Origin: Hephaestia sp. MAHUQ-44
GTDB taxonomy: Bacteria; Pseudomonadota; Alphaproteobacteria; Sphingomonadales; Sphingomonadaceae
Direction of reading: 5' to 3'
NCBI RefSeq assembly: GCF_023806085.1
Contig: NZ_JAMSLX010000002.1
Coordinates: forward strand, 310,001-374,000
Length of the DNA stretch: 64,000 nt
Below the pieces are notes generated by a model. The model was not told the origin of the DNA. It did no database searches and worked only from the letters and a program-made list of their open reading frames with translations. This document shows, in pieces, positions 1 through 64,000 of the stretch; positions within the stretch are counted from its first letter, which is position 1, and every line of letters starts with the position of its first letter. The translations under genes and the position numbers were made by a program.

Positions 1-1
1 C

Positions 2-313
2 TTCACGCTTTACGGCGATGACCAGCGTCGTTTCCTCGCCAAGGGCGGCAAAGCCGGCCGCGTCCGCACGGCCTCGGTCGCCCCACGGACCTCGGCGTGT
101 TTCTGGGTCACGCCCGGCCATTATGCGGTGGCGATCTATCATGACGAGAATGGCGACCGGACGTTCAACCGCACGCTGACCACCCCCAAGGAGGGGTTCG
201 GCTTTTCGAACGACGCGCCGACCACGCTCGGGCTGCCGTCGTTCGCCAAGGTGCGCTTCGCGGTGCCCGCGGGCGATATGACGATGCGGATCAGGATGCG
301 TTACGCGCGCTGA
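2..313 (+). CDS. DUF2141 family protein, 3' part only
   Basis: The reading frame is open from the window edge to a TGA at 311-313, giving about 103 C-terminal residues. The run AIYHDENGDRTFNR followed by PKEGFGFSNDA is typical of DUF2141 proteins, small secreted beta-sandwich proteins of unknown function in which YHDxNxN and EGxGxSN are the recognisable motifs. The N-terminus, where a signal peptide is expected, lies outside the window, so export cannot be confirmed. It sits 127 bp upstream of a lipid kinase gene on the same strand. Family assignment is fairly firm; no function is claimed. Confidence 0.75.
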   Translation, partial: FTLYGDDQRRFLAKGGKAGRVRTASVAPRTSACFWVTPGHYAVAIYHDENGDRTFNRTLTTPKEGFGFSNDAPTTLGLPSFAKVRFAVPAGDMTMRIRMRYAR

Positions 314-375
314 TCGGGCGCGTGGCCGCGCCCGGTCTTGTCAATGGCCGCATTCCCGCCCATTTGTTGCGCCAA

Positions 376-401
376 GGAACAATGGTCCCCGCAGTAACGT
401 A
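376..401 (+). promoter_or_regulatory. Candidate EcfG (general stress) promoter
   Basis: GGAAC at 376-380 is followed after 17 bases by CGTA at 398-401. The alphaproteobacterial EcfG consensus is GGAAC-N16/17-CGTT, so the site has a full -35 and three of four -10 bases. It lies 40 bp upstream of the lipid kinase start in the only gap before that operon. Inference from motif and position only. Confidence 0.4.
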
Positions 402-440
402 GGTGGGAACCATGACAATCACGATACAGGCGGTTGATTC

Positions 441-1496
441 TTGAGCAACGGACCTCACGCTTATGCGCGATTTGATGGCGGCGCTCTGATCGCGCGCACG
501 CGCCATGATGATCGCGTGGTACGCCCGCTCGTGCTGGCGCGGCCGTCACCGGTCACGCTGGCGCCGGGGACGTATCCGTTGCCGCGTGTCGGCGTGGTCA
601 GCAACCCCAAGAGCCACCGCAATCGCGCGCGCGCGCGCCGCGTGCTCGAATTGCCCGGCGACGTGCGCTTCGAAACCCCGGCGAGCTGGGCGGCGCTCAA
701 CGAAACGCTCGAACGCTTTGCTGCCGAAGGCGTCGATCTGCTGATCGTCGATGGCGGTGACGGCACAGTGCGCGATGTGATCAGCGCGGCACCTGCGGCC
801 TTTGGCGACCGGATGCCACGCCTCGCGGTCTTGCCGTCGGGCAAGACCAACGCACTCGCGCTCGATCTCGGCGTGCCGCTCGACTGGACGGTGGTGGATG
901 CCGTGCAGGCGGCGGCGCGCGGCCGGTTCGTCCGCCGGGCACCGATCGAAATCTATCGCGACGGCGCCGATCAGCCCGATGTACGCGGGTTCCTGTTCGG
1001 GGCGGGTGCCTTCGTGCGCGCAACCAAGGTGGCGCAGCGCACGCATCGCTTCGGCGCGTTCAACGGGCTTGCGGTCGGGCTGTCGCTGGCGCTGGGCATC
1101 GCGCAGACCTTGTTCGGCACGGCGCGCAATCCGTGGCGTATCGGCGAACGGATGCGGTTGACGACCGATGACGGGCGCGATGCCGATCGATCGTTCTACC
1201 TGCTGTTCGCCTCGACGCTCGAACGCTTGCCGCTGTACCTCAAGCCGTTCGGCCGCCGGCGCGCGGGGCTGAAGCTGCTCGCGGTCGATGCACCGCCCAA
1301 GCGGATGGTGCTGACGGTGCCGCCGCTGTTGGCGGGCTCGGAATCAGGGTCGCTCGATCGCGCGGGCTATCGTCGCGCCGATCTGCGTGCGTTCGATCTG
1401 TCGCTCGAAGGCGGATTCATCCTCGACGGCGAACTGTACCGGGGCGGCGATCTCACCGTCCGTGCGGGCGCACCGATCGACTTTGCGGTGCCGTGA
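441..1496 (+). CDS. Diacylglycerol/ceramide kinase family lipid kinase
   Basis: The 351-residue product has a DAGK catalytic domain. The nucleotide-binding signature GGDGTVRDV is at about residues 105-113, followed by LAVLPSGKTNALALDLG, the usual family GTxNDxA-type stretch with a K in place of the common T. Such enzymes transfer phosphate from ATP to a lipid hydroxyl (diacylglycerol, sphingoid base or ceramide). The annotated start is TTG at 441; residues 1-45 precede the conserved core, so the true start may be further in. The gene overlaps the next one by 4 bp (GTGA), so the two are probably co-translated. Context with two nucleotidyltransferase-like genes suggests headgroup assembly on an envelope lipid; the exact substrate cannot be read from the sequence. 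Confidence 0.85.
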   Translation: MSNGPHAYARFDGGALIARTRHDDRVVRPLVLARPSPVTLAPGTYPLPRVGVVSNPKSHRNRARARRVLELPGDVRFETPASWAALNETLERFAAEGVDLLIVDGGDGTVRDVISAAPAAFGDRMPRLAVLPSGKTNALALDLGVPLDWTVVDAVQAAARGRFVRRAPIEIYRDGADQPDVRGFLFGAGAFVRATKVAQRTHRFGAFNGLAVGLSLALGIAQTLFGTARNPWRIGERMRLTTDDGRDADRSFYLLFASTLERLPLYLKPFGRRRAGLKLLAVDAPPKRMVLTVPPLLAGSESGSLDRAGYRRADLRAFDLSLEGGFILDGELYRGGDLTVRAGAPIDFAVP

Positions 1497-2407
1497 CGGC
1501 GCTGGGCGCCCTCGTCGCGCGCGAGCTCGGCGTCGACACCCCGCCCGCCGTCTCCACCGCCGCGGCCAGCCTGGCCGAGGCGATGGGCGGCGTCGCGGTG
1601 CTGTTCTACGGCTCGGTGCTGCGGACCGGCGACCTTTCGGGCGTGATCGATTTCTACGTGTTGACCGAAAAGGCGGGCGGGGGCCGGGTACGCCGGCTGG
1701 CGAACCGCTGGCTGTGGCCCGAGGTCAGCTATCACGAGATCGCGGTGGGCGAGGCCACGATCCGCGCCAAGGTGGCGACGATGCCGCTCGATATTTTCGA
1801 GCGCGCGGCCGGCGGCGAGGCGCTCGACACGACGATCTGGACGCGGTTCGTCCAGCCCTCGGCGCTGGTCTGGGTCCGCGACGAGGCGATTGCAACGCGC
1901 GTGCGCACCGCCGTGGGCGCCGCAGCGATGACCGCCGCAGGGTTCGCGGCGATGCTGGGGCCGGCCGAGGGCATACCGCGCGCGTTCTGGAAGGCGCTGT
2001 TCGCCGAGACCTACCGCACCGAATTCCGGGTCGAGAAGAAAGGTCGCGAGGATCAGATACTTGCGTTCGATCCCAAACGCTTCGATGCGTTACTGCCTGC
2101 GGCATGGGAAGCTGGAGGAATCGCTTTTGCAACGGCCGGGGACGGTCTGGAGCCCCGGCTCGCGCCGGATCGCGCGCGCGCGCTGCGGCGGGCGTGGAAG
2201 GCGCGGCGACGGATGGGCAAGCCGCTCAATTTCGCGCGGCTGCTCAAGGCCGCGTTCACCTTCGACGGCGCCACGCGCTACGCCTTGTGGAAGATCGAGC
2301 GGCATACCGGGCTTGCGATCGCGCTGACGCCGTGGCGTGAACGTCACCCGATCCTTGCCGCGCCGGGCGTGCTGTGGCGCGTGTGGCGGACGGCCGGGTC
2401 ACGGTGA
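1493..2407 (+). CDS. Degenerate nucleotidyltransferase-like protein, function unknown
   Basis: The 304-residue product starts at a GTG overlapping the previous stop by 4 bp and ends by overlapping the next GTG in the same way. Near residues 38-55 it has FYGSVLRTGDLSGVIDFYVL, which resembles the GS-x-x-RG-D/D-x-D core of pol-beta-type nucleotidyltransferases. The second Asp pair is reduced to one Asp, so activity is doubtful. The rest (RTEFRVEKKGR, LKAAFTFDGATRYALWKIERHTG) is conserved-looking but not assigned to a family I know. No signal peptide or membrane segment is visible. It is locked into one translational unit with a lipid kinase and an NTP transferase, so a role in the same lipid pathway is the natural inference. 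Confidence 0.75.
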   Translation: MTALGALVARELGVDTPPAVSTAAASLAEAMGGVAVLFYGSVLRTGDLSGVIDFYVLTEKAGGGRVRRLANRWLWPEVSYHEIAVGEATIRAKVATMPLDIFERAAGGEALDTTIWTRFVQPSALVWVRDEAIATRVRTAVGAAAMTAAGFAAMLGPAEGIPRAFWKALFAETYRTEFRVEKKGREDQILAFDPKRFDALLPAAWEAGGIAFATAGDGLEPRLAPDRARALRRAWKARRRMGKPLNFARLLKAAFTFDGATRYALWKIERHTGLAIALTPWRERHPILAAPGVLWRVWRTAGSR

Positions 2408-3156
2408 GCGGCTTCAACGCGCTGATACTGGCCGGGTCGCGTGGCGGGCCCGATCCGGTCGCGACCTATGCCGGTGTCGCCGACAAGGCGCTGATCGAGA
2501 TTGAGGGCGAAACCATGCTCGCGCATGTCGTGGGCGCGCTGCGTGCGGCGGGGGCGGGGCGGATCGGCGTTTCGGCCTCGACACCCGCGGTGACTGCGGC
2601 AGCGCATGCGCTGGGAGCCGAGATCGTCCCCGCCGCACCCGGCCCGAGCCAGAGCGCGGCGGCGGGGCTGGCGGCGCTCGGTACGCCGCTGCTGCTCACC
2701 ACCGCCGATCACGCGCTGCTGCGCCCCGAATGGGTGCGGGCGTTTCTGGATGAAGTGCCCGGCGACGCCGATGTCGCGGTGCTGCTTGCGCGGCGCGACG
2801 CGATCGAGGCGGCGGCGCCCGCGACGCAGCGCACCTATCTGCGCTTTGCCGATGGCGACTGGTCGGGGTGCAATCTGTTCCACTTCGCCACCTCGCGCGC
2901 GGCGGCGGCGATCGAACTGTGGCAACAGGTCGAGGCCGATCGCAAGCGACCGTGGCGGATCGTGCGGCGGCTGGGGCCGGGCTTGCTGTTCCGCTATCTG
3001 ACGCGGCGGCTGACGCTGGCCGACGCCATCGCGCATCTCGGCAAGCGCGCGGGCGTGACGGCGCGGGTCGTTGCCGCGCATGACGGCCGGGCGGCGATCG
3101 ATGTCGACAAGCCCGCCGATCTCGATCTCGTGCGTCAACTCGTTGCGGGTGGCTGA
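2404..3156 (+). CDS. MobA-like NTP transferase
   Basis: The N-terminus FNALILAGSRGG is the nucleotide-binding loop of MobA/GT-A type nucleotidyltransferases, followed by DKALIEIEGETMLAHVV, where the conserved Lys contacts the nucleotide. LLTTADHALL supplies the metal-binding Asp position. The C-terminus ends with AIDVDKPADLDL, a typical ending of the family. I chose GTG 2404 because it overlaps the upstream TGA by 4 bp, exactly like the previous junction; GTG 2374 is an alternative. The likely reaction is activation of a small headgroup or sugar phosphate with CTP or GTP. The 3' end overlaps the convergent flippase gene by 22 bp. Confidence 0.8.
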   Translation: MSGFNALILAGSRGGPDPVATYAGVADKALIEIEGETMLAHVVGALRAAGAGRIGVSASTPAVTAAAHALGAEIVPAAPGPSQSAAAGLAALGTPLLLTTADHALLRPEWVRAFLDEVPGDADVAVLLARRDAIEAAAPATQRTYLRFADGDWSGCNLFHFATSRAAAAIELWQQVEADRKRPWRIVRRLGPGLLFRYLTRRLTLADAIAHLGKRAGVTARVVAAHDGRAAIDVDKPADLDLVRQLVAGG

Positions 3157-4493
3157 CCCTTAGCGGCGGCGCGCGTGCTTTGCGCGTAGTGGATCACCGC
3201 CGCGCCGAGCAACACCGCGCCGGCGAGCGACCCGGCCAGCACGCCGATCCCGGCGCCGACTTCGCCCATGCGCGGCAGCAGCATCACCGTCGTCACCAGC
3301 AGCACCGCGACCGCGGCGGTACGCGCGACCATCGCGGTGCCGGCGCGGTGGACCGCCATCAGCACCGGCTCGAAGCTCACCGTCGCGAGATCGACGCAGC
3401 CCGCCGCGGCCAGCCAGAGCAGCAGCGGCCCGGCGTCCGAAAAGCTGTTGCCGCCGACCAGCACGAGGATCGGTTTGCCTGCCACCGCGACGATGGCAAG
3501 GATCAGGATCGCCGCGGCCGACGACGCCCAGAACAGGCGGGCGAGGATGCGTGGCAGTCGCGCGGCGGCGGGCGAGCGCACCGCGCGCACGATCTCGGGA
3601 AAGGCTGCGCGGGCAAGCAATTGCGACAATTTGGCGAGCGCCTGCGCGATCTGGAACGCGAGCCGGAACGCCCCTGCCGCCGCCGGGCCGACATAGCCGC
3701 CGACGAGCAGCAGCGGTACATGCTTGGTCGAAAGACTAAGCGACGAACTGGCGTTGGTGCTGAGCGTGAAGCGCACCAGCCCCGGATTGGCGGCGAGCAG
3801 CCGATAGCCGGGCGGCGGGCGCCTGACGAGCAGCCGCAGATCGCCGGTGCGTGCGAGGATGATCCAATAGGCGCCTGCCGTCACCAGTTCGGCCGCCGCC
3901 CAGGCGAGCAGGAAGCCCTCGACCGTCGGCAGCAGTGCCAGCGCGAGCCCCGCGCCGACGAAGCGCGTCAGCGGTGTGAGGCTGTCGGCGAGTGCCGATA
4001 GCGAAAAGCGGTCGCGCAGCCGCAATACGCCGAGCGGGGTCGATCGGATCGTGATGAGCTGGACCACCGCGAAGATCAGCGTGGCGCGCATCAGATCGGG
4101 GGTGATGCCGAAATCGCCGCCCCAGACCGCGAGGATCAGGATCGCCAGCGCGATGCCGACCAGCGCGCTCAGCACGTCAAGTCGCACGCACGCACGCAGC
4201 AGCGCGGCCAGCCCGACCTCGTCGTTGGCGTTGATGTGATCGACACCGTAACGGACCACGATCTGCCAGGTCTGAAAGCCGACGAGCAGCGCGATTGCCT
4301 GCGAGGCGCCGGTGATCAGCGCGAAGCGGCCGAAATCGGCGGCGCCGAGCGTCCGCGTCGCAACCCCGAGATAGACCAGCGACAGGATCGCGAGGACGCC
4401 ACGGCTTGCGAGCAACCAGCCCAGGTTACGCGCCGCGGCGCGTACCCCTTTGGGCAGGCGGGCAAAGCCGCGGGGCAAGTGATCGTTCTCCAT
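3135..4493 (-). CDS. Oligosaccharide/lipid flippase, MATE/PST (Wzx-like) type
   Basis: The 452-residue protein is built almost entirely of hydrophobic segments (about 12-14 predicted helices) separated by short basic loops. LGVATRTLGAADFGRFALI near residues 42-60 is the hallmark first-helix/loop pattern of the polysaccharide biosynthesis flippase family, and the GxL/GNxxF features around residue 340 fit the C-terminal half. It starts at ATG 4493. The family moves lipid-linked sugars or glycolipids across the inner membrane. It is convergent with the lipid kinase cluster and overlaps it, so the pairing is suggestive but not an operon. Confidence 0.82.
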   Translation of the reverse strand: MENDHLPRGFARLPKGVRAAARNLGWLLASRGVLAILSLVYLGVATRTLGAADFGRFALITGASQAIALLVGFQTWQIVVRYGVDHINANDEVGLAALLRACVRLDVLSALVGIALAILILAVWGGDFGITPDLMRATLIFAVVQLITIRSTPLGVLRLRDRFSLSALADSLTPLTRFVGAGLALALLPTVEGFLLAWAAAELVTAGAYWIILARTGDLRLLVRRPPPGYRLLAANPGLVRFTLSTNASSSLSLSTKHVPLLLVGGYVGPAAAGAFRLAFQIAQALAKLSQLLARAAFPEIVRAVRSPAAARLPRILARLFWASSAAAILILAIVAVAGKPILVLVGGNSFSDAGPLLLWLAAAGCVDLATVSFEPVLMAVHRAGTAMVARTAAVAVLLVTTVMLLPRMGEVGAGIGVLAGSLAGAVLLGAAVIHYAQSTRAAAKGQPPATS

Positions 4494-4573
4494 GCGCGAG
4501 CGCCGACTAAAGGGCTATCGCGCGCCCGGCAAGGGAGCCGGGCGCTGCACGGGGTGAAACGAGCGGCGCGGCA

Positions 4574-5548
4574 TCAGGGGAGCAGCACCGTGGCCCCCTC
4601 GGTCGCGCCAGCTTCGAGCCGGCGGTGCGCCTCGGCGACGTCGGTAAGGGCCAGCGTCTGGCCGATCCCCGCTGAGATCGCGCCGCTGGCGAGCATTGCG
4701 AACACCCGGTCGATCACCTGCTGGCGTTCGTCGCGCGTCACGACGTAATCGAACAGCGTCGGCCGCGTCACGAACAGCGAGCCCTTGGCGGCCAGCATAC
4801 CCAGCGCGACGCCTTCGACCGGGCCGCTCGCGCTGCCGAAGCTGACGATGAGGCCGCGCCGCGCGGCGCAATCGAGCGACTGCGCCCAGGTCGCCTTGCC
4901 GACGCCGTCGAAAATCACGGGGCAGCCCGTGCCGCCGGTGATCTCGCGCACGCGCGCCGCGACATCGGCCTGGCTGCGATCCAAGACATGATCCGCGCCC
5001 GCTTCGCGCGCGCGCGCAGCCTTGGCGGCACTGCCCACGGTGCCGATCACGGTCGCGCCGATCGCCTTGAGCCAGCCGACGAGGAGTTGCCCGACGCCAC
5101 CGGCGGCGGCGTGGACGAGCACGGTCTGGCCGGCTTCGACCTTCGCGCAGCGTTCGATCAGGAATTCGACGGTCGATCCCTTGAGCATCAGCGCGGCCGC
5201 GCTCGCATCATCGACCGTGTCGGGAAGCCGCGAGAGATGCTCGGCGGGCAGGTTGCGATGGGTGGCATAGGCACCGCGTTCGGGGCCGAAGGTGGCGACA
5301 CGGTCGCCCACGGCCAGCCCGGTGACACCCGGTCCCAAGGCTTCGACCACCCCCACGCTTTCCGAGCCGAGTTCGGCGGGCAGCGGCAGTTTATAGTCGC
5401 CGCGGCGGTGATAGATGTCGATGAAGTTGAGCCCCACGGCGGTGGTGCGCAACCGTACCTCGCCCGGCGCCGGATCGGGCAGATCCACATCGACCCATTG
5501 CATCACCTCGGGGCCGCCGGTTTGTTCGATACGGACGACGCGTGCCAC
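4574..5548 (-). CDS. NADPH:quinone oxidoreductase, MDR family
   Basis: The protein has the zinc-free quinone oxidoreductase layout: an N-terminal GroES-like domain (VGLNFIDIYHRRGDY, ELGSESVGVVEALG), then a Rossmann domain with VLVHAAAGGVGQLL for NADPH binding. I start it at GTG 5548 (VARVVRIEQTGG), which has AGGAGG four bases upstream and gives 324 residues, the usual family length. The longer frame to 5623 adds 25 non-homologous residues that would run through the divergent promoter region. It likely reduces quinones or enones in the cytoplasm. It is divergent from the aldehyde dehydrogenase with about 100 bp between, consistent with joint redox or detoxification control. Confidence 0.92.
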   Translation of the reverse strand: MARVVRIEQTGGPEVMQWVDVDLPDPAPGEVRLRTTAVGLNFIDIYHRRGDYKLPLPAELGSESVGVVEALGPGVTGLAVGDRVATFGPERGAYATHRNLPAEHLSRLPDTVDDASAAALMLKGSTVEFLIERCAKVEAGQTVLVHAAAGGVGQLLVGWLKAIGATVIGTVGSAAKAARAREAGADHVLDRSQADVAARVREITGGTGCPVIFDGVGKATWAQSLDCAARRGLIVSFGSASGPVEGVALGMLAAKGSLFVTRPTLFDYVVTRDERQQVIDRVFAMLASGAISAGIGQTLALTDVAEAHRRLEAGATEGATVLLP

Positions 5549-5652
5549 ATAACCTCCTGTTCGCCGCTTCGGGCATTCCATCATGCGTTGCGGGTTGCAA
5601 CGAATCGGCATCCGCCGCAACATACCGGATGTTCGAACATTCGGAGGCCGGG

Positions 5653-7077
5653 ATGAAGCGCTACCTCAACCAGTATATCGATGGCGCCTGGGTGGAAAGC
5701 GATGGCGGCACCCGGCATCAGGTCATCAACCCCGCCACCGAACAGCCGTGCACCGAAATCACCTTCGGCACGGCGGCCGATGTCGACAAAGCGGTTGCTG
5801 CCGCGCGGCGTGCTTTCGAGCGCTTTTCGCAGACCAGCGTCGATGAGCGGGTGGCGCTGCTCGAGGCGATCATCGCCGAATATAAGAACCGCAGCCAGGA
5901 CATCGCGGAGGCGATTGCGATGGAGATGGGCTGCCCGATCTCGATGGCGGCAACCGCGCAGGTCGGCTCGGGGATCGGCCATCTGATGGCGGCGATCGCG
6001 GCGCTCAAGGCGTTCCGGTTCGAGGAACGGATCGGCGCCAACCGGGTGGTGCACGAGCCGATCGGCGTCGTCGCGCTGATCACGCCGTGGAACTGGCCGA
6101 TGAACCAGGTGCTCGCCAAGGTTGCCCCCGCGCTCGCGGCGGGCAACACGATGATCCTCAAGCCGTCCGAAGAAGCGCCGGGATCGGCCGCGATCTTCGC
6201 TGAGGTGATGGCGAAGGCGGGCGTGCCGGCGGGGGTGTTCAACCTGATTCAGGGCGACGGGCCCGGCGTCGGCACCGCGCTCAGCACGCATCCCGGCATC
6301 GATATGGTGAGCTTTACGGGCTCGACCCGCGCCGGGATACAGGTGGCGAAGAACGCCGCCGATACCGTCAAGCGCGTCCATCAGGAACTGGGCGGCAAGG
6401 CGCCGAACGTGATCCTCGAAGGTGCGCCGCTCGACAAGGCGATCCCCGCCGGGTTGATGGGGGTGCTGATCAATTCGGGCCAGAGCTGCATCGCGCCGAC
6501 ACGAATGCTCGTCCACAAGAGCCAGCATGACGCGGCGGTCGCGATCGCCAGACAGGTGATGGAGGCGACCCAAACCGGCGACCCGATGACCGAAGGCCGC
6601 CATATCGGCCCGCTCGTCAACAAGGCGCAGTGGGACAAGGTGCAAGGGCTGATCGCCGACGGCATCGACGAAGGCGCGACGCTGGAGGCGGGCGGGCCCG
6701 GCCGCCCCGATGGCGTCGCGACGGGCTATTTCGTCAAGCCGACGCTGTTCTCGAACGTCCGCAACGACATGAAAATCGCGCGCGAGGAGATTTTCGGGCC
6801 GGTGGTCACGATCATCCCCTATGAGGATGATGAAGATGCGATCCGCATCGCCAACGACACCAATTACGGGCTGTCGGCGGTGGTGTCGGGCGATCCGGCC
6901 AAGGCGAAGGCGTTCGTGCCGCGGCTGCGCGCGGGGATGGTCTATGTCAACGCGGGCAATCCCGATCCCAGCCTGCCGTTCGGCGGCTACAAGCAATCGG
7001 GCAACGGGCGTGAATACGGCAAATACGGGCTGGCCGAATTCATGGAGGTCAAATCGGTGATCGGGGATCTGGGATAA
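5653..7077 (+). CDS. Aldehyde dehydrogenase family protein
   Basis: A full-length NAD(P)-dependent aldehyde dehydrogenase of 474 residues. Landmarks: ITPWNWPMNQ (residues 143-152), the FTGSTRAG nucleotide site (221-228), the general base Glu245 in QELGGKAPN, and the catalytic Cys279 in NSGQSCIAPTR. The C-terminal EEIFGPVV and PFGGYKQSGNGRE motifs complete the fold. ATG 5653 is chosen because GGAGG lies six bases upstream; the longer frame from 5542 crosses the divergent gene. The natural substrate cannot be deduced. It abuts the convergent permease gene with no spacer. Confidence 0.95.
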   Translation: MKRYLNQYIDGAWVESDGGTRHQVINPATEQPCTEITFGTAADVDKAVAAARRAFERFSQTSVDERVALLEAIIAEYKNRSQDIAEAIAMEMGCPISMAATAQVGSGIGHLMAAIAALKAFRFEERIGANRVVHEPIGVVALITPWNWPMNQVLAKVAPALAAGNTMILKPSEEAPGSAAIFAEVMAKAGVPAGVFNLIQGDGPGVGTALSTHPGIDMVSFTGSTRAGIQVAKNAADTVKRVHQELGGKAPNVILEGAPLDKAIPAGLMGVLINSGQSCIAPTRMLVHKSQHDAAVAIARQVMEATQTGDPMTEGRHIGPLVNKAQWDKVQGLIADGIDEGATLEAGGPGRPDGVATGYFVKPTLFSNVRNDMKIAREEIFGPVVTIIPYEDDEDAIRIANDTNYGLSAVVSGDPAKAKAFVPRLRAGMVYVNAGNPDPSLPFGGYKQSGNGREYGKYGLAEFMEVKSVIGDLG

Positions 7078-8862
7078 TCAGACCACCGGCCAGAAGAACA
7101 TGATCAGCGGCGTGCCGAAGACGATGACGAGCAGCGACAGCGGCGCGCCGAGCCGGGCGTAATCCTGGAATTTGTAGCCGCCCGGCCCCCAGACGAGCGT
7201 GTTGCACTGGTGCCCGATCGGGGTGAGGAAATCGCACCCCGCGCCGACCGCGGTCGCCATCAGGAAGGCATCGGGGTGATAGCCCAGATCGCGGGCGAAC
7301 ACCGCCGCGATCGGCGCCATCACGAGCACGGTGGCGGCGTTGTTGAGGAACGGCGTCACCGCCATCGCTGCGGTCAGGATCATCGCCACCGCCCCCCAGG
7401 GCGGCAGCCCAGATGCGGTTTGCGACAGCCAGATCGCGATCACGTCGGAAGCGCCGGTGGTGCGCAGGCTTTCGCTCACCGGGATCAGCGCGCCGAGCAT
7501 GATCAGGATCGGCCATTCGACGTGCTCATAAGCCTCGCGCACCGGCAGCGCGCCGGTGGCGATGACCAGCCCGGCAGCGGCGAAGAACGCAACCGCCACC
7601 GGCACCAGCCCGGTGGCAGTGGCGGCCATCGCCGCGCCGAGGATGACCACCGCGAGCAACCCCTTGCGCTTGCTGCCCAGCCGCAGCGTGCGCTCGGCGA
7701 GCGGTAGCGCGCCCAGATCGCGGAGCTTTTCCGGCATTTCGTCAAGCGCGCCCTGAAGGACGACGACATCGCCCGCGCGCAGCACGATATTGCCGAGGCT
7801 TTTCACCAGCCGCTCGCCGCGCCGCGACACCGCGATCAGATTGATCCCGTAGCGCTCCTGTAACCGAAGCCGCCCGGCGGACTGGCCGATCAGCGAGGAT
7901 TCGGTGTTGATCACCGCCTCGATCACGCGGATCTCGCTGCTCTTCTTGTCGTCCTTCTTCTTCTTTTTGTCGCGGTTCTGGCCGGTCAGCGCGAGCTTGT
8001 CGCGCGAGATGACACGTTCGAGCACGTCGGGGTCGCCGCCGAGGATGAGCGTGTCGCGCGCGCGCAGCACGGTATCGGCCAGCGGCACGCTGCGCATCCC
8101 GGCGCGCAGAATGCTCGTTACGGTGATGTCGTGATCGTGGCGTTTGACGAACGCGGCGATCGTCTCGTCGATCGCGGGCGAGCCCTCGGCCAGCGTCGCC
8201 TCGGTGACATAGGCATGGACGTCGAGCGCCTCGCCCATCGTCGGGGCCGCACGCCGATCCTTGGGCAGCAGATGGTAGCCGAAGCGCAGAAAGACGAGCC
8301 CCATCAGCAGCAGGCACAGCCCGACGGGGGTGTAATCGAACATGCCGAAGGGCTTGCCGATCATATCCTCGCGCACGCGGCTGACGATGATGTTGGGCGA
8401 GGTGCCGACCAGCGTCATCAGCCCGCCAAGCAGCGCCGCGAACGACATCGGCATCAGAAAGGCCGAGGGCGGGGTTTTGTTCTTCTTCGCCATCTGGAAC
8501 GCGGCGGGCATCAGCATCGCCAGCGCGCCGACATTCTTGACCAGCGCGGACGCGAACCCGACCGAGGCGGTGAGCACGACGAGTTGCGTGCTCACGCGCT
8601 TCACGCGGCGCGAGATGAAGCCCTGCGCGGTTTCGACCACCCCCGAGCGCTGCACCGCGCCGGAGAGCACCAGCGCCGAACCGACGATGATGACCAGATC
8701 GTCGGAAAAGCCCGTGAACGCCTCTTCAGGCGAGACGATGCCGAGCGCGAGCGCCGCGAGAAGCGCCAGGATCGCAACCACATCGTACCGGAATCGGCCC
8801 CAGATGAACATCGCCATCATCGCTGCAAGCGTGGCGACGGAAAGGATCTGGGGCAGCGTCAT
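7078..8862 (-). CDS. SLC13/DASS-type permease with two TrkA_C domains
   Basis: A 594-residue membrane protein. N-terminal helices include LVGTSPNIIV, the sodium-dependent anion symporter signature, repeated in spirit by MAVTPFLNNAATVLV in the C-terminal half. Between the two membrane halves sit two TrkA_C/RCK_C regulatory domains (SVPLADTVLRARDTLIL and GNIVLRAGDVVVLQG), separated by the very basic linker DKKKKKDDKK. Relatives carry sulfate, dicarboxylate or similar anions. Start ATG 8862 (MTLPQIL) is preferred over the longer frame because hydrophobic sequence begins directly after it and GAGG lies upstream. Substrate not determinable. Confidence 0.87.
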   Translation of the reverse strand: MTLPQILSVATLAAMMAMFIWGRFRYDVVAILALLAALALGIVSPEEAFTGFSDDLVIIVGSALVLSGAVQRSGVVETAQGFISRRVKRVSTQLVVLTASVGFASALVKNVGALAMLMPAAFQMAKKNKTPPSAFLMPMSFAALLGGLMTLVGTSPNIIVSRVREDMIGKPFGMFDYTPVGLCLLLMGLVFLRFGYHLLPKDRRAAPTMGEALDVHAYVTEATLAEGSPAIDETIAAFVKRHDHDITVTSILRAGMRSVPLADTVLRARDTLILGGDPDVLERVISRDKLALTGQNRDKKKKKDDKKSSEIRVIEAVINTESSLIGQSAGRLRLQERYGINLIAVSRRGERLVKSLGNIVLRAGDVVVLQGALDEMPEKLRDLGALPLAERTLRLGSKRKGLLAVVILGAAMAATATGLVPVAVAFFAAAGLVIATGALPVREAYEHVEWPILIMLGALIPVSESLRTTGASDVIAIWLSQTASGLPPWGAVAMILTAAMAVTPFLNNAATVLVMAPIAAVFARDLGYHPDAFLMATAVGAGCDFLTPIGHQCNTLVWGPGGYKFQDYARLGAPLSLLVIVFGTPLIMFFWPVV

Positions 8863-8952
8863 TCGGCCTCGCGGATGGAGAAGGGTGCTGGCGTAACCAA
8901 CGATTGCCACCCTGTTTCCATCGCGCGCGTCGCGCAAGCGGGGACTGATGCG

Positions 8953-8982
8953 GCGCGGCGATTTGCTGTGCCGTCGCCGCGC
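8953..8982 (-). terminator. Possible hairpin terminator after the glycine-zipper gene
   Basis: Arms GCGCGGCGA (8953-8961) and TCGCCGCGC (8974-8982) form a perfect 9-bp stem with a 12-base loop, just past the stop of the minus-strand gene. No T run follows, so termination is only inferred. Confidence 0.35.
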
Positions 8983-8996
8983 GGCCTGTCACCCGG

Positions 8997-9545
8997 TCAG
9001 CGGCACACCACCTGACGGTTATTCTGGTCGATCGCGCGGCCTGCCAGCGCCCCCGCCGCGCCGCCCAGGAGCGTGCCGACGATCCGTGAATGGCCGCCGT
9101 CGATGACGTTGCCGAACAGGCCGCCGGCCGCACCGCCGACGATCAACCCGGTCGTGCCGTCGTTGCGTTTGCAATAATAACGCCCGTCCTCACCGGCATA
9201 GACGCGGTCGTCGGGGGCGAGCACGCGCTCACCATATTGCGGCCCCGAACGGTAGTAACGCGAGGGATCGTAGCCGTTTTCGTTGCGATCATATGCGTCG
9301 GCGCGATTGTCGTCGTAGGACGGGTAGGGGACGCGCGCGCCGCCGCGATCGTAATAGCCATTGCTGCGATCACGCTCCTGCGCGGCGCGATAGCGATCGA
9401 ACGCGGCCTGGAATTGCGCGAGTTCGGCCTGAAAGCGCGACTGCGCCTCGGCGAAGCGCGCCTGTTCCTCGATCGATTGCGCCGCGGCGGGCAGCGCGGT
9501 GGTGGCCGCGATCGCGGCGGCAGCGAGAAGGAGCGGCTTGAACAT
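8997..9545 (-). CDS. Glycine-zipper 2TM domain envelope protein
   Basis: A 182-residue protein with a clear signal peptide (FKPLLLAAAAIAATTALPAAAQ, residues 2-23). A Gln/Ala/Glu-rich helix-prone stretch follows to about residue 55, then a Tyr/Asp/Arg-rich linker. The C-terminus GLIVGGAAGGLFGNVI followed by GTLLGGAAGALAGRAID is a glycine-zipper 2TM domain, found in 17-kDa surface-antigen-like outer membrane proteins. Start ATG 9545 has AAGGAT six bases upstream; the longer frame adds a Pro/Arg-rich extension. Function unknown; envelope association is likely. Confidence 0.82.
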   Translation of the reverse strand: MFKPLLLAAAAIAATTALPAAAQSIEEQARFAEAQSRFQAELAQFQAAFDRYRAAQERDRSNGYYDRGGARVPYPSYDDNRADAYDRNENGYDPSRYYRSGPQYGERVLAPDDRVYAGEDGRYYCKRNDGTTGLIVGGAAGGLFGNVIDGGHSRIVGTLLGGAAGALAGRAIDQNNRQVVCR

Positions 9546-9667
9546 CGGGCTATCCTTTTTTGCAGGCGGGATTGCCGGGGGAATAGGCGTGGCTGTAACA
9601 ACGGAGGCTGAACGACATGGGGATCGACGCGGGCCGTGACCGGCGCAAGGCAACGCAGCGCCGGCGG

Positions 9668-10351
9668 CTACAGGCGCAGGCGATAGCCGACGCCGGGTTC
9701 GTTGCGGATGATCGACAGATGAGTGGCGGTTTCCTCGAGCTTCTTGCGGACGCCACGTGCCGCCACGCGCAGATAATCGACGTCTTTTTCATGCCCCGCG
9801 CCCCAGATCGTGCGCAGCAGATGGCTGTGGGTGACGACCCGGCCGGGATGGCTGGCGAGCGCGGCGAGAAAAGCGAATTCCTTTGGTGTCAGGTGGATTT
9901 CTACGCCGTCCTTGCGCACCAGCCGCGCGTCGAGATCGATCGTAACGTCGCCGATCTGGACGACCGGGGCGTCGGTGGCGGCCGAGAGCCGGTGGCGCAG
10001 CGCGGTGCGGACGCGCGCGAGCACTTCCTCGGTATCGAACGGCTTGGTGACATAATCGTCGGCGCCAAGATCGAGCGCGGTCACCTTTTGCTCGGTGGCG
10101 TCGCGCGCCGAGACGACGATCACCGCAATTCCCGCGCGCGCGATCAACGGCACGAGTTCGAGCCCGTCGCGATCGGGCAGGCCGAGATCGAGCAGCGCGG
10201 CATCGGGCTTGTCGATCTGGATCGCGTTCAGCGCTTCGCGCGCGTTGCCTGCCGCGATCACGCGATAGCCCGCCCGCGTCAGCGCGGTGGCGAGCAGCTT
10301 GCGGATCGCGGGCTCGTCATCGACGATCAGCAGGCGCGGTTCCTTCGTCAT
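9668..10351 (-). CDS. kdpE: KdpE, response regulator of potassium uptake
   Basis: A 227-residue OmpR-type regulator. The receiver has the acidic pocket DDEP at residues 9-12 and phosphoacceptor Asp in LLDLGLPDRDG, with the Lys in VTKPFDTEEV. A winged-helix DNA-binding domain follows (HLTPKEFAFLAAL, HVDYLRV-like region, GVGYRL). It overlaps the end of kdpD by 4 bp (ATGA) and is the last gene of the kdp operon. By family knowledge it receives phosphate from KdpD and activates kdp transcription when potassium is limiting. Confidence 0.95.
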   Translation of the reverse strand: MTKEPRLLIVDDEPAIRKLLATALTRAGYRVIAAGNAREALNAIQIDKPDAALLDLGLPDRDGLELVPLIARAGIAVIVVSARDATEQKVTALDLGADDYVTKPFDTEEVLARVRTALRHRLSAATDAPVVQIGDVTIDLDARLVRKDGVEIHLTPKEFAFLAALASHPGRVVTHSHLLRTIWGAGHEKDVDYLRVAARGVRKKLEETATHLSIIRNEPGVGYRLRL

Positions 10352-13008
10352 GCGCTGTCGCTGCTTTTGCGGATGCGGTCTTCGGGGAAGCGGATCGAAA
10401 AGCTCGCGCCCGATCGATCGCCGCGGTTCGCCGCGCTCACGCTCAATCCCATCGCCTCGGCGAAATCCTTGACGATGGCGAGGCCGAGCCCGGTGCCGCC
10501 GGTGCGATCGCTGCCCTCGATCCGCGCGAAGGTGCCGAAGATGCGTTCGGTTTCATGCGCGGGCAGGCCGGGGCCCTGATCGATCACGCTCAGCACCAGC
10601 CCGTCGTGGCGGCGCCGCGCGGTGATCCGGATCGGCCCCTTGGGGTCGCCGTATTTCGCCGCGTTTTCGAGCAGGTTGATCAGGCAATGGTGGAACAGTT
10701 GCGGATCGACCATGACGAAGGGCAGGTCGGGGGCGATGTCGAGTTCGATCGGGTGGCCGGCGATGACGCGGCGCAGATCGTGCGCCGCCGCCCCGACCGC
10801 CTCGACCAGATCGACCGGTTCGAGCGACTGATGCAGCGTCCCGGTCTCGACCCGCACCATATCGAGCAGATTGGCGACGAAGCGGTGGAGCCGCTCGGCT
10901 TCGGCGCGCGCGTCTGCCAATTGCTCGGCCTGACGATCCGAGGCGGGCGCGATCTCGGCAAGCATCCCGAGGATCGTCGTCAGCGGGGTCCGCAGATCGT
11001 GGCTGACCGACGACAGCAGGGCCGCGCGAAGCTGGTCGCGCTGCTTGAGCTGGACGATCGTCGCCATCTCGGCCTCGAGTTCGATCCGTTCGAGCGCGAG
11101 CGCGGCCTGATCGAGCAGGCTGAGCAGCAGCGGCAGCCGATCGGATCGGATCACCTCGGCATCGGGCCGCGCGAGCCCGACGACGCCGAGCACGCGCCCG
11201 CCCGCCGCGAGCGGATGGAACAGCCATTGCGACGCCGCCAGCGTTTCCGATCCGCGCCCGGCGGGTTTGTTGTTCTCGAACGTCCAGCGCGCGGCAGCCT
11301 GATCGATCGCCTCGAGCGCGTCTTCGGGCGGGAAGGCGGCCACCAGCGCCAGCTCGCTTTGCTCGGGGAGCAGGAACACCGCATTGGCGTCGAGCAGGCG
11401 GCCCAACTCTGCGCAGAGCACTTGCCCGAGCGCGTCGCGCTTGCTGACCCCGGTCAGCAGCCGCGCGAAGCCGGCAAGCGAGCTGTTCTGCGCCGCGCTG
11501 CGTTGCGCGAGCAGCGCCTGATCGCGCACGCGCGCGGCGAACTGGCTGCTGACCACGGCGACGACGAGCAGCACCAGCACCGTCAGGATGTTCTGCGGGT
11601 CCTGGATCGTGAAGGTGCGGGTCGGGGGGATGAAGAAGAAATTATAGGTGAGCGACGAGACCAGCCCGGTGACGACGCCGGTGCGCAGGCCATAGCGCGT
11701 CGCGACGAACATCACGGGCAGCAGGTAAAGCAGCCCGATATTGGTGATGTTGCCGGTCGAAAACAGCGCGGCGCCGATCGCGGTGACGCCCAGCGTGAGC
11801 GCGAGCGCGACGAGATACCCTGTCGGCTTGCCCCAGCCGCGCCCGACGCGCGTGGCGTCGGCGCCATGCGATCGCGCCTCCTCGGTCAGCGGCAGGACAT
11901 GGACGGCGACGCCGGGCACGTCGCGCACCAGTCGGTCGACCACCGAGCCGTGGCGCAGCTCGAACCAGCGCGAGCGGGTCGATTTGCCGACGATAAGCTG
12001 GGTCGCGCGGGCGTCGACGGTGAAATTCTTGAGCCCCTCGATCACGGTTTCGGCCGCGACCGAGGCGACCTGCCCGCCGAGCTGGCTGGCGAGGTGCAGC
12101 GCGGCGGTGACGCGCGCGCGATCGGTGTCGCCGAAGCGCAAGGCGCGCGGGGTCTCGATATGCACCGCGGTCCATGGCGCACCCAGCGCATCGGCGAGCC
12201 GCTTGGCCGCGCGCACCAGCGTCGCGCCGCCCGCCAGTTCGCTCACCGCGACGACGATCCGCTCGCCCCCCGCCCAGGTGCCCGCGAGCGCGTGCGCGCG
12301 CAGATAATCCAGCATCTGCGCATCGACGGTCTGCGCCGCCCGCCGCAACGCCAGTTCGCGCAGCGCCGACAGGTTCGATTTGGAAAAGAAGTGGGTGAGC
12401 GCTCGGCTCGCCTCGTGCGGGATATAGACCTTGCCGTCGCGCAGCCGCTCGATCAGTTCGTCGGGCGGGATATCGACCACCTCGATATCGGCATTTTCGA
12501 GCACGCGATCGGGCAGCGTCTCGCGTACGCGGACCTTGGTGAACGACTCGACGACATCGTTCAGGCTTTCGAGGTGCTGGATGTTGACGGTCGAATAGAC
12601 GTGGATGCCCGCCGCCAGCAGTTCCTCGACATCCTGATAGCGTTTGTCGTGGCGGCTGCCGGGCGCATTGGTGTGCGCCAGTTCGTCGACCAGCACGAGT
12701 TGCGGTTGCCGCGCGAGGATCGCGTCGAGATCCATCTCGGCCAGGTCGCGGCCCTGATAGGCGATCCGCGCGCGCGGGATGACCGTGAAGCCATGCGTCA
12801 GCGCCTCGGTTTCGGCACGGCCGTGGGTTTCGACCACGCCGATCACCACATCGATCCCGGCGTCGCGGCGCGCGGCGCCCTGACGCAGCATTTCATAGGT
12901 TTTGCCGACACCGGGGGCGGCGCCGAGGAACAGTTTCAGGCGGCCGCGATGCTCTTGCGCGGCGGCCCGCAGCAGGGCGTCGGGATCGGGATCGGATGCG
13001 GCGCTCAC
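10348..13008 (-). CDS. kdpD: KdpD, potassium-sensing histidine kinase
   Basis: An 886-residue protein (E. coli KdpD has 894). Domains in order: KdpD N-terminal domain with Walker A GAAPGVGKTYEML near residue 29; a Usp-like domain around 245-370; a DUF4118 block of four hydrophobic helices around 395-500; a GAF-like stretch; then HisKA with the phospho-His in SSVSHDLRTPLTTILG and HATPase motifs NLLENAAKYG and GTGLGLAIVKDF. The start is GTG 13008, which overlaps the kdpC stop by 4 bp. It is translationally coupled to both kdpC and kdpE. Confidence 0.95.
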   Translation of the reverse strand: MSAASDPDPDALLRAAAQEHRGRLKLFLGAAPGVGKTYEMLRQGAARRDAGIDVVIGVVETHGRAETEALTHGFTVIPRARIAYQGRDLAEMDLDAILARQPQLVLVDELAHTNAPGSRHDKRYQDVEELLAAGIHVYSTVNIQHLESLNDVVESFTKVRVRETLPDRVLENADIEVVDIPPDELIERLRDGKVYIPHEASRALTHFFSKSNLSALRELALRRAAQTVDAQMLDYLRAHALAGTWAGGERIVVAVSELAGGATLVRAAKRLADALGAPWTAVHIETPRALRFGDTDRARVTAALHLASQLGGQVASVAAETVIEGLKNFTVDARATQLIVGKSTRSRWFELRHGSVVDRLVRDVPGVAVHVLPLTEEARSHGADATRVGRGWGKPTGYLVALALTLGVTAIGAALFSTGNITNIGLLYLLPVMFVATRYGLRTGVVTGLVSSLTYNFFFIPPTRTFTIQDPQNILTVLVLLVVAVVSSQFAARVRDQALLAQRSAAQNSSLAGFARLLTGVSKRDALGQVLCAELGRLLDANAVFLLPEQSELALVAAFPPEDALEAIDQAAARWTFENNKPAGRGSETLAASQWLFHPLAAGGRVLGVVGLARPDAEVIRSDRLPLLLSLLDQAALALERIELEAEMATIVQLKQRDQLRAALLSSVSHDLRTPLTTILGMLAEIAPASDRQAEQLADARAEAERLHRFVANLLDMVRVETGTLHQSLEPVDLVEAVGAAAHDLRRVIAGHPIELDIAPDLPFVMVDPQLFHHCLINLLENAAKYGDPKGPIRITARRRHDGLVLSVIDQGPGLPAHETERIFGTFARIEGSDRTGGTGLGLAIVKDFAEAMGLSVSAANRGDRSGASFSIRFPEDRIRKSSDSA

Positions 13009-13601
13009 TCGGTTGCTTTTGCCTCTTTCGAGGCCATGCTGTCGAGCGCGCGATTGAGCAGCAGCACGTTGACGCGCGGTTCGCCGAGCAGGCCGAACAG
13101 CCGCCGCTCGACATGATCGTTGACCAGCGTGCGTAGCTGCCCGGCCGGAAGGCCACGCGCCATCGCGACACGGTTCACCTGAAACAAGGCCGCCTCGGGG
13201 CTGATGTGCGGATCGAGCCCCGAGGCGGAAGTCGTCACCAGATCGGCGGGAACCGATGCTTGCGGTGAGTGCGGTAGATTTGCGAGATCGGCAGCGACGC
13301 GCTCGGCGAGCGCCTTGCTGGTCGGGCCAAGGTTCGATCCCGACGACGCGGCGGCGTCATAGCCTTGGCCCGCCGCCGACGGCCGGCCGTGGAAATAGCG
13401 CGGCGCGGCGAAGACCTGCCCGATCAGCGCCGATCCGATCACGCGATCGCCGTCGCGGATCAGGCTGCCATTGGCCTGCGCCGGGAAAGCGATTTGGCCG
13501 ATCGCGGTCAACAATGCCGGGTACGCCAGCCCGAGCAACGCGGCGAACAGCAGCGTCATGACGATCGCGGGGCGCAGCGCGGTGGTGAGATGCGTGGCCA
13601 T
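13005..13601 (-). CDS. kdpC: KdpC, potassium-transporting ATPase C subunit
   Basis: About 198 residues. One N-terminal membrane helix (IVMTLLFAALLGLAYPALL) is followed by the periplasmic KdpC domain with GSALIGQVF, YFHGRPSAAG, SNLGPTS and ASGLDPHISPEAA, all family hallmarks. Two ATGs are possible, 13607 and 13601. I prefer 13601 because GAGGAG lies seven bases upstream of it but only one base from 13607. The long upstream frame that reads into kdpB is not real. KdpC helps the KdpFABC complex couple ATP hydrolysis to high-affinity K+ uptake. Confidence 0.93.
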   Translation of the reverse strand: MATHLTTALRPAIVMTLLFAALLGLAYPALLTAIGQIAFPAQANGSLIRDGDRVIGSALIGQVFAAPRYFHGRPSAAGQGYDAAASSGSNLGPTSKALAERVAADLANLPHSPQASVPADLVTTSASGLDPHISPEAALFQVNRVAMARGLPAGQLRTLVNDHVERRLFGLLGEPRVNVLLLNRALDSMASKEAKATE

Positions 13602-13612
13602 ATACATGCTCC

Positions 13613-15643
13613 TCAGGCGAGATGGAGGCCGGTGATGGCGAGATCGATCAGCTTGATGCCGACGAACGGCGCGAGAATACCGCCGAGGCCGTAGATCGAG
13701 AGGTTGCGTGCGAGCAGCCGCCCCGCGCCGACCGGGCGATAGCGCACCCCCCTGAGCGCGAGCGGCACGAGGCAGGGTATGATCAGCGCGTTGAAGATGA
13801 TCGCCGACAGGATCGCCGAGCGCGGGCTGGCGAGCCCCATCACATTGAGCACCCCGAGGCCCGGATAGAGGATGACGAAAATCGCCGGGATGATCGCGAA
13901 ATATTTGGCGATATCGTTGGCGATCGAGAAAGTGGTGAGCGCGCCGCGGGTCATCAGCAATTGCTTGCCGAGCCCGACGATCTCGATCAGCTTGGTGGGG
14001 TCGCTGTCGAGATCGACCATGTTGCCCGCCTCGCGCGCGGCCTGCGTGCCGGTGTTCATCGCCACGCCGACATCGGCCTGGGCGAGCGCGGGCGCGTCGT
14101 TGGTGCCGTCGCCGCACATCGCGATCAGCCTGCCGCCCTGCTGTTCGCGGCGGATCAGCGCGAGTTTGTCCTCGGGCGTCGCCTCGGCAAGGAAATCGTC
14201 GACCCCGGCCTCGGCGGCGATCGACGCGGCGGTCAGCGGGTTGTCGCCGGTGATCATCACCGTGCGGATGCCCATCCGGCGCAGCTCGGCGAAGCGCTCG
14301 CGCACGCCGGGTTTGACCACGTCCTTGAGCGCGATGACGCCGAGCAACCGGCCGTCGCGCGCCACCGCGAGCGGGGTCATCCCCGATCGCGCGATCTGAT
14401 CGGCGATCCGGCGGAGTTCGGTGGCCGTCGCCGTCTCGACACTGGCCGGGTTTGCGCGCAGCACCGCGTCGACCGCGCCCTTCTGGATCAGCGTCGCGCC
14501 GATCCGAACCCCCGACAGCCGGGTCTGCGCGGTGAAGGCGATGATCTCGGCATCGTCGGGCAGCTTGTGGGGGATAATGCCGTGCGCCTGCTGGGCAAGC
14601 ACGACGATCGAGCGGCCTTCGGGGGTGTCGTCGGCGAGGCTGGCGCGCAGCGCGGCGTTGGCAAGACGATCGCGATCGACGCCTGCGAGCGGGTGAAACG
14701 CACTCGCCTGCCGGTCGCCGACAGTGATCGTGCCGGTCTTGTCGAGCAGCAGCATGTCGACATCGCCCGCCGCCTCCACCGCGCGACCTGATTTGGCCAT
14801 GACGTTGAAGCGCACCAGCCGGTCCATCCCCGCGATGCCGATTGCCGACAGCAAGGCCGCGATCGTCGTCGGGATCAGCGTGACGAGCAGTGCGGCGAGT
14901 TCGCTGACCGGGATCGTCCCCCCGGCATAAGCGGCAAAGCCGGGGATCGTCGCGACCACGATCAGGAAGATGATCGTCAGCCCGACGAGCAGGATGGTGA
15001 GCGCGATCTCATTGGGGGTCTTTTGCCGTTCGGCGCCTTCGACCAGCGCGATCATGCGATCGAGAAAGCCCTGACCGGGTTCCTGCGTGACGCGGATCGT
15101 GAGGCGATCGGAAAGCACGCGCGTGCCCGCGGTCACCGCCGAGCGATCGCCGCCCGCTTCACGGATGACGGGTGCGCTTTCGCCGGTGATCGCGGCTTCG
15201 TTGACCGAGGCGACGCCCTCGATCACCTCGCCGTCGGCCGGGATCAGATCGCCGGCTTCGACCAGAACCATCGCGTTCTTCTGGAGGCGCGCGGCCGCGA
15301 TCACTTCGAACCCATCACCCCTGGGTGCCAACAATTTGGCGGTGAGGTCGGTCTTGGTGGCGCGCAATGCCGCCGCCTGCGCACGGCCCCGGCCCTCGGC
15401 GAGCGCCTCGGCGAAGGTGCCGAACAGCACCGTCAGCCACAGCCAGATAATGAGCTGGATCTGAAACCCGAGCGCCACGCCTTCGTCGCCGAGCACCAGC
15501 AGCACCGTGAGCAGCAACGCGACGACGGCGGTGGTGAACAGCACCGGGTTTGTCACCAGCAGGCGCGGATCGAGCTTGCCGACCGCATCGCGGATCGCGA
15601 GCAGGACGAGGTCGGTGGAGAAGATCGCGGGGGTGGTCGTCAT
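13613..15643 (-). CDS. kdpB: KdpB, potassium-transporting P-type ATPase B subunit
   Basis: A 676-residue P-type ATPase. The actuator motif TGES is in [11 protein letters not shown], the phosphorylated Asp is in [14 protein letters not shown] near residue 300, and the hinge is [22 protein letters not shown] with [17 protein letters not shown]. The membrane helix containing [14 protein letters not shown] is the KdpB-specific M4 segment. Length matches E. coli KdpB (682). It hydrolyses ATP to drive K+ import through KdpA. It lies between kdpA (10-bp gap) and kdpC. Confidence 0.97.
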
Positions 15644-15653
15644 GGCGGCGCCC

Positions 15654-17357
15654 TTAGAAAAGCTGGCCGTTGAGCATCGCGAGGTGATCGGCGACGGGGC
15701 CGAGCGCGAGGCTGGGAAGGAAGGTCAGCCCGCCGAGGATCAGGATGATCCCGATCAGCAGCCCGACCCACAGCGGCCCGGTGGTGGGGAACGAGCCCGC
15801 GGTTTCGGGGACGACCTTCTTGGCGGCGAGTGAGCCGGCGATGGCCAGCACCGGCACGATCACGAAGAACCGCCCGATCCACATCGCGACGCCCAGCAGG
15901 CCGTTGTAAAAGGGTGTGCTTGCGCTGAGCCCGGCAAAGGCGGAGCCGTTATTGCCGGTCGCCGAACTGAACGCATAGAGGATCTCGGAAAAGCCGTGCG
16001 GCCCCTTGTTCAATGGCCCCGCCAGCCCCTGCGGCAGCACCGACGCCAGCGCCGTCAGCCCGAGGATGGACAAGGGCAGCACCGCGATCGCCAGCACCGC
16101 GAGCTTGACCTCGCGCGCCTCGATCTTCTTGCCGACATATTCGGGGGTGCGCCCGACCATCAGCCCGGCGACGAACACCGCGAGGATGGCGAACAGCAGG
16201 AAGCCGTAGATCCCGGCACCGACGCCGCCGATGACGATCTCGCCGAGTTGCATGTTGAACAGCGGGATCATCCCGCCCAATGCGGTGAAGCTGTCGTGCA
16301 TCGCATTGACCGCGCCGCACGATGCCGCCGTCGTTACCACCGCAAAGATCGCGCTGGCAACAATGCCGAAGCGGACCTCCTTGCCCTCCATATTGCCGCC
16401 GGCGAGGCCGAGGCCGTGGAGGACCGGGTTGCCCGCGGCTTCCTGCCAATAGACGATGGTGATGCCCGCGATCAGCAGCGTCGTCATCGCCGCAAGGATC
16501 GCCCAGCCTTGCCGCGTGTTGCCGACCGCCTTGCCGAACGTCCAGGTGAGCCCCGCACCGATCACGAGGATCGACACCATCTGCACGATATTGGTGAGCG
16601 CGCCAGGGTTCTCGAACGGGTGCGCCGAATTGGCGTTGAAGAAGCCGCCGCCATTGGTGCCGAGCAGCTTGATCGCTTCCTGTCCGGCGACGGGGCCGAG
16701 CACGATCGTCTGCTTCGCGCCCTCCAGCGTCGTCGCGTCGATCGCGGCGGCGAAGGTCTGGGGGACGCCACTGGCGATCAGGAACAGCGCATAAACGAGG
16801 CAGAGCGGCACCAGCAGGTAGAGCGTCACGCGCGTGATATCGGCCCAGAAATTGCCGATCCCGCTAGCCTCGCGTCGCGCGAAACCGCGGAACAGCGCGA
16901 AGGCGATCGCGATCCCGGTCGCGGCCGACAGAAAATTATGGATCGTGAGCCCCAGCATCTGGCTGAGGTTGGAAAGCGTGGCCTCGCCCGCATACCATTG
17001 CCAGTTGGTGTTGGTGGTGAAGCTGATCGCGGTGTTGAACGCGCCGTCGGCCCTCACCGCTGGCAGGCCGCGCGGATCGAGCGGCAGCACCGCCTGCAGT
17101 CGCAGGATGGCATAGGTGAACAGCAGCCCGGCAAGCTGGAACACGAGCATGTGCGCGGCGTAAACGCGCCAGCTCTGCTCGCGATCGGGATCGACCCCGG
17201 CGAGGCGGTAGAAACCGCGCTCGACCGGGCCGAGCAGGCGGTACAGCGGCGTCCGCCGCCCCTCGTACAGCGCGAACAGCCACAGCCCCATCGGCCTGGC
17301 GAGCGCGATCACGATGGCGATGAACAGGGCGATCGTCGCCCAGCCCTGAACGGTCAT
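15654..17357 (-). CDS. kdpA: KdpA, potassium-binding translocating subunit
   Basis: A 567-residue polytopic membrane protein of the superfamily of K+ transporters. The four pore-loop regions can be seen: [46 protein letters not shown] and [15 protein letters not shown]. These form the K+ selectivity filter. The length agrees with E. coli KdpA (557). It starts at ATG 17357, 11 bp after the stop of kdpF. Confidence 0.97.
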
Positions 17358-17368
17358 GGCGGCGCCTT

Positions 17369-17458
17369 CTAGAAACGTTCGGGCCGCACCAGCACGGCCA
17401 CGAGATAGATGAGGAGCGCGAGCACGGTGAACCCGGCGAGCAGGAGGTGGAGTGTCAT
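17369..17458 (-). CDS. kdpF: KdpF, small stabilising subunit of the Kdp complex
   Basis: A 29-residue single-helix peptide, starting at ATG 17458: [19 protein letters not shown], then [10 protein letters not shown]. The C-terminal LxRPERF is the KdpF signature, and the position directly before kdpA is the usual one. GGAGG lies upstream within the end of the preceding small ORF region. It is too short for most gene callers. KdpF stabilises the KdpABC complex in the membrane. Confidence 0.9.
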
Positions 17459-17466
17459 GCGCCCGC

Positions 17467-17550
17467 TCAGGCTTTGTCGCACAAGTGGAGATAGCCGAGC
17501 GTCAGCACGAACAGGCCGGCGAGCGCGCCAAGCCACAGCACATCGGTCAC
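17467..17550 (-). CDS. 27-residue membrane peptide ahead of kdpF
   Basis: GTG at 17550 opens a 27-codon frame reading [20 protein letters not shown] then LHLCDKA: one membrane helix with a short Cys-containing polar tail. AAGGGG lies eight bases upstream, and the GTG overlaps the previous stop by 4 bp (GTGA), the same coupling seen between kdpC and kdpD. The stop is 8 bp before kdpF. Size and architecture are KdpF-like but the sequence is different. Inference: an extra small subunit or assembly factor of the Kdp complex. Confidence 0.6.
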
Positions 17551-17852
17551 AATGAAATCCCCTTGTTGATCGGGTCGATCTGGCCGTCGCGGCCAGGTAT
17601 TTCGACGAGCTGGAACAGCTTTTGCCCTTCGGCGAGCGCGACCCACCCACCTGCCCAGCACAAGACCGCGAGCATTGCCGCAGCGAGGTCGCGCAGGTCG
17701 GCCGGCTGCGACGGCGCGTGCTGGACGGCGGTGTAGAGCCACCAGACCGCGGCCGCACACAACCCGAGCAAGCCGCAGCCAAGCGTGCGGATCGCGAGAT
17801 CGGCCGCAAGCCATCGCTGCCCCGATCGGAGACGCTGTAAGGCGGCATACAC
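17547..17852 (-). CDS. Small membrane protein heading the kdp operon, unknown
   Basis: A 101-residue protein starting at GTG 17852. Two hydrophobic helices are visible (TLGCGLLGLCAAAVWWLYTAV and LAAAMLAVLCWAGGWVALAEG) with a short loop between and a polar tail ending in [13 protein letters not shown]. The stop overlaps the start of the next small ORF by 4 bp, which argues that both are translated. I do not recognise a family. Being first in the kdp transcription unit, it may be co-regulated with potassium uptake. Confidence 0.55.
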   Translation of the reverse strand: MYAALQRLRSGQRWLAADLAIRTLGCGLLGLCAAAVWWLYTAVQHAPSQPADLRDLAAAMLAVLCWAGGWVALAEGQKLFQLVEIPGRDGQIDPINKGISL

Positions 17853-17908
17853 GGTCGATGTCCCATGCCGGTAACGGAGGTTATGTGGCGCGGCAGGGGA
17901 TTAAGGTT

Positions 17909-17946
17909 CCACGGGAAAACTCCCGTGTTCCATAAGGATTCCATAA
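17909..17946. promoter_or_regulatory. Hairpin plus duplicated TTCCATAA between kdp operon and ECF sigma gene
   Basis: CACGGGA (17910-17916) and TCCCGTG (17921-17927) form a perfect 7-bp stem with loop AAAC. Immediately after come two direct copies of TTCCATAA (17928-17935 and 17939-17946), 11 bp apart start to start, one helical turn. The region is the 175-bp gap between the divergent kdp operon and sigma-factor gene, so regulator binding is plausible. No regulator can be named from sequence. Confidence 0.4.
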
Positions 17947-18027
17947 AGATCATGGGGATCGCGGGGCGAATTGCGATTAAATTTCGCGTCGATGGAATAA
18001 AAGCCGGGGCTGCATCGTATTAGGACC

Positions 18028-18564
18028 ATGGCGTTTCGCACCAAGCATAATCCGATCGAGCATATCCCGGCGATGCGGCGCTATGCGCGCGCGCTCAGCC
18101 GCGATGTGGATGCGGCGGACGATATCGTCCAGGATGCGTTGCTTTCGGCCTATGATCGCGCCGAGACGTTTCGCACCGATGGCTCGCTGAAGGGCTGGCT
18201 GCTGGCGATCGTCCGCAACCGCTTTCTCGACGCGACCCGGCGCGCGAAGGCCGACCACGAGCGGCATGAGCGGCTTGCGCTGCTGGCGGCGGATCACGAA
18301 CGGGCAGCGCAGGAACATCAGGCCTATCTCGCGCAGGTGCTCGCGCGGTTCGAGGCATTGCCCGAGACCCAGCGCGAGACGCTGCATCTGATCAGCGTCG
18401 AAGGGCTCAGTTATCGCGATGCGGCGGCGGTGCTCGACGTGCCGGTGGGAACGGTGATGTCGCGCCTCAGCCGCGCGCGCGCCGCGTTGCGGTCGCTCGA
18501 ATCGGACGCCGAGGGCGGGGCGGTTCGCGCATTGCGTGTGGTGGGAGGCAAGGATGACGTCTGA
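18028..18564 (+). CDS. ECF RNA polymerase sigma factor
   Basis: A 178-residue sigma-70-like ECF factor. Region 2 is seen in MRRYARALSRDVDAADDIVQ and DGSLKGWLLAIVRNRFLD; region 4 in LPETQRETLHLISVEGLSYR with AAAVLDVPVGTVMSRLSRAR as the helix-turn-helix. There is no region 3 or extra domain. The 3' end overlaps an anti-sigma factor gene by 11 bp, the standard pairing. It probably activates its own operon and an envelope or oxidative stress regulon; the signal is unknown. Confidence 0.93.
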   Translation: MAFRTKHNPIEHIPAMRRYARALSRDVDAADDIVQDALLSAYDRAETFRTDGSLKGWLLAIVRNRFLDATRRAKADHERHERLALLAADHERAAQEHQAYLAQVLARFEALPETQRETLHLISVEGLSYRDAAAVLDVPVGTVMSRLSRARAALRSLESDAEGGAVRALRVVGGKDDV

Positions 18565-19288
18565 CGCGGTGTCCGAACTGGAAATCCACGCCTATATCGA
18601 CGACGAACTCGAACCCGTGCGCCGTATGGCAGTCGAGGAGTATCTGGCGCGCGACGGTGCGGCGGCTGCCCGTGTGATGGCGGATCTGCGGCTGCGCAGC
18701 GCCCTGGGGCTTGCACTGCACGACGATCGCCCGTTGGGGCCGACGATGGTGACGAGCGCCGAGCGGTTGCGCCAGCGCATCGCGCGGCGCCGGTGGCGAT
18801 GGCGGGGTGTCGTCGGCCTGGCGAGCGCGGCGGCTGTTGCCGCGTTTCTGATTCCATCGGTGTTGCAGGACGACGTGCCCGCTTATGTCGGCGATGCGGT
18901 GATGTCGCACCGGATCGGGCTGATGCGCGCGGCGATGCCGTCGCAGGTCGAGAATGCGCATTTCGATGCCCATGAGGTGATGCGCTCGACCAATATCCGG
19001 ATGCCGGTTCTGCCCGACGGGTGGCAGATTACCGACGTGCAATTGTTTCCCGCCGATTCCGGCCCGGCGCTCCAGATCATGATCCGAACCGATGCCGCGC
19101 GGGTCGTCTCGATGTTCGCGCAGCGCAGCGGGCGCGACGAGGCGACGGAACCGGTCGCGATCCAGCGCGGCGACGATGCCGTCGCCTATTGGAACCGCGA
19201 TGGCGTGGGCTATGCGTTGGTCGGCGCCGAGCCGGCAGCCGAGATCGACCGCGCCGCCGACGATCTCGCCGACAATATACTGGCCTGA
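18554..19288 (+). CDS. Anti-sigma factor, single-pass membrane protein
   Basis: A 244-residue protein: a cytoplasmic N-terminus of about 80 residues (ELEIHAYIDDELEPVRRMAVEEYL is the anti-sigma domain helix pattern, without a zinc-binding HxxxCxxC), one membrane helix (VVGLASAAAVAAFLIPSVL, about 90-108), and a periplasmic domain. ATG 18554 is chosen because GGAGG lies six bases upstream and it overlaps the sigma gene; the GTG at 18536 lies deeper inside it. It presumably holds the sigma factor inactive until an envelope signal releases it. Confidence 0.85.
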   Translation: MTSDAVSELEIHAYIDDELEPVRRMAVEEYLARDGAAAARVMADLRLRSALGLALHDDRPLGPTMVTSAERLRQRIARRRWRWRGVVGLASAAAVAAFLIPSVLQDDVPAYVGDAVMSHRIGLMRAAMPSQVENAHFDAHEVMRSTNIRMPVLPDGWQITDVQLFPADSGPALQIMIRTDAARVVSMFAQRSGRDEATEPVAIQRGDDAVAYWNRDGVGYALVGAEPAAEIDRAADDLADNILA

Positions 19289-19337
19289 TCATGGTTCCGG
19301 TTTTGCGCTTTTCCGGCGACATCGCCGTGGGTTCGTC

Positions 19338-19997
19338 ATGGACCTGATCTTCCAGCATCTTGCCGCTTTCGTGGAGAACCACCGGATGTGGGCCGGGCCG
19401 GTGCTCGGGCTGATTGCCTTTGGCGAATCGCTGGCGATCGTCGGGCTGTTCGTGCCCGCGACGGCGCTGATGCTGATGATCGGCGGGCTGATCGGCAGCG
19501 GGCTGATCGATCCGCTGCCGGTGTTGCTGTGGTCGGTCGCCGGATCGGTGCTGGGCGATGCCATGTCCTATGCGCTCGGCCGATGGTCGGGCCGGCGGCT
19601 CTATTACCGTTCGCCGCTGCGCAAGCATCGGGCGATGGTGGCCCGCGCGCGGCTGTTCTTCCGCAAATACGGTTTCTGGTCGGTGCTGGTCGGGCGGTTT
19701 CTGGGGCCGATCCGGTCGACCATTCCGCTGGTCGCGGGGGTGATGCGGATGCCGCAGCGGCCTTTCCAACTGGCCAATGTCGTCTCGGCGCTGGTCTGGG
19801 TACCGGTCATGCTGGCGCCCGGCTATTTTACCGCGCGCAAGATTGACGGGCTCGATCAATTGTCCGGCTGGCAGTGGACGCTGGCGGCCGGCGTGATCGT
19901 GTTGTTGTGTCTGGTCGGCCCGCTGGCGGGGATTCGGATGCTGACCGCGCGCCTCGAAAGGCCGGTGCGCAAGCCGGCGCGCGTTGAAGCGCAATGA
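19338..19997 (+). CDS. DedA family membrane protein
   Basis: A 219-residue protein. Motifs: FGESLAIVGLFVPAT, then GSVLGDAMSYALGRWSG and GRFLGPIRSTIPLVAGVMRM, the diagnostic G-RF-x-P-x-R motif of DedA proteins, with several membrane helices. Recent family knowledge links DedA proteins to recycling of undecaprenyl phosphate or other lipid carriers. Start ATG 19338 is chosen; the longer frame begins inside the anti-sigma gene. It overlaps the following glycosyltransferase by 4 bp, so the two are likely co-translated. Confidence 0.9.
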   Translation: MDLIFQHLAAFVENHRMWAGPVLGLIAFGESLAIVGLFVPATALMLMIGGLIGSGLIDPLPVLLWSVAGSVLGDAMSYALGRWSGRRLYYRSPLRKHRAMVARARLFFRKYGFWSVLVGRFLGPIRSTIPLVAGVMRMPQRPFQLANVVSALVWVPVMLAPGYFTARKIDGLDQLSGWQWTLAAGVIVLLCLVGPLAGIRMLTARLERPVRKPARVEAQ

Positions 19998-21226
19998 CGG
20001 TGTTTGCCGCCACGCGGGCCCGAGCCGAGCATGATCCTGCTCCCTCGCAACCCCTTCGCGCGCCGGAAGCGCCACTGCGCGTCGCGCTGTTTTCGGGCAA
20101 TTACAATTGTGTGCGCGATGGCGCCAACCAGGCGCTCAACCGGTTGGTGGGCTATCTGACCGATACGGCGGGCGCGCAGGTGAGGGTCTATTCGCCGACG
20201 ATCGCCAATCCCGCTTTCACGGCGACCGGAACGCTGGTGTCGGTGCCGTCGATCGCGATTCCGGGACGCCCGGAATATCGCCTGGCACTGGGGTTGCCCA
20301 AGGCGATCCGCCACGACATCAGGCGGTTCCAGCCCGATATCGTCCATCTCTCGGCGCCTGATTTGCTCGGACGAGCGGCACAGCGTTTTGCGCGGACGCT
20401 GGCGGTGCCGGTGGTGACCAGCCTGCACACGCGCTTCGAGACCTATTTCGAACATTATCGGCTGGGCTTTCTGAAGCCCTATGCCGAGGCGTATCTGCGC
20501 CGATTCTACGCGGCCAGCGACCGGATATTGGTGCCCAATCAGGCGATTGCGGCGGAGTTTCGCGCGCAGGGGCTGGATCACGTCAGTCCATGGGGGCGGG
20601 GCGTGGACAGGGCGGTGTTTCACCCGTCCAATCGCGATCCCGAATGGCGGCGGCGGCGCGGCTATGCCGATGACGATATTGTCGTGCTGTTCTTCGGCCG
20701 CCTCGTTCGCGAGAAGGGGCTCGATATCTTTGCCGAGATCGTCGAGGCGGCGCGCGCGCGCGGGCACAGGCTGCGGCCGATGATCGTGGGCGACGGCCCG
20801 GCGCGGGACCTGTTCGCGCACTGGCTGCCCGACGCCGATTTTCTCGGCCACCTGTCTGGTGCCGCATTGGGACGCGCGGTCGCCAGCGCGGACATCCTGA
20901 TCAACCCCAGCATCACCGAGGCGTTCGGCAACGTCACGCTCGAAGCGATGGCGGCCGGGCTGGCGATCGTCGCCGCGGATGTGCCCAGCGCCTGCTCGTT
21001 GATCGATCCGGGCGAGAATGGCCTGCTCGTGCCGCCCATCGACGTCGATGGCTATGTCGCGGCGGTGGAGCGGCTGATCCTGTCTCCGGAATGTCGCCGC
21101 GCCCTGGGTGGAGCGGCGAGCGAGGCCGCGAACCGTTTTTCCTGGGATGATGTGTCGCGCGACGTGCTGAGCGCCTATCGCGCCAGCCTGCGCGCGCCGC
21201 CCCGTTCAGGCGAACACGTGGCGTAG
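19994..21226 (+). CDS. Glycosyltransferase family 4 (GT-B fold)
   Basis: A 410-residue GT4-type enzyme. The N-terminal domain has VALFSGNYNCVRDGANQALN and VTSLHTRFETYFEHY, resembling the lipid mannosyl/glucuronosyl and sulfoquinovosyl transferase subgroup. The C-terminal donor domain has FFGRLVREKGLDIF, DFLGHLSG and PSITEAFGNVTLEAMA, giving the E-x7-E signature. ATG 19994 overlaps the dedA-like stop by 4 bp. A nucleotide-sugar-dependent glycolipid synthase is a reasonable inference; donor and acceptor are unknown. Confidence 0.9.
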   Translation: MTVFAATRARAEHDPAPSQPLRAPEAPLRVALFSGNYNCVRDGANQALNRLVGYLTDTAGAQVRVYSPTIANPAFTATGTLVSVPSIAIPGRPEYRLALGLPKAIRHDIRRFQPDIVHLSAPDLLGRAAQRFARTLAVPVVTSLHTRFETYFEHYRLGFLKPYAEAYLRRFYAASDRILVPNQAIAAEFRAQGLDHVSPWGRGVDRAVFHPSNRDPEWRRRRGYADDDIVVLFFGRLVREKGLDIFAEIVEAARARGHRLRPMIVGDGPARDLFAHWLPDADFLGHLSGAALGRAVASADILINPSITEAFGNVTLEAMAAGLAIVAADVPSACSLIDPGENGLLVPPIDVDGYVAAVERLILSPECRRALGGAASEAANRFSWDDVSRDVLSAYRASLRAPPRSGEHVA

Positions 21227-21259
21227 CGCGGCAACCGGCAAAGCGGTAAGGCGCGCCGC

Positions 21260-22309
21260 ATGACGGTGACAGGCTTCCCGCGGCGGGCTTTCCAGACGAT
21301 GGCGCTCGGCCTGTCGGTGTTGCTCGCCGGTTGCGCGGCGCTGCCGCAGCCTCGCCTGACACCTGTCGATCGCGCAACGGGGCCGAGGATCGTCGCTACG
21401 AACGGTGGCGGGCATAGCACCACCCTCACGGTGCTGACCTTCAATATCGAGGGGCTGGCCTGGCCGGCGCGCAGGGGGCGGGCGCCGTCGCTGCACCGGA
21501 TCAGCGCGATACTCCGCGATATGGCGGCACAGGGCCATGCGCCCGATATCGTCCTGATCCAGGAAATGTTCAGCCCCGCCGCCACCCGCGCGGTGGAAAA
21601 TATGCCTTACGCCAACGCCGTTTTCGGCCCGTCGCGGACGCAGAAACCGGCGCGGCCCAGCACGGGCCGGATGAGAGGGCCCTTTGTCTGGGGCAAAGGC
21701 GAAATCGGCATTCACCTGGCGTCGAGCGGCCTCGCCATCCTCAGCCGCTATCCGATCGTGGCCAGCGGCTCGGAGGCTTTCGGCGGGCGTCGCTGCGCCG
21801 GGATCGATTGCCTGAGCAACAAGGGGGTGCTGCACGCCCGCATTCATATCCCCGGCGTGCCCGAGGCGATCGACCTGTTCAACACGCATATGAATTCGCA
21901 AGCGGCCTCGGGGGTTTCACGCAAGCGCCATAGCGCGGCGCATCAGCTTCAGACCGACGTGCTGAGCGATTTTATCGACGGGGTCGCGCTCAACGATACC
22001 CCGCTGATCCTCGGCGGCGACTTCAACATGCGCCACGACCAACTGCGTTTCCTGCGTTTCCGCGCAAGCCAGCCGCTGGCGCTCGTCCATCAATATTGTG
22101 TCGACCGGCCCGCGACCTGCGATGTGCGGATGTCATGGGACGGCGACGAACCGTGGATGGATACGCAGGATCTGCAATTGTTCGATTCGGGGGCGAGCGT
22201 GACGGTCACCCCGGTGAAGGTCGAATCGCGGTTCGACGGATCGCCGGGCAGCCCGCGTCTTTCCGATCATGACGGGTTTCTGGTCACCTACCGGCTGAGC
22301 TGGGATTAA
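21260..22309 (+). CDS. Endonuclease/exonuclease/phosphatase-fold lipoprotein, sphingomyelinase-like
   Basis: A 349-residue protein. The N-terminus has a lipoprotein signal ending in LLAGC (Cys about residue 24). The mature part has the EEP fold: TFNIEGL, VLIQEMF (catalytic Glu), FNTHMNSQ, LILGGDFNMR and a final LSDHDGFLVTY with the catalytic His. This arrangement is shared by neutral sphingomyelinases and secreted nucleases. A secreted lipoprotein in an organism expected to make sphingolipids makes lipid phosphodiesterase activity a fair guess, but the sequence does not settle it. Confidence 0.83.
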   Translation: MTVTGFPRRAFQTMALGLSVLLAGCAALPQPRLTPVDRATGPRIVATNGGGHSTTLTVLTFNIEGLAWPARRGRAPSLHRISAILRDMAAQGHAPDIVLIQEMFSPAATRAVENMPYANAVFGPSRTQKPARPSTGRMRGPFVWGKGEIGIHLASSGLAILSRYPIVASGSEAFGGRRCAGIDCLSNKGVLHARIHIPGVPEAIDLFNTHMNSQAASGVSRKRHSAAHQLQTDVLSDFIDGVALNDTPLILGGDFNMRHDQLRFLRFRASQPLALVHQYCVDRPATCDVRMSWDGDEPWMDTQDLQLFDSGASVTVTPVKVESRFDGSPGSPRLSDHDGFLVTYRLSWD

Positions 22310-23724
22310 CCGGTCGCGCTGGTCTCCAGCGCCCCGCCGCCCAGGGCGACGTAGAGCGAGACGAGATTGTCGAGTTCGCTGCGGCGGACCCGGATCAGCG
22401 CCTGTTCGGCGGCGAACAGGTTGCGCTCGGCATCGAGCACTTCGAGATAATTGACGACCCCCTCGCGGTATCGCGTGCGGGCGAGGAAGGCGATCTGGCG
22501 CTGGGCCTCGGTCTCGCGCATCTGCGACGCCACCTGATTGGCGAGCCAGCGCCGCCCCGCGAGCGCATTGGCGACGTCGCGGAACGCCTGTTGCAGCGTG
22601 CCTTCATAATCGGCGATCGCGATATCCTCGCGCGCTTCGGCGACGGTGAGATTGCCGGTGCGGCGGCCGCCGTCGAAGATCGGCAGGCTGATGGTCGGGC
22701 CGAAGCCCCAGCTCAAGCCGTCGTTGCCGACCAGATTGTCCAGCGCGGTGGAAGCGAAACCGAGGTTGCCGGTCAGCGAAATGCTGGGGAAGAAGGCGGC
22801 GCGCGCTGCCCCGATATTGGCCCGCGCGGCGCGCAGCCGTTCCTCGGCGGCGAGAATGTCGGGCCGGGTGACCATCAGTTCGGACGGCAGGCCGGCGGCG
22901 ATCACCGCGCCGCTTTTCTGTTCGGCCAGCGGCAGCGCGGGCGGCAGCGCGGCCGGCAGCGACCCGCCGGTCAACACCGCAAGGCTGTTTTCGTTCTGCG
23001 CCTTGGCGAGCCGGAGCCCCGCCAATTCGGTCTCGGCCTGCGTCAGCAGCGATTCCGACTGACGGAAATCGAGCGCCGAGGTGACGCCGGCTTCGAGCCG
23101 CCGCCGCGCGATGCGCAGGCCTTCCTGGCGGCTGCGCACCGTCGCTTCGGCCAGCGCGATGCGTTCGTCGGCCTCGCGCGCCGCGAAATAGGCCGAGGCG
23201 ACGTCGCGGATCAGGACGAGGCGGAAGGCGCGCTGGGCCTGGATCGTCTCCAGATATCGCGCCCGCGCGGCGTCCGAGAGGTTCTTCACCCGGCCCCAGA
23301 AATCGAGCTCGAACCCGGTAACGCCGACGCCGATCGCATAACGCGTGTCGGTGACCGAGCCGGCGCCGGGGATGCCGGTGGCGCCGCCGGGGGTGCGGCT
23401 GCGCGTGACATCGCCGGATGCGCCCAATGTCGGCAGGCGATCGGCGTCGGTGATACGGTTGAGCCCGCGCGCTTCCTCGATCCGGGCGACGGCGATCGCG
23501 AGATCGCGGTTATGCTCCAGCGCGGTTGCGACGAGTTGCTGGAGTTGCTGGTCGGCGAAGAAATCGCGCCAGCCGATGTCGACCGCGCGCTGGCCGAGCG
23601 TCACGTCGCCGGCAAAGGCGGCGGGATAGCCGGTCGCGGTGGGCAGATCGGGGCGCACATGCGGCGGCGCCATCTGGCAGCCCGCGAGCAGGCCGGCGAG
23701 GGTGAGAACGAACGCCTTACGCAT
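22306..23724 (-). CDS. Outer membrane efflux lipoprotein, NodT/OprM type
   Basis: About 472 residues starting at ATG 23724 with a lipoprotein signal (LTLAGLLAGC, Cys near residue 16). Two repeated outer membrane efflux domains follow, with GFELDFWGRVKNLSDAARA and NLGFASTALDNLVG typical of the TolC-like NodT family. It is the third gene of an RND tripartite pump and overlaps the RND gene by 8 bp. The longer frame to 23865 lies inside the RND gene and is rejected. It forms the exit duct in the outer membrane. Confidence 0.93.
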   Translation of the reverse strand: MRKAFVLTLAGLLAGCQMAPPHVRPDLPTATGYPAAFAGDVTLGQRAVDIGWRDFFADQQLQQLVATALEHNRDLAIAVARIEEARGLNRITDADRLPTLGASGDVTRSRTPGGATGIPGAGSVTDTRYAIGVGVTGFELDFWGRVKNLSDAARARYLETIQAQRAFRLVLIRDVASAYFAAREADERIALAEATVRSRQEGLRIARRRLEAGVTSALDFRQSESLLTQAETELAGLRLAKAQNENSLAVLTGGSLPAALPPALPLAEQKSGAVIAAGLPSELMVTRPDILAAEERLRAARANIGAARAAFFPSISLTGNLGFASTALDNLVGNDGLSWGFGPTISLPIFDGGRRTGNLTVAEAREDIAIADYEGTLQQAFRDVANALAGRRWLANQVASQMRETEAQRQIAFLARTRYREGVVNYLEVLDAERNLFAAEQALIRVRRSELDNLVSLYVALGGGALETSATG

Positions 23725-26700
23725 GGACGGGCTCCGGGTCGTCGTGGTGCCGTTCTTCACCGGGCGCGGGTGGACGCTTGCTGCTGAGCCAGCGCCGCAC
23801 CGAGAGGTAGAAAACGGGGATGAAGAAGATGCCGAGCAACGTTGCGGCAAGCATGCCGCCGACAACGCCGGTGCCGACCGCGATCCGGCTGGCCGCCCCG
23901 GCGCCGCTGGCGACGAACAGCGGCACCATGCCGCCGATGAAGGCGAGCGACGTCATGATGATCGGGCGCAGGCGCAGCTTCACGGCCTCGAGCGTTGCAT
24001 CGAGCGGCGATTTGCCCTCGGCTTCCTGTTCGATCGCGAATTCGACGATCAGGATCGCGTTCTTGGCGGCAAGCCCGATGATGGTGATCAGTCCGACGTT
24101 GAAATAGACGTCGGCCGATAGCCCGCGCATCATCGTGAACAGGATCGACCCGAGCACGCCCAATGGCACGACGAGCAGCACCGATACCGGGATCGCCCAG
24201 CTTTCGTACAGCGCCGCCAGCAGCAGGAAGACGACGAGGAACGACAGCCCGAGCAACATGCCGATCTGGCCGCCCGACTGCTTCTCCTCGAACGAGATGC
24301 CGGTCCATTCATAGGCGAAGCCCGCGGGCAGATCGGCGGCGAGCCGTTCCATTTCGGCCATCGCCTCGCCGGTCGAGCGGCCGGGGGCGGCCATGCCGGA
24401 AATGGTGGTGGCCGGATAGCCGTTGTAGCGCTGGAGCTGTTGCGGGCCCGAGGTCCATTCGACCTGGGTGAACGAGCCGAACGGCACCATCTCGCCCGCC
24501 GCGTTGCGGACCTTGAGCGCGAGCACGTCCGCCGGTGTCATGCGATGCGGCGCGTCGGCCTGGAGCATGACACGCAGCACACGGCCGTCGTGGGTGAAGT
24601 CGTTGGCGTAAGCGCTGCCGAACGCGATCGCGAGCGTGCCGTTGACGTCGCCGATCGACAGGCCGAGCGCGCGCGCCTTGATCCGATCGATCATCACGCG
24701 AAGCTGCGGGGCATCTTCCTGCGCTTCGGGGCGAACGCCGACGAGCAAGGCGCTCTGGCTGGCGGCACCGAGCAACTGGTTGCGCGCGGCGAGCAACGCC
24801 GCCGTGCCGTTGCCGCCGACATCCTCGAGCTTGAAGGTGAAGCCGCTGGCGGTGCCGAGTTCTTGGATCGCGGGGGGATTGAGCGCGAAGACCATCGCTT
24901 CCTTGATCTGGCTGAACGTCCCCATCGCCTTGCCGACCAAAGTGATTGAGCTGTTCTCGGCGCCGGGGCGCTGCTTCCAGGGCGTCAGCGTGGTGAACGA
25001 GATCGCGTTGGCCTGCCCCTGACCGAAGAAGCTGAAGCCGCGCACGACGAACACATTCTCGACGACATTCTCCTCACGGTAGAAGGCCTTCACTTGCGCG
25101 ATGGCTTCCTCGGTCCGCGCCCGCGTCGCGCCCGGCGGGGCCTGGATCGCGGTGATGACGGTGCCCTGATCTTCCACGGGCAGGAAACCGCCGGGCAGGC
25201 GGGTGAAGAGGATCATCGTCAGCACGAGCATCGCCGCGAACACGCCGAGCCAGCGCAGCGGGGTGGAGAGCATCCCGCCGACCAGCCCCTGATAACGGTT
25301 GGTCGTCCGCCCGAACCAGTTGTTGAACCCGCCGAAGAAGCGCCCGGTGTGGCGGGTGAACCAGTTCGGCTGGCGCTCATCCTCGGGAACGTGCGGCTTG
25401 AGGAAGGTCGCGCAGAGCGCTGGGGTCAGCGTCAGCGCGAGCAGCGCCGAAAAGCCGATCGACACGATCAGCGTGACCGAGAATTGCTTGTAGATGGCGC
25501 CGGTCGAGCCGGGGAAGAAGGCCATCGGCACAAACACCGCCATCAGAACGAGCGTGATGCCGACGATGGCGGAGGTGATCTGGCGCATCGCCTTCACGGT
25601 CGCGTGATAGGGCGAGAGTCCCTCCTCGACCATGATCCGTTCGACATTCTCGATCACGACGATCGCATCGTCGACGAGAATGCCGATCGCGAGCACCATC
25701 GCGAATAGTGTCAGCACGTTGATCGAAAAGCCAAACAGCCACAGGCCGAGACACGCGCCGGCGAGCGCGATCGGCACGACGATCGACGGGATCAGCGTCG
25801 CGCGCCAGTTCTGGAGGAACAGGAACATGACGAGGAAGACGAGCACCATCGCCTCGATCAGCGTCTTGACGACCGCCGAGATCGAGGCGTCGATGAACAG
25901 CGTGGTGTCGTAGGGAACCGACCAGCTCACGTCCTGCGGGAAGGTGGTGGCGAGCTGCGTCAGCCGCGCCTTGACGCCTTCCGCGGTGGCGAGCGCATTG
26001 GCGCCCGGCGTCATCTGGATCGCGACGCCGGCGACGGGCTTTCCGTTGAGTTCCGAATCGAACAGATAGGTCTGCGCACCGAGTTCGACCCGCGCGACAT
26101 CGCCCAGCGTGACCGCCGAGCCGTCGGGGTTGGCGCGCAGGATGATCTTGGCGAATTGCTCGGGGTTGGTGAACCGGCTCTGCGTCAGGATCGTCGCGTT
26201 GAGTTCGGTACCGCCGGCCACCGGCAGGTCGCCGAGCTGACCACCGGGGCTCTGGCTGTTCTGTTCCTGCACGGCGGCGAGGGCCTCGGCCGCGGACAGG
26301 CGATAATTGGCGAGTTTTTGCGGATCGAGCCACACGCGCATCGCGTAAGGCGAGGCGAAGACCTGCACGTTGCCGACGCCTTCGACGCGCCGCAATTCGT
26401 CGACGATCCGCGCGTTGGCGAAATTGCCCAGCTCGAACTGCCCGGTTTCACCGGATTTCGATCCGATCGCGACGAGCATCAGGAAGCCGGCATTGGCCTC
26501 CTGCACCGGAATGCCCTGACGCCGCACCTCTTCGGGCAGGCGCTGTTCGACCAGCGTCAGCCGATTCTGGACGTCCATCTGGGCCTTGTCGATATCGGTG
26601 CCGGTCTTGAAGGTGACCGTGATTTCCGCCGAGCCGTTCGAATTGCTCGTCGACGACATGTAGAGCAGGCCCTCGATGCCGTTGAGTTCCTGCTCGATGA

Positions 26701-26893
26701 CCTGCGTGACGTTCTGTTCGAGCGTCGCGGCATCGGCGCCCGGATAGGTGGCGCGGATGGTGAGCGACGGCGGCGCGACGGTCGGATATTGCTCGATCGG
26801 CAGCGCCTGCAGCGTCAGCACGCCGGCCAGCGAGATGCACAAGGCAACGACCCAGGCGAAGATCGGCCGGTCGATGAAGAAGCGGGGGCTCAT
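23717..26893 (-). CDS. RND efflux transporter permease, HAE1 family
   Basis: A 1058-residue inner-membrane transporter of the AcrB/MexB type. It begins RFFIDRPIFAWVVALCISLAG; the proton-relay Asp pair is in GILVDDAIVVIENVERIM, and the second repeat has GLITIIGLAAKNAILIVEFA with the relay Lys. Large periplasmic loops (TATYPGADAATLEQNVTQVI-like region, FFGQGQANAIS) fit the porter domain. Length is the family norm. It exports hydrophobic compounds using the proton gradient together with the adaptor upstream and the outer-membrane factor downstream. Confidence 0.97.
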   Translation of the reverse strand: MSPRFFIDRPIFAWVVALCISLAGVLTLQALPIEQYPTVAPPSLTIRATYPGADAATLEQNVTQVIEQELNGIEGLLYMSSTSNSNGSAEITVTFKTGTDIDKAQMDVQNRLTLVEQRLPEEVRRQGIPVQEANAGFLMLVAIGSKSGETGQFELGNFANARIVDELRRVEGVGNVQVFASPYAMRVWLDPQKLANYRLSAAEALAAVQEQNSQSPGGQLGDLPVAGGTELNATILTQSRFTNPEQFAKIILRANPDGSAVTLGDVARVELGAQTYLFDSELNGKPVAGVAIQMTPGANALATAEGVKARLTQLATTFPQDVSWSVPYDTTLFIDASISAVVKTLIEAMVLVFLVMFLFLQNWRATLIPSIVVPIALAGACLGLWLFGFSINVLTLFAMVLAIGILVDDAIVVIENVERIMVEEGLSPYHATVKAMRQITSAIVGITLVLMAVFVPMAFFPGSTGAIYKQFSVTLIVSIGFSALLALTLTPALCATFLKPHVPEDERQPNWFTRHTGRFFGGFNNWFGRTTNRYQGLVGGMLSTPLRWLGVFAAMLVLTMILFTRLPGGFLPVEDQGTVITAIQAPPGATRARTEEAIAQVKAFYREENVVENVFVVRGFSFFGQGQANAISFTTLTPWKQRPGAENSSITLVGKAMGTFSQIKEAMVFALNPPAIQELGTASGFTFKLEDVGGNGTAALLAARNQLLGAASQSALLVGVRPEAQEDAPQLRVMIDRIKARALGLSIGDVNGTLAIAFGSAYANDFTHDGRVLRVMLQADAPHRMTPADVLALKVRNAAGEMVPFGSFTQVEWTSGPQQLQRYNGYPATTISGMAAPGRSTGEAMAEMERLAADLPAGFAYEWTGISFEEKQSGGQIGMLLGLSFLVVFLLLAALYESWAIPVSVLLVVPLGVLGSILFTMMRGLSADVYFNVGLITIIGLAAKNAILIVEFAIEQEAEGKSPLDATLEAVKLRLRPIIMTSLAFIGGMVPLFVASGAGAASRIAVGTGVVGGMLAATLLGIFFIPVFYLSVRRWLSSKRPPAPGEERHHDDPEPVHA

Positions 26894-26905
26894 GATCGGA
26901 TGTCC

Positions 26906-28084
26906 TCAGCGCGCGGCGGGCTGTTGCTTGGGCGCGGCCTTGGGGGCCGCCTTGGCGGCGGCAGCGATGCGGACCGGCTGGCCCGGCTGCACTTTCTGCA
27001 GGCCCGAGACGATCACGCGGTCGCCGGGCCGCAGCCCATCGAGCACGACCCAATTGCTGCCCTGCAGGTCGCCAAGCCGGATCTGCCGCACCTCGACGAT
27101 ATCCTTGGCGCCGACGACCATCACGGTGCCGCCCTGCGGCCCCACGGTCACCGCGCGCTGCGGCACGACGATGCCGTCGGCCTTGATGCCGGCCTGAAGG
27201 TGCGCACGAACGAACTGGCCGGGCAGCAGCAGCCGCGCCGGATTGGGGAATTCGGCGCGCAGTGCGGCGGTGCCGGTCGCTTCGTCGATCGCGAGATCGA
27301 GGAAATCGATATGGCCTTCGATGCCGTAACTGTCGCCGTTTTCGAGTTCGAGCTGAACCGCGATCCGGTTCAGCCCCGGAAGGTCGAGACGGCCGCTGGC
27401 GATGTCGCGCCGGATCGCCATCAGGTCCGAGCTCGATTGCGAGAAATTGACGTAGATCGGATCGATCTGCTCGATCGTCGTCAGCGAGGTGCCGCCGGCA
27501 GCGCTCACCAGCGCGCCTTCGGTGACCTGCGCGCGACCGGCTCGGCCGGAAATCGGCGCCGTCACCGTGGTGTAGCTAAGGCTCAGCCGCGCGCTTTCCA
27601 CCTGCGCCCGCGCCTGCGCGACGTCGGCCTGGGCCGAGCGCAGCCGTGCAACCGCGGTATCATATTCCTGCTTGCTGATCGCGTTATCGACCAGCAGCGG
27701 GCGATAGCGGTCGACATCCTGCTGGGCGTTGGCGGCATTGGCCTGCGCCCGCGCCAACGAGGCCTGAACGGCGTTGAAGCTCGCGCGCAATTCGCGCGGA
27801 TCGATCGCGAACAGCGCTTGCCCCGCGCGAACGTCGGTGCCTTCTTCGTAGAGCCGGCGCTGGACGATGCCGTCGACGCGCGCGCGGACCTCGGCGGTGC
27901 GCACCGCCTGCACGCGACCGGGCAGCGTGATGACGTTGGTCACCGGCTGCGCGCGAATCGTCACGATCCCGACCTCGGGCGGCGGCGGGGGTGGGGGCGC
28001 TTCGCCCGCGCAGCCCGCCAGTGTCAGCATTGCTGCACCGGCCAGGGCGCACGCCGCATTTCTCAATGTGGCAAAACGACGCAT
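26906..28084 (-). CDS. RND periplasmic adaptor subunit (membrane fusion protein)
   Basis: About 392 residues starting at ATG 28084 (MRRFATLRN) with a lipobox LTLAGC near residue 24, followed by a Pro-rich spacer. Then comes the barrel-sandwich/hairpin layout: GRVQAVRTAEVRARVDGIVQ, a coiled hairpin of about 70 residues, LSYTTVTAPISGRAGR, and PQRAVTVGPQG. The tail is Ala/Lys/Pro-rich (AAAKAAPKAAPK). It is the first gene of the pump operon. The frame to 28168 is rejected because it would cross the operator. Confidence 0.93.
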   Translation of the reverse strand: MRRFATLRNAACALAGAAMLTLAGCAGEAPPPPPPPEVGIVTIRAQPVTNVITLPGRVQAVRTAEVRARVDGIVQRRLYEEGTDVRAGQALFAIDPRELRASFNAVQASLARAQANAANAQQDVDRYRPLLVDNAISKQEYDTAVARLRSAQADVAQARAQVESARLSLSYTTVTAPISGRAGRAQVTEGALVSAAGGTSLTTIEQIDPIYVNFSQSSSDLMAIRRDIASGRLDLPGLNRIAVQLELENGDSYGIEGHIDFLDLAIDEATGTAALRAEFPNPARLLLPGQFVRAHLQAGIKADGIVVPQRAVTVGPQGGTVMVVGAKDIVEVRQIRLGDLQGSNWVVLDGLRPGDRVIVSGLQKVQPGQPVRIAAAAKAAPKAAPKQQPAAR

Positions 28085-28156
28085 ATCTGTCTTATCCCAT
28101 GTTAGCGGCAGCGGCCCTGATCGAGATCCGCGCTCTGGCTTGCGCGACGCCAGTAG

Positions 28157-28173
28157 TGTAACGTACATTACTC
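28157..28173. promoter_or_regulatory. Likely TetR operator of the efflux operon
   Basis: TGTAACGTACATTACTC is a near palindrome centred between 28164 and 28165; seven of nine positions of each half-site pair. It sits in the 131-bp gap between the divergent tetR-type gene and the pump operon, where such regulators normally bind. Binding is inferred. Confidence 0.55.
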
Positions 28174-28215
28174 GTCAACAACCAAGAGGGGACCGAGAGA
28201 GGGGTGGGGACCGAA

Positions 28216-28830
28216 ATGAACGACCGACGCGATACGACACGACGAGAAGACAGGCGGCAGGCCATCCTGGACGCGGCCGAATCGCTGTTCCTCGAGCAGG
28301 GTTTTGAGCGGGTCAGCGTCAATGCCATCGTGCAGCGATCGGGCGGTTCGTTGGCAACGGTGTACGATTTGTTCGGAAACAAGCACGGCCTCTTGTACGC
28401 CGTGGTCGATCGGGCGCGCAATGAAGGTCTGAAGGGCGTGGAGGATATTTACGCCGCGGAGACGCGTCCGGGGGCGGTGCTGCGTGAACTGGCGCTGCGT
28501 TATTACGCTTTTGCCACCACCCCGCGCTCGCTCGCGCTCATGCGCCTGGTGATCGCCCAGAGCCTGAGCGATCCCGAATTCGGCCGGCGCTTCAACCAGG
28601 ATGTGCATTTGCGGTTCGTGGCGCGGCTGGCGGAGGCATTCCGCCGCTGGACGGCGGCGGGCAAGGCCCGGATCGATCGCCCGCAGGACGCCGCGGACCT
28701 CTATTTCGCGATCGTCCTGTGCGATGCGCCGGTACGGGCGTTGCTCGGCATCGCGCCCGACGACACCAATGCCGACGCCCTGAATTGGCGCCTCGCGCCG
28801 TTTCTCGAACATTATCATATTGCCGCGTAA
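28216..28830 (+). CDS. TetR/AcrR family transcriptional regulator
   Basis: A 204-residue regulator. The helix-turn-helix lies at about residues 15-55: RRQAILDAAESLFLEQGFER, then SVNAIVQRSGGSLATVYDLF. The C-terminal ligand-binding region shares the shape of AcrR-like proteins. ATG 28216 is preferred over GTG 28204. It is divergent from the RND pump operon and probably represses it, and may also control itself. The inducer is unknown. Confidence 0.92.
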   Translation: MNDRRDTTRREDRRQAILDAAESLFLEQGFERVSVNAIVQRSGGSLATVYDLFGNKHGLLYAVVDRARNEGLKGVEDIYAAETRPGAVLRELALRYYAFATTPRSLALMRLVIAQSLSDPEFGRRFNQDVHLRFVARLAEAFRRWTAAGKARIDRPQDAADLYFAIVLCDAPVRALLGIAPDDTNADALNWRLAPFLEHYHIAA

Positions 28831-28877
28831 AGCGGTCGGCGAGCGTGGGCTGCCGAGCCGCCGCTGGGAGAGAAATT

Positions 28878-30545
28878 TTGCGGATCAGCCGTTTTACCGT
28901 TCTCGCGCTGTGTGTTGTCCTTGCCGTCGCATCGGGCCTGTTGCTCGTTACCCGTCCCGGGCTCTGGCCACTGTTCGTGGTCGCCACGGCGCTATCGCTG
29001 CTGGGCGTCCATGACCTGATCCAGCGTCGCCATTCGGTTCGCCGCAATTACCCCATCATCGGCAACATTCGCTGGCTGATCGAATGGATTCGACCGGAAA
29101 TCCGCCAGTATCTGCTTGAAAGCGATCACGACCGGACCCCTTTTTCGCGCAGCCAGCGGTCGCTCGTTTATGCGCGCGCCAAGAACGAGAGCAGCGAGCG
29201 CGCGTTCGGGACGCAGCTTGACGTCTACGATAACGGTTATGAGTTCATCAGTCCCTCGATCCGGGCGTTCGCGGCGGCTGACCCGGAGAGTTTTCGCATC
29301 GAGATCGGTGGGGATCAATGCGCTGCGCCCTATTCGGCGTCGATTCTGAACATCTCCGCGATGAGTTTCGGCTCGCTGAGCGCGAACGCCGTTCGCGCGC
29401 TGAATCGGGGTGCCCGGATGGGCGGTTTTGCCCACGATACCGGTGAGGGCGGGATCAGCGCCTATCATCGCGAACATGGCGGCGACCTGATCTGGGAATT
29501 GGGCAGCGGCTATTTCGGATGCCGCACGCCGACCGGTGATTTCGACCCCGAACGGTTCGCCGCGCAGGCCGCCGCGCCGCAGGTCCGGATGATTGAGATC
29601 AAGCTCAGCCAGGGCGCCAAGCCGGGTCATGGCGGCATCCTGCCCGGCGCCAAGGTGACCGCCGAAATCGCTGCGACACGCGGGGTTCCGATCGGCATGG
29701 ATTGTGTTTCGCCCTCACGCCACACCGCCTTTTCGACCCCGATCGAGATGATGCACTTCATCGCGCAATTGCGGCACCTGTCGGGCGGCAAGCCGGTCGG
29801 GTTCAAGCTGTGCATCGGGCACCCGTGGGAATTCATGGGGATCGCCAAGGCGATGATCGAAACCGGAATCCGCCCCGATTTCATCGTGGTCGATGGCGCC
29901 GAAGGCGGCACCGGCGCGGCGCCGCTCGAATTTACCGATCATCTCGGTGTGCCGATGCGCGAGGGGCTGTTGTTCGTGCACAATACGCTGGTCGGCGCCG
30001 GGCTCAGGCAGGGCATCAGGATCGGTGCCGCGGGCAAGCTGGTCAGCGCGTTCGACATCGCCAGCGTGCTCGCGATCGGCGCCGATTGGGCCAATGCCGC
30101 GCGCGGTTTCATGTTCGCGCTCGGCTGCATCCAGTCGCTAAGCTGCAACACCAACCGCTGTCCGACGGGGGTGGCGACGCAGGATGCGTCGCGCCAGCGC
30201 GCGCTGGTCGTGCCCGACAAGGCGGAACGGGTCCGCAATTTCCATCGCAACACGCTGGCGGCGCTTTCGGAGATGCTCGCCGCCGCCGGGTTGGAACATC
30301 CGCGCGATCTCGGGCCGCATCACCTGGTGCGCCGCGTCAACCAGACCGAGATCCGGCTCTTCTCGCAATTGCATGTGCTGCTGGAGCCGGGCGAACTCCT
30401 GACCGGTGCCGGCGACCATGATTTCTACAGCTATGCGTGGCGCATGGCGCGTGCCGACAGTTTCGACGCCGCGCCCGCGCTTCAGGCCCGCGCTTCAGGG
30501 CGTCTCCCATCGCGCGGCTCAACCGGTGGGGCAGGGTTTCGTTGA
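28878..30545 (+). CDS. Membrane-anchored FMN-binding glutamate synthase family protein
   Basis: About 555 residues. TTG 28878 is chosen as start: GGGAG lies upstream and two hydrophobic helices follow at once (FTVLALCVVLAVASGLLLV and PLFVVATALSLLGV). The rest is the FMN domain of glutamate synthase: NISAMSFGSLSANA, GIGHPWEF-type loop, VDGAEGGTGAAPLEF, and the cluster-type motif CNTNRCPTGVATQD. Stand-alone family members are not true glutamate synthases and their reaction is unknown. It follows the TetR gene on the same strand with a 47-bp gap. Confidence 0.85.
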   Translation: MRISRFTVLALCVVLAVASGLLLVTRPGLWPLFVVATALSLLGVHDLIQRRHSVRRNYPIIGNIRWLIEWIRPEIRQYLLESDHDRTPFSRSQRSLVYARAKNESSERAFGTQLDVYDNGYEFISPSIRAFAAADPESFRIEIGGDQCAAPYSASILNISAMSFGSLSANAVRALNRGARMGGFAHDTGEGGISAYHREHGGDLIWELGSGYFGCRTPTGDFDPERFAAQAAAPQVRMIEIKLSQGAKPGHGGILPGAKVTAEIAATRGVPIGMDCVSPSRHTAFSTPIEMMHFIAQLRHLSGGKPVGFKLCIGHPWEFMGIAKAMIETGIRPDFIVVDGAEGGTGAAPLEFTDHLGVPMREGLLFVHNTLVGAGLRQGIRIGAAGKLVSAFDIASVLAIGADWANAARGFMFALGCIQSLSCNTNRCPTGVATQDASRQRALVVPDKAERVRNFHRNTLAALSEMLAAAGLEHPRDLGPHHLVRRVNQTEIRLFSQLHVLLEPGELLTGAGDHDFYSYAWRMARADSFDAAPALQARASGRLPSRGSTGGAGFR

Positions 30546-30872
30546 TCCCCAACCGGTAACCGGGTGATTTGACGACTGCCGGGCACGAAGTTCGGGCTGG
30601 TATGATTTCGAGCCGGATGGAATCATCTGTCGACTCGAAAGTCACGGCAAGCAAAAGATAATCCAGGGACGATGCTCATCGAAAACGAAGATGGTGCCGG
30701 CGGTCGATTGGGTCAGGGCAGGCGCTCAACGATCGGCGGCCGGTTCATTGCGCGGCCTGGTTCGCGGGTCGCACTATATGTCCATCACGTACGCCGACGC
30801 CTCGCCGGGGCGCCGCCGGCCGGGCTCGCCGCTGAGCGCGGATCAGCACCTGCTGATCCGCTGCGGGGCGCC
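30546..30872. other. Noncoding gap with a perfect hairpin
   Basis: About 330 bp with no convincing gene. Short frames here are shadows of the neighbours. The only clear structure is GCGGATCAGC (30838-30847), loop ACCT, GCTGATCCGC (30852-30861), a perfect 10-bp stem 11 bp past the stop of the minus-strand hydrolase. It could act as that gene's terminator, although no T run follows. Confidence 0.5.
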
Positions 30873-31529
30873 TCACTTGATCGGCGAGTTGGGGTCCAGC
30901 CGCATGTCGAGATAATTGTCGACCGAGCTCATCAGCTCGGTCATCTCATGCTCGAAGAAATGGTTCGCGCGCGGGATCACGTCGTGGTGGATCGTGATGT
31001 GCTTTTGCGTGCGCAGCTTGTCGACCAGCTTCTGCACCGCGCTCGGCGTGACGACTTCGTCGCCTTCGCCCTGGATGATGATGCCCGAGGACGGGCACGG
31101 CGCGAGGAAGGTGAAATCGTACATATTGGCGGGCGGCGCCACCGAGATGAAGCCGCGGATTTCGGGCCGGCGCATCAAAAGCTGCATCCCGATCCACGCG
31201 CCGAAGCTGACGCCCGCGATCCAGGTGGTCTGCGCTTCGGGGTGGAAGCTCTGCACCCAATCGAGCGCGCTGGCGGCATCCGACAATTCGCCGATGCCGT
31301 TGTCGAACGTGCCCTGGCTCTTGCCGACGCCGCGGAAATTGAACCGCAGCGTCGCGAAACCGCGCCGCTGGAAGGTCTTGTACAGTTCGATGACCATCCG
31401 GTTGTTCATCGTGCCGCCCGCGGTGGGATGCGGGTGCAGGATCATCGCCACCGGCGCGCGCGGGCGCGGTCCGGGGGAAAAGCGGCCTTCGAGGCGCCCC
31501 TCGGGGCCGGGAAAGATAACTTCGGGCAT
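30873..31529 (-). CDS. Alpha/beta hydrolase
   Basis: A 218-residue protein starting at ATG 31529 (MPEVIFPGPEG). The fold is recognisable: AMILHPHPTAGGTMNN forms the oxyanion region, RFNFRGVGKSQGTFD follows, and the nucleophile elbow is IAGVSFGAWIG (Ser in GVSFG). The final His is in PRANHFFEHEM, and an Asp precedes it in GEGDEVV. This small subfamily is widespread and of unknown substrate. It is divergent from the cysteine desulfurase operon by 89 bp. Confidence 0.88.
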   Translation of the reverse strand: MPEVIFPGPEGRLEGRFSPGPRPRAPVAMILHPHPTAGGTMNNRMVIELYKTFQRRGFATLRFNFRGVGKSQGTFDNGIGELSDAASALDWVQSFHPEAQTTWIAGVSFGAWIGMQLLMRRPEIRGFISVAPPANMYDFTFLAPCPSSGIIIQGEGDEVVTPSAVQKLVDKLRTQKHITIHHDVIPRANHFFEHEMTELMSSVDNYLDMRLDPNSPIK

Positions 31530-31618
31530 AATACTCGTTGGCTTGGCGCAGTGGCGCGGGAGATCGTCGCCGCTATATAGGCGACGGACCCCGTTTCGCA
31601 ATCTTGCTGGAAGTTCGA

Positions 31619-32692
31619 TTGGCCGATCGCCTGTATCTGGATCACGCTGCCACCACCCCGATGACCGAGGCCGCTGGTGCCGCCGTTGCGCAAGGCTTTG
31701 CCCGCTGGGCCAATCCGTCGTCGCCGCACGCCGAAGGCCGCGCCGCGCGCGCCGCGCTGGAAGAGGCGCGCCGCCGCATCGCTAAGGCCTATGGCTGGCG
31801 CCACGATCTGATCCTGACGAGCGGCGCCACCGAGGCGCTGGCGATCGCGCTCGGCCGGGCGCTGGCGCCGCGCCGGCTGATCTCGTCGGTCGAGCACGAT
31901 TCGGCGATCCGCGCGGCGGGCGAGGCGGTGATGATCGGCGTCGATGGCGATGGCCTCGTCCGCCCCGACGCGCTCGAAGCCGCGCTCGAAGGGACGCGCG
32001 CGATCGTCGCGATCCAATGGGCCAATAGCGAAACCGGGGTGCGCCAGCCGATCGCCGAGCTGGCGCGACTCATCCACGCGGCGGGCGGCCTGCTGCTTGT
32101 CGATGCCGCGCAAATGCCCGCGGGCGCCGATCCCGCGCCCATCGATCATGCCGATTTCATCGTCGTCTCGGCGCACAAGCGTGGGGGCCCACCGGGGGTG
32201 GGCGCGCTGCTGGTGCGCGATCTCGGCACGCTGTCGCCCACCGGCGGGCAGGAACGCGGCTATCGCGCGGGCACCGAGAATCTGCCCGGCGCGCTCGGCT
32301 TCGCGGCGGCGGTCGAGGAACCCGAGGATATTGCCCGCATGGCGGCGCTGCGCGCGACGCTCGACGACGCGATCCGGCGCTCGGGCGGCGAGGTGCTGGC
32401 CGAGAACGCCCCGCGCCATCCCGCGATCGGCTCATACCGGATGCGCGGCACCGCGGCGGCGGCGCAGTTGATCCGGCTCGATATGGCCGGGATCGCGGTG
32501 TCGGCGGGGAGTGCGTGCTCGAGCGGCAGCATGAAGCCGAGCCATGTCCTCGGTGCGATGGGCTGGCGCGAACCCGCGCTGCGCGAGGTCATCCGGATCA
32601 GCTTCGGTCGTACCACCAGCGAGGAAGACGTCGCCCGCATGATCGCCGCCTGGCGGCAGGTCGCGCGCGAGACACGGAGTTTCGCGGCGTGA
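31619..32692 (+). CDS. Cysteine desulfurase, first of a tandem pair
   Basis: About 357 residues starting at TTG 31619 (LADRLYLDHAATTPM), with GGAAG six bases upstream. The frame from 31538 overlaps the divergent gene region and is rejected. PLP-binding motifs: LTSGATEALAIAL, QWANSETGVRQPI, and the Schiff-base Lys in SAHKRGGPPGVGALL. The persulfide-forming Cys loop is AGSACSSGSMKPSHVL near residues 295-310, IscS/NifS style. It overlaps the next desulfurase by 4 bp. Confidence 0.92.
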   Translation: MADRLYLDHAATTPMTEAAGAAVAQGFARWANPSSPHAEGRAARAALEEARRRIAKAYGWRHDLILTSGATEALAIALGRALAPRRLISSVEHDSAIRAAGEAVMIGVDGDGLVRPDALEAALEGTRAIVAIQWANSETGVRQPIAELARLIHAAGGLLLVDAAQMPAGADPAPIDHADFIVVSAHKRGGPPGVGALLVRDLGTLSPTGGQERGYRAGTENLPGALGFAAAVEEPEDIARMAALRATLDDAIRRSGGEVLAENAPRHPAIGSYRMRGTAAAAQLIRLDMAGIAVSAGSACSSGSMKPSHVLGAMGWREPALREVIRISFGRTTSEEDVARMIAAWRQVARETRSFAA

Positions 32693-33786
32693 CCTATCTC
32701 GATTATCAGGCAACCACGCCGCTCGCGCCCGAGGCGCTGGCCGCGATGCTGCCCTGGCTGGAGACGCAGCACGCCAACCCGCATTCGCCCCACAGCGCGG
32801 GCCGTGCGGCCAAAGCGGCGGTCGAACATGCGCGCGATCAGGTCGCCGCGCTGCTGCCGCCGGGTGGGCAACTCGCCTTCACCAGCGGCGCCACCGAGGC
32901 GCTCAACTGGGCGATCAAGGGCAGCACCGGCCCGATCGTCACGCTCGCGACCGAACATGCCGCGGTGCTCGATACCGTGGCCGCCGAGCAGGCGCGTGGC
33001 CGCAGGGTCACGATCCTGCCGGTGGGCGGTGACGGGCTGGTCGATCGCGATGCCGCGCGCGCCGCGATTGTGCCCAGCACCGGCCTCGTCGCGGCGATGC
33101 TGGTCAATAACGAAATCGGCGTGATCCAGCCGATCGCCGATCTCGCCGCGCTGGCGCACGCAGCCGGCGCGCTCATGCTGTGCGACGCCGTGCAAGGTTA
33201 CGGCCGGGTGCCGATCCCCGAGACGTGCGATCTGGTCGCGATCTCGGGCCACAAGGTCCACGGCCCCAAGGGCATCGGTGCGCTGTGGCTTCGCGACGGC
33301 GTCGCGATCGAGCCCTTGCTCCACGGCGGCGGGCAGGAGGCCCCCGGCCGCTCGGGCACGCTCTCACCGGCGCTCTGCGCGGGTTTCGGCGCTGCCGCCG
33401 CGCTGATGAAAGCACGGACCGACCAAGACACGGCGCACGTCGAACGATTGTGGGAGGTAGCGTCAGCCCAATTCGAGGCAGCCCAACAATGGCGGCTCAA
33501 CGGCGCCGCCACCCCGCGCTACCACGGTAATCTCAACCTGCGTCACGCCGGGCTCGACGTGAACCGGCTGCTGTCCGATCTGCGCGACGTCGCTTTCTCC
33601 GCCGGCTCGGCCTGCGCGAGCGGCTCGGGCCGCCCCAGCCATGTGCTGCGCGCGATCGGCCTCAGCGATGCCGAGGCGCGGTCGAGCATCCGCCTCGGCT
33701 TCGGCCGCACCACCACGGAGGACGAACTGGTCGCCGCGCTCACCCGGATTATCGCCGCCGCCGCCGCGCAACGGGTGGCGGCATGA
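32689..33786 (+). CDS. Cysteine desulfurase, second of a tandem pair
   Basis: A 365-residue paralogue starting at GTG 32689 (VTYLDYQATTPLAPE), overlapping the previous stop by 4 bp. It has all functional motifs: FTSGATEALNWAIKG, LVNNEIGVIQPI, PLP Lys in ISGHKVHGPKGIGALW, RSGTLSP, and active Cys in AGSACASGSGRPSHVL. It also contains HAAVLDTV with the usual His. Both copies look active. It overlaps the ferredoxin gene by 4 bp (ATGA). It supplies persulfide sulfur for Fe-S clusters or tRNA modification. Confidence 0.93.
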   Translation: MTYLDYQATTPLAPEALAAMLPWLETQHANPHSPHSAGRAAKAAVEHARDQVAALLPPGGQLAFTSGATEALNWAIKGSTGPIVTLATEHAAVLDTVAAEQARGRRVTILPVGGDGLVDRDAARAAIVPSTGLVAAMLVNNEIGVIQPIADLAALAHAAGALMLCDAVQGYGRVPIPETCDLVAISGHKVHGPKGIGALWLRDGVAIEPLLHGGGQEAPGRSGTLSPALCAGFGAAAALMKARTDQDTAHVERLWEVASAQFEAAQQWRLNGAATPRYHGNLNLRHAGLDVNRLLSDLRDVAFSAGSACASGSGRPSHVLRAIGLSDAEARSSIRLGFGRTTTEDELVAALTRIIAAAAAQRVAA

Positions 33787-34118
33787 CGCGCGTCCGCTTC
33801 GTCAGCGCCGACGGCACCCGGATCGAGGAAGCGCGCGGATCGCCCGGCGATTGCCTGCTCGATCTCGCGCAGGCGTACGGCCAGCCGCTCGAGGGGACGT
33901 GCGAGGGGCAGATGGCGTGTTCGACCTGCCACGTCATCGTCGCCGCCGAGGACGCCGACAAGCTGCCGCCGCCGAGCGAGGAGGAGGAGGACATGCTCGA
34001 TCTCGCGATCGGCGCGACGCGCACCAGCCGGCTCGCCTGCCAGATCGTGCTCACCGACGCGATCGACAGCCTGACGGTAAAGATGCCGCCGGGCGCGCAC
34101 GACATGCGGTGGCGCTGA
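33783..34118 (+). CDS. 2Fe-2S ferredoxin, adrenodoxin/IscFdx type
   Basis: A 111-residue ferredoxin. Cluster ligands are visible in GTCEGQMACSTCHVIV (C-x5-C-x2-C) and the fourth in RLACQIVL. The acidic stretch PPPSEEEEDMLD is the partner-binding helix typical of the vertebrate-type (Fdx) class. It starts at ATG 33783, overlapping the desulfurase stop. It probably passes electrons to Fe-S cluster assembly on the desulfurase-scaffold complex. Confidence 0.93.
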   Translation: MTRVRFVSADGTRIEEARGSPGDCLLDLAQAYGQPLEGTCEGQMACSTCHVIVAAEDADKLPPPSEEEEDMLDLAIGATRTSRLACQIVLTDAIDSLTVKMPPGAHDMRWR

Positions 34119-34990
34119 TGCTCGATCGACGCGTCGTCGTCGGCGGCCTGATGGCGCTGGGCGCAGCCGGTTGCCACCGTGCGACGGCCCCGCAGGATGT
34201 CGCGGCGTCACCCGATCTCGCGGCGATCGCGACCAAAACCGGCGGGCGACTCGGCGTCGCCGCGCTCGATACCGGCAGCGGCCGCCGCCTCGGCCACGAT
34301 CCCGATTCGCGCTACGCTTTGTGTTCGACCTTCAAGATGCCGCTCGCCGCCGCGGTCCTCGCGCGCGTCGATACCGGCGCCCTCGCGCTCGATGACAGGT
34401 TGCCGTTCACCGACGCCGATCTGCTCGAACACGCCCCGGCGGTGCGCGAGCACCTCGCCGAGCGCGCGATCGCGGTGGGCGATGCCTGCGCGGGCGCGGT
34501 CGAGCGGTCGGACAACAGCGCCGCCAATCTGCTGCTGCGCAGGATCGGTGGCCCCGAGGCGCTGACGCACTTCATGCGCGCGGCGGGCGATCCGGTGTCG
34601 CGGCTCGATCGCTACGAGACCGCGCTCAATCTGGTCGGCCCCGGTGAGGTCCACGATACGACCACGCCGACAGCGATGATCGGGCTGATGCACGCGCTGC
34701 TGCTCGGCAATGTCCTGACGCCACCGTCGCGCGCGCAACTCATCGCCTGGCTGGTCGCGGGCCAGACCGGCGGCGCGCTGCTCCGCGCGGGCCTGCCGCC
34801 CGCCTGGCGCGTCGGCGACAAGACCGGGCGCAGCGGGGAGGGCGCGGTCAACGACATTGCGATCGCCTGGCCGCCGGGCCGCGCGCCGATCCTGATCGCC
34901 TCCTATCTCTACGCGCCCAAGCTTTCCGCCGATCAGGCGAACGCGGTCCACGCCGATGTCGCGCGCGTCGTGGCGGCGGTGCTCGCGTAA
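34118..34990 (+). CDS. Class A beta-lactamase
   Basis: A 290-residue protein starting at ATG 34118, one base over the ferredoxin stop (TGATG). The N-terminus DRRVVVGGLMALGAAGC carries twin Arg and a lipobox, so it may be a lipoprotein or Tat substrate. All class A active-site motifs are present: CSTFK (Ser70-x-x-Lys73), SDN (Ser130), ETALN (Glu166 and Asn170) and DKTG (Lys234-Thr-Gly). It should hydrolyse penicillin-type beta-lactams in the periplasm. Its place as the last overlapping gene of an Fe-S operon is unusual. No mobile-element signs surround it, so it looks chromosomal and long resident. Confidence 0.9.
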   Translation: MLDRRVVVGGLMALGAAGCHRATAPQDVAASPDLAAIATKTGGRLGVAALDTGSGRRLGHDPDSRYALCSTFKMPLAAAVLARVDTGALALDDRLPFTDADLLEHAPAVREHLAERAIAVGDACAGAVERSDNSAANLLLRRIGGPEALTHFMRAAGDPVSRLDRYETALNLVGPGEVHDTTTPTAMIGLMHALLLGNVLTPPSRAQLIAWLVAGQTGGALLRAGLPPAWRVGDKTGRSGEGAVNDIAIAWPPGRAPILIASYLYAPKLSADQANAVHADVARVVAAVLA

Positions 34991-35024
34991 CGGCTTGATC
35001 CGCCGCGCGACCTCGCCCATATGG

Positions 35025-35125
35025 CGCGCGGGAGTCGGGCGGACGAGGTCATCGCCAACCCGGTCAGGTCCGGAAGGAAGCAGCCGCAACGATTTCGCCC
35101 CGGGTCGTTCCGGCTCCCACCGCCC
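35025..35125 (+). ncRNA. ffs: Signal recognition particle RNA, small bacterial (4.5S) type
   Basis: The conserved core GGTCAGGTCCGGAAGGAAGC begins at 35062 and continues AGCC; it contains the GGAA tetraloop and the Ffh-binding internal loop. The terminal helix is formed by GGGAGTCGG (35030-35038) and CCGGCTCCC (35110-35118). The total of about 90-100 nt is normal for alphaproteobacteria. Exact ends are estimated. The partner genes ffh and ftsY are also in this window. Confidence 0.92.
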
Positions 35126-35232
35126 ACCGCCAAGATTTAGCACAGCTAAATCGCGAACAGGGGCTTGCCCGGCCGGCGGCGCCCCGGCGCCGACCGACGA
35201 CGCGGCTCTGCCTCGGCGGAACCATCCCACCA

Positions 35233-35637
35233 TCACCGCCCCCCATTCGGCCCCAACGCCTCGATAATCCGGCAATCCGCCACGATTCCCCCCTGGCACG
35301 AATCGATCACTGCCTTCAGCTCGCGGCGCAGCGCGGCGAGATCGGCCAGCTTGCGCTCGACCTCGCGCAGATGCGCCCGCGCGATGCTATCGATTCCGGC
35401 ACAATCGCACCGCCGGTCATCGGCCAGATCGAGCAACGCCCGCACCTCATCGAGCGAAAACCCCAGATCGCGCGCGCGCCGGACGAACGACAGCCGCGCC
35501 AGCGCGGCGGCCCCATAATCGCGATAGTTTCCCGCCGTGCGCGGCGGCTTGGGCAACAGCCCGATCCGCTCGTAATAGCGGATGGTCTCGACCTTGGTGT
35601 TGGTCGCCTTGCCGAGATCGCCGATCGTCAACGCCAT
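35233..35637 (-). CDS. MerR family regulator, heavy-metal type
   Basis: A 134-residue regulator. The N-terminal DNA-binding helix pair reads MALTIGDLGKATNTKVETIR, then YYERIGLLPKPPRTAGNYR. A dimerisation helix follows, and a C-terminal metal-binding loop has CDC near residue 78 and a further Cys pair (SCQGG, DCRII). This is the layout of CadR/PbrR/ZntR-type sensors. It is divergent from a CDF exporter, and the promoter between them has the MerR geometry, so it almost certainly regulates that exporter in response to a divalent metal. Confidence 0.92.
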   Translation of the reverse strand: MALTIGDLGKATNTKVETIRYYERIGLLPKPPRTAGNYRDYGAAALARLSFVRRARDLGFSLDEVRALLDLADDRRCDCAGIDSIARAHLREVERKLADLAALRRELKAVIDSCQGGIVADCRIIEALGPNGGR

Positions 35638-35641
35638 GCGC

Positions 35642-35672
35642 TTGACCCTGTAGTTGCTACAGCCCGTATAGC
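35642..35672 (+). promoter_or_regulatory. MerR-type promoter with dyad operator
   Basis: TTGACC (-35, 35642-35647), a 19-bp spacer, then TATAGC (-10, 35667-35672). The long 19-bp spacer is characteristic of MerR-activated promoters. Inside it lies the perfect dyad CTGTAG-TTG-CTACAG (35648-35662), the expected regulator binding site. It points toward the CDF exporter. Confidence 0.82.
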
Positions 35673-35705
35673 CCGATCATCGCGGACAAAAAACGGGCGG
35701 TGGCC

Positions 35706-36350
35706 ATGGCAGGCGGATGTTGCGGAGGATGCGAGGAGCCGGCTCCGGCGCAGGATAAAGCGTGGCGCCGCGTGCTGTGGATCGCGCTCGGCATCAACGC
35801 CGCGATGTTCGGGGTCGAAATCGTCGCCGGCGTCACCGCCGGTTCGGCCGCGCTCAAGGCCGACGCGCTCGATTTTCTGGGCGACAGCGCCAATTATGCG
35901 ATCAGCCTCGGCGTCGCCGGGCTCGCGCTGCACTGGCGCGCCCGCGCGGCATTGCTCAAGGGTGCGTCGCTGGTAGCGCTCGGCTCGGTGGTGCTCGCCA
36001 GCACGCTCTGGATGATAGTGGCGGGCGGGCTGCCCGAGGCCGACACGATGGGGGCGATCGGCACGCTCGCGCTGGTCGCCAATTTCGTCTGTGCGCTGAT
36101 GCTGTGGCGCCACCGGGAAGGCGACGCCAACCGCCGCTCGGTGTGGATCTGCTCGCGCAACGATGCGATCGGCAATATCGCGGTGGTCGCTGCCGCGTTC
36201 GGGGTGTTCGGCACCGGCACGGCGTGGCCTGACATCATCGTCGCGGTGATCCTCGCCGGGCTCGGCGTCAGCGGCGGGTGGCAGATCATCGCCCACGCCC
36301 GCCGCGACCTGCGCCAGCCCCGGTCGACAGTCTTTCAGTTGATCGACTAG
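35706..36350 (+). CDS. Cation diffusion facilitator-type metal exporter
   Basis: A 214-residue membrane protein. After a Cys-rich start (AGGCCGGCEE) it has about six helices with SAALKADALDFLGDSANYAI, where the HxxxD/DxxxD metal site of CDF transporters is modified to D-A-L-D-x-x-x-D, and a second pair in CSRNDAIGNIAVV. This matches the short CDF-like subgroup lacking the C-terminal domain. It probably exports Zn, Cd or Co in exchange for protons. Start ATG 35706 is used; GTG 35700 is alternative. Controlled by the MerR gene next to it. Confidence 0.85.
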   Translation: MAGGCCGGCEEPAPAQDKAWRRVLWIALGINAAMFGVEIVAGVTAGSAALKADALDFLGDSANYAISLGVAGLALHWRARAALLKGASLVALGSVVLASTLWMIVAGGLPEADTMGAIGTLALVANFVCALMLWRHREGDANRRSVWICSRNDAIGNIAVVAAAFGVFGTGTAWPDIIVAVILAGLGVSGGWQIIAHARRDLRQPRSTVFQLID

Positions 36351-36379
36351 CCGCCGCTGATAGCCAATCGTGAACAGCG

Positions 36380-36409
36380 TTGTCCTACACGGTCGCGTTC
36401 TGATATAGA
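36380..36409 (+). promoter_or_regulatory. Candidate promoter upstream of dnaX
   Basis: TTGTCC (36380-36385) and TATAGA (36404-36409) are separated by 18 bp, an acceptable housekeeping promoter. The predicted start of transcription is near 36416, only one or two bases before an ATG (36417) that opens a short frame. Confidence 0.45.
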
Positions 36410-36416
36410 ACAAACC

Positions 36417-36614
36417 ATGACCATCGCGCCGATTTCGTCCACCCCGGTCACGCCTTGGCGCTACCCCCTCCCGCGCGTCAACTTTGTCAACTTAGAGTCT
36501 GGCTCCCCTGTCATGGGAGCGGGCCGGTACCGCCGCTGTTTCGGTATCACCGAAACAGATTACCCCCTCCAGTGCAGACGCCTTTCGACATCCGTCGCTC
36601 CCATGCCTAGATAG
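36417..36614 (+). CDS. Possible 65-residue leader peptide ahead of dnaX
   Basis: A short frame from ATG 36417 to TAG 36614 encodes a Pro/Arg-rich peptide with VNFVNLES from a GTCAACTT direct repeat (36477-36484, 36486-36493). It would be nearly leaderless given the candidate promoter. It ends six bases before the dnaX start. The frame crosses a repeat-like region with two hairpins, so its coding status is doubtful. Confidence 0.22.
   Translation: MTIAPISSTPVTPWRYPLPRVNFVNLESGSPVMGAGRYRRCFGITETDYPLQCRRLSTSVAPMPR
36502..36557 (+). repeat. Two hairpins in the dnaX upstream region, part of a repeat family
   Basis: GCTCCC (36502-36507) pairs with GGGAGC (36515-36520), and TGTTTCGGT (36537-36545) pairs perfectly with ACCGAAACA (36549-36557) around a 3-base loop. 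GGGAGCGGGCCGGT at 36515-36528 recurs exactly at 39500-39513 in an intergenic palindrome, which suggests a dispersed repeat. Confidence 0.5.
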
Positions 36615-36620
36615 CAACCG

Positions 36621-38285
36621 ATGACCGATTCCCTCGATCTCGGCGAACCGCCCCAGCCTGCCAAGGCGCAGGCCTATCGCGTGCTCGCGCGCAAATATCG
36701 CCCGCAGACCTTTTCCGAGCTGATCGGGCAGGATGCGATGGTCACCACGCTGGCCAACGCGATCAAGCGCGGGCGGCTGGCGCACGCCTTTCTGCTCACC
36801 GGGGTGCGCGGGGTGGGCAAGACCTCGACCGCGCGGCTGATCGCCAAGGCGCTCAACTGCATCGGCCCCGATGGCGAGGGTGGTCCCACGATCGATCCGT
36901 GCGGTGTGTGCGAGCCGTGCCGTGCGATCGCCGAAGGGCGCCATATCGACGTGATCGAAATGGACGCCGCAAGCCACACCGGGGTCGACGACGTCCGCGA
37001 GATCATCGATGCCTCGCGCTATTCGGCAGTGTCGGCGCGCTACAAGATCTACATCATCGACGAAGTCCACATGCTCTCAAAAAACGCCTTCAACGCGCTG
37101 TTGAAGACGCTTGAGGAGCCGCCCGAACACGTCAAATTCCTGTTTGCCACCACCGAGGTCAACAAGGTGCCGGTGACGGTGCTGTCGCGCTGCCAGCGCT
37201 TCGATCTGCGCCGTATTTCGACCGACAAGCTCGGCGCGCATTTCGCCTGGGTGGCCGAACAGGAAGGCGTCGAGGCCGAACCCGAGGCGCTGGCGCTGAT
37301 CGCGCGGGCTGCCGAAGGCTCGGCACGCGACGGGCTGTCGATCCTCGATCAGGCGATCGCCCACGCCGGGATGGAAGGCGGCGGGGTCAGCGCGGAGGCG
37401 GTCCGCCAGATGCTCGGCCTGTCCGATCGCGGTGCGATGCGTGAGTTGATGGGCCTCGTACTCGCCGCCGATGCGCCGGGCGCGCTCGCGGCGCTCCGGC
37501 GCCAATATGATTACGGCGTCGATCCGCAAGCGGTGCTGCGTGCGTTGCTCGAAACCGTCCATGGGATCACTCTGGTCAAGCTCGGCACGCCGCCCGATCC
37601 TGCGCAACCCGCCGAAGAACGCCACGGCTATGAGGAATGGGGGAGCAAGCTCTCGTTCCCCGCGCTCCACCGGCTCTGGCAATTGCTGCTCAAGGGGCAT
37701 GACGAGGTCGCTCGCGCGTCGCTGCCGATCGAGGCGGCCGAAATGGCGCTGTTGCGCGTGATCCATGCGTCGAGCCTGCCCGATCCGGGCGAGCTGGCAC
37801 GCCGGATGGAAAAGGGGGAGGGGCCGCTGGCCCCGACCGCCGCCTCGACGCCCGCGGCCGCATCTGCGTCCGGCGCCGAGCCCAGCGCGGCGGCAGAAGA
37901 GGAACCACCCGCGCCGCCCGCCGATTTCGATGGCGTGATCGCGTTGCTCGACGGCGACGGCCAGATTGCGCTGTCCGAAAAGCTCAAGATTTCGGCGCGC
38001 GTGGTGGCCTACGAACCGCCCGATATCGTGCTCAGCTCGGCCAAGCCCTTGCCCGCCGATCTCGTCGCCGATCTTACCGCCGGGCTGCTGCGCGCCACCG
38101 GGCAGCGCTGGAAGGTGACGACCAACGATGCGCCGGGCGCGCCCTCGGTGCGCGAGGCCGAGGCGAAACAAAAGGCCGACGAGCTTGATTGGGTGAAAGC
38201 GACGCCGGTGGTAAAGGCCGCGCTCGATGCTTTCCCCGAAGCCGAGGTGACGGCATGGGAAACGAATAGACGGAGTGAAGCGTGA
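36621..38285 (+). CDS. dnaX: DNA polymerase III subunit gamma/tau
   Basis: A 554-residue clamp-loader subunit. RKYRPQTFSELIGQDAMV opens the AAA+ domain; Walker A is GVRGVGKTSTARLI; a zinc site uses CGVCEPC and an upstream Cys; Walker B is IIDEVHMLS, and SRC is in LSRCQRFDLRRI. An Ala/Glu/Pro linker (about 390-430) joins a C-terminal domain that binds the polymerase. I see no slippery A/T run that would suggest the frameshift used in E. coli. It overlaps ybaB by one base, the classical dnaX-ybaB pair. Confidence 0.96.
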   Translation: MTDSLDLGEPPQPAKAQAYRVLARKYRPQTFSELIGQDAMVTTLANAIKRGRLAHAFLLTGVRGVGKTSTARLIAKALNCIGPDGEGGPTIDPCGVCEPCRAIAEGRHIDVIEMDAASHTGVDDVREIIDASRYSAVSARYKIYIIDEVHMLSKNAFNALLKTLEEPPEHVKFLFATTEVNKVPVTVLSRCQRFDLRRISTDKLGAHFAWVAEQEGVEAEPEALALIARAAEGSARDGLSILDQAIAHAGMEGGGVSAEAVRQMLGLSDRGAMRELMGLVLAADAPGALAALRRQYDYGVDPQAVLRALLETVHGITLVKLGTPPDPAQPAEERHGYEEWGSKLSFPALHRLWQLLLKGHDEVARASLPIEAAEMALLRVIHASSLPDPGELARRMEKGEGPLAPTAASTPAAASASGAEPSAAAEEEPPAPPADFDGVIALLDGDGQIALSEKLKISARVVAYEPPDIVLSSAKPLPADLVADLTAGLLRATGQRWKVTTNDAPGAPSVREAEAKQKADELDWVKATPVVKAALDAFPEAEVTAWETNRRSEA

Positions 38286-38608
38286 TGAAGAGCCTCGAAG
38301 AGATGATGGCGATGGCCCAGAACGTCCAGGCCGAGCTGCAAAAGGCGCAGGACAGCCTTGATACGATCGAGGTCGAGGGTGCCGCCGGGGGCGGGCTGGT
38401 CAAGGTCAAGGCGTCGGCCAAAGGCCGGATCATCGGCCTCCAGATCGACGATTCGCTGATGCAGCCGTCCGAAAAGCAGATGCTGGAGGATCTGATCGCC
38501 GCCGCGATCAACGACGCGCGTACCAAGGCCGATCTCGCGGCCAATGCGGAAATGTCCAAGATGACCTCGGGCATTCCGCTGCCGCCGGGCTTCAAGCTCC
38601 CGTTCTGA
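38285..38608 (+). CDS. YbaB/EbfC family nucleoid-associated protein
   Basis: A 107-residue protein: MKSLEEMMAMAQNVQAELQK at the start, GGGLVKVKASAKGRIIGLQI and DLAANAEMSKMTSGIPLPPG are the family pattern. ATG 38285 (MKSLEEM) shares its A with the dnaX TGA. The protein binds DNA as a dimer. Its position next to dnaX is conserved across bacteria. Confidence 0.94.
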   Translation: MKSLEEMMAMAQNVQAELQKAQDSLDTIEVEGAAGGGLVKVKASAKGRIIGLQIDDSLMQPSEKQMLEDLIAAAINDARTKADLAANAEMSKMTSGIPLPPGFKLPF

Positions 38609-38618
38609 TCGGATCGCG

Positions 38619-39425
38619 ATGCGCGGTCGCGTCACGCTCGCCGCCATCGCCCTGTGCGGGGCCATCGCCACGCCGGCCCGGGCCGGTGACGAGCCCGCGC
38701 GCGCTTTCTGTTCGGACCGCCCCGGGCTCGGCACGCCCGCGTGCACGCTCGATCCCGGCCGGTTCCAGCTCGAATTGGGTCTGGGCGATTGGACGCGCGA
38801 CCGCGATGCCGGCAGCCGCACCGATACGGTCGCGGCGGGCGACGTTCTGCTGCGCTGGGGCGCCGGCGACCACACCGAGATCCAGCTCGGCTGGACCGCC
38901 TTCGGGCATGTGAATGTCCGCAGCGGCGGGCTGTCGGCGGACGAAAGCTCGGTCGGCGACGTCACGATTGCGGTCCGTCGCAACCTGCGCAACCCCGACG
39001 GCTCGGGCACCAGCCTCGCGGTCATGCCCTATGTCACGCTCCCGACCGGCGGCGACGCGATCGGTGCGGGGGACGTGGGGGTAGGCCTGCTGGCGCCGAT
39101 GGCGTTCGATCCCGGTGGTGCGATCTCGTTCGCGCTGACCCCGTCGGTCGCCGCGGCGGTGGACGAGGACCGCAACGGCCGTCACCTCGCTTACGGCGGG
39201 GTCGTCGGGCTGGGTTTCTCCCTGAGCGATGCGGTGGGTGCATCGCTGGAAGCCGCGGTCGTGCGCGACAACGATCCGGCGGGTCACAGCACCGAGGCGC
39301 TGGCCGGCGTCTCGCTCGGCTGGATGGCATCGCCCGACCTTCAGGTCGATATGGGCACCAACCTCGGCCTCAACAACGCATCAAACGACGTTCAACTCTA
39401 CGTCGGGCTATCCCGGAGATTCTAG
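38619..39425 (+). CDS. Outer-membrane beta-barrel, MetA-pathway/transporter type
   Basis: A 268-residue protein with a signal peptide (LAAIALCGAIATPARA). The mature part alternates short amphipathic strands such as RFQLELGLGDW, TEIQLGWTAFG, LAVMPYVTLPTGG and ALAGVSLGWMASPDLQVD, and ends in Phe (VGLSRRF), as expected for an outer-membrane barrel. The layout fits the putative MetA-pathway-of-phenol-degradation family, for which a true function is not known. It starts 10 bp after ybaB. Confidence 0.78.
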   Translation: MRGRVTLAAIALCGAIATPARAGDEPARAFCSDRPGLGTPACTLDPGRFQLELGLGDWTRDRDAGSRTDTVAAGDVLLRWGAGDHTEIQLGWTAFGHVNVRSGGLSADESSVGDVTIAVRRNLRNPDGSGTSLAVMPYVTLPTGGDAIGAGDVGVGLLAPMAFDPGGAISFALTPSVAAAVDEDRNGRHLAYGGVVGLGFSLSDAVGASLEAAVVRDNDPAGHSTEALAGVSLGWMASPDLQVDMGTNLGLNNASNDVQLYVGLSRRF

Positions 39426-39436
39426 GATTTTGAGTT

Positions 39437-39517
39437 CCGCACCGGCCCGCTCCCCCACGCGGCCACCCACAGGATCAGACTGGATGGGTGGCCGGGCGGG
39501 GGAGCGGGCCGGTGCGG
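39437..39517. terminator. Large inverted repeat between convergent genes
   Basis: A 33-nt left arm (39437-39469, CCGCACCGGCCCGCTCCCCC...) pairs with a right arm (39485-39517) ending GGGCCGGTGCGG; about 30 of 33 positions match, around a 15-base loop. It lies between a plus-strand and a minus-strand gene end, so bidirectional termination is plausible. Part of it recurs near 36515, which also suggests a repetitive extragenic palindrome. Confidence 0.7.
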
Positions 39518-39522
39518 CGCTC

Positions 39523-40224
39523 CTAACGCCGCAGGCAGGCATCCAGCGCATCGCGCCGCACCACGCCGCTGCGCCGCGCGATCGCATTGCCGTGGCGGCG
39601 CGTGAACCCGGTCGGCGCGATCGCCGCGCGCTTCTTGGGCAGCGGCAGCACCGCCGCGATCCGCGCGGCCTCGGTGGTGCTCAGCCGCGAGGCGTCGTGC
39701 CCGAAATAGCGCTGCGCGCCCGCATTGACGCCATAGGTGCCGATCCCGGTCTCGGCGATATTGAGATAGACTTCCATGATCCGGCGCTTGCCCCAGATCG
39801 TCTCGATCAGCACCGTGAACCACGCCTCCAGCGCCTTGCGCGGATAGCCGCCGCCCTGGATCAGGAAGGCATTCTTGGCGGTCTGCTGGCTGATCGTCGA
39901 GCCGCCCCGGATCCGCCCGCCCTTCGCGTTGCGCCGATAGGCGGTTTCGATCGCCGTGAAGTCGAAGCCGTTATGTGAACAGAATTTCGAATCCTCCCCC
40001 GCGATCGCCGCGCGCGCCATGTCGGGGTCGATTTGAGATAACGGCATCCAGTCCTTGTGGATGCCGCGTCCGTCGAGCGCATTGCCCAGCATCGTGAAGG
40101 TGACTGGCGGCGGCACGAAACGATACAGCGCCACCCACGCCACCGAGATCACGACGAACCAGAGCACGACCTTGAGGATCAGCCAGCAGAGTCGCCGAAA
40201 CGAAAAACGCGGGGATGTCGCCAT
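39523..40224 (-). CDS. mtgA: Monofunctional peptidoglycan transglycosylase
   Basis: A 233-residue protein with one N-terminal membrane helix (LCWLILKVVLWFVVISVAWVALY) and a GT51 domain. The catalytic Glu is in AIAGEDSKFCSHNGFD; GGSTISQQTAKNAFL and RRIMEVYLNIAETG are the other GT51 motifs. No transpeptidase domain follows, hence MtgA. It polymerises lipid II into glycan strands. It starts 39 bp after the rpoH stop on the same strand. Confidence 0.95.
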   Translation of the reverse strand: MATSPRFSFRRLCWLILKVVLWFVVISVAWVALYRFVPPPVTFTMLGNALDGRGIHKDWMPLSQIDPDMARAAIAGEDSKFCSHNGFDFTAIETAYRRNAKGGRIRGGSTISQQTAKNAFLIQGGGYPRKALEAWFTVLIETIWGKRRIMEVYLNIAETGIGTYGVNAGAQRYFGHDASRLSTTEAARIAAVLPLPKKRAAIAPTGFTRRHGNAIARRSGVVRRDALDACLRR

Positions 40225-40263
40225 CCCCGCGCTGTAGCGTGTTCGATCCGTCGACGAAACGAT

Positions 40264-41166
40264 TCAGACCGTGATCAGACGCTTTTCGCCCGCAAGCCGC
40301 ATCATCGCCTTTTGCAGCTTCTCGAACGCGCGCACCTCGATCTGGCGGACACGTTCGCGGCTGACGCCATAAACCTGGCTCAGTTCCTCGAGCGTCTTGG
40401 GATCGTCGGTCAGCCGCCGCTCGGTGAGAATGTGTTTCTCGCGATCGTTGAGATTGTCCATCGCCGAGACGAGCATCTCGTGGCGGACATCGGCCTCTTG
40501 CGCATCGGCGACGATCTGGTCCTGCAACGGGCTGTCGTCGGCGAGCCAATCCTGCCACTGGCCTTCGCCGTCCTCGCGCATGGGGACGTTGAGCGAGGTA
40601 TCCCCGCCCATCGCCATGCGGCGGTTCATGCTCGTCACCTCGTCCTCGGTGACGCCGAGATCGCGCGCGATCTTGGCGACGTCCTCGGGCTTCAAGTCGC
40701 CGTCCTCGAATGCGTCGAGCTTGGCCTTCATCCGGCGCAGGTTGAAGAACAGCTTCTTCTGCGCGGCGGTGGTGCCCATTTTGACGAGGCTCCACGAGCG
40801 CAGGATGAATTCCTGGATCGAGGCGCGAATCCACCACATCGCATAAGTGGCGAGGCGAAAACCCCGATCGGGCTCGAATTTCTTCACGCCCTGCATCAGC
40901 CCTATATTCCCTTCCGAGATCAGCTCGGAAACGGGCAGGCCATAGCCGCGATAGCCCATCGCGATCTTGGCCACGAGCCGCAGGTGCGAGGTGACGAGCT
41001 GGGCCGCCGCCTCGGTGTCGCCATGCTCCTGAAAGCGCTTGGCGAGCATATATTCCTGCTCGGGTTGCAGGATGGGAAATTTCTTGATCTCGGCGAGATA
41101 GCGGTTGAGGCTCGCCTCGCCGCCGAGTGCGGGGATCGTCGCGGGGACGTTGCTGCCGCTGGCCAT
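40264..41166 (-). CDS. rpoH: RNA polymerase heat-shock sigma factor RpoH
   Basis: A 300-residue sigma-32. Region 2 has LVTSHLRLVAKIAMGYRGYG and FRLATYAMWWIRASIQEFIL; the RpoH box is AAQKKLFFNLRR; region 4 has NDREKHILTERRL and YGVSRERVRQIEVRAFEKLQ. ATG 41166 is preferred because GGGAG sits nine bases upstream; ATG 41172 is three bases from it. The long frame to 41403 runs into rluD and is rejected. It directs heat-shock gene transcription. Confidence 0.95.
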   Translation of the reverse strand: MASGSNVPATIPALGGEASLNRYLAEIKKFPILQPEQEYMLAKRFQEHGDTEAAAQLVTSHLRLVAKIAMGYRGYGLPVSELISEGNIGLMQGVKKFEPDRGFRLATYAMWWIRASIQEFILRSWSLVKMGTTAAQKKLFFNLRRMKAKLDAFEDGDLKPEDVAKIARDLGVTEDEVTSMNRRMAMGGDTSLNVPMREDGEGQWQDWLADDSPLQDQIVADAQEADVRHEMLVSAMDNLNDREKHILTERRLTDDPKTLEELSQVYGVSRERVRQIEVRAFEKLQKAMMRLAGEKRLITV

Positions 41167-41218
41167 GATCATTGTCTCCCTGAACCGGCGCCAACGCTGC
41201 TGCGCTGTCGCATGAAAA

Positions 41219-42169
41219 CTATACGAGAAGTGACGTGAACAGTTCCTGCATGTCTGCAGGTAATTCGCTATCGAAGGACAAAGCGTGGCTTTCGACGGGG
41301 TGAATGAACCCCAGATGCGCCGCGTGCAAGGCTTGCCGTCGGAAACCCATCGTTTCCAGAATGACCCGATGAGCTGGTTTTGTTCTACCATAAACCGGGT
41401 CACCCAGCAAGGGGTTCCCGATCGAGGCCATGTGGACGCGGACCTGGTGGGTGCGCCCGGTTTCGAGCCGGCACTCGACCAGCGCCGCCTCGCGCAGCAG
41501 CTTGAGCGTGCGATAATGCGTCACCGCGCGCTTGCCGCCCGCGACGATCGCCATCTTCTTGCGGTTGGCGGGCGACCGCGCGAGCGGCGCGTCGATCGTG
41601 CCGGTCATCGGGTTGGGACGGCCGGCGACGATCGCCTGATAGCGCCGGTCGATCGAATGCGCCGCGAACTGCTTCGCCAGTCCGACATGCGCGCGATCGT
41701 GCTTGGCGGCGACGATCAGCCCCGAGGTGTCCTTGTCGATGCGGTGGACGATCCCCGGCCGGGCGACCCCGCCGATCCCGCTCAACTGGCCCGCGCAATG
41801 GTGGAGCAACGCGTTGACCAGCGTGCCGTCGAGATTGCCGGCGGCGGGATGGACGACGAGCCCGGCGGGCTTGTCGACCACGATCAGATGCTCGTCCTCG
41901 AAAACCACGTCGAGCGCGATCGCCTGCGCCACGTTATGCGCGGGCTTTGGGTCGGGCACGGTGATCGAAAAGCGTTGGCCGGCGGTCGCCTTGCGCGACG
42001 GATCGCGCATCGCGACCCCATCGGCGCCCAGCACCTGGCCGCTGGAGATCAGCGCCTTGACGCGCTCGCGTGAAAGATTGGGGATCGCCTCGGTCAAGGC
42101 GCGGTCGAGCCGCCAGCCCTGGGCCGTCTCGGCGATCGCTACGTCGATGATGGAAACGCCCCCGTCCAT
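41219..42169 (-). CDS. rluD: RluA/RluD family rRNA pseudouridine synthase
   Basis: A 316-residue enzyme. An N-terminal S4 domain (LDRALTEAIPNLSRERVKAL) precedes the catalytic domain with the Asp in VHRIDKDTSGLIVAAK. LETGRTHQVRVHMASIGNPLLGDPVYG and FRRQALHAAHLGFIHP complete the RluA signature. The S4 domain favours RluD (23S rRNA positions near 1911-1917), but RluC cannot be excluded. It is divergent from the JAMM protease with 17 bp between starts. Confidence 0.92.
   Translation of the reverse strand: MDGGVSIIDVAIAETAQGWRLDRALTEAIPNLSRERVKALISSGQVLGADGVAMRDPSRKATAGQRFSITVPDPKPAHNVAQAIALDVVFEDEHLIVVDKPAGLVVHPAAGNLDGTLVNALLHHCAGQLSGIGGVARPGIVHRIDKDTSGLIVAAKHDRAHVGLAKQFAAHSIDRRYQAIVAGRPNPMTGTIDAPLARSPANRKKMAIVAGGKRAVTHYRTLKLLREAALVECRLETGRTHQVRVHMASIGNPLLGDPVYGRTKPAHRVILETMGFRRQALHAAHLGFIHPVESHALSFDSELPADMQELFTSLLV
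41222..41246 (-). promoter_or_regulatory. Candidate EcfG promoter for rpoH
   Basis: On the minus strand GGAAC (41246-41242) is followed after 16 bases by CGTA (41225-41222), one mismatch from GGAAC-N16/17-CGTT. It lies about 55-80 bp upstream of the rpoH start, inside the 3' end of the rluD-like gene. EcfG control of rpoH copies is known in other alphaproteobacteria. Confidence 0.45.
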
Positions 42170-42186
42170 GTCCTAGGGAGATGGCG

Positions 42187-42654
42187 ATGGAGGTACGGAT
42201 TTCAAGAGCGCTGTTGCAGCGCATCATCGATGAGGCGGCGGCCTCGCCGAAGCTGGAAGTGTGCGGGCTGTTGTTCGGGTCCCCGCAGGCGATCGACGCC
42301 GTGCAAGCGTGCCGCAACGTCGCCGCCGACCCCGTCGACAGTTTCGAGATCGATCCCGCTGCCCTGCTCGCCGCGCACCGCGCCGCACGAGCCGGTGGCC
42401 CGGCGATCGCGGGCTGCTATCATTCGCATCCGGGTGGTCCGGCCGAACCTTCGGCGCGCGATGCCGCCGCGGCGGCCCCCGATGGCGCCTTGTGGGTGAT
42501 CGTCGGCGGCGGTGCGGTGCGGGCCTGGCGCGCGCGGCGCGACGGACGGGGATTCGATCCGGTCGAGCTGGCGGTGGCGCCTTGCGCGTCGAGCCCCGCT
42601 CCGCCACAAGGTCGCGACGAAAACCCCTTGGTTCGGGAGCGATTTACCCGATGA
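42187..42654 (+). CDS. Mov34/MPN (JAMM) family metallopeptidase
   Basis: A 155-residue single-domain JAMM protein. The catalytic Glu is in LEVCGLLFG and the zinc motif is CYHSHPGGPAEPSARD (H-S-H-P, then S-x-x-D). ATG 42187 is preferred because AGGGAG is exactly six bases upstream; ATG 42181 would touch it. Bacterial JAMM proteins of this size cleave C-terminal tags of ubiquitin-like sulfur carriers or DNA-repair partners; the partner is unknown. It overlaps chpT by 4 bp. Confidence 0.85.
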   Translation: MEVRISRALLQRIIDEAAASPKLEVCGLLFGSPQAIDAVQACRNVAADPVDSFEIDPAALLAAHRAARAGGPAIAGCYHSHPGGPAEPSARDAAAAAPDGALWVIVGGGAVRAWRARRDGRGFDPVELAVAPCASSPAPPQGRDENPLVRERFTR

Positions 42655-43295
42655 CGATCAGTCCGGTCGATTTTGCCAGTCTGCTGTGTTCCCGCCTCTG
42701 CCACGATTTGCTCAGCCCGGTGGGTGCGCTCAACAACGGGCTCGAACTGCTGGCTGACGAGCATGATCCCGATATGCGCGCACGCTGCCTCGACCTGCTC
42801 GCCGAGAGCGCGCGCGCATCGGCCAACAAGCTCAAATTCTTCCGGCTCGCCTTCGGTGCGGCGGGCGGCTTCGGCGAGACGATCGACACGCGTGAAGCGC
42901 GGACCGCGATCGAAGGGCTGTTCGGCGACGCCAAGCGGCTCGAGATCGGCTGGCTGGTCGAGGAAGCAGCGCTGCCCAAGCCCGCGATCAAGGTGTTGCT
43001 CAACCTCGCGCTGATCGCGGGCGATGCGCTGGTGCGCGGTGGCCAGCTCGATATCGGCGCCGAGCTGCGCGACGACGGCCAGGTCGAGATCGTGGTGCGC
43101 GGGCAGGGGCCACGGATCGTGCTCGATCCCGAATTGCGCGCCGCGCTTGTCGGTACGCTCGATAATCCCGTCGATGCCCCGCGCGCGGCGGCGGCCTATC
43201 TCGCCGCATCGCTTGCGGCGGCGGCGGGCGGTACGATCCAGGTGTCCGATCCGGACGCTGAAATGCTCCTCTTCGGCGTCTCGATGGCTGGGTAA
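42651..43295 (+). CDS. chpT: Histidine phosphotransferase ChpT
   Basis: A 214-residue protein. The phosphoacceptor His18 lies in LLCSRLCHDLLSPVGALNNG, matching the ChpT dimerisation helix. The rest is a degenerate HATPase-like domain (LLNLALIAGDALVRGG, no G boxes), as in ChpT of the Caulobacter CckA-ChpT-CtrA phosphorelay. ChpT carries phosphate from CckA to CtrA and CpdR, controlling cell cycle and motility. It is placed directly upstream of a chemosensory operon, overlapping the JAMM gene by 4 bp. Confidence 0.9.
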   Translation: MTISPVDFASLLCSRLCHDLLSPVGALNNGLELLADEHDPDMRARCLDLLAESARASANKLKFFRLAFGAAGGFGETIDTREARTAIEGLFGDAKRLEIGWLVEEAALPKPAIKVLLNLALIAGDALVRGGQLDIGAELRDDGQVEIVVRGQGPRIVLDPELRAALVGTLDNPVDAPRAAAAYLAASLAAAAGGTIQVSDPDAEMLLFGVSMAG

Positions 43296-43350
43296 ACCGC
43301 TCTTTAACCGTTCGGCACCATAGCTGATCCCCGCCAAAGCGCGGGGCCTC

Positions 43351-45687
43351 ATGGACGATCTGCTACAGGAATTCATTGCCGAAACGCGCGAGACGCTCGA
43401 AGCGCTCTCGGGCGAGATCGTCGCGTGGGAGGCCGATCCCGCCAATCGCGACCGGCTCGATGCCATTTTCCGCTTCGTCCACACCGTCAAGGGAAGCTGC
43501 GGTTTTCTCGATCTGCCCCGGCTTGCACGGCTCAGCCATGCGGCCGAGGACGTGCTGGCGGCGGTGCGGTCGGGGGCGCGCGTTCCCGATCGGGCGCTGG
43601 TCAACGCGGTGCTCGCGATTGTCGATCGGATCGGCGAGATCGTCGAGGCGATCGATAGCGGACAGGCGCTGGGCGATTCGGGCGAAGACCTGCTGATCGC
43701 CGCGCTCGACGGCTCGATCGAGGCCACGCCGGCAGGCGCCGATGGCGCCCCGCACCAGACGATCCGCCGCGCCGCGACGCGCAGCGTCCGCCTGTCGGTC
43801 GATCTGCTCGACCGGATGATGAGCGGGATGTCGGATATGGTGCTGGCGCGCAACGAGCTCGCCCGCCGCCTGCGCGAGGACGTCGATCCCGATCCGCTGG
43901 TCGAGGCGTCGCTCGAACGACTGTCGCTCACCGTTGCCGAGATGCGCGAGACCGTCACGCGCACCCGGATGCAGAAGATCGACGCCTTGTTCTCGGCGCT
44001 GCCGCGGATGGTCCGCGATACCGCCGCCGGGCTCGGCAAGTCGGTCTCGCTCTCAATCGAAGGCGGCGATGTCGAGCTCGATCGCGAAATGATCGAGATG
44101 ATCCGTGATCCGCTGGGTCATATCGTCCGCAACGCGCTCGATCACGGCATCGAAACGCCCGCCGAACGCCGCGCCGCCGGCAAGCGCGAAACCGGCCGGC
44201 TCACCGTATCGGCACGCCAGTCGGGCAACCAGATCATCATCGAGTTTCTTGACGACGGGCGCGGCATCGACACCGATCAGCTGGTCCGCCGCCTCGTCGA
44301 GAATGGCGTGCGCAGCGAACGCGAGCTGCGCGAACTGACCGAACGCCAACGGCTCGATCTCGTGTTCGAGCCCGGTCTCACCACCAAAGAGCAGGTGACC
44401 GCGATTTCGGGGCGCGGCGTCGGCATGGACGTGGTCCGCGCCAATATCGAGCAGATCGGCGGCCGGATCGAACTCGCCAACAATCCGGGCCGTGGCTTGC
44501 GGATCGCGATCCACGTCCCCCTGACGCTGTCGATCATCCCGACGATCGTCGTCGGCGTGGGGACGCAGCGTTTTGCGGTGCCACGTCAGGCGATCGAAGA
44601 GATCGTCACCGTGCGCGTCGGCGGCGCGGTGCGGATCGATCGGGTGGGCGGCGCCGCGATCGCCACCGTGCGCGATCGGCGGTTGCCGATGCTTGCGCTG
44701 GGCGACCTGCTCGGCCTTGGCGGTGCCGACGATGCCGATCCCGAAACGCTGATGATCGTCGGGGTTTCGGGCGGTAGCTATGCGATCGCCGTCGATAGCC
44801 TGCTCGATAACGAGGAACTGGTCATCAAGCCCGCGCCGCCCGCGATCATGGCGTCGGGCGTCTATGCCGGGCTGACGCTGCCCGACAGCGGCACGCCGAT
44901 GCTGTTGCTCGATTGCGCGGGGCTGGCCGATGCGGCGGGGTTCGTCTTCACCCGTGATCTTGCGGCGAATGACGATGTCGAGGACGCGGAGCCTGCCGGC
45001 GAGACGATGCAACCCGCGTTGCTGTTCGTTGATCTCGATGGCGTGCGCCGCGCGGTGCCGCTGGCCGCGATCGACCGGGTCGAACCGATTGCGACCGATG
45101 CGATCCAGCACAAAGGCGGGCGATTGCGGCTGTCGATCGATGGCGGGATGATCCCGCTCGCCGCGCAGGGAGCGTTCGAGGGGCGCGGCGAGATCCACGT
45201 CATCCGCATGAAGGATGGCGAGCATGAGATCGGCTATGCGATCGCCGAGGCGCTCGATATCACCGATCTACCGCTCGATATGGCGATCGCGCGCGAGCCC
45301 GGCCCGATTGCCGGGGTGATCGCGTTCGACGACGACCAGATCGAGATGCTCGACATCCACTGGCTGTTCGCCGACCAGATCGATGGTGATGGCGTCAGCG
45401 ATGCGCCGCTTTGCCTTATCGCCGGGCGCGAGGCAGCGTGGATGGCGACCTTCCTGCGGCCGGTGCTCGAACGCGCTGGCTACCGTGTCACCGCCACGCT
45501 CAAGCCGGGTGAAACCGCCGCCGTGGTGCTCGCGATGGACGACGATGCGATCGGCGATCACGCCGCCGCGCCGCTGGTCCGGCTCAGCCGCACCCGTGAC
45601 GGCGCCGATGCGCGCAGCATCTACCGCTACGATCGAACCGCGTTGCTTGGCGCGCTCGCCAGCCATCGCCTGGAGGCACGCGCATGA
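43351..45687 (+). CDS. cheA: Chemotaxis histidine kinase CheA, with duplicated CheW-like part
   Basis: A 778-residue kinase. P1 HPt domain with His44 in FRFVHTVKGSCGFL; then directly, with little linker and no clear P2, the P3 dimerisation helices (SVRLSVDLLDRMMSGMSDMV), the P4 ATPase (NALDHGIETPAERRAAG, DDGRGID, GRGVGMDVV), and a CheW domain (about 395-530). A further CheW-like stretch (LLFVDLDGVRRAVPLAAIDR) runs to about residue 660. The last 100 residues resemble a receiver fold that keeps no clear phosphoacceptor. It overlaps cheW by 4 bp. Confidence 0.92.
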   Translation: MDDLLQEFIAETRETLEALSGEIVAWEADPANRDRLDAIFRFVHTVKGSCGFLDLPRLARLSHAAEDVLAAVRSGARVPDRALVNAVLAIVDRIGEIVEAIDSGQALGDSGEDLLIAALDGSIEATPAGADGAPHQTIRRAATRSVRLSVDLLDRMMSGMSDMVLARNELARRLREDVDPDPLVEASLERLSLTVAEMRETVTRTRMQKIDALFSALPRMVRDTAAGLGKSVSLSIEGGDVELDREMIEMIRDPLGHIVRNALDHGIETPAERRAAGKRETGRLTVSARQSGNQIIIEFLDDGRGIDTDQLVRRLVENGVRSERELRELTERQRLDLVFEPGLTTKEQVTAISGRGVGMDVVRANIEQIGGRIELANNPGRGLRIAIHVPLTLSIIPTIVVGVGTQRFAVPRQAIEEIVTVRVGGAVRIDRVGGAAIATVRDRRLPMLALGDLLGLGGADDADPETLMIVGVSGGSYAIAVDSLLDNEELVIKPAPPAIMASGVYAGLTLPDSGTPMLLLDCAGLADAAGFVFTRDLAANDDVEDAEPAGETMQPALLFVDLDGVRRAVPLAAIDRVEPIATDAIQHKGGRLRLSIDGGMIPLAAQGAFEGRGEIHVIRMKDGEHEIGYAIAEALDITDLPLDMAIAREPGPIAGVIAFDDDQIEMLDIHWLFADQIDGDGVSDAPLCLIAGREAAWMATFLRPVLERAGYRVTATLKPGETAAVVLAMDDDAIGDHAAAPLVRLSRTRDGADARSIYRYDRTALLGALASHRLEARA

Positions 45688-46112
45688 ACGGGCTGTTCCT
45701 CATCGCCGAGATCGGTGGCCGCGCGGTCGCGATCGGCGCCGATCAGGTCGAATCGGTGGTCGATATCGGCATCGTCACCCCGGTGCCGCGTGCCGATGCC
45801 CGTGTGCGCGGTCTGGCCGCGCTGCGCAGCCGTGTCGTCACCGTCATCAATTCGTGCGTCGCGCTCGGGCTGCCGTGTCCGGGCGATGCCGCGCGCCGCG
45901 CGGTCATCACGCATATCGACGGCCACCCCTATGCGATGCTGGTCGAGGGGGTTGAGGATGTCGCCGTGTACGATCTCCAGCCGCTCACCGGCGGCATTGC
46001 GCTCGAAGCCGGCTGGCGCAGCATCGCCACCGGGCTGATCGAAGTCCAGGGCGAGCCTGTGCTGGCGATCGATTTGCGTGCGCTGGTGCCCGGCCTCGCT
46101 GCGGCGGCCTAA
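45684..46112 (+). CDS. cheW: Chemotaxis coupling protein CheW
   Basis: A 142-residue CheW-fold protein: LFLIAEIGGRAVAIGADQVE, VRGLAALRSRVVTVINS (the RG-x-x-x-LR-x-x-V-x-x-V/D region), and ALVPGL at the end. It couples receptors to CheA. ATG 45684 overlaps the cheA stop by 4 bp. Confidence 0.9.
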   Translation: MNGLFLIAEIGGRAVAIGADQVESVVDIGIVTPVPRADARVRGLAALRSRVVTVINSCVALGLPCPGDAARRAVITHIDGHPYAMLVEGVEDVAVYDLQPLTGGIALEAGWRSIATGLIEVQGEPVLAIDLRALVPGLAAAA

Positions 46113-46177
46113 TTAACGGTAAGATTACGGAATTCGGGCACAGATCGATCCCCGGGGTTATAACAGGGTGCGGTTAG

Positions 46178-46543
46178 ATGAAAACTTGTCTCGTGGTCGA
46201 CGATTCGAAAGTCATTCGAAAGGTCGCTCGCCACATCCTCGAAACGCTTGATTTCGAGGTCACCGAAGCCGGCGATGGCCGCGAGGCGCTCGACGCCTGC
46301 ATCGCCAGCGCGCCCGACGTCATCCTGCTCGATTGGAACATGCCGGTGATGAGCGGGATGGATTTCCTGCGGGCCTTGCGTGAGCGCGCGTTTGCGCAGC
46401 GGCCCAAGGTCGTCTTCTGCACCACCGAGAACGGCATGGCGTATATCCGCGCCGCGATCGAGGCGGGGGCCGACGAATATGTGATGAAGCCGTTCGATCG
46501 CGAGACGCTCGAGAGCAAACTCCAGATCGTCGGCATGGCCTGA
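46178..46543 (+). CDS. cheY: CheY-like single-domain response regulator
   Basis: A 121-residue stand-alone receiver. The acidic pair is in VVDDSKVIRKV, the phosphoacceptor Asp in ILLDWNMPVMSG, the Thr in FCTTEN, and the Lys in VMKPFDRETL. It lies 65 bp after cheW. It is the phosphorylation target of CheA; the output (flagellar motor, pili or another effector) is not in the window. Confidence 0.92.
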   Translation: MKTCLVVDDSKVIRKVARHILETLDFEVTEAGDGREALDACIASAPDVILLDWNMPVMSGMDFLRALRERAFAQRPKVVFCTTENGMAYIRAAIEAGADEYVMKPFDRETLESKLQIVGMA

Positions 46544-46556
46544 TCGACGAGCGCTC

Positions 46557-47630
46557 ATGTCGCCCCCGCCGCGCGAGGCACCCCGACCCACTCCGGCCAG
46601 CGGCGCACCCGCACGGCTCCTGATCGTCGACGATTCGGTCGTTGCGCGCGCGGTGATCGGCCGCATGATCGACAGTGGCGATCATTTCACGGTCGTCGGC
46701 GCGGTATCGGATGCGCGGGCGGCACTGGCCTTTCTTGCCGATCATCAGGTCGAGATCGTGCTGCTCGATATCGAACTGCCCGGCACCGACGGTCTGTCGG
46801 CGCTGCCCGACATCCTCGCTGCGGGGAAGGGCGCCAAGGTTCTGGTGGTCTCGTCCAGCGCTCACGATGGCGGCGCGGCGGCGATCCAGGCGCTCGCGCT
46901 GGGTGCGGCGGACACGCTCGAAAAGCCCGAGAGCGGTGCGCAACTCGGCCCGTTCGCCGATCTGCTTGCCGCCAAGCTCGGCCGCCTCGTGCACACGCGG
47001 CCCAACGATTCCAGCTCGCCGACGCCATCGCCATTACCGCTCGCGCAAGGAGATGATTTCGATGTCGTCGCGATCGGCGCTTCGACCGGGGGTATTCACG
47101 CGCTCAGCCGGTTGCTGCGCGCGATCCCGCCCGATTTTTCGCTGCCGATCCTGATCACCCAGCATTTGCCGGCCTCGTTCATGCCCTATTTCGCCGCGCA
47201 GATCGCGATGCTTGCGGGAAGGCCGTGTGCGGTCGCCGCCGAGCATATGCGGCTCACCCCCGGCCGCGTGCTGCTGGCGCCGGGCGACGCGCATATCCGG
47301 GTGGTCCGTTCGGGCACGGGGGCGGCTGTCCGGCTCGATCGGCAGCCCGTGCAAAGCGGGTGTATGCCCTCGGTCGATCCGATGTTCGCGTCGGTGGCGC
47401 AGGTTTACGGCGCGCGTGCGCTGGCGGTGGTGTTGAGCGGGATGGGGCGTGACGGCGCTCAGGGCGCCCGTGCCGTGGTCGACGCCGGCGGCTGCGTCAT
47501 CGCGCAGGATCAGGCGAGTTCGGTGGTGTGGGGCATGCCGGGCGCGGTCGCCAATGCCGGGATCGCCTCAGCAATATTGCCGCCCGACGTGATCGGGCAG
47601 GTCGTCGTCGCGCGGCGGAGAGTGCCATGA
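46557..47630 (+). CDS. cheB: CheB, protein-glutamate methylesterase
   Basis: A 357-residue protein. N-terminal receiver with IVDDSVVARAVIG and Asp in LLDIELPGTDGL; then the CheB esterase domain with catalytic Ser in IGASTGGIHAL, His in LITQHLPASFMPYF, and Asp in SGMGRDGAQGARAV. It demethylates receptors as an adaptation step. It overlaps cheR by 4 bp. Confidence 0.94.
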   Translation: MSPPPREAPRPTPASGAPARLLIVDDSVVARAVIGRMIDSGDHFTVVGAVSDARAALAFLADHQVEIVLLDIELPGTDGLSALPDILAAGKGAKVLVVSSSAHDGGAAAIQALALGAADTLEKPESGAQLGPFADLLAAKLGRLVHTRPNDSSSPTPSPLPLAQGDDFDVVAIGASTGGIHALSRLLRAIPPDFSLPILITQHLPASFMPYFAAQIAMLAGRPCAVAAEHMRLTPGRVLLAPGDAHIRVVRSGTGAAVRLDRQPVQSGCMPSVDPMFASVAQVYGARALAVVLSGMGRDGAQGARAVVDAGGCVIAQDQASSVVWGMPGAVANAGIASAILPPDVIGQVVVARRRVP

Positions 47631-48499
47631 CTGCTGTGATCCCGTCCGGGCCGATCCGGTCGAGCCGGGCGATGGCCGTCATCACGGCGCTGCTCGAATC
47701 GCGCACCGGCCAGCAGATCGACGCCAGCCGGGCGTGGCGAATCGAAACCGCGCTCAAGCCCGTGCTGCGCGCCCGCGGGCTGGAGAATATCGACATGCTG
47801 GTGACCCAAATGTTGAACGGCCGGTCGCCCGAACTGGCGGGGGAGGTCGTGGATGCCCTGCTCAACCAGGAAAGCTCGTTCTTCCGCGATCTACAGGTCA
47901 TCGAGATGGTGGCCGATGCCGCCGCCGGCTTTGCGCGCGAGCATCCTGGCCGACGGGTGCGGATCTGGTCGGCGGGCTGTTCGACCGGGCAGGAGCCGCT
48001 GTCGCTCGCGATGCTGTTCAACGAACAGGCCGAAGACGAAGGGCTTGCCGTGCCCGACATCCTCGCGACCGATGTGTCCGATGCCGCGTTGGCGCGCGCG
48101 CGCGACGGCCGCTATTCGCAATTCGAAATCCAGCGTGGACTGCCCGTCAGGCGGATGATGCAATGGTTCGAACGCGACGGCGCTGATTGGGTCGCGAGGC
48201 CCGAGTTGCTGCGCCAGGTCCAGTTTCGTCGTCAGAATCTCGTCAATGACGCGCCGCCGGTCGGTCGTTTCGATATCGTGCTGTGCCGCAACGTCCTGCT
48301 CTATCTCGCGGCGGAGCTGCGGCGGCAGATCCTCGATGCCTTTGCACAGGTGATCCGCCCCGGCGGGTTGCTGGTGCTCGGCGCGGGCGAAACGGTGATC
48401 GGTCAGACCGACGCGTTCCGGCCGAGCCCCGCCTTCCGCGGGCTCTATGAGGCAACCGGTTGCACTGGCACGCCGGTGCGGCTGGTCCAGGCAGGCTGA
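47627..48499 (+). CDS. cheR: CheR, protein-glutamate methyltransferase
   Basis: A 290-residue SAM-dependent methyltransferase. LNQESSFFRDLQVIEMV corresponds to the TxFFRD region of CheR, IWSAGCSTGQEPLSLAML is the SAM-binding motif, ILATDVSDAALARARDGRYS follows, and DIVLCRNVLLYL is the catalytic region. It lies as last gene of the cheA-W-Y-B-R run, coupled to cheB by 4 bp. No methyl-accepting chemoreceptor gene is in the window. Confidence 0.93.
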   Translation: MTAVIPSGPIRSSRAMAVITALLESRTGQQIDASRAWRIETALKPVLRARGLENIDMLVTQMLNGRSPELAGEVVDALLNQESSFFRDLQVIEMVADAAAGFAREHPGRRVRIWSAGCSTGQEPLSLAMLFNEQAEDEGLAVPDILATDVSDAALARARDGRYSQFEIQRGLPVRRMMQWFERDGADWVARPELLRQVQFRRQNLVNDAPPVGRFDIVLCRNVLLYLAAELRRQILDAFAQVIRPGGLLVLGAGETVIGQTDAFRPSPAFRGLYEATGCTGTPVRLVQAG

Positions 48500-48540
48500 G
48501 CGCGCTTTACAAGCAGGCCCGGTCGCGCCAAGCGTCGGCG

Positions 48541-49221
48541 ATGATCGAGGCGCCGTCCCCCAATTTCGACGCGCGCGACCTGCCCGTGTCGATGATCGTG
48601 CTCCATTATACGGGCATGGAGACCGGCGAGGCCGCGATTGCGCGCTTGCGCGATCCCGCGGCCAAGGTCTCGTCGCATTATGTCGTGGCCGAGGATGGCA
48701 TCGTGCTGCGCCTCGTCGACGAGGCCGATCGCGCGTGGCATGCGGGCAAATCGTGGTGGCGCGGGGTCAGCGACGTCAATTCGGCGTCGGTCGGGATCGA
48801 GATCGTCAATCCGGGGCACGAATTCGGCTATCGCCCGTTTCCCGAGGCGCAGATCGCCTCGGTGGTCCGCCTCGTCGCCGCGATCAAGGATCGCCATGCG
48901 ATCACGCGCGGCAATGTCGTCGGCCATTCTGATATCGCGCCCGCGCGCAAGCGCGATCCGGGTGAGTTGTTCCCCTGGCACGAACTCGCTCGACGCCGGC
49001 TCGCGCTGCCGCGCCCGACGCGCAACCTGATGGACCCGCACTGGACCGGCGGGGGCTTTCTGATCGCGCTCGAACGGTTTGGGTATGACACCAGCGAGCC
49101 GATGGCCGCGATCATGGCGTTCCAGCGCCGCTTCCGCCCCGAACTGGTCGACGGCGAAGTCGATGCCGAATGCCGGATGATCCTGCTCGCCCTGCTGCTG
49201 CCCCAGCCGCAGGGGGATTGA
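48541..49221 (+). CDS. N-acetylmuramoyl-L-alanine amidase, amidase_2 (AmiD/AmpD-like)
   Basis: A 226-residue protein starting at ATG 48541. The amidase_2 zinc fold is seen in SMIVLHYTGMETGEAA (His), VSSHYVVAEDG, DEADRAWHAGKSWWRG, VGIEIVNPGHEFGYRPF and VVGHSDIAPARKRDPG (second His and Asp). A C-terminal peptidoglycan-binding-like helix bundle follows. No signal peptide is visible, so a cytoplasmic AmpD-like role in muropeptide recycling is as likely as a secreted one. Confidence 0.88.
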   Translation: MIEAPSPNFDARDLPVSMIVLHYTGMETGEAAIARLRDPAAKVSSHYVVAEDGIVLRLVDEADRAWHAGKSWWRGVSDVNSASVGIEIVNPGHEFGYRPFPEAQIASVVRLVAAIKDRHAITRGNVVGHSDIAPARKRDPGELFPWHELARRRLALPRPTRNLMDPHWTGGGFLIALERFGYDTSEPMAAIMAFQRRFRPELVDGEVDAECRMILLALLLPQPQGD

Positions 49222-49292
49222 TTCCCCTCAGGGGATTTGTAGCGGCCCCGGCCCGCTTCCAATGGCGCCGCGCAGGCGCTATGGGCACAAAC

Positions 49293-49662
<370 letters not shown>

Positions 49663-49706
49663 ACCGCTTCGACCGATCCTTGCTTGCGCTTCGCGGCCGG
49701 CGGCCT

Positions 49707-50255
49707 ATGTCGGCGAGAATGTCTACCGCGCGACGCTCGACCGATTGGGGCTTTCCCCGCTGGCGGGGCTACGGCTCCGAGCGTGAGGCCGTGCGTGTGC
49801 GCATCTGCGATCGCCACGGCTGCGAGAAACCGGGCGACCGGCCCGCGCCAAAATCGCCGAGCACCAGGGATCGCTGGTATTTCTGCGAGCAGCACGCCGC
49901 GGAATACAATCGCAACTGGAATTATTTCGAGGGCCTGAGCGACGAGGAAGCCAAGGCGCGCGAGGCCGACGAACGGCGCGACGCAGGCGGCTTTGCCGAA
50001 TCCAAACATTATGGCTGGGGCGGCCCCGGCGACGGCAGCCGATCGCGGGATGAAATGCGCGCGCTCGACATGCTCGAACTCGACGCCGATGCGACCTTCG
50101 CCGATGTGCGGACGGCATGGCGGCGCCTCGCCAAGGATTGCCATCCCGACGTCAAGCCCGGCGATGCCGAGGCCGCGACGCGGTTCCAGGCGATTCAGGC
50201 GGCGTATGACGTGCTGCGCGTTGCCGAGGAAAACCGCGAATGGCGTCCGGACTGA
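49707..50255 (+). CDS. DnaJ-domain protein
   Basis: A 182-residue protein. The N-terminal part has a Cys/His-rich stretch (RICDRHGCEKPG, WYFCEQHAAEYN) that could bind metal. The C-terminal 65 residues are a J domain: ALDMLELDADATFADVRTAW, then HPD in AKDCHPDVKPGD. ATG 49707 is chosen as start; ATG 49719 is an alternative, and earlier starts would enter the rnpB end. It is probably a co-chaperone of DnaK with a specialised client. Confidence 0.85.
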   Translation: MSARMSTARRSTDWGFPRWRGYGSEREAVRVRICDRHGCEKPGDRPAPKSPSTRDRWYFCEQHAAEYNRNWNYFEGLSDEEAKAREADERRDAGGFAESKHYGWGGPGDGSRSRDEMRALDMLELDADATFADVRTAWRRLAKDCHPDVKPGDAEAATRFQAIQAAYDVLRVAEENREWRPD

Positions 50256-50572
50256 AAGCCGGCGTTCGATCGGACTGGCAGGGCGCGATCCTCGTCTGCC
50301 GCAAATGCTCGAAGAAACTCGACGGCGGCTTCGGCCGCAAGGGCAAGCAATCGCTCGCCAAAGGATTGCGCAAGCGGCTCGGCCTCAAAAAGGGGCGCAA
50401 GGCCGCGATTGGAATCGTCGAGGTCGGCTGTCTCGATGTCTGCCCCGATGGCGCGGTGACGGTGGTGGATACGCGTGATCCCGGCCGCTGGCGGATCGTG
50501 CCCGCTGGCAGCAACCTGGATGACGTGGCGGCCGAGTTGGGCCTGGCCGCCGGCGCGGTTCAGCCCGCGTAG
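50240..50572 (+). CDS. (2Fe-2S) thioredoxin-like ferredoxin protein
   Basis: A 110-residue protein. Four Cys fit a thioredoxin-like 2Fe-2S site: LVCRKCSKKLDGG and VEVGCLDVCPDGAVTV. A lysine-rich helix lies between (GRKGKQSLAKGLRKRLGLKK). ATG 50240 overlaps the DnaJ-domain gene by 16 bp. Family members are often found with cobalt or metal metabolism genes; the role here is unknown. The 3' end overlaps the convergent sufE by 13 bp. Confidence 0.8.
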   Translation: MASGLKAGVRSDWQGAILVCRKCSKKLDGGFGRKGKQSLAKGLRKRLGLKKGRKAAIGIVEVGCLDVCPDGAVTVVDTRDPGRWRIVPAGSNLDDVAAELGLAAGAVQPA

Positions 50573-50967
50573 CGCCGCGCGGTCGCGCGGATCAGCGCGA
50601 TCATGTTGGGGATCCCTTGCGTCCGGTTCGAACTGAGTTGGTTCTTGAGATCGAACGGCGCCAGCGCGCCCTCGATATCGGCCGCGAGGATATCGGCGGG
50701 CGGCTGATCCTGCACCGTCAGCAGCACCAGCGCGATGATCCCCTTGGTGATCGCGGCATTGCTGTCGGCCATGAAATGCAGCGCCCCGTCGTCGCGGACG
50801 GTGGGATAGACCCATACCGAGGCCGAACAGCCCCGCACCAGGGTCGCGTCGGTCTTGAGCGGCTCGGGCATCGGCGCCAGCGTTCGGCCGAGGTCGATCA
50901 GCAGGCGATAGCGATCGTCGCCGTCGAGGAATTCATATTCGTCTTGCAGCGCGGTGAGATGACTCAT
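50560..50967 (-). CDS. sufE: SufE family sulfur acceptor
   Basis: A 135-residue protein. LDGDDRYRLLIDLGRTLAPM and VRGCSASVWVYP with the active Cys near residue 47 are the SufE hallmarks, along with ITKGIIALVL. It accepts persulfide from a SufS-type desulfurase and stimulates it. No suf operon is nearby; the two desulfurases at 31.6-33.8 kb are possible partners. Confidence 0.93.
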   Translation of the reverse strand: MSHLTALQDEYEFLDGDDRYRLLIDLGRTLAPMPEPLKTDATLVRGCSASVWVYPTVRDDGALHFMADSNAAITKGIIALVLLTVQDQPPADILAADIEGALAPFDLKNQLSSNRTQGIPNMIALIRATARRYAG

Positions 50968-51039
50968 GCCGCGCGAGCTAGGCGCTTCGCGCCACTTTCA
51001 CAATCCCGATAGCGCCGGCCTGCGCTGGCAGGGCGGACA

Positions 51040-51285
51040 TCAAAGGTCCACCCCGGCCGCGATCGCCTCCAGTTTGCGGATGCGTTCCTTGAGGTCGGCG
51101 ATCTCGATCCGCGCGCTCGCGTTGGGCAAGGCCCGGTCGCCGTCGGCCTCGTGCCGGACGGCCAGTTCCTCATGCTTGAGGTCGAGCCAGCCGCGCCAGC
51201 CGGTCAATCCGGCATAGGCCAGCATCGCGATTGCGGCGAGGCCGGCGCCGGCAAGGGTCATGTAAAGAATGCTGTCAGTCATCAT
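51040..51285 (-). CDS. Psp-array small membrane/coiled-coil protein 5 (shortened)
   Basis: An 81-residue protein with one membrane helix near the N-terminus (LYMTLAGAGLAAIAMLAYAGL) and a charged helix ending LKERIRKLEAIAAG. This retains part of the signature repeated in the four genes before it, but the trailing EIxxLR is lost. ATG 51285 has AAGGA upstream and overlaps the preceding gene by 11 bp. It is the last gene of the psp cluster. Confidence 0.75.
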   Translation of the reverse strand: MMTDSILYMTLAGAGLAAIAMLAYAGLTGWRGWLDLKHEELAVRHEADGDRALPNASARIEIADLKERIRKLEAIAAGVDL

Positions 51286-51541
51286 GACGCGTCCTTTCGC
51301 TGGTGCGGTCGCGCAGCGCCTCGATCTCGCGGTCGAGGCGTGCGCTCGAATTGTCGTCGGTGGCGAGCCGCTCGAGCACCGCAAGGCGCTCCTTGAGCAT
51401 GCGGACTTCATCGCGGAGCTGGCGTGCTTCCTGGCTGTCGTCGTTGCCGCGCGGGGCCCCGCCGGCTGCGAAACGCGCCTGCAAGATCTTCCCGATGGTC
51501 ACCACGATGATGATGCCGAGGACCATTTCAAAGGGGTTCAT
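51275..51541 (-). CDS. Psp-array small membrane/coiled-coil protein 4
   Basis: An 88-residue protein: one membrane helix (MVLGIIIVVTIGKILQ) and a cytoplasmic coiled coil ending LKERLAVLERLATD then LDREIEALRD. The same C-terminal signature occurs in its neighbours and in PspB. It starts 30 bp after the preceding gene. Function inferred only from context: a psp-regulated membrane partner. Confidence 0.8.
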   Translation of the reverse strand: MNPFEMVLGIIIVVTIGKILQARFAAGGAPRGNDDSQEARQLRDEVRMLKERLAVLERLATDDNSSARLDREIEALRDRTSERTRHDD

Positions 51542-51571
51542 GTCAGGTCTCCCTGCGGTTCTTGTTATGCG

Positions 51572-51853
51572 TCAGTTCAAGGGATCGACCGGGCGATCGT
51601 CGCGCAGCCGATCGATCTCGTCGGCAAGGGCGATACCGCGATCGGTGATGATCCGTTCGAGCACGCGCACGCGTTGTTCGAGCCGCTCGGTATGCGCGGC
51701 ATATTGCGCGGCCTTTTCGGCGGTCTGCACCCCCTGGATGTCCATCTGACGTTCCTTGAGCTTCAACCAGCGCTTGAACATGTCGCTGCCGATGCCCAGC
51801 ACCACGGGAAGGCCGACGACGATCACAAAGAAGGCGATCATATTGCTGTCCAT
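51572..51853 (-). CDS. Psp-array small membrane/coiled-coil protein 3
   Basis: A 93-residue protein. The N-terminal helix is IAFFVIVVGLPVVLGIG, followed by a basic KRWLKLKERQMD and a coiled coil with LEQRVRVLERIITD and EIDRLRDD. The architecture is that of PspB, and the signature is shared across the array. Confidence 0.8.
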   Translation of the reverse strand: MDSNMIAFFVIVVGLPVVLGIGSDMFKRWLKLKERQMDIQGVQTAEKAAQYAAHTERLEQRVRVLERIITDRGIALADEIDRLRDDRPVDPLN

Positions 51854-51865
51854 CGGGCCTTCTCC

Positions 51866-52186
51866 TCAGTTCGCGGGGCCGCGCAGCCGCTCGATCTCCT
51901 GATCGAGCAGATGGCCGCTATCGGTAACGATGCGTTCGACGGTCGCCAGCCGATCCTTGACCGAGGCGAGTTCGGCGCGAAGCTGCGCATTCTCCTGCCC
52001 GATCAGCTTGACGCGCTCGGTCGTCTCGTTGGTGGTCTTGGGATAGACCGCCTGTCCCCAGGCGCCATCGAGCGGGTAACCGTTCTTGATCCGCATCCAG
52101 GTGTTGAGCACCAGCCCGGCCACCCCGACGATCACCACGGTGACGATGAGCGGCGCGATGCGCATGATGATGTCGGCGATATCCAT
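51866..52186 (-). CDS. Psp-array small membrane/coiled-coil protein 2
   Basis: A 106-residue protein: a membrane helix (APLIVTVVIVGVAGLVLNTW), a short IKNGYPLDG element that recurs as AKHGYPLED in the preceding gene, then a coiled coil with VKDRLATVERIVTD and QEIERLRG. The shared GYPL element supports duplication of these two genes from a common ancestor. Confidence 0.82.
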   Translation of the reverse strand: MDIADIIMRIAPLIVTVVIVGVAGLVLNTWMRIKNGYPLDGAWGQAVYPKTTNETTERVKLIGQENAQLRAELASVKDRLATVERIVTDSGHLLDQEIERLRGPAN

Positions 52187-52199
52187 GTCGGCGATTCCT

Positions 52200-52505
52200 T
52201 CAGCTCGCGTCGCGCAGCGAATCGATCTCGCGCGCGGTGCGTTCGGCCGGGTCGGTGGCGATCCGCTCGAGCACCCGCAGCCGCTCCTCGAGCCGGCCGA
52301 TCTGCCCGGTCAGGCGTTCGTTCTCGGTCGACAGCAGTTCGATCTTGCGTTCGGCGTCGGGGCTTTCGCCGCGATACGACCGGCCACGCTTGCGGTTTTC
52401 GTCCTCGAGCGGGTAGCCGTGCTTGGCGCGAACCCAGGTGCGAAAGGCGTGCGAGGCGCTGATTGCGGCCACGATCCCCACCGGCACCATCCAACCCATA
52501 TCCAT
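52200..52505 (-). CDS. Psp-array small membrane/coiled-coil protein 1
   Basis: A 101-residue protein starting at ATG 52505, 24 bp after pspC. One hydrophobic helix (MVPVGIVAAISASHAF), then the AKHGYPLED element, a charged region, and the coiled coil LEERLRVLERIATD with EIDSLRD. It is closest to the next gene. Confidence 0.82.
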   Translation of the reverse strand: MDMGWMVPVGIVAAISASHAFRTWVRAKHGYPLEDENRKRGRSYRGESPDAERKIELLSTENERLTGQIGRLEERLRVLERIATDPAERTAREIDSLRDAS

Positions 52506-52529
52506 TGTAATCCTCCCTTGGCCCGTCGG

Positions 52530-52907
52530 TCAGCGCAGTTGCTCGATCTCGTCGGCAAGGCGCGTGTTGCGGCTGGTGTACATCAGCTCGATGTCGGCGA
52601 GCCGGCGGTCGATGTCGCGGAATTTGGAGCGCACTTCGGCGGTCGAACGGCGCGGATTGGTCCGCACGCCCTGCCAGAATTTGGTATCCTCGGGCGACGT
52701 GTAATGCTCGATCGGCTTCTTGGGCGCGAACCAGGCGGCGGCGATATAACCAAGGAAGGCCCAGCCGCTTGTCGCGAGCGTCAGCAGCACCATGCCGACC
52801 CGCACCAGCGTCACGTCGAGCCCGGTATAATCCGCGATCCCCGCGCACACGCCCAGCCATTTGCCGTTATGCTTGTCGAGATAGAATTGGGTGCGGCGGT
52901 CTGACAT
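52530..52907 (-). CDS. pspC: Phage shock protein C
   Basis: A 125-residue protein. The PspC domain reads NGKWLGVCAGIADYTGLDVT then LVRVGMVLLTLATSGWAFLG with the membrane helix, and YIAAAWFAPKKP. The C-terminal tail ends RLADIELMYTSRNTRLADEI and EQLR, the same kind of ending as the small proteins downstream. PspC and PspB sense envelope stress and bind PspA. It starts 2 bp after pspB stops. Confidence 0.94.
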   Translation of the reverse strand: MSDRRTQFYLDKHNGKWLGVCAGIADYTGLDVTLVRVGMVLLTLATSGWAFLGYIAAAWFAPKKPIEHYTSPEDTKFWQGVRTNPRRSTAEVRSKFRDIDRRLADIELMYTSRNTRLADEIEQLR

Positions 52908-52908
52908 C

Positions 52909-53184
52909 TCAGTTCCTCCTCATCAGGTCGTAATCCTCGAGCCGGCGTTCCTGCGCGGGCGGATCGAGCGGTTTCCAGTCGGGATGGTCGGCGGCGATGA
53001 TCCGTTCGATCGTCGCGAGCCGGTCCTCGAGCCGGCGGGCGGTGTAGTGCAGGTCGTCGAGCAGCTTCTCGTCCTCACCGGTCAGCGTCGGCGCCTGCTT
53101 CCACTTGGTGATATAGTGGAGGAGGAGCCAGGGCAGACCCACGACGATGCCGAGGATGCCCATCCACATCAGAAGATCGTCCAT
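52909..53184 (-). CDS. pspB: Phage shock protein B
   Basis: A 91-residue protein: membrane helix MWMGILGIVVGLPWLLLHYI, then a charged helix with GEDEKLLDDLHYTARRLEDR and LATIERIIAADHPDW, the conserved end of PspB. It starts 4 bp after pspA. Partner of PspC in the membrane. Confidence 0.93.
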   Translation of the reverse strand: MDDLLMWMGILGIVVGLPWLLLHYITKWKQAPTLTGEDEKLLDDLHYTARRLEDRLATIERIIAADHPDWKPLDPPAQERRLEDYDLMRRN

Positions 53185-53188
53185 CGGC

Positions 53189-53857
53189 TCAATCCTCCTT
53201 GTTCAGGCGCGCCTTGAGCGCGGCGAGATCGGCTTCGACCTTTTCGTTCGTGCGCAGTTCGGCGATCTCTTCGTCGAGCGTTTTCTGCGGACCGCCCAGC
53301 GACAAGGCATCGGCGCGGCCTTCCGCCATGTCGACGCGGCGTTCGAGCACGTCGAAGCGCGAAAAGGCGTCCTGCGCCTTGGGCCCGGCATAGACCTCGC
53401 GCATCCGCACGCGGTTGGTGGCGCTCTCCAGCCGGGTCAGGATCGAATTCTGCCGGTTGCGCGCCTCGCGCAGCTTGGTCTGGAGCTTGGCGATATCCTC
53501 TTCCGACCCGCGCAGCGCATCGTCGAGCACCTTGATCTCGTCCTGAAGCTGTTCGGCCATGTCGCCGGCCTTCTGGCGTTCGATCAGCGCGGCCTTGGCG
53601 AGATCCTCGCGATCCTTGGACAGCGCCAACTCGGCTTTTTCGGTCCAGTTTTCCTGGAGCTTGTCGAGCTTGGCGATATGCCGGCGCATCTCCTTCTGGT
53701 CGGCGATGGTGCGCGCGGCCGACGCGCGAACCTCGACCAGCGTTTCCTCCATCTCGAGGATGATCATGCGGATCATCTTGGCCGGGTCTTCGGCCTTGTC
53801 GAGCAGGTCGGTGAAGTTGGCGGCAATGATGTCTCGGGTCCGTGAGAAGATACCCAT
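53189..53857 (-). CDS. pspA: Phage shock protein A
   Basis: A 222-residue coiled-coil protein starting at ATG 53857 (MGIFSRTRDIIAANFTDLLD), which is the canonical PspA/IM30 N-terminus. It then has EDPAKMIRMIILEMEETLVE and a long coiled coil to about 200. AAGGAG lies nine bases upstream. PspA restrains PspF and, on stress, forms scaffolds that support the inner membrane. The longer frame to 53911 is rejected. Confidence 0.96.
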   Translation of the reverse strand: MGIFSRTRDIIAANFTDLLDKAEDPAKMIRMIILEMEETLVEVRASAARTIADQKEMRRHIAKLDKLQENWTEKAELALSKDREDLAKAALIERQKAGDMAEQLQDEIKVLDDALRGSEEDIAKLQTKLREARNRQNSILTRLESATNRVRMREVYAGPKAQDAFSRFDVLERRVDMAEGRADALSLGGPQKTLDEEIAELRTNEKVEADLAALKARLNKED

Positions 53858-53925
53858 GTGGTAATGCTCCTTGGTCAATGGGCTGCCGGGGCGGGGCAGG
53901 GGGCGTCCCACCCCGGCGCGTCGGG

Positions 53926-54075
53926 TCAGGCGAGGGGGCCGACGGCGACGCTATCGGATGACGGGGCGGCCGTCACGTGGGCGGGGGCGACCGCGCCCAG
54001 CACGCAGGCGGCGCTGAAGACGAGGGTGCACGCGATCGTGGCGGTAGTGCGGGCGATGGTCTCGAACTTGAACAT
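53926..54075 (-). CDS. Small secreted or membrane peptide, first gene of the psp operon
   Basis: A 49-residue frame from ATG 54075 (AGGA eight bases upstream): a basic/polar start, the helix ATIACTLVFSAACVLGAVAP, and a short Ala/Ser-rich tail ending in SSDSVAVGPLA. It looks like a signal-peptide-like secreted peptide. It lies between the sigma-54 promoter and pspA. No family is recognised. Confidence 0.55.
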   Translation of the reverse strand: MFKFETIARTTATIACTLVFSAACVLGAVAPAHVTAAPSSDSVAVGPLA

Positions 54076-54132
54076 GGCGAATTCCTGATCTTGAGGTCGG
54101 GTCCGTCGCTTGGGCGGAGATGTCGGGTGCTC

Positions 54133-54148
54133 TGCATGCGGCGTGCCA
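54133..54148 (-). promoter_or_regulatory. Sigma-54 promoter of the psp operon
   Basis: On the minus strand the sequence reads TGGCACG-CCGC-ATGCA, against the consensus TGGCACG-N4-TTGCW; the only mismatch is A for the first T of TTGC. The -24 GG and -12 GC are exactly spaced. It points into the small peptide gene and pspABC. PspF, encoded divergently, is the expected activator. An inverted repeat TGCCA-N6-TGGCA (54144-54159) overlaps the -24 element. Confidence 0.85.
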
Positions 54149-54249
54149 AATGCGTGGCAGGCAAAAAATCGCTCTTTTCGGCGCTGCTTTAGGTGCATCA
54201 TACACTTTGTATCTTGCCAACCCTTGGTGAATTGCGCCAATGCTTGGCC

Positions 54250-55284
54250 ATGGAGCGAACCACCCAGGTCATCGGCCAGTCAGGGGCCTTTCTCGACGCG
54301 CTCGAACGCGCCAGCCGTGCCGCCGCACTCGATCGGCCGGTGCTCGTGATCGGCGAGCGCGGCACCGGCAAGGAGCTTGTCGCCGAGCGTCTCCATCGCC
54401 TGTCGCCGCGCTGGGATCAGCCGCTCGTCATCATGAATTGCGCCGCGCTCCCCGAAACGCTGATCGAGGCCGAATTGTTCGGGCATGAGGCGGGCGCCTT
54501 CACCGGCGCCACCAAGGCGCGCGTCGGGCGGTTCGAGGAGGCGCACGGCGGCACGCTGTTCCTCGACGAACTCGGCACGCTGTCGATGGCGGCGCAGGAT
54601 CGGCTGCTGCGCGCGGTCGAATATGGAGAGATCACCCGGATCGGCTCGTCGCGCCCGATCCGGGTCGACGTGCGGATCGTCGCCGCGACCAACGAACATT
54701 TGCCTGCCAAGGTCGCGGCGAATGCGTTTCGCGCCGATCTGCTCGATCGGCTGTCGTTCGAGGTCGTGACATTGCCGCCGCTGCGCGCGCGCAAGAGCGA
54801 CGTGATGGTGCTCGCCGAATATTTCGGGCGCCGCATGGCCTCTGAAATCGGCTGGGCGGACTGGCCCGGATTCGGCGCCGAAGCGACCGACGCGCTGATC
54901 GAATATGGCTGGCCCGGCAATGTCCGCGAACTGCGCAACGTCATCGAACGCGCGGTCTATCGCTGGGAACGCGAAGGCCCGATCGAGGCGATCGAATTCG
55001 ATCCGTTCGTGTCGCCCTATCGCCCGGCCGCGCCCGCTGGGGATCGCGCCGCGCCGCCTGCTGCCGAGCCGGCCGCGACGGAGGACGAAGACCCCGTCAC
55101 CGCATGCGAGGAAGGCCCGTCGGACTTCAAATCGCGCGTGTCGCGCTTCGAACATCAGTTGCTCAGGCGCGCGCTTGCGGACAACCGCTTCAACCAGCGC
55201 GCGACTGCCGAAGCATTGGGACTGACCTACGATCAGCTCCGCCACGCGCTGCGTCGCCATGATCTGCTCGGCGGGGCAAGCTGA
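54250..55284 (+). CDS. pspF: PspF, sigma-54 activator of the psp operon
   Basis: A 344-residue AAA+ activator with no receiver domain, as in PspF. Walker A is VLVIGERGTGKELVAER, the sigma-54 contact loop is GAFTGA (ELFGHEAGAFTGATKA), Walker B FLDELG, and the arginine-finger region follows (RLSFEVVTLPPLRAR). The C-terminal Fis-type HTH is FNQRATAEALGLTYDQLRHA. ATG 54250 is chosen; the frame to 54193 adds a doubtful peptide. It is divergent from pspA. Confidence 0.94.
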   Translation: MERTTQVIGQSGAFLDALERASRAAALDRPVLVIGERGTGKELVAERLHRLSPRWDQPLVIMNCAALPETLIEAELFGHEAGAFTGATKARVGRFEEAHGGTLFLDELGTLSMAAQDRLLRAVEYGEITRIGSSRPIRVDVRIVAATNEHLPAKVAANAFRADLLDRLSFEVVTLPPLRARKSDVMVLAEYFGRRMASEIGWADWPGFGAEATDALIEYGWPGNVRELRNVIERAVYRWEREGPIEAIEFDPFVSPYRPAAPAGDRAAPPAAEPAATEDEDPVTACEEGPSDFKSRVSRFEHQLLRRALADNRFNQRATAEALGLTYDQLRHALRRHDLLGGAS

Positions 55285-55345
55285 TCGGCGAATTTCGGAT
55301 CACCCCCAAAAGAAAGCAACGGGCCGGTTGCGTAACGACCCTCGC

Positions 55346-55363
55346 GGACCCATTTTGGGGTCC
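55346..55363 (+). terminator. Weak hairpin upstream of sodB
   Basis: GGACCC (55346-55351) pairs with GGGTCC (55358-55363) with a 6-base loop, 62 bp after the pspF stop. It could end the pspF transcript or be part of the sodB 5' UTR. Weak evidence. Confidence 0.25.
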
Positions 55364-55409
55364 CGGCGTTGCCCATAGCAACCCCCCGATCATAACAAGG
55401 AGAAAAGCC

Positions 55410-56015
55410 ATGGCTTTCGAACTGCCGCCGCTTCCGTACGATTACAGCGCGCTGGCGCCGACGATCAACGAGGAGACGATGAAGCTCCACCACGGCAAGC
55501 ACCACGCGGCCTATACCGCGAACCTCAACGCCGGCGTCACCGAAGGCGGGCTTGAGGGCAAGTCGATCGAGGAAATTCTCGGCCAGGCGTCCAAGGTATC
55601 GGCCAAGGTCCGCAACAATGGCGGCGGCTATTGGAACCATGATTTCTTCTGGAAGATCATGGCCGCAAACGGCGGCAGCCCCTCGGGCAAGCTCGCCGAT
55701 GCGATCGCCGAATTCGGCGGGCTCGACAAGCTCAAGGAAGAATTCAACGCCAAGGGCGCGGGTCAGTTCGGCTCGGGCTGGGCCTGGCTGATCGCCGACA
55801 AGGCCGGCAAGCTCAAGATCACCTCGACCCCCAATCAGGATAATCCGCTGATGGATGCGGTGGCCGAAAAGGGCACGCCGATCCTCGGCAACGACGTGTG
55901 GGAACACGCATATTACCTCACCTATCGCAACGATCGCGGCGCCTATCTCAAGGCGTGGTGGGATGTCGTGAACTGGGATCAGGCCGCCAAGAATTACGCG
56001 TCCGCGCTCGCCTGA
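55410..56015 (+). CDS. sodB: Superoxide dismutase, Fe/Mn type
   Basis: A 201-residue enzyme. The metal ligands are in MKLHHGKHHAAY (His), WNHDFFW (His), and DVWEHAYYL (Asp, His). AFELPPLPYDYSAL is the family N-terminus. FeSOD is favoured by the overall motifs, but metal choice is not certain. AAGGAG is five to eight bases upstream of ATG 55410. It disproportionates superoxide in the cytoplasm. Confidence 0.96.
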   Translation: MAFELPPLPYDYSALAPTINEETMKLHHGKHHAAYTANLNAGVTEGGLEGKSIEEILGQASKVSAKVRNNGGGYWNHDFFWKIMAANGGSPSGKLADAIAEFGGLDKLKEEFNAKGAGQFGSGWAWLIADKAGKLKITSTPNQDNPLMDAVAEKGTPILGNDVWEHAYYLTYRNDRGAYLKAWWDVVNWDQAAKNYASALA

Positions 56016-56040
56016 GCCGACGCATTTTCGCGAACCGACG

Positions 56041-56067
56041 AAGGCCCCGGGAAACCGGGGCCTTTTT
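56041..56067 (+). terminator. Rho-independent terminator of sodB
   Basis: AAGGCCCCGG (56041-56050), loop GAAA, CCGGGGCCTT (56055-56064), followed by more T. A perfect 10-bp GC-rich stem ending in a T run, 25 bp past the sodB stop: a textbook intrinsic terminator. Confidence 0.93.
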
Positions 56068-56069
56068 CG

Positions 56070-56756
56070 TTACCCCTCGGGCGGTAGCTCGGTCACCGCT
56101 TTCTCGGCGATCGTCAGCCCGTGGCGCATCAGCATCGGCACATTGGCGACCGCGAACAGCAGCGTCAGCGGCAATGCGCCCCACAATTTGAAGCCCACCC
56201 AGAAATCCCAACTCGTCGATCGCCAGACGATTTCGTTGAGCAGCGCCATCGCCACGAAGAACACCGCCCAGTTGCGGGTCAGCTTGCGCCAGCCGAGCGC
56301 GTTGAGCCCCGGATAGGCCGCGCCGAGCAGCGCTTCGAGCAGCGGCCGCCCCGTCATCAGCCCGAACCCCAGCACACCCGCGAACATCGCGTAGAGGATG
56401 GTGGGCTTGAGCTGGATGAACCTGGGATCGTGGAAATAGATCGTCAGCCCGCCGAAAACGAGCACGAGCACGCCCGAAATCCACAGCATCGGCGAAATCC
56501 GCCCGAGCTTGATCCTCGAGACGATCAGCGCCGCGATCGTCGCCAGCACGAACGAGGCAGTCGCAAGAATGATCCGCGCGATCACCACCGCGCCGAGCTT
56601 GTCGACCCCGTCGAGAAACGGCGTCGCCCCGGCGACGATGCGCATCGCAACCTCCGCGGGAACGAGGAAATTGACCACGAAAAACACCACCAGCGGGGCA
56701 TAATCCACCGCCATGCGCATGCCGGAAGAATCGTCACTTTGGGTCGGTTTAGCCAT
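56070..56756 (-). CDS. yciB: Inner membrane-spanning septation protein, YciB family
   Basis: A 228-residue membrane protein starting at ATG 56756 (MAKPTQ). VDYAPLVVFFVVNFL opens the first helix and KPTILYAMFAGVLGFGLMTG, LGWRKLTRNWAVFFVAMALL and FWVGFKLWGALPLTLLFAVA are typical IspZ/YciB motifs. It has several helices. Family members affect cell envelope integrity and division. It is followed on the same strand by no close gene; ftsY lies 88 bp upstream. Confidence 0.9.
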   Translation of the reverse strand: MAKPTQSDDSSGMRMAVDYAPLVVFFVVNFLVPAEVAMRIVAGATPFLDGVDKLGAVVIARIILATASFVLATIAALIVSRIKLGRISPMLWISGVLVLVFGGLTIYFHDPRFIQLKPTILYAMFAGVLGFGLMTGRPLLEALLGAAYPGLNALGWRKLTRNWAVFFVAMALLNEIVWRSTSWDFWVGFKLWGALPLTLLFAVANVPMLMRHGLTIAEKAVTELPPEG

Positions 56757-56781
56757 CAATCACTTCTTTTTTTCGTGGAGG

Positions 56782-56800
56782 CCCCGGTACATGTCCGGGG
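56782..56800. repeat. Short CCCCGG palindrome repeat
   Basis: CCCCGG (56782-56787), TACATGT, CCGGGG (56795-56800) is a palindrome between ftsY and yciB. The form CCCCGG-A/T-rich-CCGGGG is a common dispersed extragenic repeat type in sphingomonads. It could also affect read-through between the two genes. Confidence 0.45.
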
Positions 56801-56844
56801 TGACAGGAATGCAGCGCGCGGGTTCGGGTTGCAGCCAAGGTCGA

Positions 56845-57780
56845 TTATTTTCGCACGCTTTCGACGCCCGCGATGATCCGTGCGACCTCATGCGCGTCGA
56901 ACGGCCGGAAATCCTCTACGCCCTCGCCCACGCCGATCGCGTGGATTGGCAGCGCGAATTTCTCGGCCGCTGCCACGAGCACACCGCCGCGCGCGGTGCC
57001 GTCGAGCTTGGTCATCACCAGCCCGGTCACGCCCGCGGTTTCCTTGAACACCTCGATCTGGCTGAGCGCGTTCTGGCCGGTGGTCGCGTCGAGCACGAGC
57101 ACCACGTCGTGCGGGGCGGCCGGGTTCAACCGCCCGAGCACGCGCCGCACCTTGGAGAGCTCGTCCATCAGCTCGCGCTTGTTCTGGAGCCGCCCCGCGG
57201 TGTCGACGATCAGCACGTCGATCCCCTCGGCGGTGCCGCGCTTGACACCTTCGTACACCAGCCCCGCCGCGTCGCCGCCCTGTTCGCCGGCGACGATCGG
57301 CACCCCGATCCGATCGGCCCATATTTTCAACTGCCCGATCGCGGCGGCGCGGAAGGTGTCGCCGGCGACCAGCATCACCGAATAATCCTGCTCGGTCAGC
57401 AGATGCGCGAGCTTCGCGATCGTCGTCGTCTTGCCCGATCCGTTGACGCCGATGACAAGGATCACCTGCGGCCGCGGAAAGGCCTCGATCTCGATCGGCT
57501 TGGCGACCTTGGCGAGCGCGTTTTCGACCTCCTCGGCAACGACGAGGCGAATGCCCAGTTCCTCCATGTCGCGCTCATAGCTGCCCTCGGCGAGCCGGCC
57601 GCGGATGCGCGCGGCGGTCTCGGGGCCGAGATCGGACGCGATCAGCGCTTCCTCGATCTCGTCGAGCGTTTCCTCGTCGAGCCGCGCCAGCCCGAGCCCG
57701 GCGAGGTTGCCCACCAGCCGGTCGGACGTGCGTTTGAAGCCGCCCAGCAGCTTGTCGTGCCAGGATGTCTTGGTGGTCAT
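56845..57780 (-). CDS. ftsY: FtsY, SRP receptor GTPase
   Basis: A 311-residue GTPase with the N domain (LLGGFKRTSDRLVGNLAGLG) and the G domain: GVNGSGKTTTIAKL, DTFRAAAIGQL, VDTAGRLQNK, TKLDGTARGG. The long acidic N-terminal A domain of E. coli FtsY is absent, as usual for many alphaproteobacteria. It receives SRP-ribosome complexes at the membrane. Its start overlaps the mtaB stop by 4 bp. Confidence 0.96.
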   Translation of the reverse strand: MTTKTSWHDKLLGGFKRTSDRLVGNLAGLGLARLDEETLDEIEEALIASDLGPETAARIRGRLAEGSYERDMEELGIRLVVAEEVENALAKVAKPIEIEAFPRPQVILVIGVNGSGKTTTIAKLAHLLTEQDYSVMLVAGDTFRAAAIGQLKIWADRIGVPIVAGEQGGDAAGLVYEGVKRGTAEGIDVLIVDTAGRLQNKRELMDELSKVRRVLGRLNPAAPHDVVLVLDATTGQNALSQIEVFKETAGVTGLVMTKLDGTARGGVLVAAAEKFALPIHAIGVGEGVEDFRPFDAHEVARIIAGVESVRK

Positions 57781-59129
57781 TCGATGGTTCCGATCAAGGC
57801 GTTGTCCGCGACGCCGGTTATTCTTGCCGTGACGATCATTCCTGCTTCCGTTCGTGCTGAGCCTGTCGAAGCACCGTTCTTGTCCTGCGCGTCACCGCAA
57901 GAAGGACGGTCCCCTGCGATGGCCTGCGAAAGACAGGCGTTCAGGACAGGCGCCGACAAGCTCGGGGCGAACGGGGCGCGAAGCCGCACCTCGGCGAAAT
58001 TCCCGGCATGGCCGCGATCGCCGGGCCGTTCGACCAGCACGTCCTGCGTCGTCCCGATCAGCCCTGCAAGCCAGCGCTGCCGCCGTACCTCGGCCGTCGC
58101 CCGCAGCGCGGCCGCGCGTGCCTTGCGGATTTCGGGCGCGACCTGCGGCATCCGCGCGGCGGGCGTGCCCGCGCGCGGCGAATAAGGGAAAATATGCGCA
58201 TGGACGATGTCGCAATCGTCGATCAGCGCGCGGCTGTTGGCGGCCATCGCTTCGGTCTCGGTCGGGAAACCCGCGATCAGATCGGCACCGATCGCCAGTT
58301 CGGGGCGCGCTGCCTTCAATCGCGCGACGATCGCCACCGATTGCGCGCGGCTGTGGCGGCGCTTCATCCGCTTGAGGATCATGTCGTCGCCGGCCTGCAA
58401 CGACAGGTGCAGGTGCGGCATGATCCGCTGCTCCTGCGTCACCAGCGCGAACAGCCGGTCGTCGATTTCGATCGAATCGAGCGACGACAGCCGCAGCCGG
58501 TCGAGCCGCGGCACATGGTGCAGGATGCGCTCGACGAGCTGGCCAAGGCTCGGCGCGCCGGGCAGATCGGGGCCGTAGCTGGTCAGGTCGACGCCGGTCA
58601 GCACCACCTCGCGATGCCCCGCGTCGACCAATGCCGCGATTCTGTCGATTACCGCGCCCGCGGGTACCGATCGGCTGTTGCCGCGGCCAAAGGGGATCGC
58701 GCAGAAGGTGCAGCGATGGTCGCAGCCGTTCTGCACCTCGACGAAGGAGCGGGTCTGGTCGGCAAAGCTCGCGGCGAGGTGCGGCGCGGTCTCGCGCACC
58801 CGCATGATATCGCCGACGACGACCGGCGTCGACGCGGCCCACGTGTCCGCCGTCAGTTTCTCGGCATTGCCGATCACGCGTGTCACCTCGGGCATCGCCG
58901 CGAAGCTGGCGGGGTCGATCTGCGCCGCGCAGCCGGTTACCGCGATTTTCGCCTCGGGCCTGCGGCGGTGCGCGCTGCGGATCGCGGCGCGAGTCTGCTT
59001 GATCGCGGCGTTGGTCACCGCGCACGAATTGACCACGATCAGGTCGTCGTCGCCAAGAAGCTGGCGGATCGTTTCGCTTTCCGCGATGTTCAGCCGACAC
59101 CCGAGGGTGATGATTTCTGGCTCAGACAT
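57777..59129 (-). CDS. mtaB: MtaB-type tRNA methylthiotransferase with an in-frame repeat insertion
   Basis: A 450-residue radical-SAM enzyme that adds methylthio to t6A37 of tRNA. The N-terminal UPF0004 domain has TLGCRLN and VNSCAV; the radical-SAM cluster is CDHRCTFCAIPFGRG; the TRAM domain begins near 365. Residues about 386-428 (LSAPVLNACLSQAIAGD through ASTGSARTEAG) come from a 127-bp palindromic repeat and interrupt the TRAM domain. Catalytic residues are intact. It is coupled to ftsY. Confidence 0.9.
   Translation of the reverse strand: MSEPEIITLGCRLNIAESETIRQLLGDDDLIVVNSCAVTNAAIKQTRAAIRSAHRRRPEAKIAVTGCAAQIDPASFAAMPEVTRVIGNAEKLTADTWAASTPVVVGDIMRVRETAPHLAASFADQTRSFVEVQNGCDHRCTFCAIPFGRGNSRSVPAGAVIDRIAALVDAGHREVVLTGVDLTSYGPDLPGAPSLGQLVERILHHVPRLDRLRLSSLDSIEIDDRLFALVTQEQRIMPHLHLSLQAGDDMILKRMKRRHSRAQSVAIVARLKAARPELAIGADLIAGFPTETEAMAANSRALIDDCDIVHAHIFPYSPRAGTPAARMPQVAPEIRKARAAALRATAEVRRQRWLAGLIGTTQDVLVERPGDRGHAGNFAEVRLRAPFAPSLSAPVLNACLSQAIAGDRPSCGDAQDKNGASTGSARTEAGMIVTARITGVADNALIGTIE
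57848..57974. repeat. Palindromic repeat element inside mtaB
   Basis: The left end CCGTTCGTGCTGAGCCTGTC (57848) and right end GCCGACAAGCTCGGGGCGAACGG (to 57974) are inverted copies differing at few positions. The core GTGCTGAGCCTGTCGAAGC is a well-known sphingomonad intergenic repeat. The element keeps the mtaB reading frame open on both sides. Confidence 0.75.
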
Positions 59130-59146
59130 GGCAGGGGAGGGCCTTC

Positions 59147-59725
59147 ATGGCGGACGATCTAGGGGTGCAGCCGAACGAAGTCTACGGATTGACGGAGGCG
59201 GTGCTCGCCTTCTGGTTCGACGAGGTGCCCGCGGCGAAGCGGTTCGCCAAGGACGCCGCACTCGATGCAACGATCAAGGCGCGCTTCGCCGGGCTTCTCG
59301 AAACGCTGGTCCGTACCGATGCCAGCGGCTGGCGCGGCGATCCGCGCAGCTTGCTCGCGGCCGTCATCGTGCTCGATCAATTCTCGCGCAACATCCATCG
59401 CGGGCAAGCACAGGCCTTCGCCGCCGATCCGCTCGCGCTATCGCTGACCCGGCACGCGATCGCGCAGGGCTGGGATACGGGCATGACCGCCACCGAACGC
59501 CAGTTCCTCTACCTGCCGATGATGCACGCCGAAGACGCCGCGACCCAGCAGGAGAGCCTCGCCTTTTTCGCGACGCTGAACGACGATCATATCTTCGGTT
59601 TCGCGAAGGATCATGCCGAGGTGATTGATCGCTTCGGCCGTTTCCCCGCGCGCAACGCCGCGCTCGGCCGCGTCTCGACCCCGGGGGAGGAGGATTATCT
59701 CAGCCAGCCCGGCGCCGGGTGGTGA
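59147..59725 (+). CDS. DUF924 family protein
   Basis: A 192-residue protein. VLAFWFDEVPAAKRFAKDAA, VLDQFSRNIHRGQAQAF, RQFLYLPMMHAED and FAKDHAEVIDRFGRFPARN are the DUF924 pattern, a TPR-like helical family of unknown function. It starts 18 bp from the divergent mtaB start. The 3' end overlaps the GGDEF-EAL gene by 26 bp. Confidence 0.9.
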   Translation: MADDLGVQPNEVYGLTEAVLAFWFDEVPAAKRFAKDAALDATIKARFAGLLETLVRTDASGWRGDPRSLLAAVIVLDQFSRNIHRGQAQAFAADPLALSLTRHAIAQGWDTGMTATERQFLYLPMMHAEDAATQQESLAFFATLNDDHIFGFAKDHAEVIDRFGRFPARNAALGRVSTPGEEDYLSQPGAGW

Positions 59726-61334
59726 TATCGGGGTCGCTGGGCCCCGGCGGCACGGCGAGCGCGGGCGTGATCAGCCGGCGCTCGGCGAGGAGTTTGCGGA
59801 CATTGGTGCGGTTGAGCGGCCGGCCGTAGAGCCAGCCCTGGCCGCGTGCGCAGCCCAGCGCGAGCACGCGCTCTGCGATTGCCTTGTCCTCGATTCCCTC
59901 GGCGGTGATCGGCAGATGGAGGCTCTCGCCCAGCCGGGCGATCGCCCCGATGATCGCGGCGCTTTCGGCATTGTCGTTGATCGAGGTGACGAAGCTGCGG
60001 TCGATCTTGATCCGGTCGAACGGCAGCGCGCGTAGATGGGCGAGCGAGCTGTAGCCGGTGCCGAAATCGTCGAGCGCGATGCCGATGCCCTGATTCTTGA
60101 GGCTGCCGACGATCGATTGCGCGAGCGCGAGATTCTCGAACAGCGCGCTTTCGGTGATCTCGACCTCGAGCCGCGCGGCGGGATAATTCGTCTCGGTGAG
60201 CAGCTTGATGATCTTCTGGGCAAGCCAGGGATCGCGCAATTGCCATGGTGAAATATTGACCGACAGGCTGAGCGACGGATCCCAGTCGCGCGCCGCCATC
60301 AACGCCTGTCGCATCACCGACAGCGACAGATCGGCGATCATCCCGGTTTCCTCGGCGATCGGGATGAAGTCCTTGGGCGCGATCAGCCCGCGGTGCGGAT
60401 GCTCCCAGCGCGCGAGCACCTCGAAGCCATGGAGATGGCCGGTGGCGAGATCGATCTGTTGTTCGAAATAGGGGACGATCTCGTTGCGCGGGATCGCCGC
60501 GCGCAGGCCGGTCTCAAGCGCGTTGCGGGCGTGCAGTTCACGCTCCATCGACGCATCGAACCAGGCAAAGCGATTCCGCCCGGCTTTCTTGGCGGCGTAC
60601 ATCGCGATATCGGCGCTGCGCAGCAGGCCGTCGATCGAGGCGCAGTCGAAATCGGATCGGGCGATCCCCAGCGACGCGCTGACGTGGAAATGCACACCGT
60701 CGGCCGTCACCGGCTCGGCGAGCCTTGAAACGAGTCGTTCGGCCATCCGGTCGACGGTGTCGGGATGGTCGGGATCGAACAGCATCGCGCAGGCGAATTC
60801 GTCGCCGCCGAAGCGCGCGGCAAGCGCGCCGGGCGGCAGCAGGTCGCCGATGCAGGCGGCAACGCAGCGCAGCAACGCGTCGCCGGTGGCATGGCCGTGC
60901 ATGTCGTTGACGGTCTTGAAATGATCGAGATCGAGCAGCAGCAGCGCCAGTGCCTTCTGGCGACGCCGGGCCTGGGTGAGCAGCATCGCGCCCTGTTCGG
61001 TCAGCGAGCGGCGGTTGAGAAAGCCCGTCAACGGATCGCTCGCGGCCAGCGCGCGCGCTCTCTCCTCGGCGGCGGTGCGCATGCCCAGTGCCTTTGACAG
61101 CGACGCGTGGCGGCGCCAGCCGAACAGGATCAGCGCGATATTGAGGAGCAACGCAATCGTCAGCGCGCGTTCGGGTGGGGCGGCATCGTGGATATAGACC
61201 GCCACGATCCGTGATAAAGCCGCACCGCCGACCCCCAGAAACAGCAGAATGGCCGCACCGGTAACGATCGGCGTCACGATATCGCGATCGGGCCGCTGCA
61301 CCGGCGACTCGATCTCCACCGTCTCGATCGCCAT
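59700..61334 (-). CDS. Membrane GGDEF-EAL protein (cyclic di-GMP turnover)
   Basis: A 544-residue protein. Two N-terminal membrane helices (residues about 22-80), a GGDEF domain with intact ARFGGDEFACA near residue 197, then an EAL domain. The EAL triplet is changed to EVL (GFEVLARWEHPH), while EITESALF, LDDFGTGYSSL and KIDRSFV catalytic or metal residues are kept. It may have both cyclase and phosphodiesterase activity. No signal-sensing domain is obvious beyond the helices. Confidence 0.88.
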   Translation of the reverse strand: MAIETVEIESPVQRPDRDIVTPIVTGAAILLFLGVGGAALSRIVAVYIHDAAPPERALTIALLLNIALILFGWRRHASLSKALGMRTAAEERARALAASDPLTGFLNRRSLTEQGAMLLTQARRRQKALALLLLDLDHFKTVNDMHGHATGDALLRCVAACIGDLLPPGALAARFGGDEFACAMLFDPDHPDTVDRMAERLVSRLAEPVTADGVHFHVSASLGIARSDFDCASIDGLLRSADIAMYAAKKAGRNRFAWFDASMERELHARNALETGLRAAIPRNEIVPYFEQQIDLATGHLHGFEVLARWEHPHRGLIAPKDFIPIAEETGMIADLSLSVMRQALMAARDWDPSLSLSVNISPWQLRDPWLAQKIIKLLTETNYPAARLEVEITESALFENLALAQSIVGSLKNQGIGIALDDFGTGYSSLAHLRALPFDRIKIDRSFVTSINDNAESAAIIGAIARLGESLHLPITAEGIEDKAIAERVLALGCARGQGWLYGRPLNRTNVRKLLAERRLITPALAVPPGPSDPDITTRRRAG

Positions 61335-61572
61335 ATTCCGACATTCCCCTTGTCGCCCGATGGTCCTTGTCCCCCATCACGCGTATAGAAGGGGTTAAGG
61401 CGTATCGGTCGGTTGCGCGCGGGGCCGCTTTGCGTTATCGGGCGCCCCGAACGTTCCGCACAGGAGCGAAGGCACCCGTCCCGCGTGGGCGACGCCGGCC
61501 GACGAGGTTTCGTCCGCCGGCGTATTTTGCGTTGGTGGCCATCGTTTTCTCGCGGCACGGATTGGAGTGGTT
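61335..61572. other. Gap between GGDEF-EAL gene and ffh
   Basis: A 238-bp divergent intergenic region holding the promoters of both genes. I see no gene, no strong hairpin and no clear promoter consensus. Short frames through it are shadows. Confidence 0.5.
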
Positions 61573-63060
61573 ATGTTCGATAGCTTGAGCGACAGGCTTG
61601 GCGGTGTTTTCGATCGGTTGCGCGGCCGCGGCGCGCTGACCGAGGCCGACGTGCGCGCCGCGATGCGCGAGGTGCGCGTCGCGCTGCTCGAGGCCGATGT
61701 CGCGCTGCCGGTCGCGCGGCAGTTCGTCGACGACGTCACCGAAAAGGCGATCGGCCACAATGTGCTGCGCTCGGTCACGCCGGGGCAGCAGGTCGTCAAG
61801 ATCGTCTCCGACGCGCTCACCGAAATGCTCGGGTCGGATCAGTCCGAACTGCTGCTCGACGTCACCCCGCCCGCGGTGGTGATGATGGTCGGGCTGCAAG
61901 GCTCGGGCAAGACCACCACGTCGGCCAAGATCGCCAAACGGCTCAAGGACAAGGACCGCAAGAAGGTCCTGATGGCGTCGCTCGACGTCAATCGCCCTGC
62001 CGCGCAGGAACAGCTTGCCACGCTGGGCACGCAGACCGAGGTCGCGACGCTCCCGATCGTCGCGGGCCAGCGCCCGGTCGAGATCGCGCAGCGCGCGATG
62101 CAGGCGGCGAAGCTCCAGGGCTATGACGTCCTGATCCTCGACACCGCCGGGCGCCTCCACGTCGATCAGGCGCTGATGGACGAGATGAAGGCGATCGCCG
62201 ACGTCTCCAATCCCGCTGAAATCCTGCTCGTGGTCGATTCGCTGACCGGGCAGGACGCGGTCAACGTCGCGCAGAATTTCTCGGAGCAGGTGCCGCTCAC
62301 CGGTGTCGTCCTGACCCGCATGGATGGCGATGCGCGCGGCGGTGCGGCGCTGTCGATGCGCGCGGTCACCGGCAAGCCGATCAAGTTCGCCGGGACGGGC
62401 GAGAAGCTTGACGCGATCGAGGCATTCCACCCGCAACGCGTCGCCAGCCGTATCCTCGGCATGGGCGACGTCGTCAGCCTCGTCGAGAAGGCCGCGGAAT
62501 CGATCCAGGCCGAAGATGCCGAGCGGATGGCGAACAAGCTCGCCAAGGGTCAGTTCGATATGAACGACCTGCGCGGCCAGCTGGCGCAGATGCGCCGGAT
62601 GGGCGGGCTGGGCGCGCTCGCGGGGATGATCCCGGGGATGAAGAAGGCGCAGGCCGCGATGGCCTCGGGCGCGGTCGACGACAAGATCCTGATCCACATG
62701 GATGCGATGATCGGCTCGATGACCCAGCAGGAGCGCGACAAGCCGGCGCTGATCAACGCCAAGCGCAAGATCCGCATCGCCAAGGGGTCGGGCACGACGG
62801 TGCAGGAGGTCAACAAGCTCCTCAAGATGCACCAGGAAATGTCCTCGGCGATGAAGAAGATCCGCAAGATGGGCGGGATGAAGGGGCTGCTCGGGATGCT
62901 CGGCAAGGGCGGCATGGGCGGCCTCGGCAACCAGCTCGGCGGCGCGCAGATGGGCGACATGATGAAGGGGATGGATGCCGGGCTTCCGGGGCTTCCCAAC
63001 GGTCCCAAGAACATGCCCAACGTGCCCCCCGGCTTTGAGAATTTCATGAAGAAGAAGTGA
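61573..63060 (+). CDS. ffh: Ffh, signal recognition particle protein
   Basis: A 495-residue SRP54 GTPase starting at ATG 61573 with GGAG upstream; the GTG at 61567 is not needed. N domain [20 protein letters not shown] domain [44 protein letters not shown]; then the Met-rich M domain ([27 protein letters not shown]) which binds signal peptides and the SRP RNA. The C-terminal part is unusually Gly/Met-rich. It works with ffs and ftsY in this window. Confidence 0.97.
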
Positions 63061-63157
63061 CGCGCTCCGGCGGCCATCCCGGCGGTCAGGGCAAAATATC
63101 CATCAAAAAACCTCCGGCGCGTGCCGGAGCGAAGATCGAAAGAAGGAAGTAACGACA

Positions 63158-63649
63158 ATGGCACTCAGCATTCGTCTGTCGCGCGGCGGCTCCAAGAAGC
63201 GTCCCTATTACCGCATCGTCGTCGCCGACGCGCGCAGCCCGCGTGATGGCCGCTTCATCGAGCGGATCGGCAATTACAACCCGCTCCTCGCCAAGGATGA
63301 CGAGAAGCGCGTCCAGATCGACGGCGATCGCGCCAAGCATTGGCTCAGCGTTGGCGCGCAGCCGACCGATCGCGTCGCGCGCTTCCTCGATGCCGCCGGC
63401 GTGCGTGAGCGCGCGGCGCGCAACAACCCCAAGAAGGCCGAGCCCGGCGAAAAGGCCAAGGAGCGCGCCGAGGAGCGGGCCGAGAAGCTGAAGGCGCAGC
63501 AGGAAGCCGAAGCCGAAGCCAAGGCAGCCCCCGCGCCGGCGCCGGTTGAGGAAGCCCCCGCCGCAGCCGAGGCCGACGTCGTCGAGACTGCCGCCGAGGA
63601 AACCCCGGCGGCTGAAGCGGCGGCCGAAGAAAAGCCCGCCGAGGCCTGA
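63158..63649 (+). CDS. rpsP: 30S ribosomal protein S16
   Basis: A 163-residue protein. [20 protein letters not shown] and [20 protein letters not shown] are the S16 core. From about residue 85 it has a long Ala/Glu/Lys-rich tail of about 75 residues ([20 protein letters not shown]) not present in E. coli S16 (82 residues) but common in alphaproteobacteria. It lies between ffh and rimM, the usual ffh-rpsP-rimM-trmD order. Confidence 0.96.
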
Positions 63650-63656
63650 TGTCAGC

Positions 63657-63678
63657 CCCCTCCCGCGTGCGGGAGGGG
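63657..63678. repeat. Palindrome between rpsP and rimM
   Basis: CCCCTCCCGC (63657-63666), GT, GCGGGAGGGG (63669-63678): perfect 10-bp arms. The downstream flank GGGAGGG (63681-63687) serves as ribosome site of rimM. This fits the CCCCTCCCGC-GCGGGAGGGG intergenic repeat class of sphingomonads. Confidence 0.65.
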
Positions 63679-63696
63679 CAGGGAGGGCGTGTCGAT

Positions 63697-64000
63697 ATGC
63701 CGTCGCATCACTCAACCAGCTCTCCTCTGTCCCCTCCCGACGGCGGGGACGGCGATCGTCCGATCACGCTGGCCGCCATCATCGGCGCGCACGGCGTGAC
63801 GGGCGAGGTCCGGCTCAAACTCTTCACCGATGATCTGAAGCCCTATCGGGCCTTCAATGGCGGGGCGCTGACGCTCAAATCGGTGCGCGTCGGCCCCAAG
63901 GGGGCGATCGCGCGCTTCGCCGAAATCCCCGATCGTACCGCCGCGGAAAAACTGCGCGGCACCGCGCTCACCGTCCTGCGCGCCGAGCTCCCGCCGCTCG
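63697..64000 (+). CDS. rimM: RimM, 16S rRNA processing protein, 5' part
   Basis: The frame from ATG 63697 runs off the window. After a Ser/Pro/Gly-rich lead of about 20 residues comes ITLAAIIGAHGVTGEVRLKL and FTDDLKPYR, the RimM PRC-barrel N-terminal domain. The unusual lead may derive partly from neighbouring repeat sequence. RimM helps mature the 30S subunit. Downstream trmD is expected. Confidence 0.92.
   Translation, partial: MPSHHSTSSPLSPPDGGDGDRPITLAAIIGAHGVTGEVRLKLFTDDLKPYRAFNGGALTLKSVRVGPKGAIARFAEIPDRTAAEKLRGTALTVLRAELPPL

Follow-up and report, generated by a model that had tools for sequence, protein, structure and literature searches.

Five small single-TM genes (o1-o5, here called the extras) stand downstream of pspABC on the minus strand of the 64-kb window (the whole stretch of DNA analysed), and extras behind pspABC are normal for Sphingomonadaceae. 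I favour, at a probability of roughly 0.55, the reading that o1-o4 are free-standing, membrane-anchored PspA-docking tails of PspC that supply extra PspA docking sites beside PspC. This bears on how the Psp system senses stress and on how PspA reaches the membrane.

Operon layout and gene calls

All genes of the operon lie on the minus strand. A sigma54-type -24/-12 element (TGGCACGCCGCATGCA, 54133..54148, minus strand) stands upstream of the operon and was found with a GG-N10-GC scan scored against the consensus letters; by raw score, the best site reached at least 9/12 in 77 of the 80 loci scanned. On the plus strand lies pspF (54250..55284; TIGR02974, 477.8 bits, cut-off 443.55), which encodes the sigma54 enhancer-binding activator. 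Between the element and pspA the gene finder calls a small hydrophobic ORF of 49 aa (53926..54075) with zero matches in Pfam and NCBIfam up to E 1; of 61 family loci, 47 have an ORF of 45-86 aa at this point and two a version of 162-169 aa. Then follow pspA (53189..53857; TIGR02977, 275.6 bits, above cut-off), whose product is the ESCRT-III-like effector and inhibitor of PspF, pspB (52909..53184; PF06667, 82.3 bits, and TIGR02976, 76 bits, above both cut-offs) and pspC (52530..52907; PF04024, 62.7 bits, and TIGR02978, 116.4 bits, above cut-offs), with the C-terminal tail SKFRDIDRRLADIELMYTSRNTRLADEIEQLR.

Each extra has a TM helix and was placed by its orthologue group together with the evidence named here. 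The first, o1 (101 aa, 52200..52505; hhalign), has a juxtamembrane GYPLED and the tail LEERLRVLERIATD...EIDSLR. Next come o2 (106 aa, 51866..52186; AF2 and TIGR02978), with an NGYPLDGxWGQ element and the tail VKDRLATVERIVTD...EIERLR, and o3 (93 aa, 51572..51853; sub-cut-off TIGR02978 and TIGR02976), with an AEKAAQYA stretch and the tail LEQRVRVLERIITD...EIDRLR. The TM helix of o4 (88 aa, 51275..51541; sub-cut-off TIGR02976 and phylum search) begins MNPFEMV, and its tail is LKERLAVLERLATD...EIEALR. Last is o5 (51040..51282; hhalign), with a GWRGWL element and the half tail RIEIADLKERIRKLEAIAAGVDL; it lacks the EIxxLR half (LKERIRKLEAIAAGVDL) and its C-terminus is GVDL. Its length of 80 aa follows from the start picked by the gene finder, and upstream ATGs would make it slightly longer. 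The downstream neighbour (50560..50967, minus strand), putatively SufE-like, has a homologue near 71 of 81 loci, directly 3' of the small genes in most family loci.

Gene calls throughout come from a custom codon-usage script, which predicts all five extras. Gaps between genes in the o1-o5 stretch are 24, 13, 12, 30 and -8 nt, and in six genome pairs dN/dS was 0 to 0.55 in 24 of 26 comparisons, the other two yielding no ratio. The named loci of this set were picked by o5, so their o5 count is uninformative, and some of their genes were fused by the gene finder. Given the gene-finder calls, the tight gaps, the family-wide orthologous groups and dN/dS, o1-o5 are genes, not chance ORFs. A sequence-only reading of the window had described five consecutive small genes of 81-106 residues after pspA, pspB and pspC, four ending in EIxxLR and two sharing a GYPL element. 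All five are in the sequence, at 80-106 aa (o5 being 80 aa from the chosen start), and every motif quoted there is present; the four are o1-o4, and GYPL is common to o1 and o2.

Distribution

Relatives of the extras occur in 64/64 family genomes, with 2-7 per operon across the 61 loci analysed jointly. A PspB-model match was found in 63 family genomes, of which 61 entered the joint analysis; G053 and G121, left out of it, and G146, with no match, were analysed separately and have two, four and three extras, respectively. Since the 61 loci were picked by their PspB match, the presence of PspB in them is uninformative. Before counting, 21 of 324 small ORFs were removed (shorter than 65 aa, or a second PspC). 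The window's five genes served as seeds for an iterative clustering, which gave groups o1 (44 members, 42/61 loci), o2 (54 members, 54/61), o3 (88 members, 58/61), o4 (60 members, 58/61) and o5 (55 members, 55/61).

A second draw of the family, 13 of whose 59 genomes were common to the first, was searched with A3, a model built from extras and two outside relatives, with o5 excluded. Matches to both PspC and A3 were found in 57 of 59 genera, although here an A3 match may fall on the tail of PspC; in each of five genera just one A3 match was obtained, weakly so in G777 (4.7e-4). The two genera without A3 matches (G752 and G769) are the same two without PspC, and they have no PspA match either.

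Outside the family, 15 of 20 loci have no small gene after pspC (20 genomes fetched of 72 matching). The arrangement, which had been called non-standard, is thus ordinary within Sphingomonadaceae, and the description stands only for most of these outside loci. A3 matched 11 of 289 genomes of the class, four in the family, one strongly elsewhere (G327) and six weakly; the weak matches include a PspC, a PspB and, within a psp operon, another PspB-like gene. Two more of the six (E 2.7e-6 and 1.4e-4) fall in unrelated coiled-coil proteins and look like chance. In a search of the phylum o4 was the type with relatives outside psp loci, several weak matches lay in long unrelated frames or were probably PspB itself, and at one matched locus (L203) the gene finder predicts no small gene. 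In the sampled cases, relatives beyond the family are mostly away from psp genes.

Similarity to PspB and to the PspC tail

No extra reaches a PspB cut-off: the highest scores of o1-o5 are 13.4 bits in Pfam (cut-off 25.6) and 16.3 bits in NCBIfam (cut-off 51.7). The PspC domain PF04024 has no match in o1-o5, and o1 and o5 match neither the PspB nor the PspC models of Pfam and NCBIfam. Sub-cut-off matches were obtained for o2 (TIGR02978, E=0.003, over positions 57-121 of this PspC model), o3 (TIGR02978, E=0.0057; TIGR02976, E=0.047) and o4 (TIGR02976, E=0.0089). Database models may overlook a set of Psp partners, since the extras scanned stay under the cut-offs for both PspB and PspC.

Against out-of-family PspB, hhalign gives 93-97% for o1, o3 and o4, 50-51% for o2 and 1-13% for o5. 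Against out-of-family PspC tails the values depend on direction and are low for o3 (7/70%) and o4 (4/21%). Two self-reversed controls reached 65 and 80%; coiled-coil composition inflates scores. One-pass models were built from out-of-family sequences and E. coli only: at E<=1e-3 the PspB model matched 48 of 303 extras and the PspC-tail model 20, with 0/303 reversed copies and 0/606 other proteins of the same loci. The PspC-tail model at E<=0.1 matched 115 extras, five reversed copies and no other protein. Because the reversed and neighbour controls are empty at the stricter threshold, the similarity exceeds chance. At E<=1e-3 the two models miss each other's family (0/61 each way), and o1-o4 are by sequence intermediate between PspB and the PspC tail.

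The pooled tails have the consensus LxERLxxLERIxTD...LxxEIxxLR. Those of 243 o1-o4 extras align with 77 PspC tails (family, outside and E. coli) at 95.4% and E 1.9e-8 over 37 columns with zero gaps, and 0/150 heptad-block shuffles did as well. The alignment covers the site of E. coli PspC V105, located within RLREMERYVTSDTFTLRSRFRQL; 291 of the 303 extras have A, V or I at the equivalent position (297 fit the pattern). A V105-type tail with an LxxE(I/F/L)xxL end is absent from o5, which ends after the first half. In the window's own genome A3 recovers the PspC tail (contig 362530-362661, E 8.5e-4). The PspB end xPx(W/F) is absent from o1-o5, and o1-o4 have EIxxLR in its place. A plain duplication of PspB is not supported: the extras score below cut-off and have no xPx(W/F), and the full tail with EIxxLR, present in o1-o4, is that of PspC. 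Mimicry of the C-terminal helices of PspA, which contain LxxEIAxL, was considered and rejected as within the null (5/150 shuffles as good); PspC tail against PspA C-terminus gave a thin 11%, with a score of 20.2 and a null maximum of 19.2, and the I/F pattern across loci favoured neither side.

Among themselves o1-o4 reach 98-100% in hhalign. By contrast, o5 reaches 79-92% against o3 and o4 and 0-13% against PspB and PspC; its kinship to PspB is unsupported, because it is linked to o3 and o4 alone, and by sequence it is best described as a weak, half-tail relative. Of the repeated duplication of PspB into five paralogues that had been proposed, what survives is that o1-o4 are mutual paralogues and distant kin of PspB; similarity beyond generic coiled coils is present in these four, and "five" is not supported. 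A FastTree tree of o1-o4 with two unassigned sequences, from which o5 was excluded, recovers o2 as a pure clade (54/54), o3 as 87/88 in a pure clade and o4 as 60/60 within a clade of 61, whereas the best clade of o1 holds 22/44. The pure or near-pure clades imply that o2-o4 are old paralogues, and o1 may be a grade. Between groups within one locus (358 pairs) identity is 44% over 19 residues of the tail, as against 26% over the N-terminal 40, a comparison that favours the tail because that stretch was anchored on the motif; the low N-terminal identity may reflect drift, not specialisation.

The side behind the TM helix carries more positive charge in 301 of the 303 extras (two ties), and 0/303 have a second hydrophobic segment beyond residue 45. 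The predicted topology is one N-out/C-in TM helix followed by a cytoplasmic helix, in agreement with the earlier description of o1-o4. The AF2 model of o2 (mean pLDDT 80.6, pTM 0.35) has helices at 3-35 and 53-101, that is, one TM helix and one long helix. Searching the sequences of solved structures with PspB and PspC found no relative, only one match for either query (E 0.73 and 0.5), to proteins whose names indicate no relation.

Proposed function and alternatives

In the parts of PMC3068692 cited here, the leucine zipper of PspC is needed for the interaction with PspA, and strongly overexpressed PspC40-119 (TM and tail) induces psp without lowering pmf and without needing co-expressed PspB. 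In two-hybrid assays no interaction of PspC69-119 alone with PspA was recorded, and some fusion orientations of PspC40-119 gave '-'. Stress-dependent induction was supported by full-length PspC, not by fragments; the topology of PspC is disputed (PMC3068692). A change of Yersinia PspC V125 abolishes the PspC/PspA interaction, and, according to work in preparation mentioned there, E. coli V105D, the corresponding change, does the same to PspC-dependent signalling (PMC6003685). By analogy with these passages, the tail of the extras would bind PspA; PspF release, co-induction and division of labour among the extras are likewise what I infer for them. I propose that o1-o4, in which a variable juxtamembrane stretch lies between the TM helix and a cytoplasmic helix that ends in the PspC tail, would be co-induced with PspA from one sigma54/PspF-type operon. 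Upon membrane damage they would offer PspA additional, differently anchored docking sites, and docked PspA would be held at the inner membrane and drawn away from PspF, alongside PspC. The differing membrane segments could set the place or cue of the response and the common tail its shared output, with o5 a possible partner or modulator within the same assembly. The earlier idea of a role in PspA recruitment is retained here in sharper form. In favour are the tail alignment, the joint absence of extras and PspA from G752 and G769, and the persistence of extras in G146 and G053, which give no PF06667 match; against it stand the weak scores of single proteins, the better match of o3 and o4 to PspB and the negative two-hybrid results with PspC fragments.

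A rather doubtful alternative is that the extras are functional PspB paralogues, pairing with PspC through the TM helix, stabilising it, restraining pmf dissipation and reaching PspA through PspC only. The best PspB-model matches (o3, E 4.9e-8; o4, E 2e-9) are better than those of the same genes to the PspC tail, and PspC1-68 lowers pmf without co-expressed PspB, the PspB contact being mapped to the PspC TM region (cited part of PMC3068692). Two genomes, G146 and G053, keep PspA and extras with no PF06667 match, and in G053 PspC is also tailless; the single sub-cut-off PspB-model match of G053 (E 1.3e-4) is probably one of its extras. Against this, the extras are without the PspB end and have the latter half of the PspC tail, a part absent from PspB, and 62/64 family genomes retain a strong PspB match as well (best E of 8.1e-18 or better), so the extras are usually no replacement for PspB.

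It is improbable that the extras are decoys, tails held at the membrane that would vie with PspC for PspA and dampen or shut off the response after induction: tail and operon are in common with PspC, and several genes per operon might suit a stoichiometric buffer, but the nearest analogue, PspC40-119, activates psp and does not damp it (cited part of PMC3068692). Just as improbable for the set, and largely refuted for o1-o4, is that they are operon passengers unrelated to PspB and PspC, with only a generic amphipathic coiled coil and a TM helix in common, for although generic coiled-coil families are among the weak Pfam matches, A3 makes chance-like matches to coiled-coil proteins and o5 has no detectable PspB or PspC link, the empty controls (0/303 and 0/606, against 48 and 20 extras), the heptad-block shuffles and the absence of extras from G752 and G769, where PspC and PspA are missing too, speak against it.

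The docking-tail reading of o1-o4 has a wider and more tentative form, possible if somewhat unlikely: the PspA-docking PspC tail could be an independent module, an as yet unnamed family of tiny TM-and-tail proteins that extends beyond a single class of the phylum, lies apart from psp genes in most of the cases sampled outside the family and forms a multi-channel panel in Sphingomonadaceae, each member sensing a different membrane state and all reporting to PspA. The arrangement would be a natural case in which the docking tail stands apart from PspC, is repeated on differing membrane segments and is kept family-wide, in two genomes even where no PspB is detected (in one of them PspC is tailless too), and may show how one repair protein gets many docking sites. 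The system allows direct tests of two points, the sufficiency of the tail for PspA recruitment on an arbitrary membrane anchor and the role of the membrane segment in determining the stress that is sensed.

Comparison with known systems

PspB duplicates in psp operons are already in print: Ravi et al. 2024 (PMC11237479) describe 'PspB duplicates' as well as 'PspC fused to a divergent C-terminal PspB'. Common ground with the present operons is the presence of further PspB genes and, in that paper, a connection drawn between the C-terminus of PspC and PspB. In the main-text passages cited here the duplicates receive one sentence and an example, AOL22920.1, and those passages contain nothing on 2-7-gene arrays, a tail of the PspC type, occurrence throughout a family or free-standing copies. 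Like PspB, the extras are short, with an N-terminal TM helix and a cytoplasmic helix bearing LExRLxxxERI; unlike PspB (PF06667/TIGR02976), they lack the xPx(W/F) end and have the additional EIxxLR end. They share with PspC the operon and, in o1-o4, a tail that aligns ungapped, V105-equivalent and LxxEIxxL end included, and an extra-type relative from another class aligns to positions 50-119 of 119 of the PspC model (TM and tail). Unlike PspC (PF04024/TIGR02978), they have no PspC domain and a single TM helix, and they fall below the PspC cut-offs. The closest likeness is in the E. coli fragment PspC40-119 (cited part of PMC3068692), which is also TM helix and tail with no N-terminal domain; whereas the fragment is an artificial truncation, the extras are separate genes.

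Results

The psp operon and its small genes

Behind pspA (53189-53857), pspB (52909-53184) and pspC (52530-52907), all on the minus strand, lie five further minus-strand genes, o1 (52200-52505), o2 (51866-52186), o3 (51572-51853), o4 (51275-51541) and o5 (51040-51282), and then a gene that I take to be SufE-like. The divergent pspF is at 54250-55284, and all four psp genes score over their NCBIfam equivalog cut-offs. Between pspF and the operon is a sigma54-type -24/-12 element (TGGCACGCCGCATGCA, 54133-54148); 77 of the 80 loci scanned have a site of at least 9 of 12 in the pspF-pspA interval, in a scan run without a shuffle control. The small one-helix membrane proteins encoded behind pspC, here called extras, end in types o1-o4 in a tail with the motif LxERLxxLERIxTD...LxxEIxxLR and in o5 in a half tail that lacks EIxxLR; the motifs quoted in the sequence-only reading are all correct and present in the window.

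Next after the sigma54-type element comes a 49-aa hydrophobic ORF (53926-54075, minus strand). An ORF of 45-86 aa, low in sequence identity and similar in build, occupies this position in 47 of 61 family (Sphingomonadaceae) loci, and the small forms scanned matched nothing in Pfam or NCBIfam; two loci (L010, L014) have a protein of 162-169 aa here, TonB-C-like by eye. At the operon end, behind o5, 15 of the 61 loci (L024, L027, L030, L033, L041, L043, L045, L051, L056, L059, L061, L062, L064, L068, L069) encode a probable two-TM protein of 56-63 aa (AGIGLGSAIAVAISWS...GWFYVIYYAFTRPGG), and the one copy scanned had no Pfam or NCBIfam match.

Kinship to PspB and to the PspC tail

None of o1-o5 passes any family cut-off. 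Their weak matches among Psp models are to PspB and the PspC C-terminus: o2 (model positions 57-121, E 0.003) and o3 (75-121, E 0.0057) align to TIGR02978 (PspC) and o4 to TIGR02976 (PspB; E 0.0089), all below cut-off, and o1 and o5 match neither; unrelated coiled-coil models give similar score levels. Profile comparison links o1-o4 to one another at 98-100%. The sequence-only reading suggested that all five arose by duplication of PspB, and the similarity this implies was recovered against out-of-family PspB for o1 (93-94%), o3 (97%) and o4 (93%), reached 50-51% for o2, and was missing for o5, whose only profile links are to o4 (90-92%) and o3 (79-87%). Against family PspB the values for o1 to o4 are 84-91, 77-84, 81-84 and 28-74%; against family PspC tails, 93, 96, 85-92 and 83-90%; and against out-of-family PspC tails, 54-84, 36-86, 7-70 and 4-21%. 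Between PspB and the PspC tail the value is 0-36%. Comparisons of one family with the column-reversed profile of another do not exceed 36%, though two self-reversed ones reached 65 and 80%.

One-pass models of PspB and of the PspC tail, built from sequences outside the family plus E. coli, found 48 and 20 of 303 extras, respectively, at E<=1e-3, a threshold passed by 0/303 reversed extras and 0/606 other proteins; at this level neither model found the other's family (0/61 each way). The extras therefore stand between PspB and PspC. When 243 extra tails were pooled and compared with 77 PspC tails, they aligned over 37 columns without gaps (95.4%, E 1.9e-8), better than 150 of 150 heptad-block shuffles. 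PspB has nothing that corresponds to the EIxxLR half. V105 of E. coli PspC lies within RLREMERYVTSDTFTLRSRFRQL, to which RVRVLERIITDRGIALADEIDRLR in o3 of the window corresponds with identical spacing, and 291 of the 303 extras carry A, V or I at the equivalent position.

Build and age of the extras

In 301 of 303 extras more positive charge follows the TM helix than precedes it (two ties), and in none of the 303 does another hydrophobic segment occur past residue 45; the tail is thus expected on the cytoplasmic side, together with PspA. In the AF2 model of o2 (mean pLDDT 80.6, pTM 0.35) residues 3-35 form the TM helix and 53-101 a second helix. Between groups of the same locus (358 pairs), 19 tail residues, a stretch anchored on the motif, are 44% identical and the first 40 residues 26%. 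Across the family o2, o3 and o4, not o1, form near-pure clades, so most of the set is older than the family's radiation, with local duplications later. Of 26 comparisons, 24 gave a dN/dS of 0-0.55 and two yielded no ratio.

Distribution within and outside the family

A TIGR02976 search of 147 genomes of the order matched 135, and the window plus 60 family loci (61 in all) were annotated jointly with 20 loci of order-mates outside the family. The family loci hold 324 small ORFs after pspC, of which 21 (shorter than 65 aa, or a second PspC) were dropped, leaving 303 extras: 44 o1, 54 o2, 88 o3, 60 o4, 55 o5 and two unassigned, found in 42, 54, 58, 58 and 55 loci for o1 to o5. Layouts comprise between two genes (o4 o5) and seven, the window's own order being the commonest (10 loci), and the remaining three family genomes of the survey (G053, G121, G146) each have extras. 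At least three extras occur in 73 of the 78 named loci (of 80) with both pspA and o5 in the sequence covered; genera named in the set include Sphingomonas, Sphingobium, Rhizorhabdus, Sphingopyxis and Hephaestia. Outside the family, small genes behind pspC are lacking in 15 of the 20 loci. Of the other five, three from a single family encode a PspC-domain protein without tail followed by an o4-like one, another carries a second copy of PspB that has the PspB end, and the last has an ORF of 159 aa.

A tail-protein model (A3), made from extras and two outside relatives, matched in 57 of 59 family genera (a second draw, sharing 13 genomes with the first) and in only 11 of 289 genomes of the whole class, four of them from Sphingomonadaceae. 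The window's own genome has five A3 matches, all in the psp operon, one being the PspC tail. The only two genera without matches (G752, G769) are also the two without PspC, and no PspA match was found in either. G146 and G053 have PspA and extras and lack a PF06667 (PspB) match; the one sub-cut-off TIGR02976 match in G053, its place not listed, probably belongs to an extra. The genes behind pspA in G053 encode a tail-less PspC of 88 aa and two tail proteins. In these few genomes, presence of extras tracks PspA, not PspB. In G053 (L218) the best pspF match is on a different contig from pspA and is not divergent from a psp operon.

An o4-type model had matches in 47 of the 349 phylum genomes searched (15 from Sphingomonadaceae), some weak ones falling inside long unrelated frames. 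Among 20 matched regions read, 18 have a small TM-plus-tail gene with no psp gene among its neighbours (genes starting within about 2 kb); the other two are G053's operon and a region without a called small gene. One of the 18 (L196) holds a tandem pair. Six of these stand-alone genes, two from the same order, one from a different order of the class and three from the rest of the phylum, were scanned and gave PspB and PspC model matches below cut-off, one aligning to PspC 50-119 of 119 (E 1.3e-4), and 0/6 passed any Pfam or NCBIfam cut-off.

The stand-alone TM-plus-PspC-tail genes (L191-L202, L204-L208, L210) come from further families and classes within the phylum; in L208 and L210 the neighbour is presumably dUTPase-like. 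Tail-less short PspC-domain genes adjoin a full PspC or a separate tail protein (L086, L088, L089, L058, L220, L098, L219), as if the two halves of PspC were separately encodable.

Discussion

That psp operons can contain PspB duplicates, and that the PspC C-terminus can bear a divergent PspB, is already described in PMC11237479. A search of one literature collection on PspB or phage shock in sphingomonads found no paper; in the passages of PMC9239133 covered, the word sphingomonad is absent, and it is PspA and PspC that are named as duplicated. Added here is that the tail of the extras is, judged by its sequence, that of PspC. Arrays of extras are family-wide and accompany PspA, and free-standing relatives of the tail exist outside psp loci.

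Published work reports that PspA contact requires the PspC zipper, and that stress-dependent induction requires full-length PspC (PMC3068692). A change at V125 in Yersinia PspC loses PspA contact, signalling through PspC is said to be lost with the E. coli counterpart V105D, and the PspC C-terminus is said to bring PspA to the membrane (PMC6003685). The extras are proposed to be additional docking sites for PspA on differing membrane segments. Overexpressed PspC40-119, TM plus tail, induced psp even without PspB and did not lower the pmf (PMC3068692); the extras resemble naturally occurring versions of this fragment and share one promoter with PspA.
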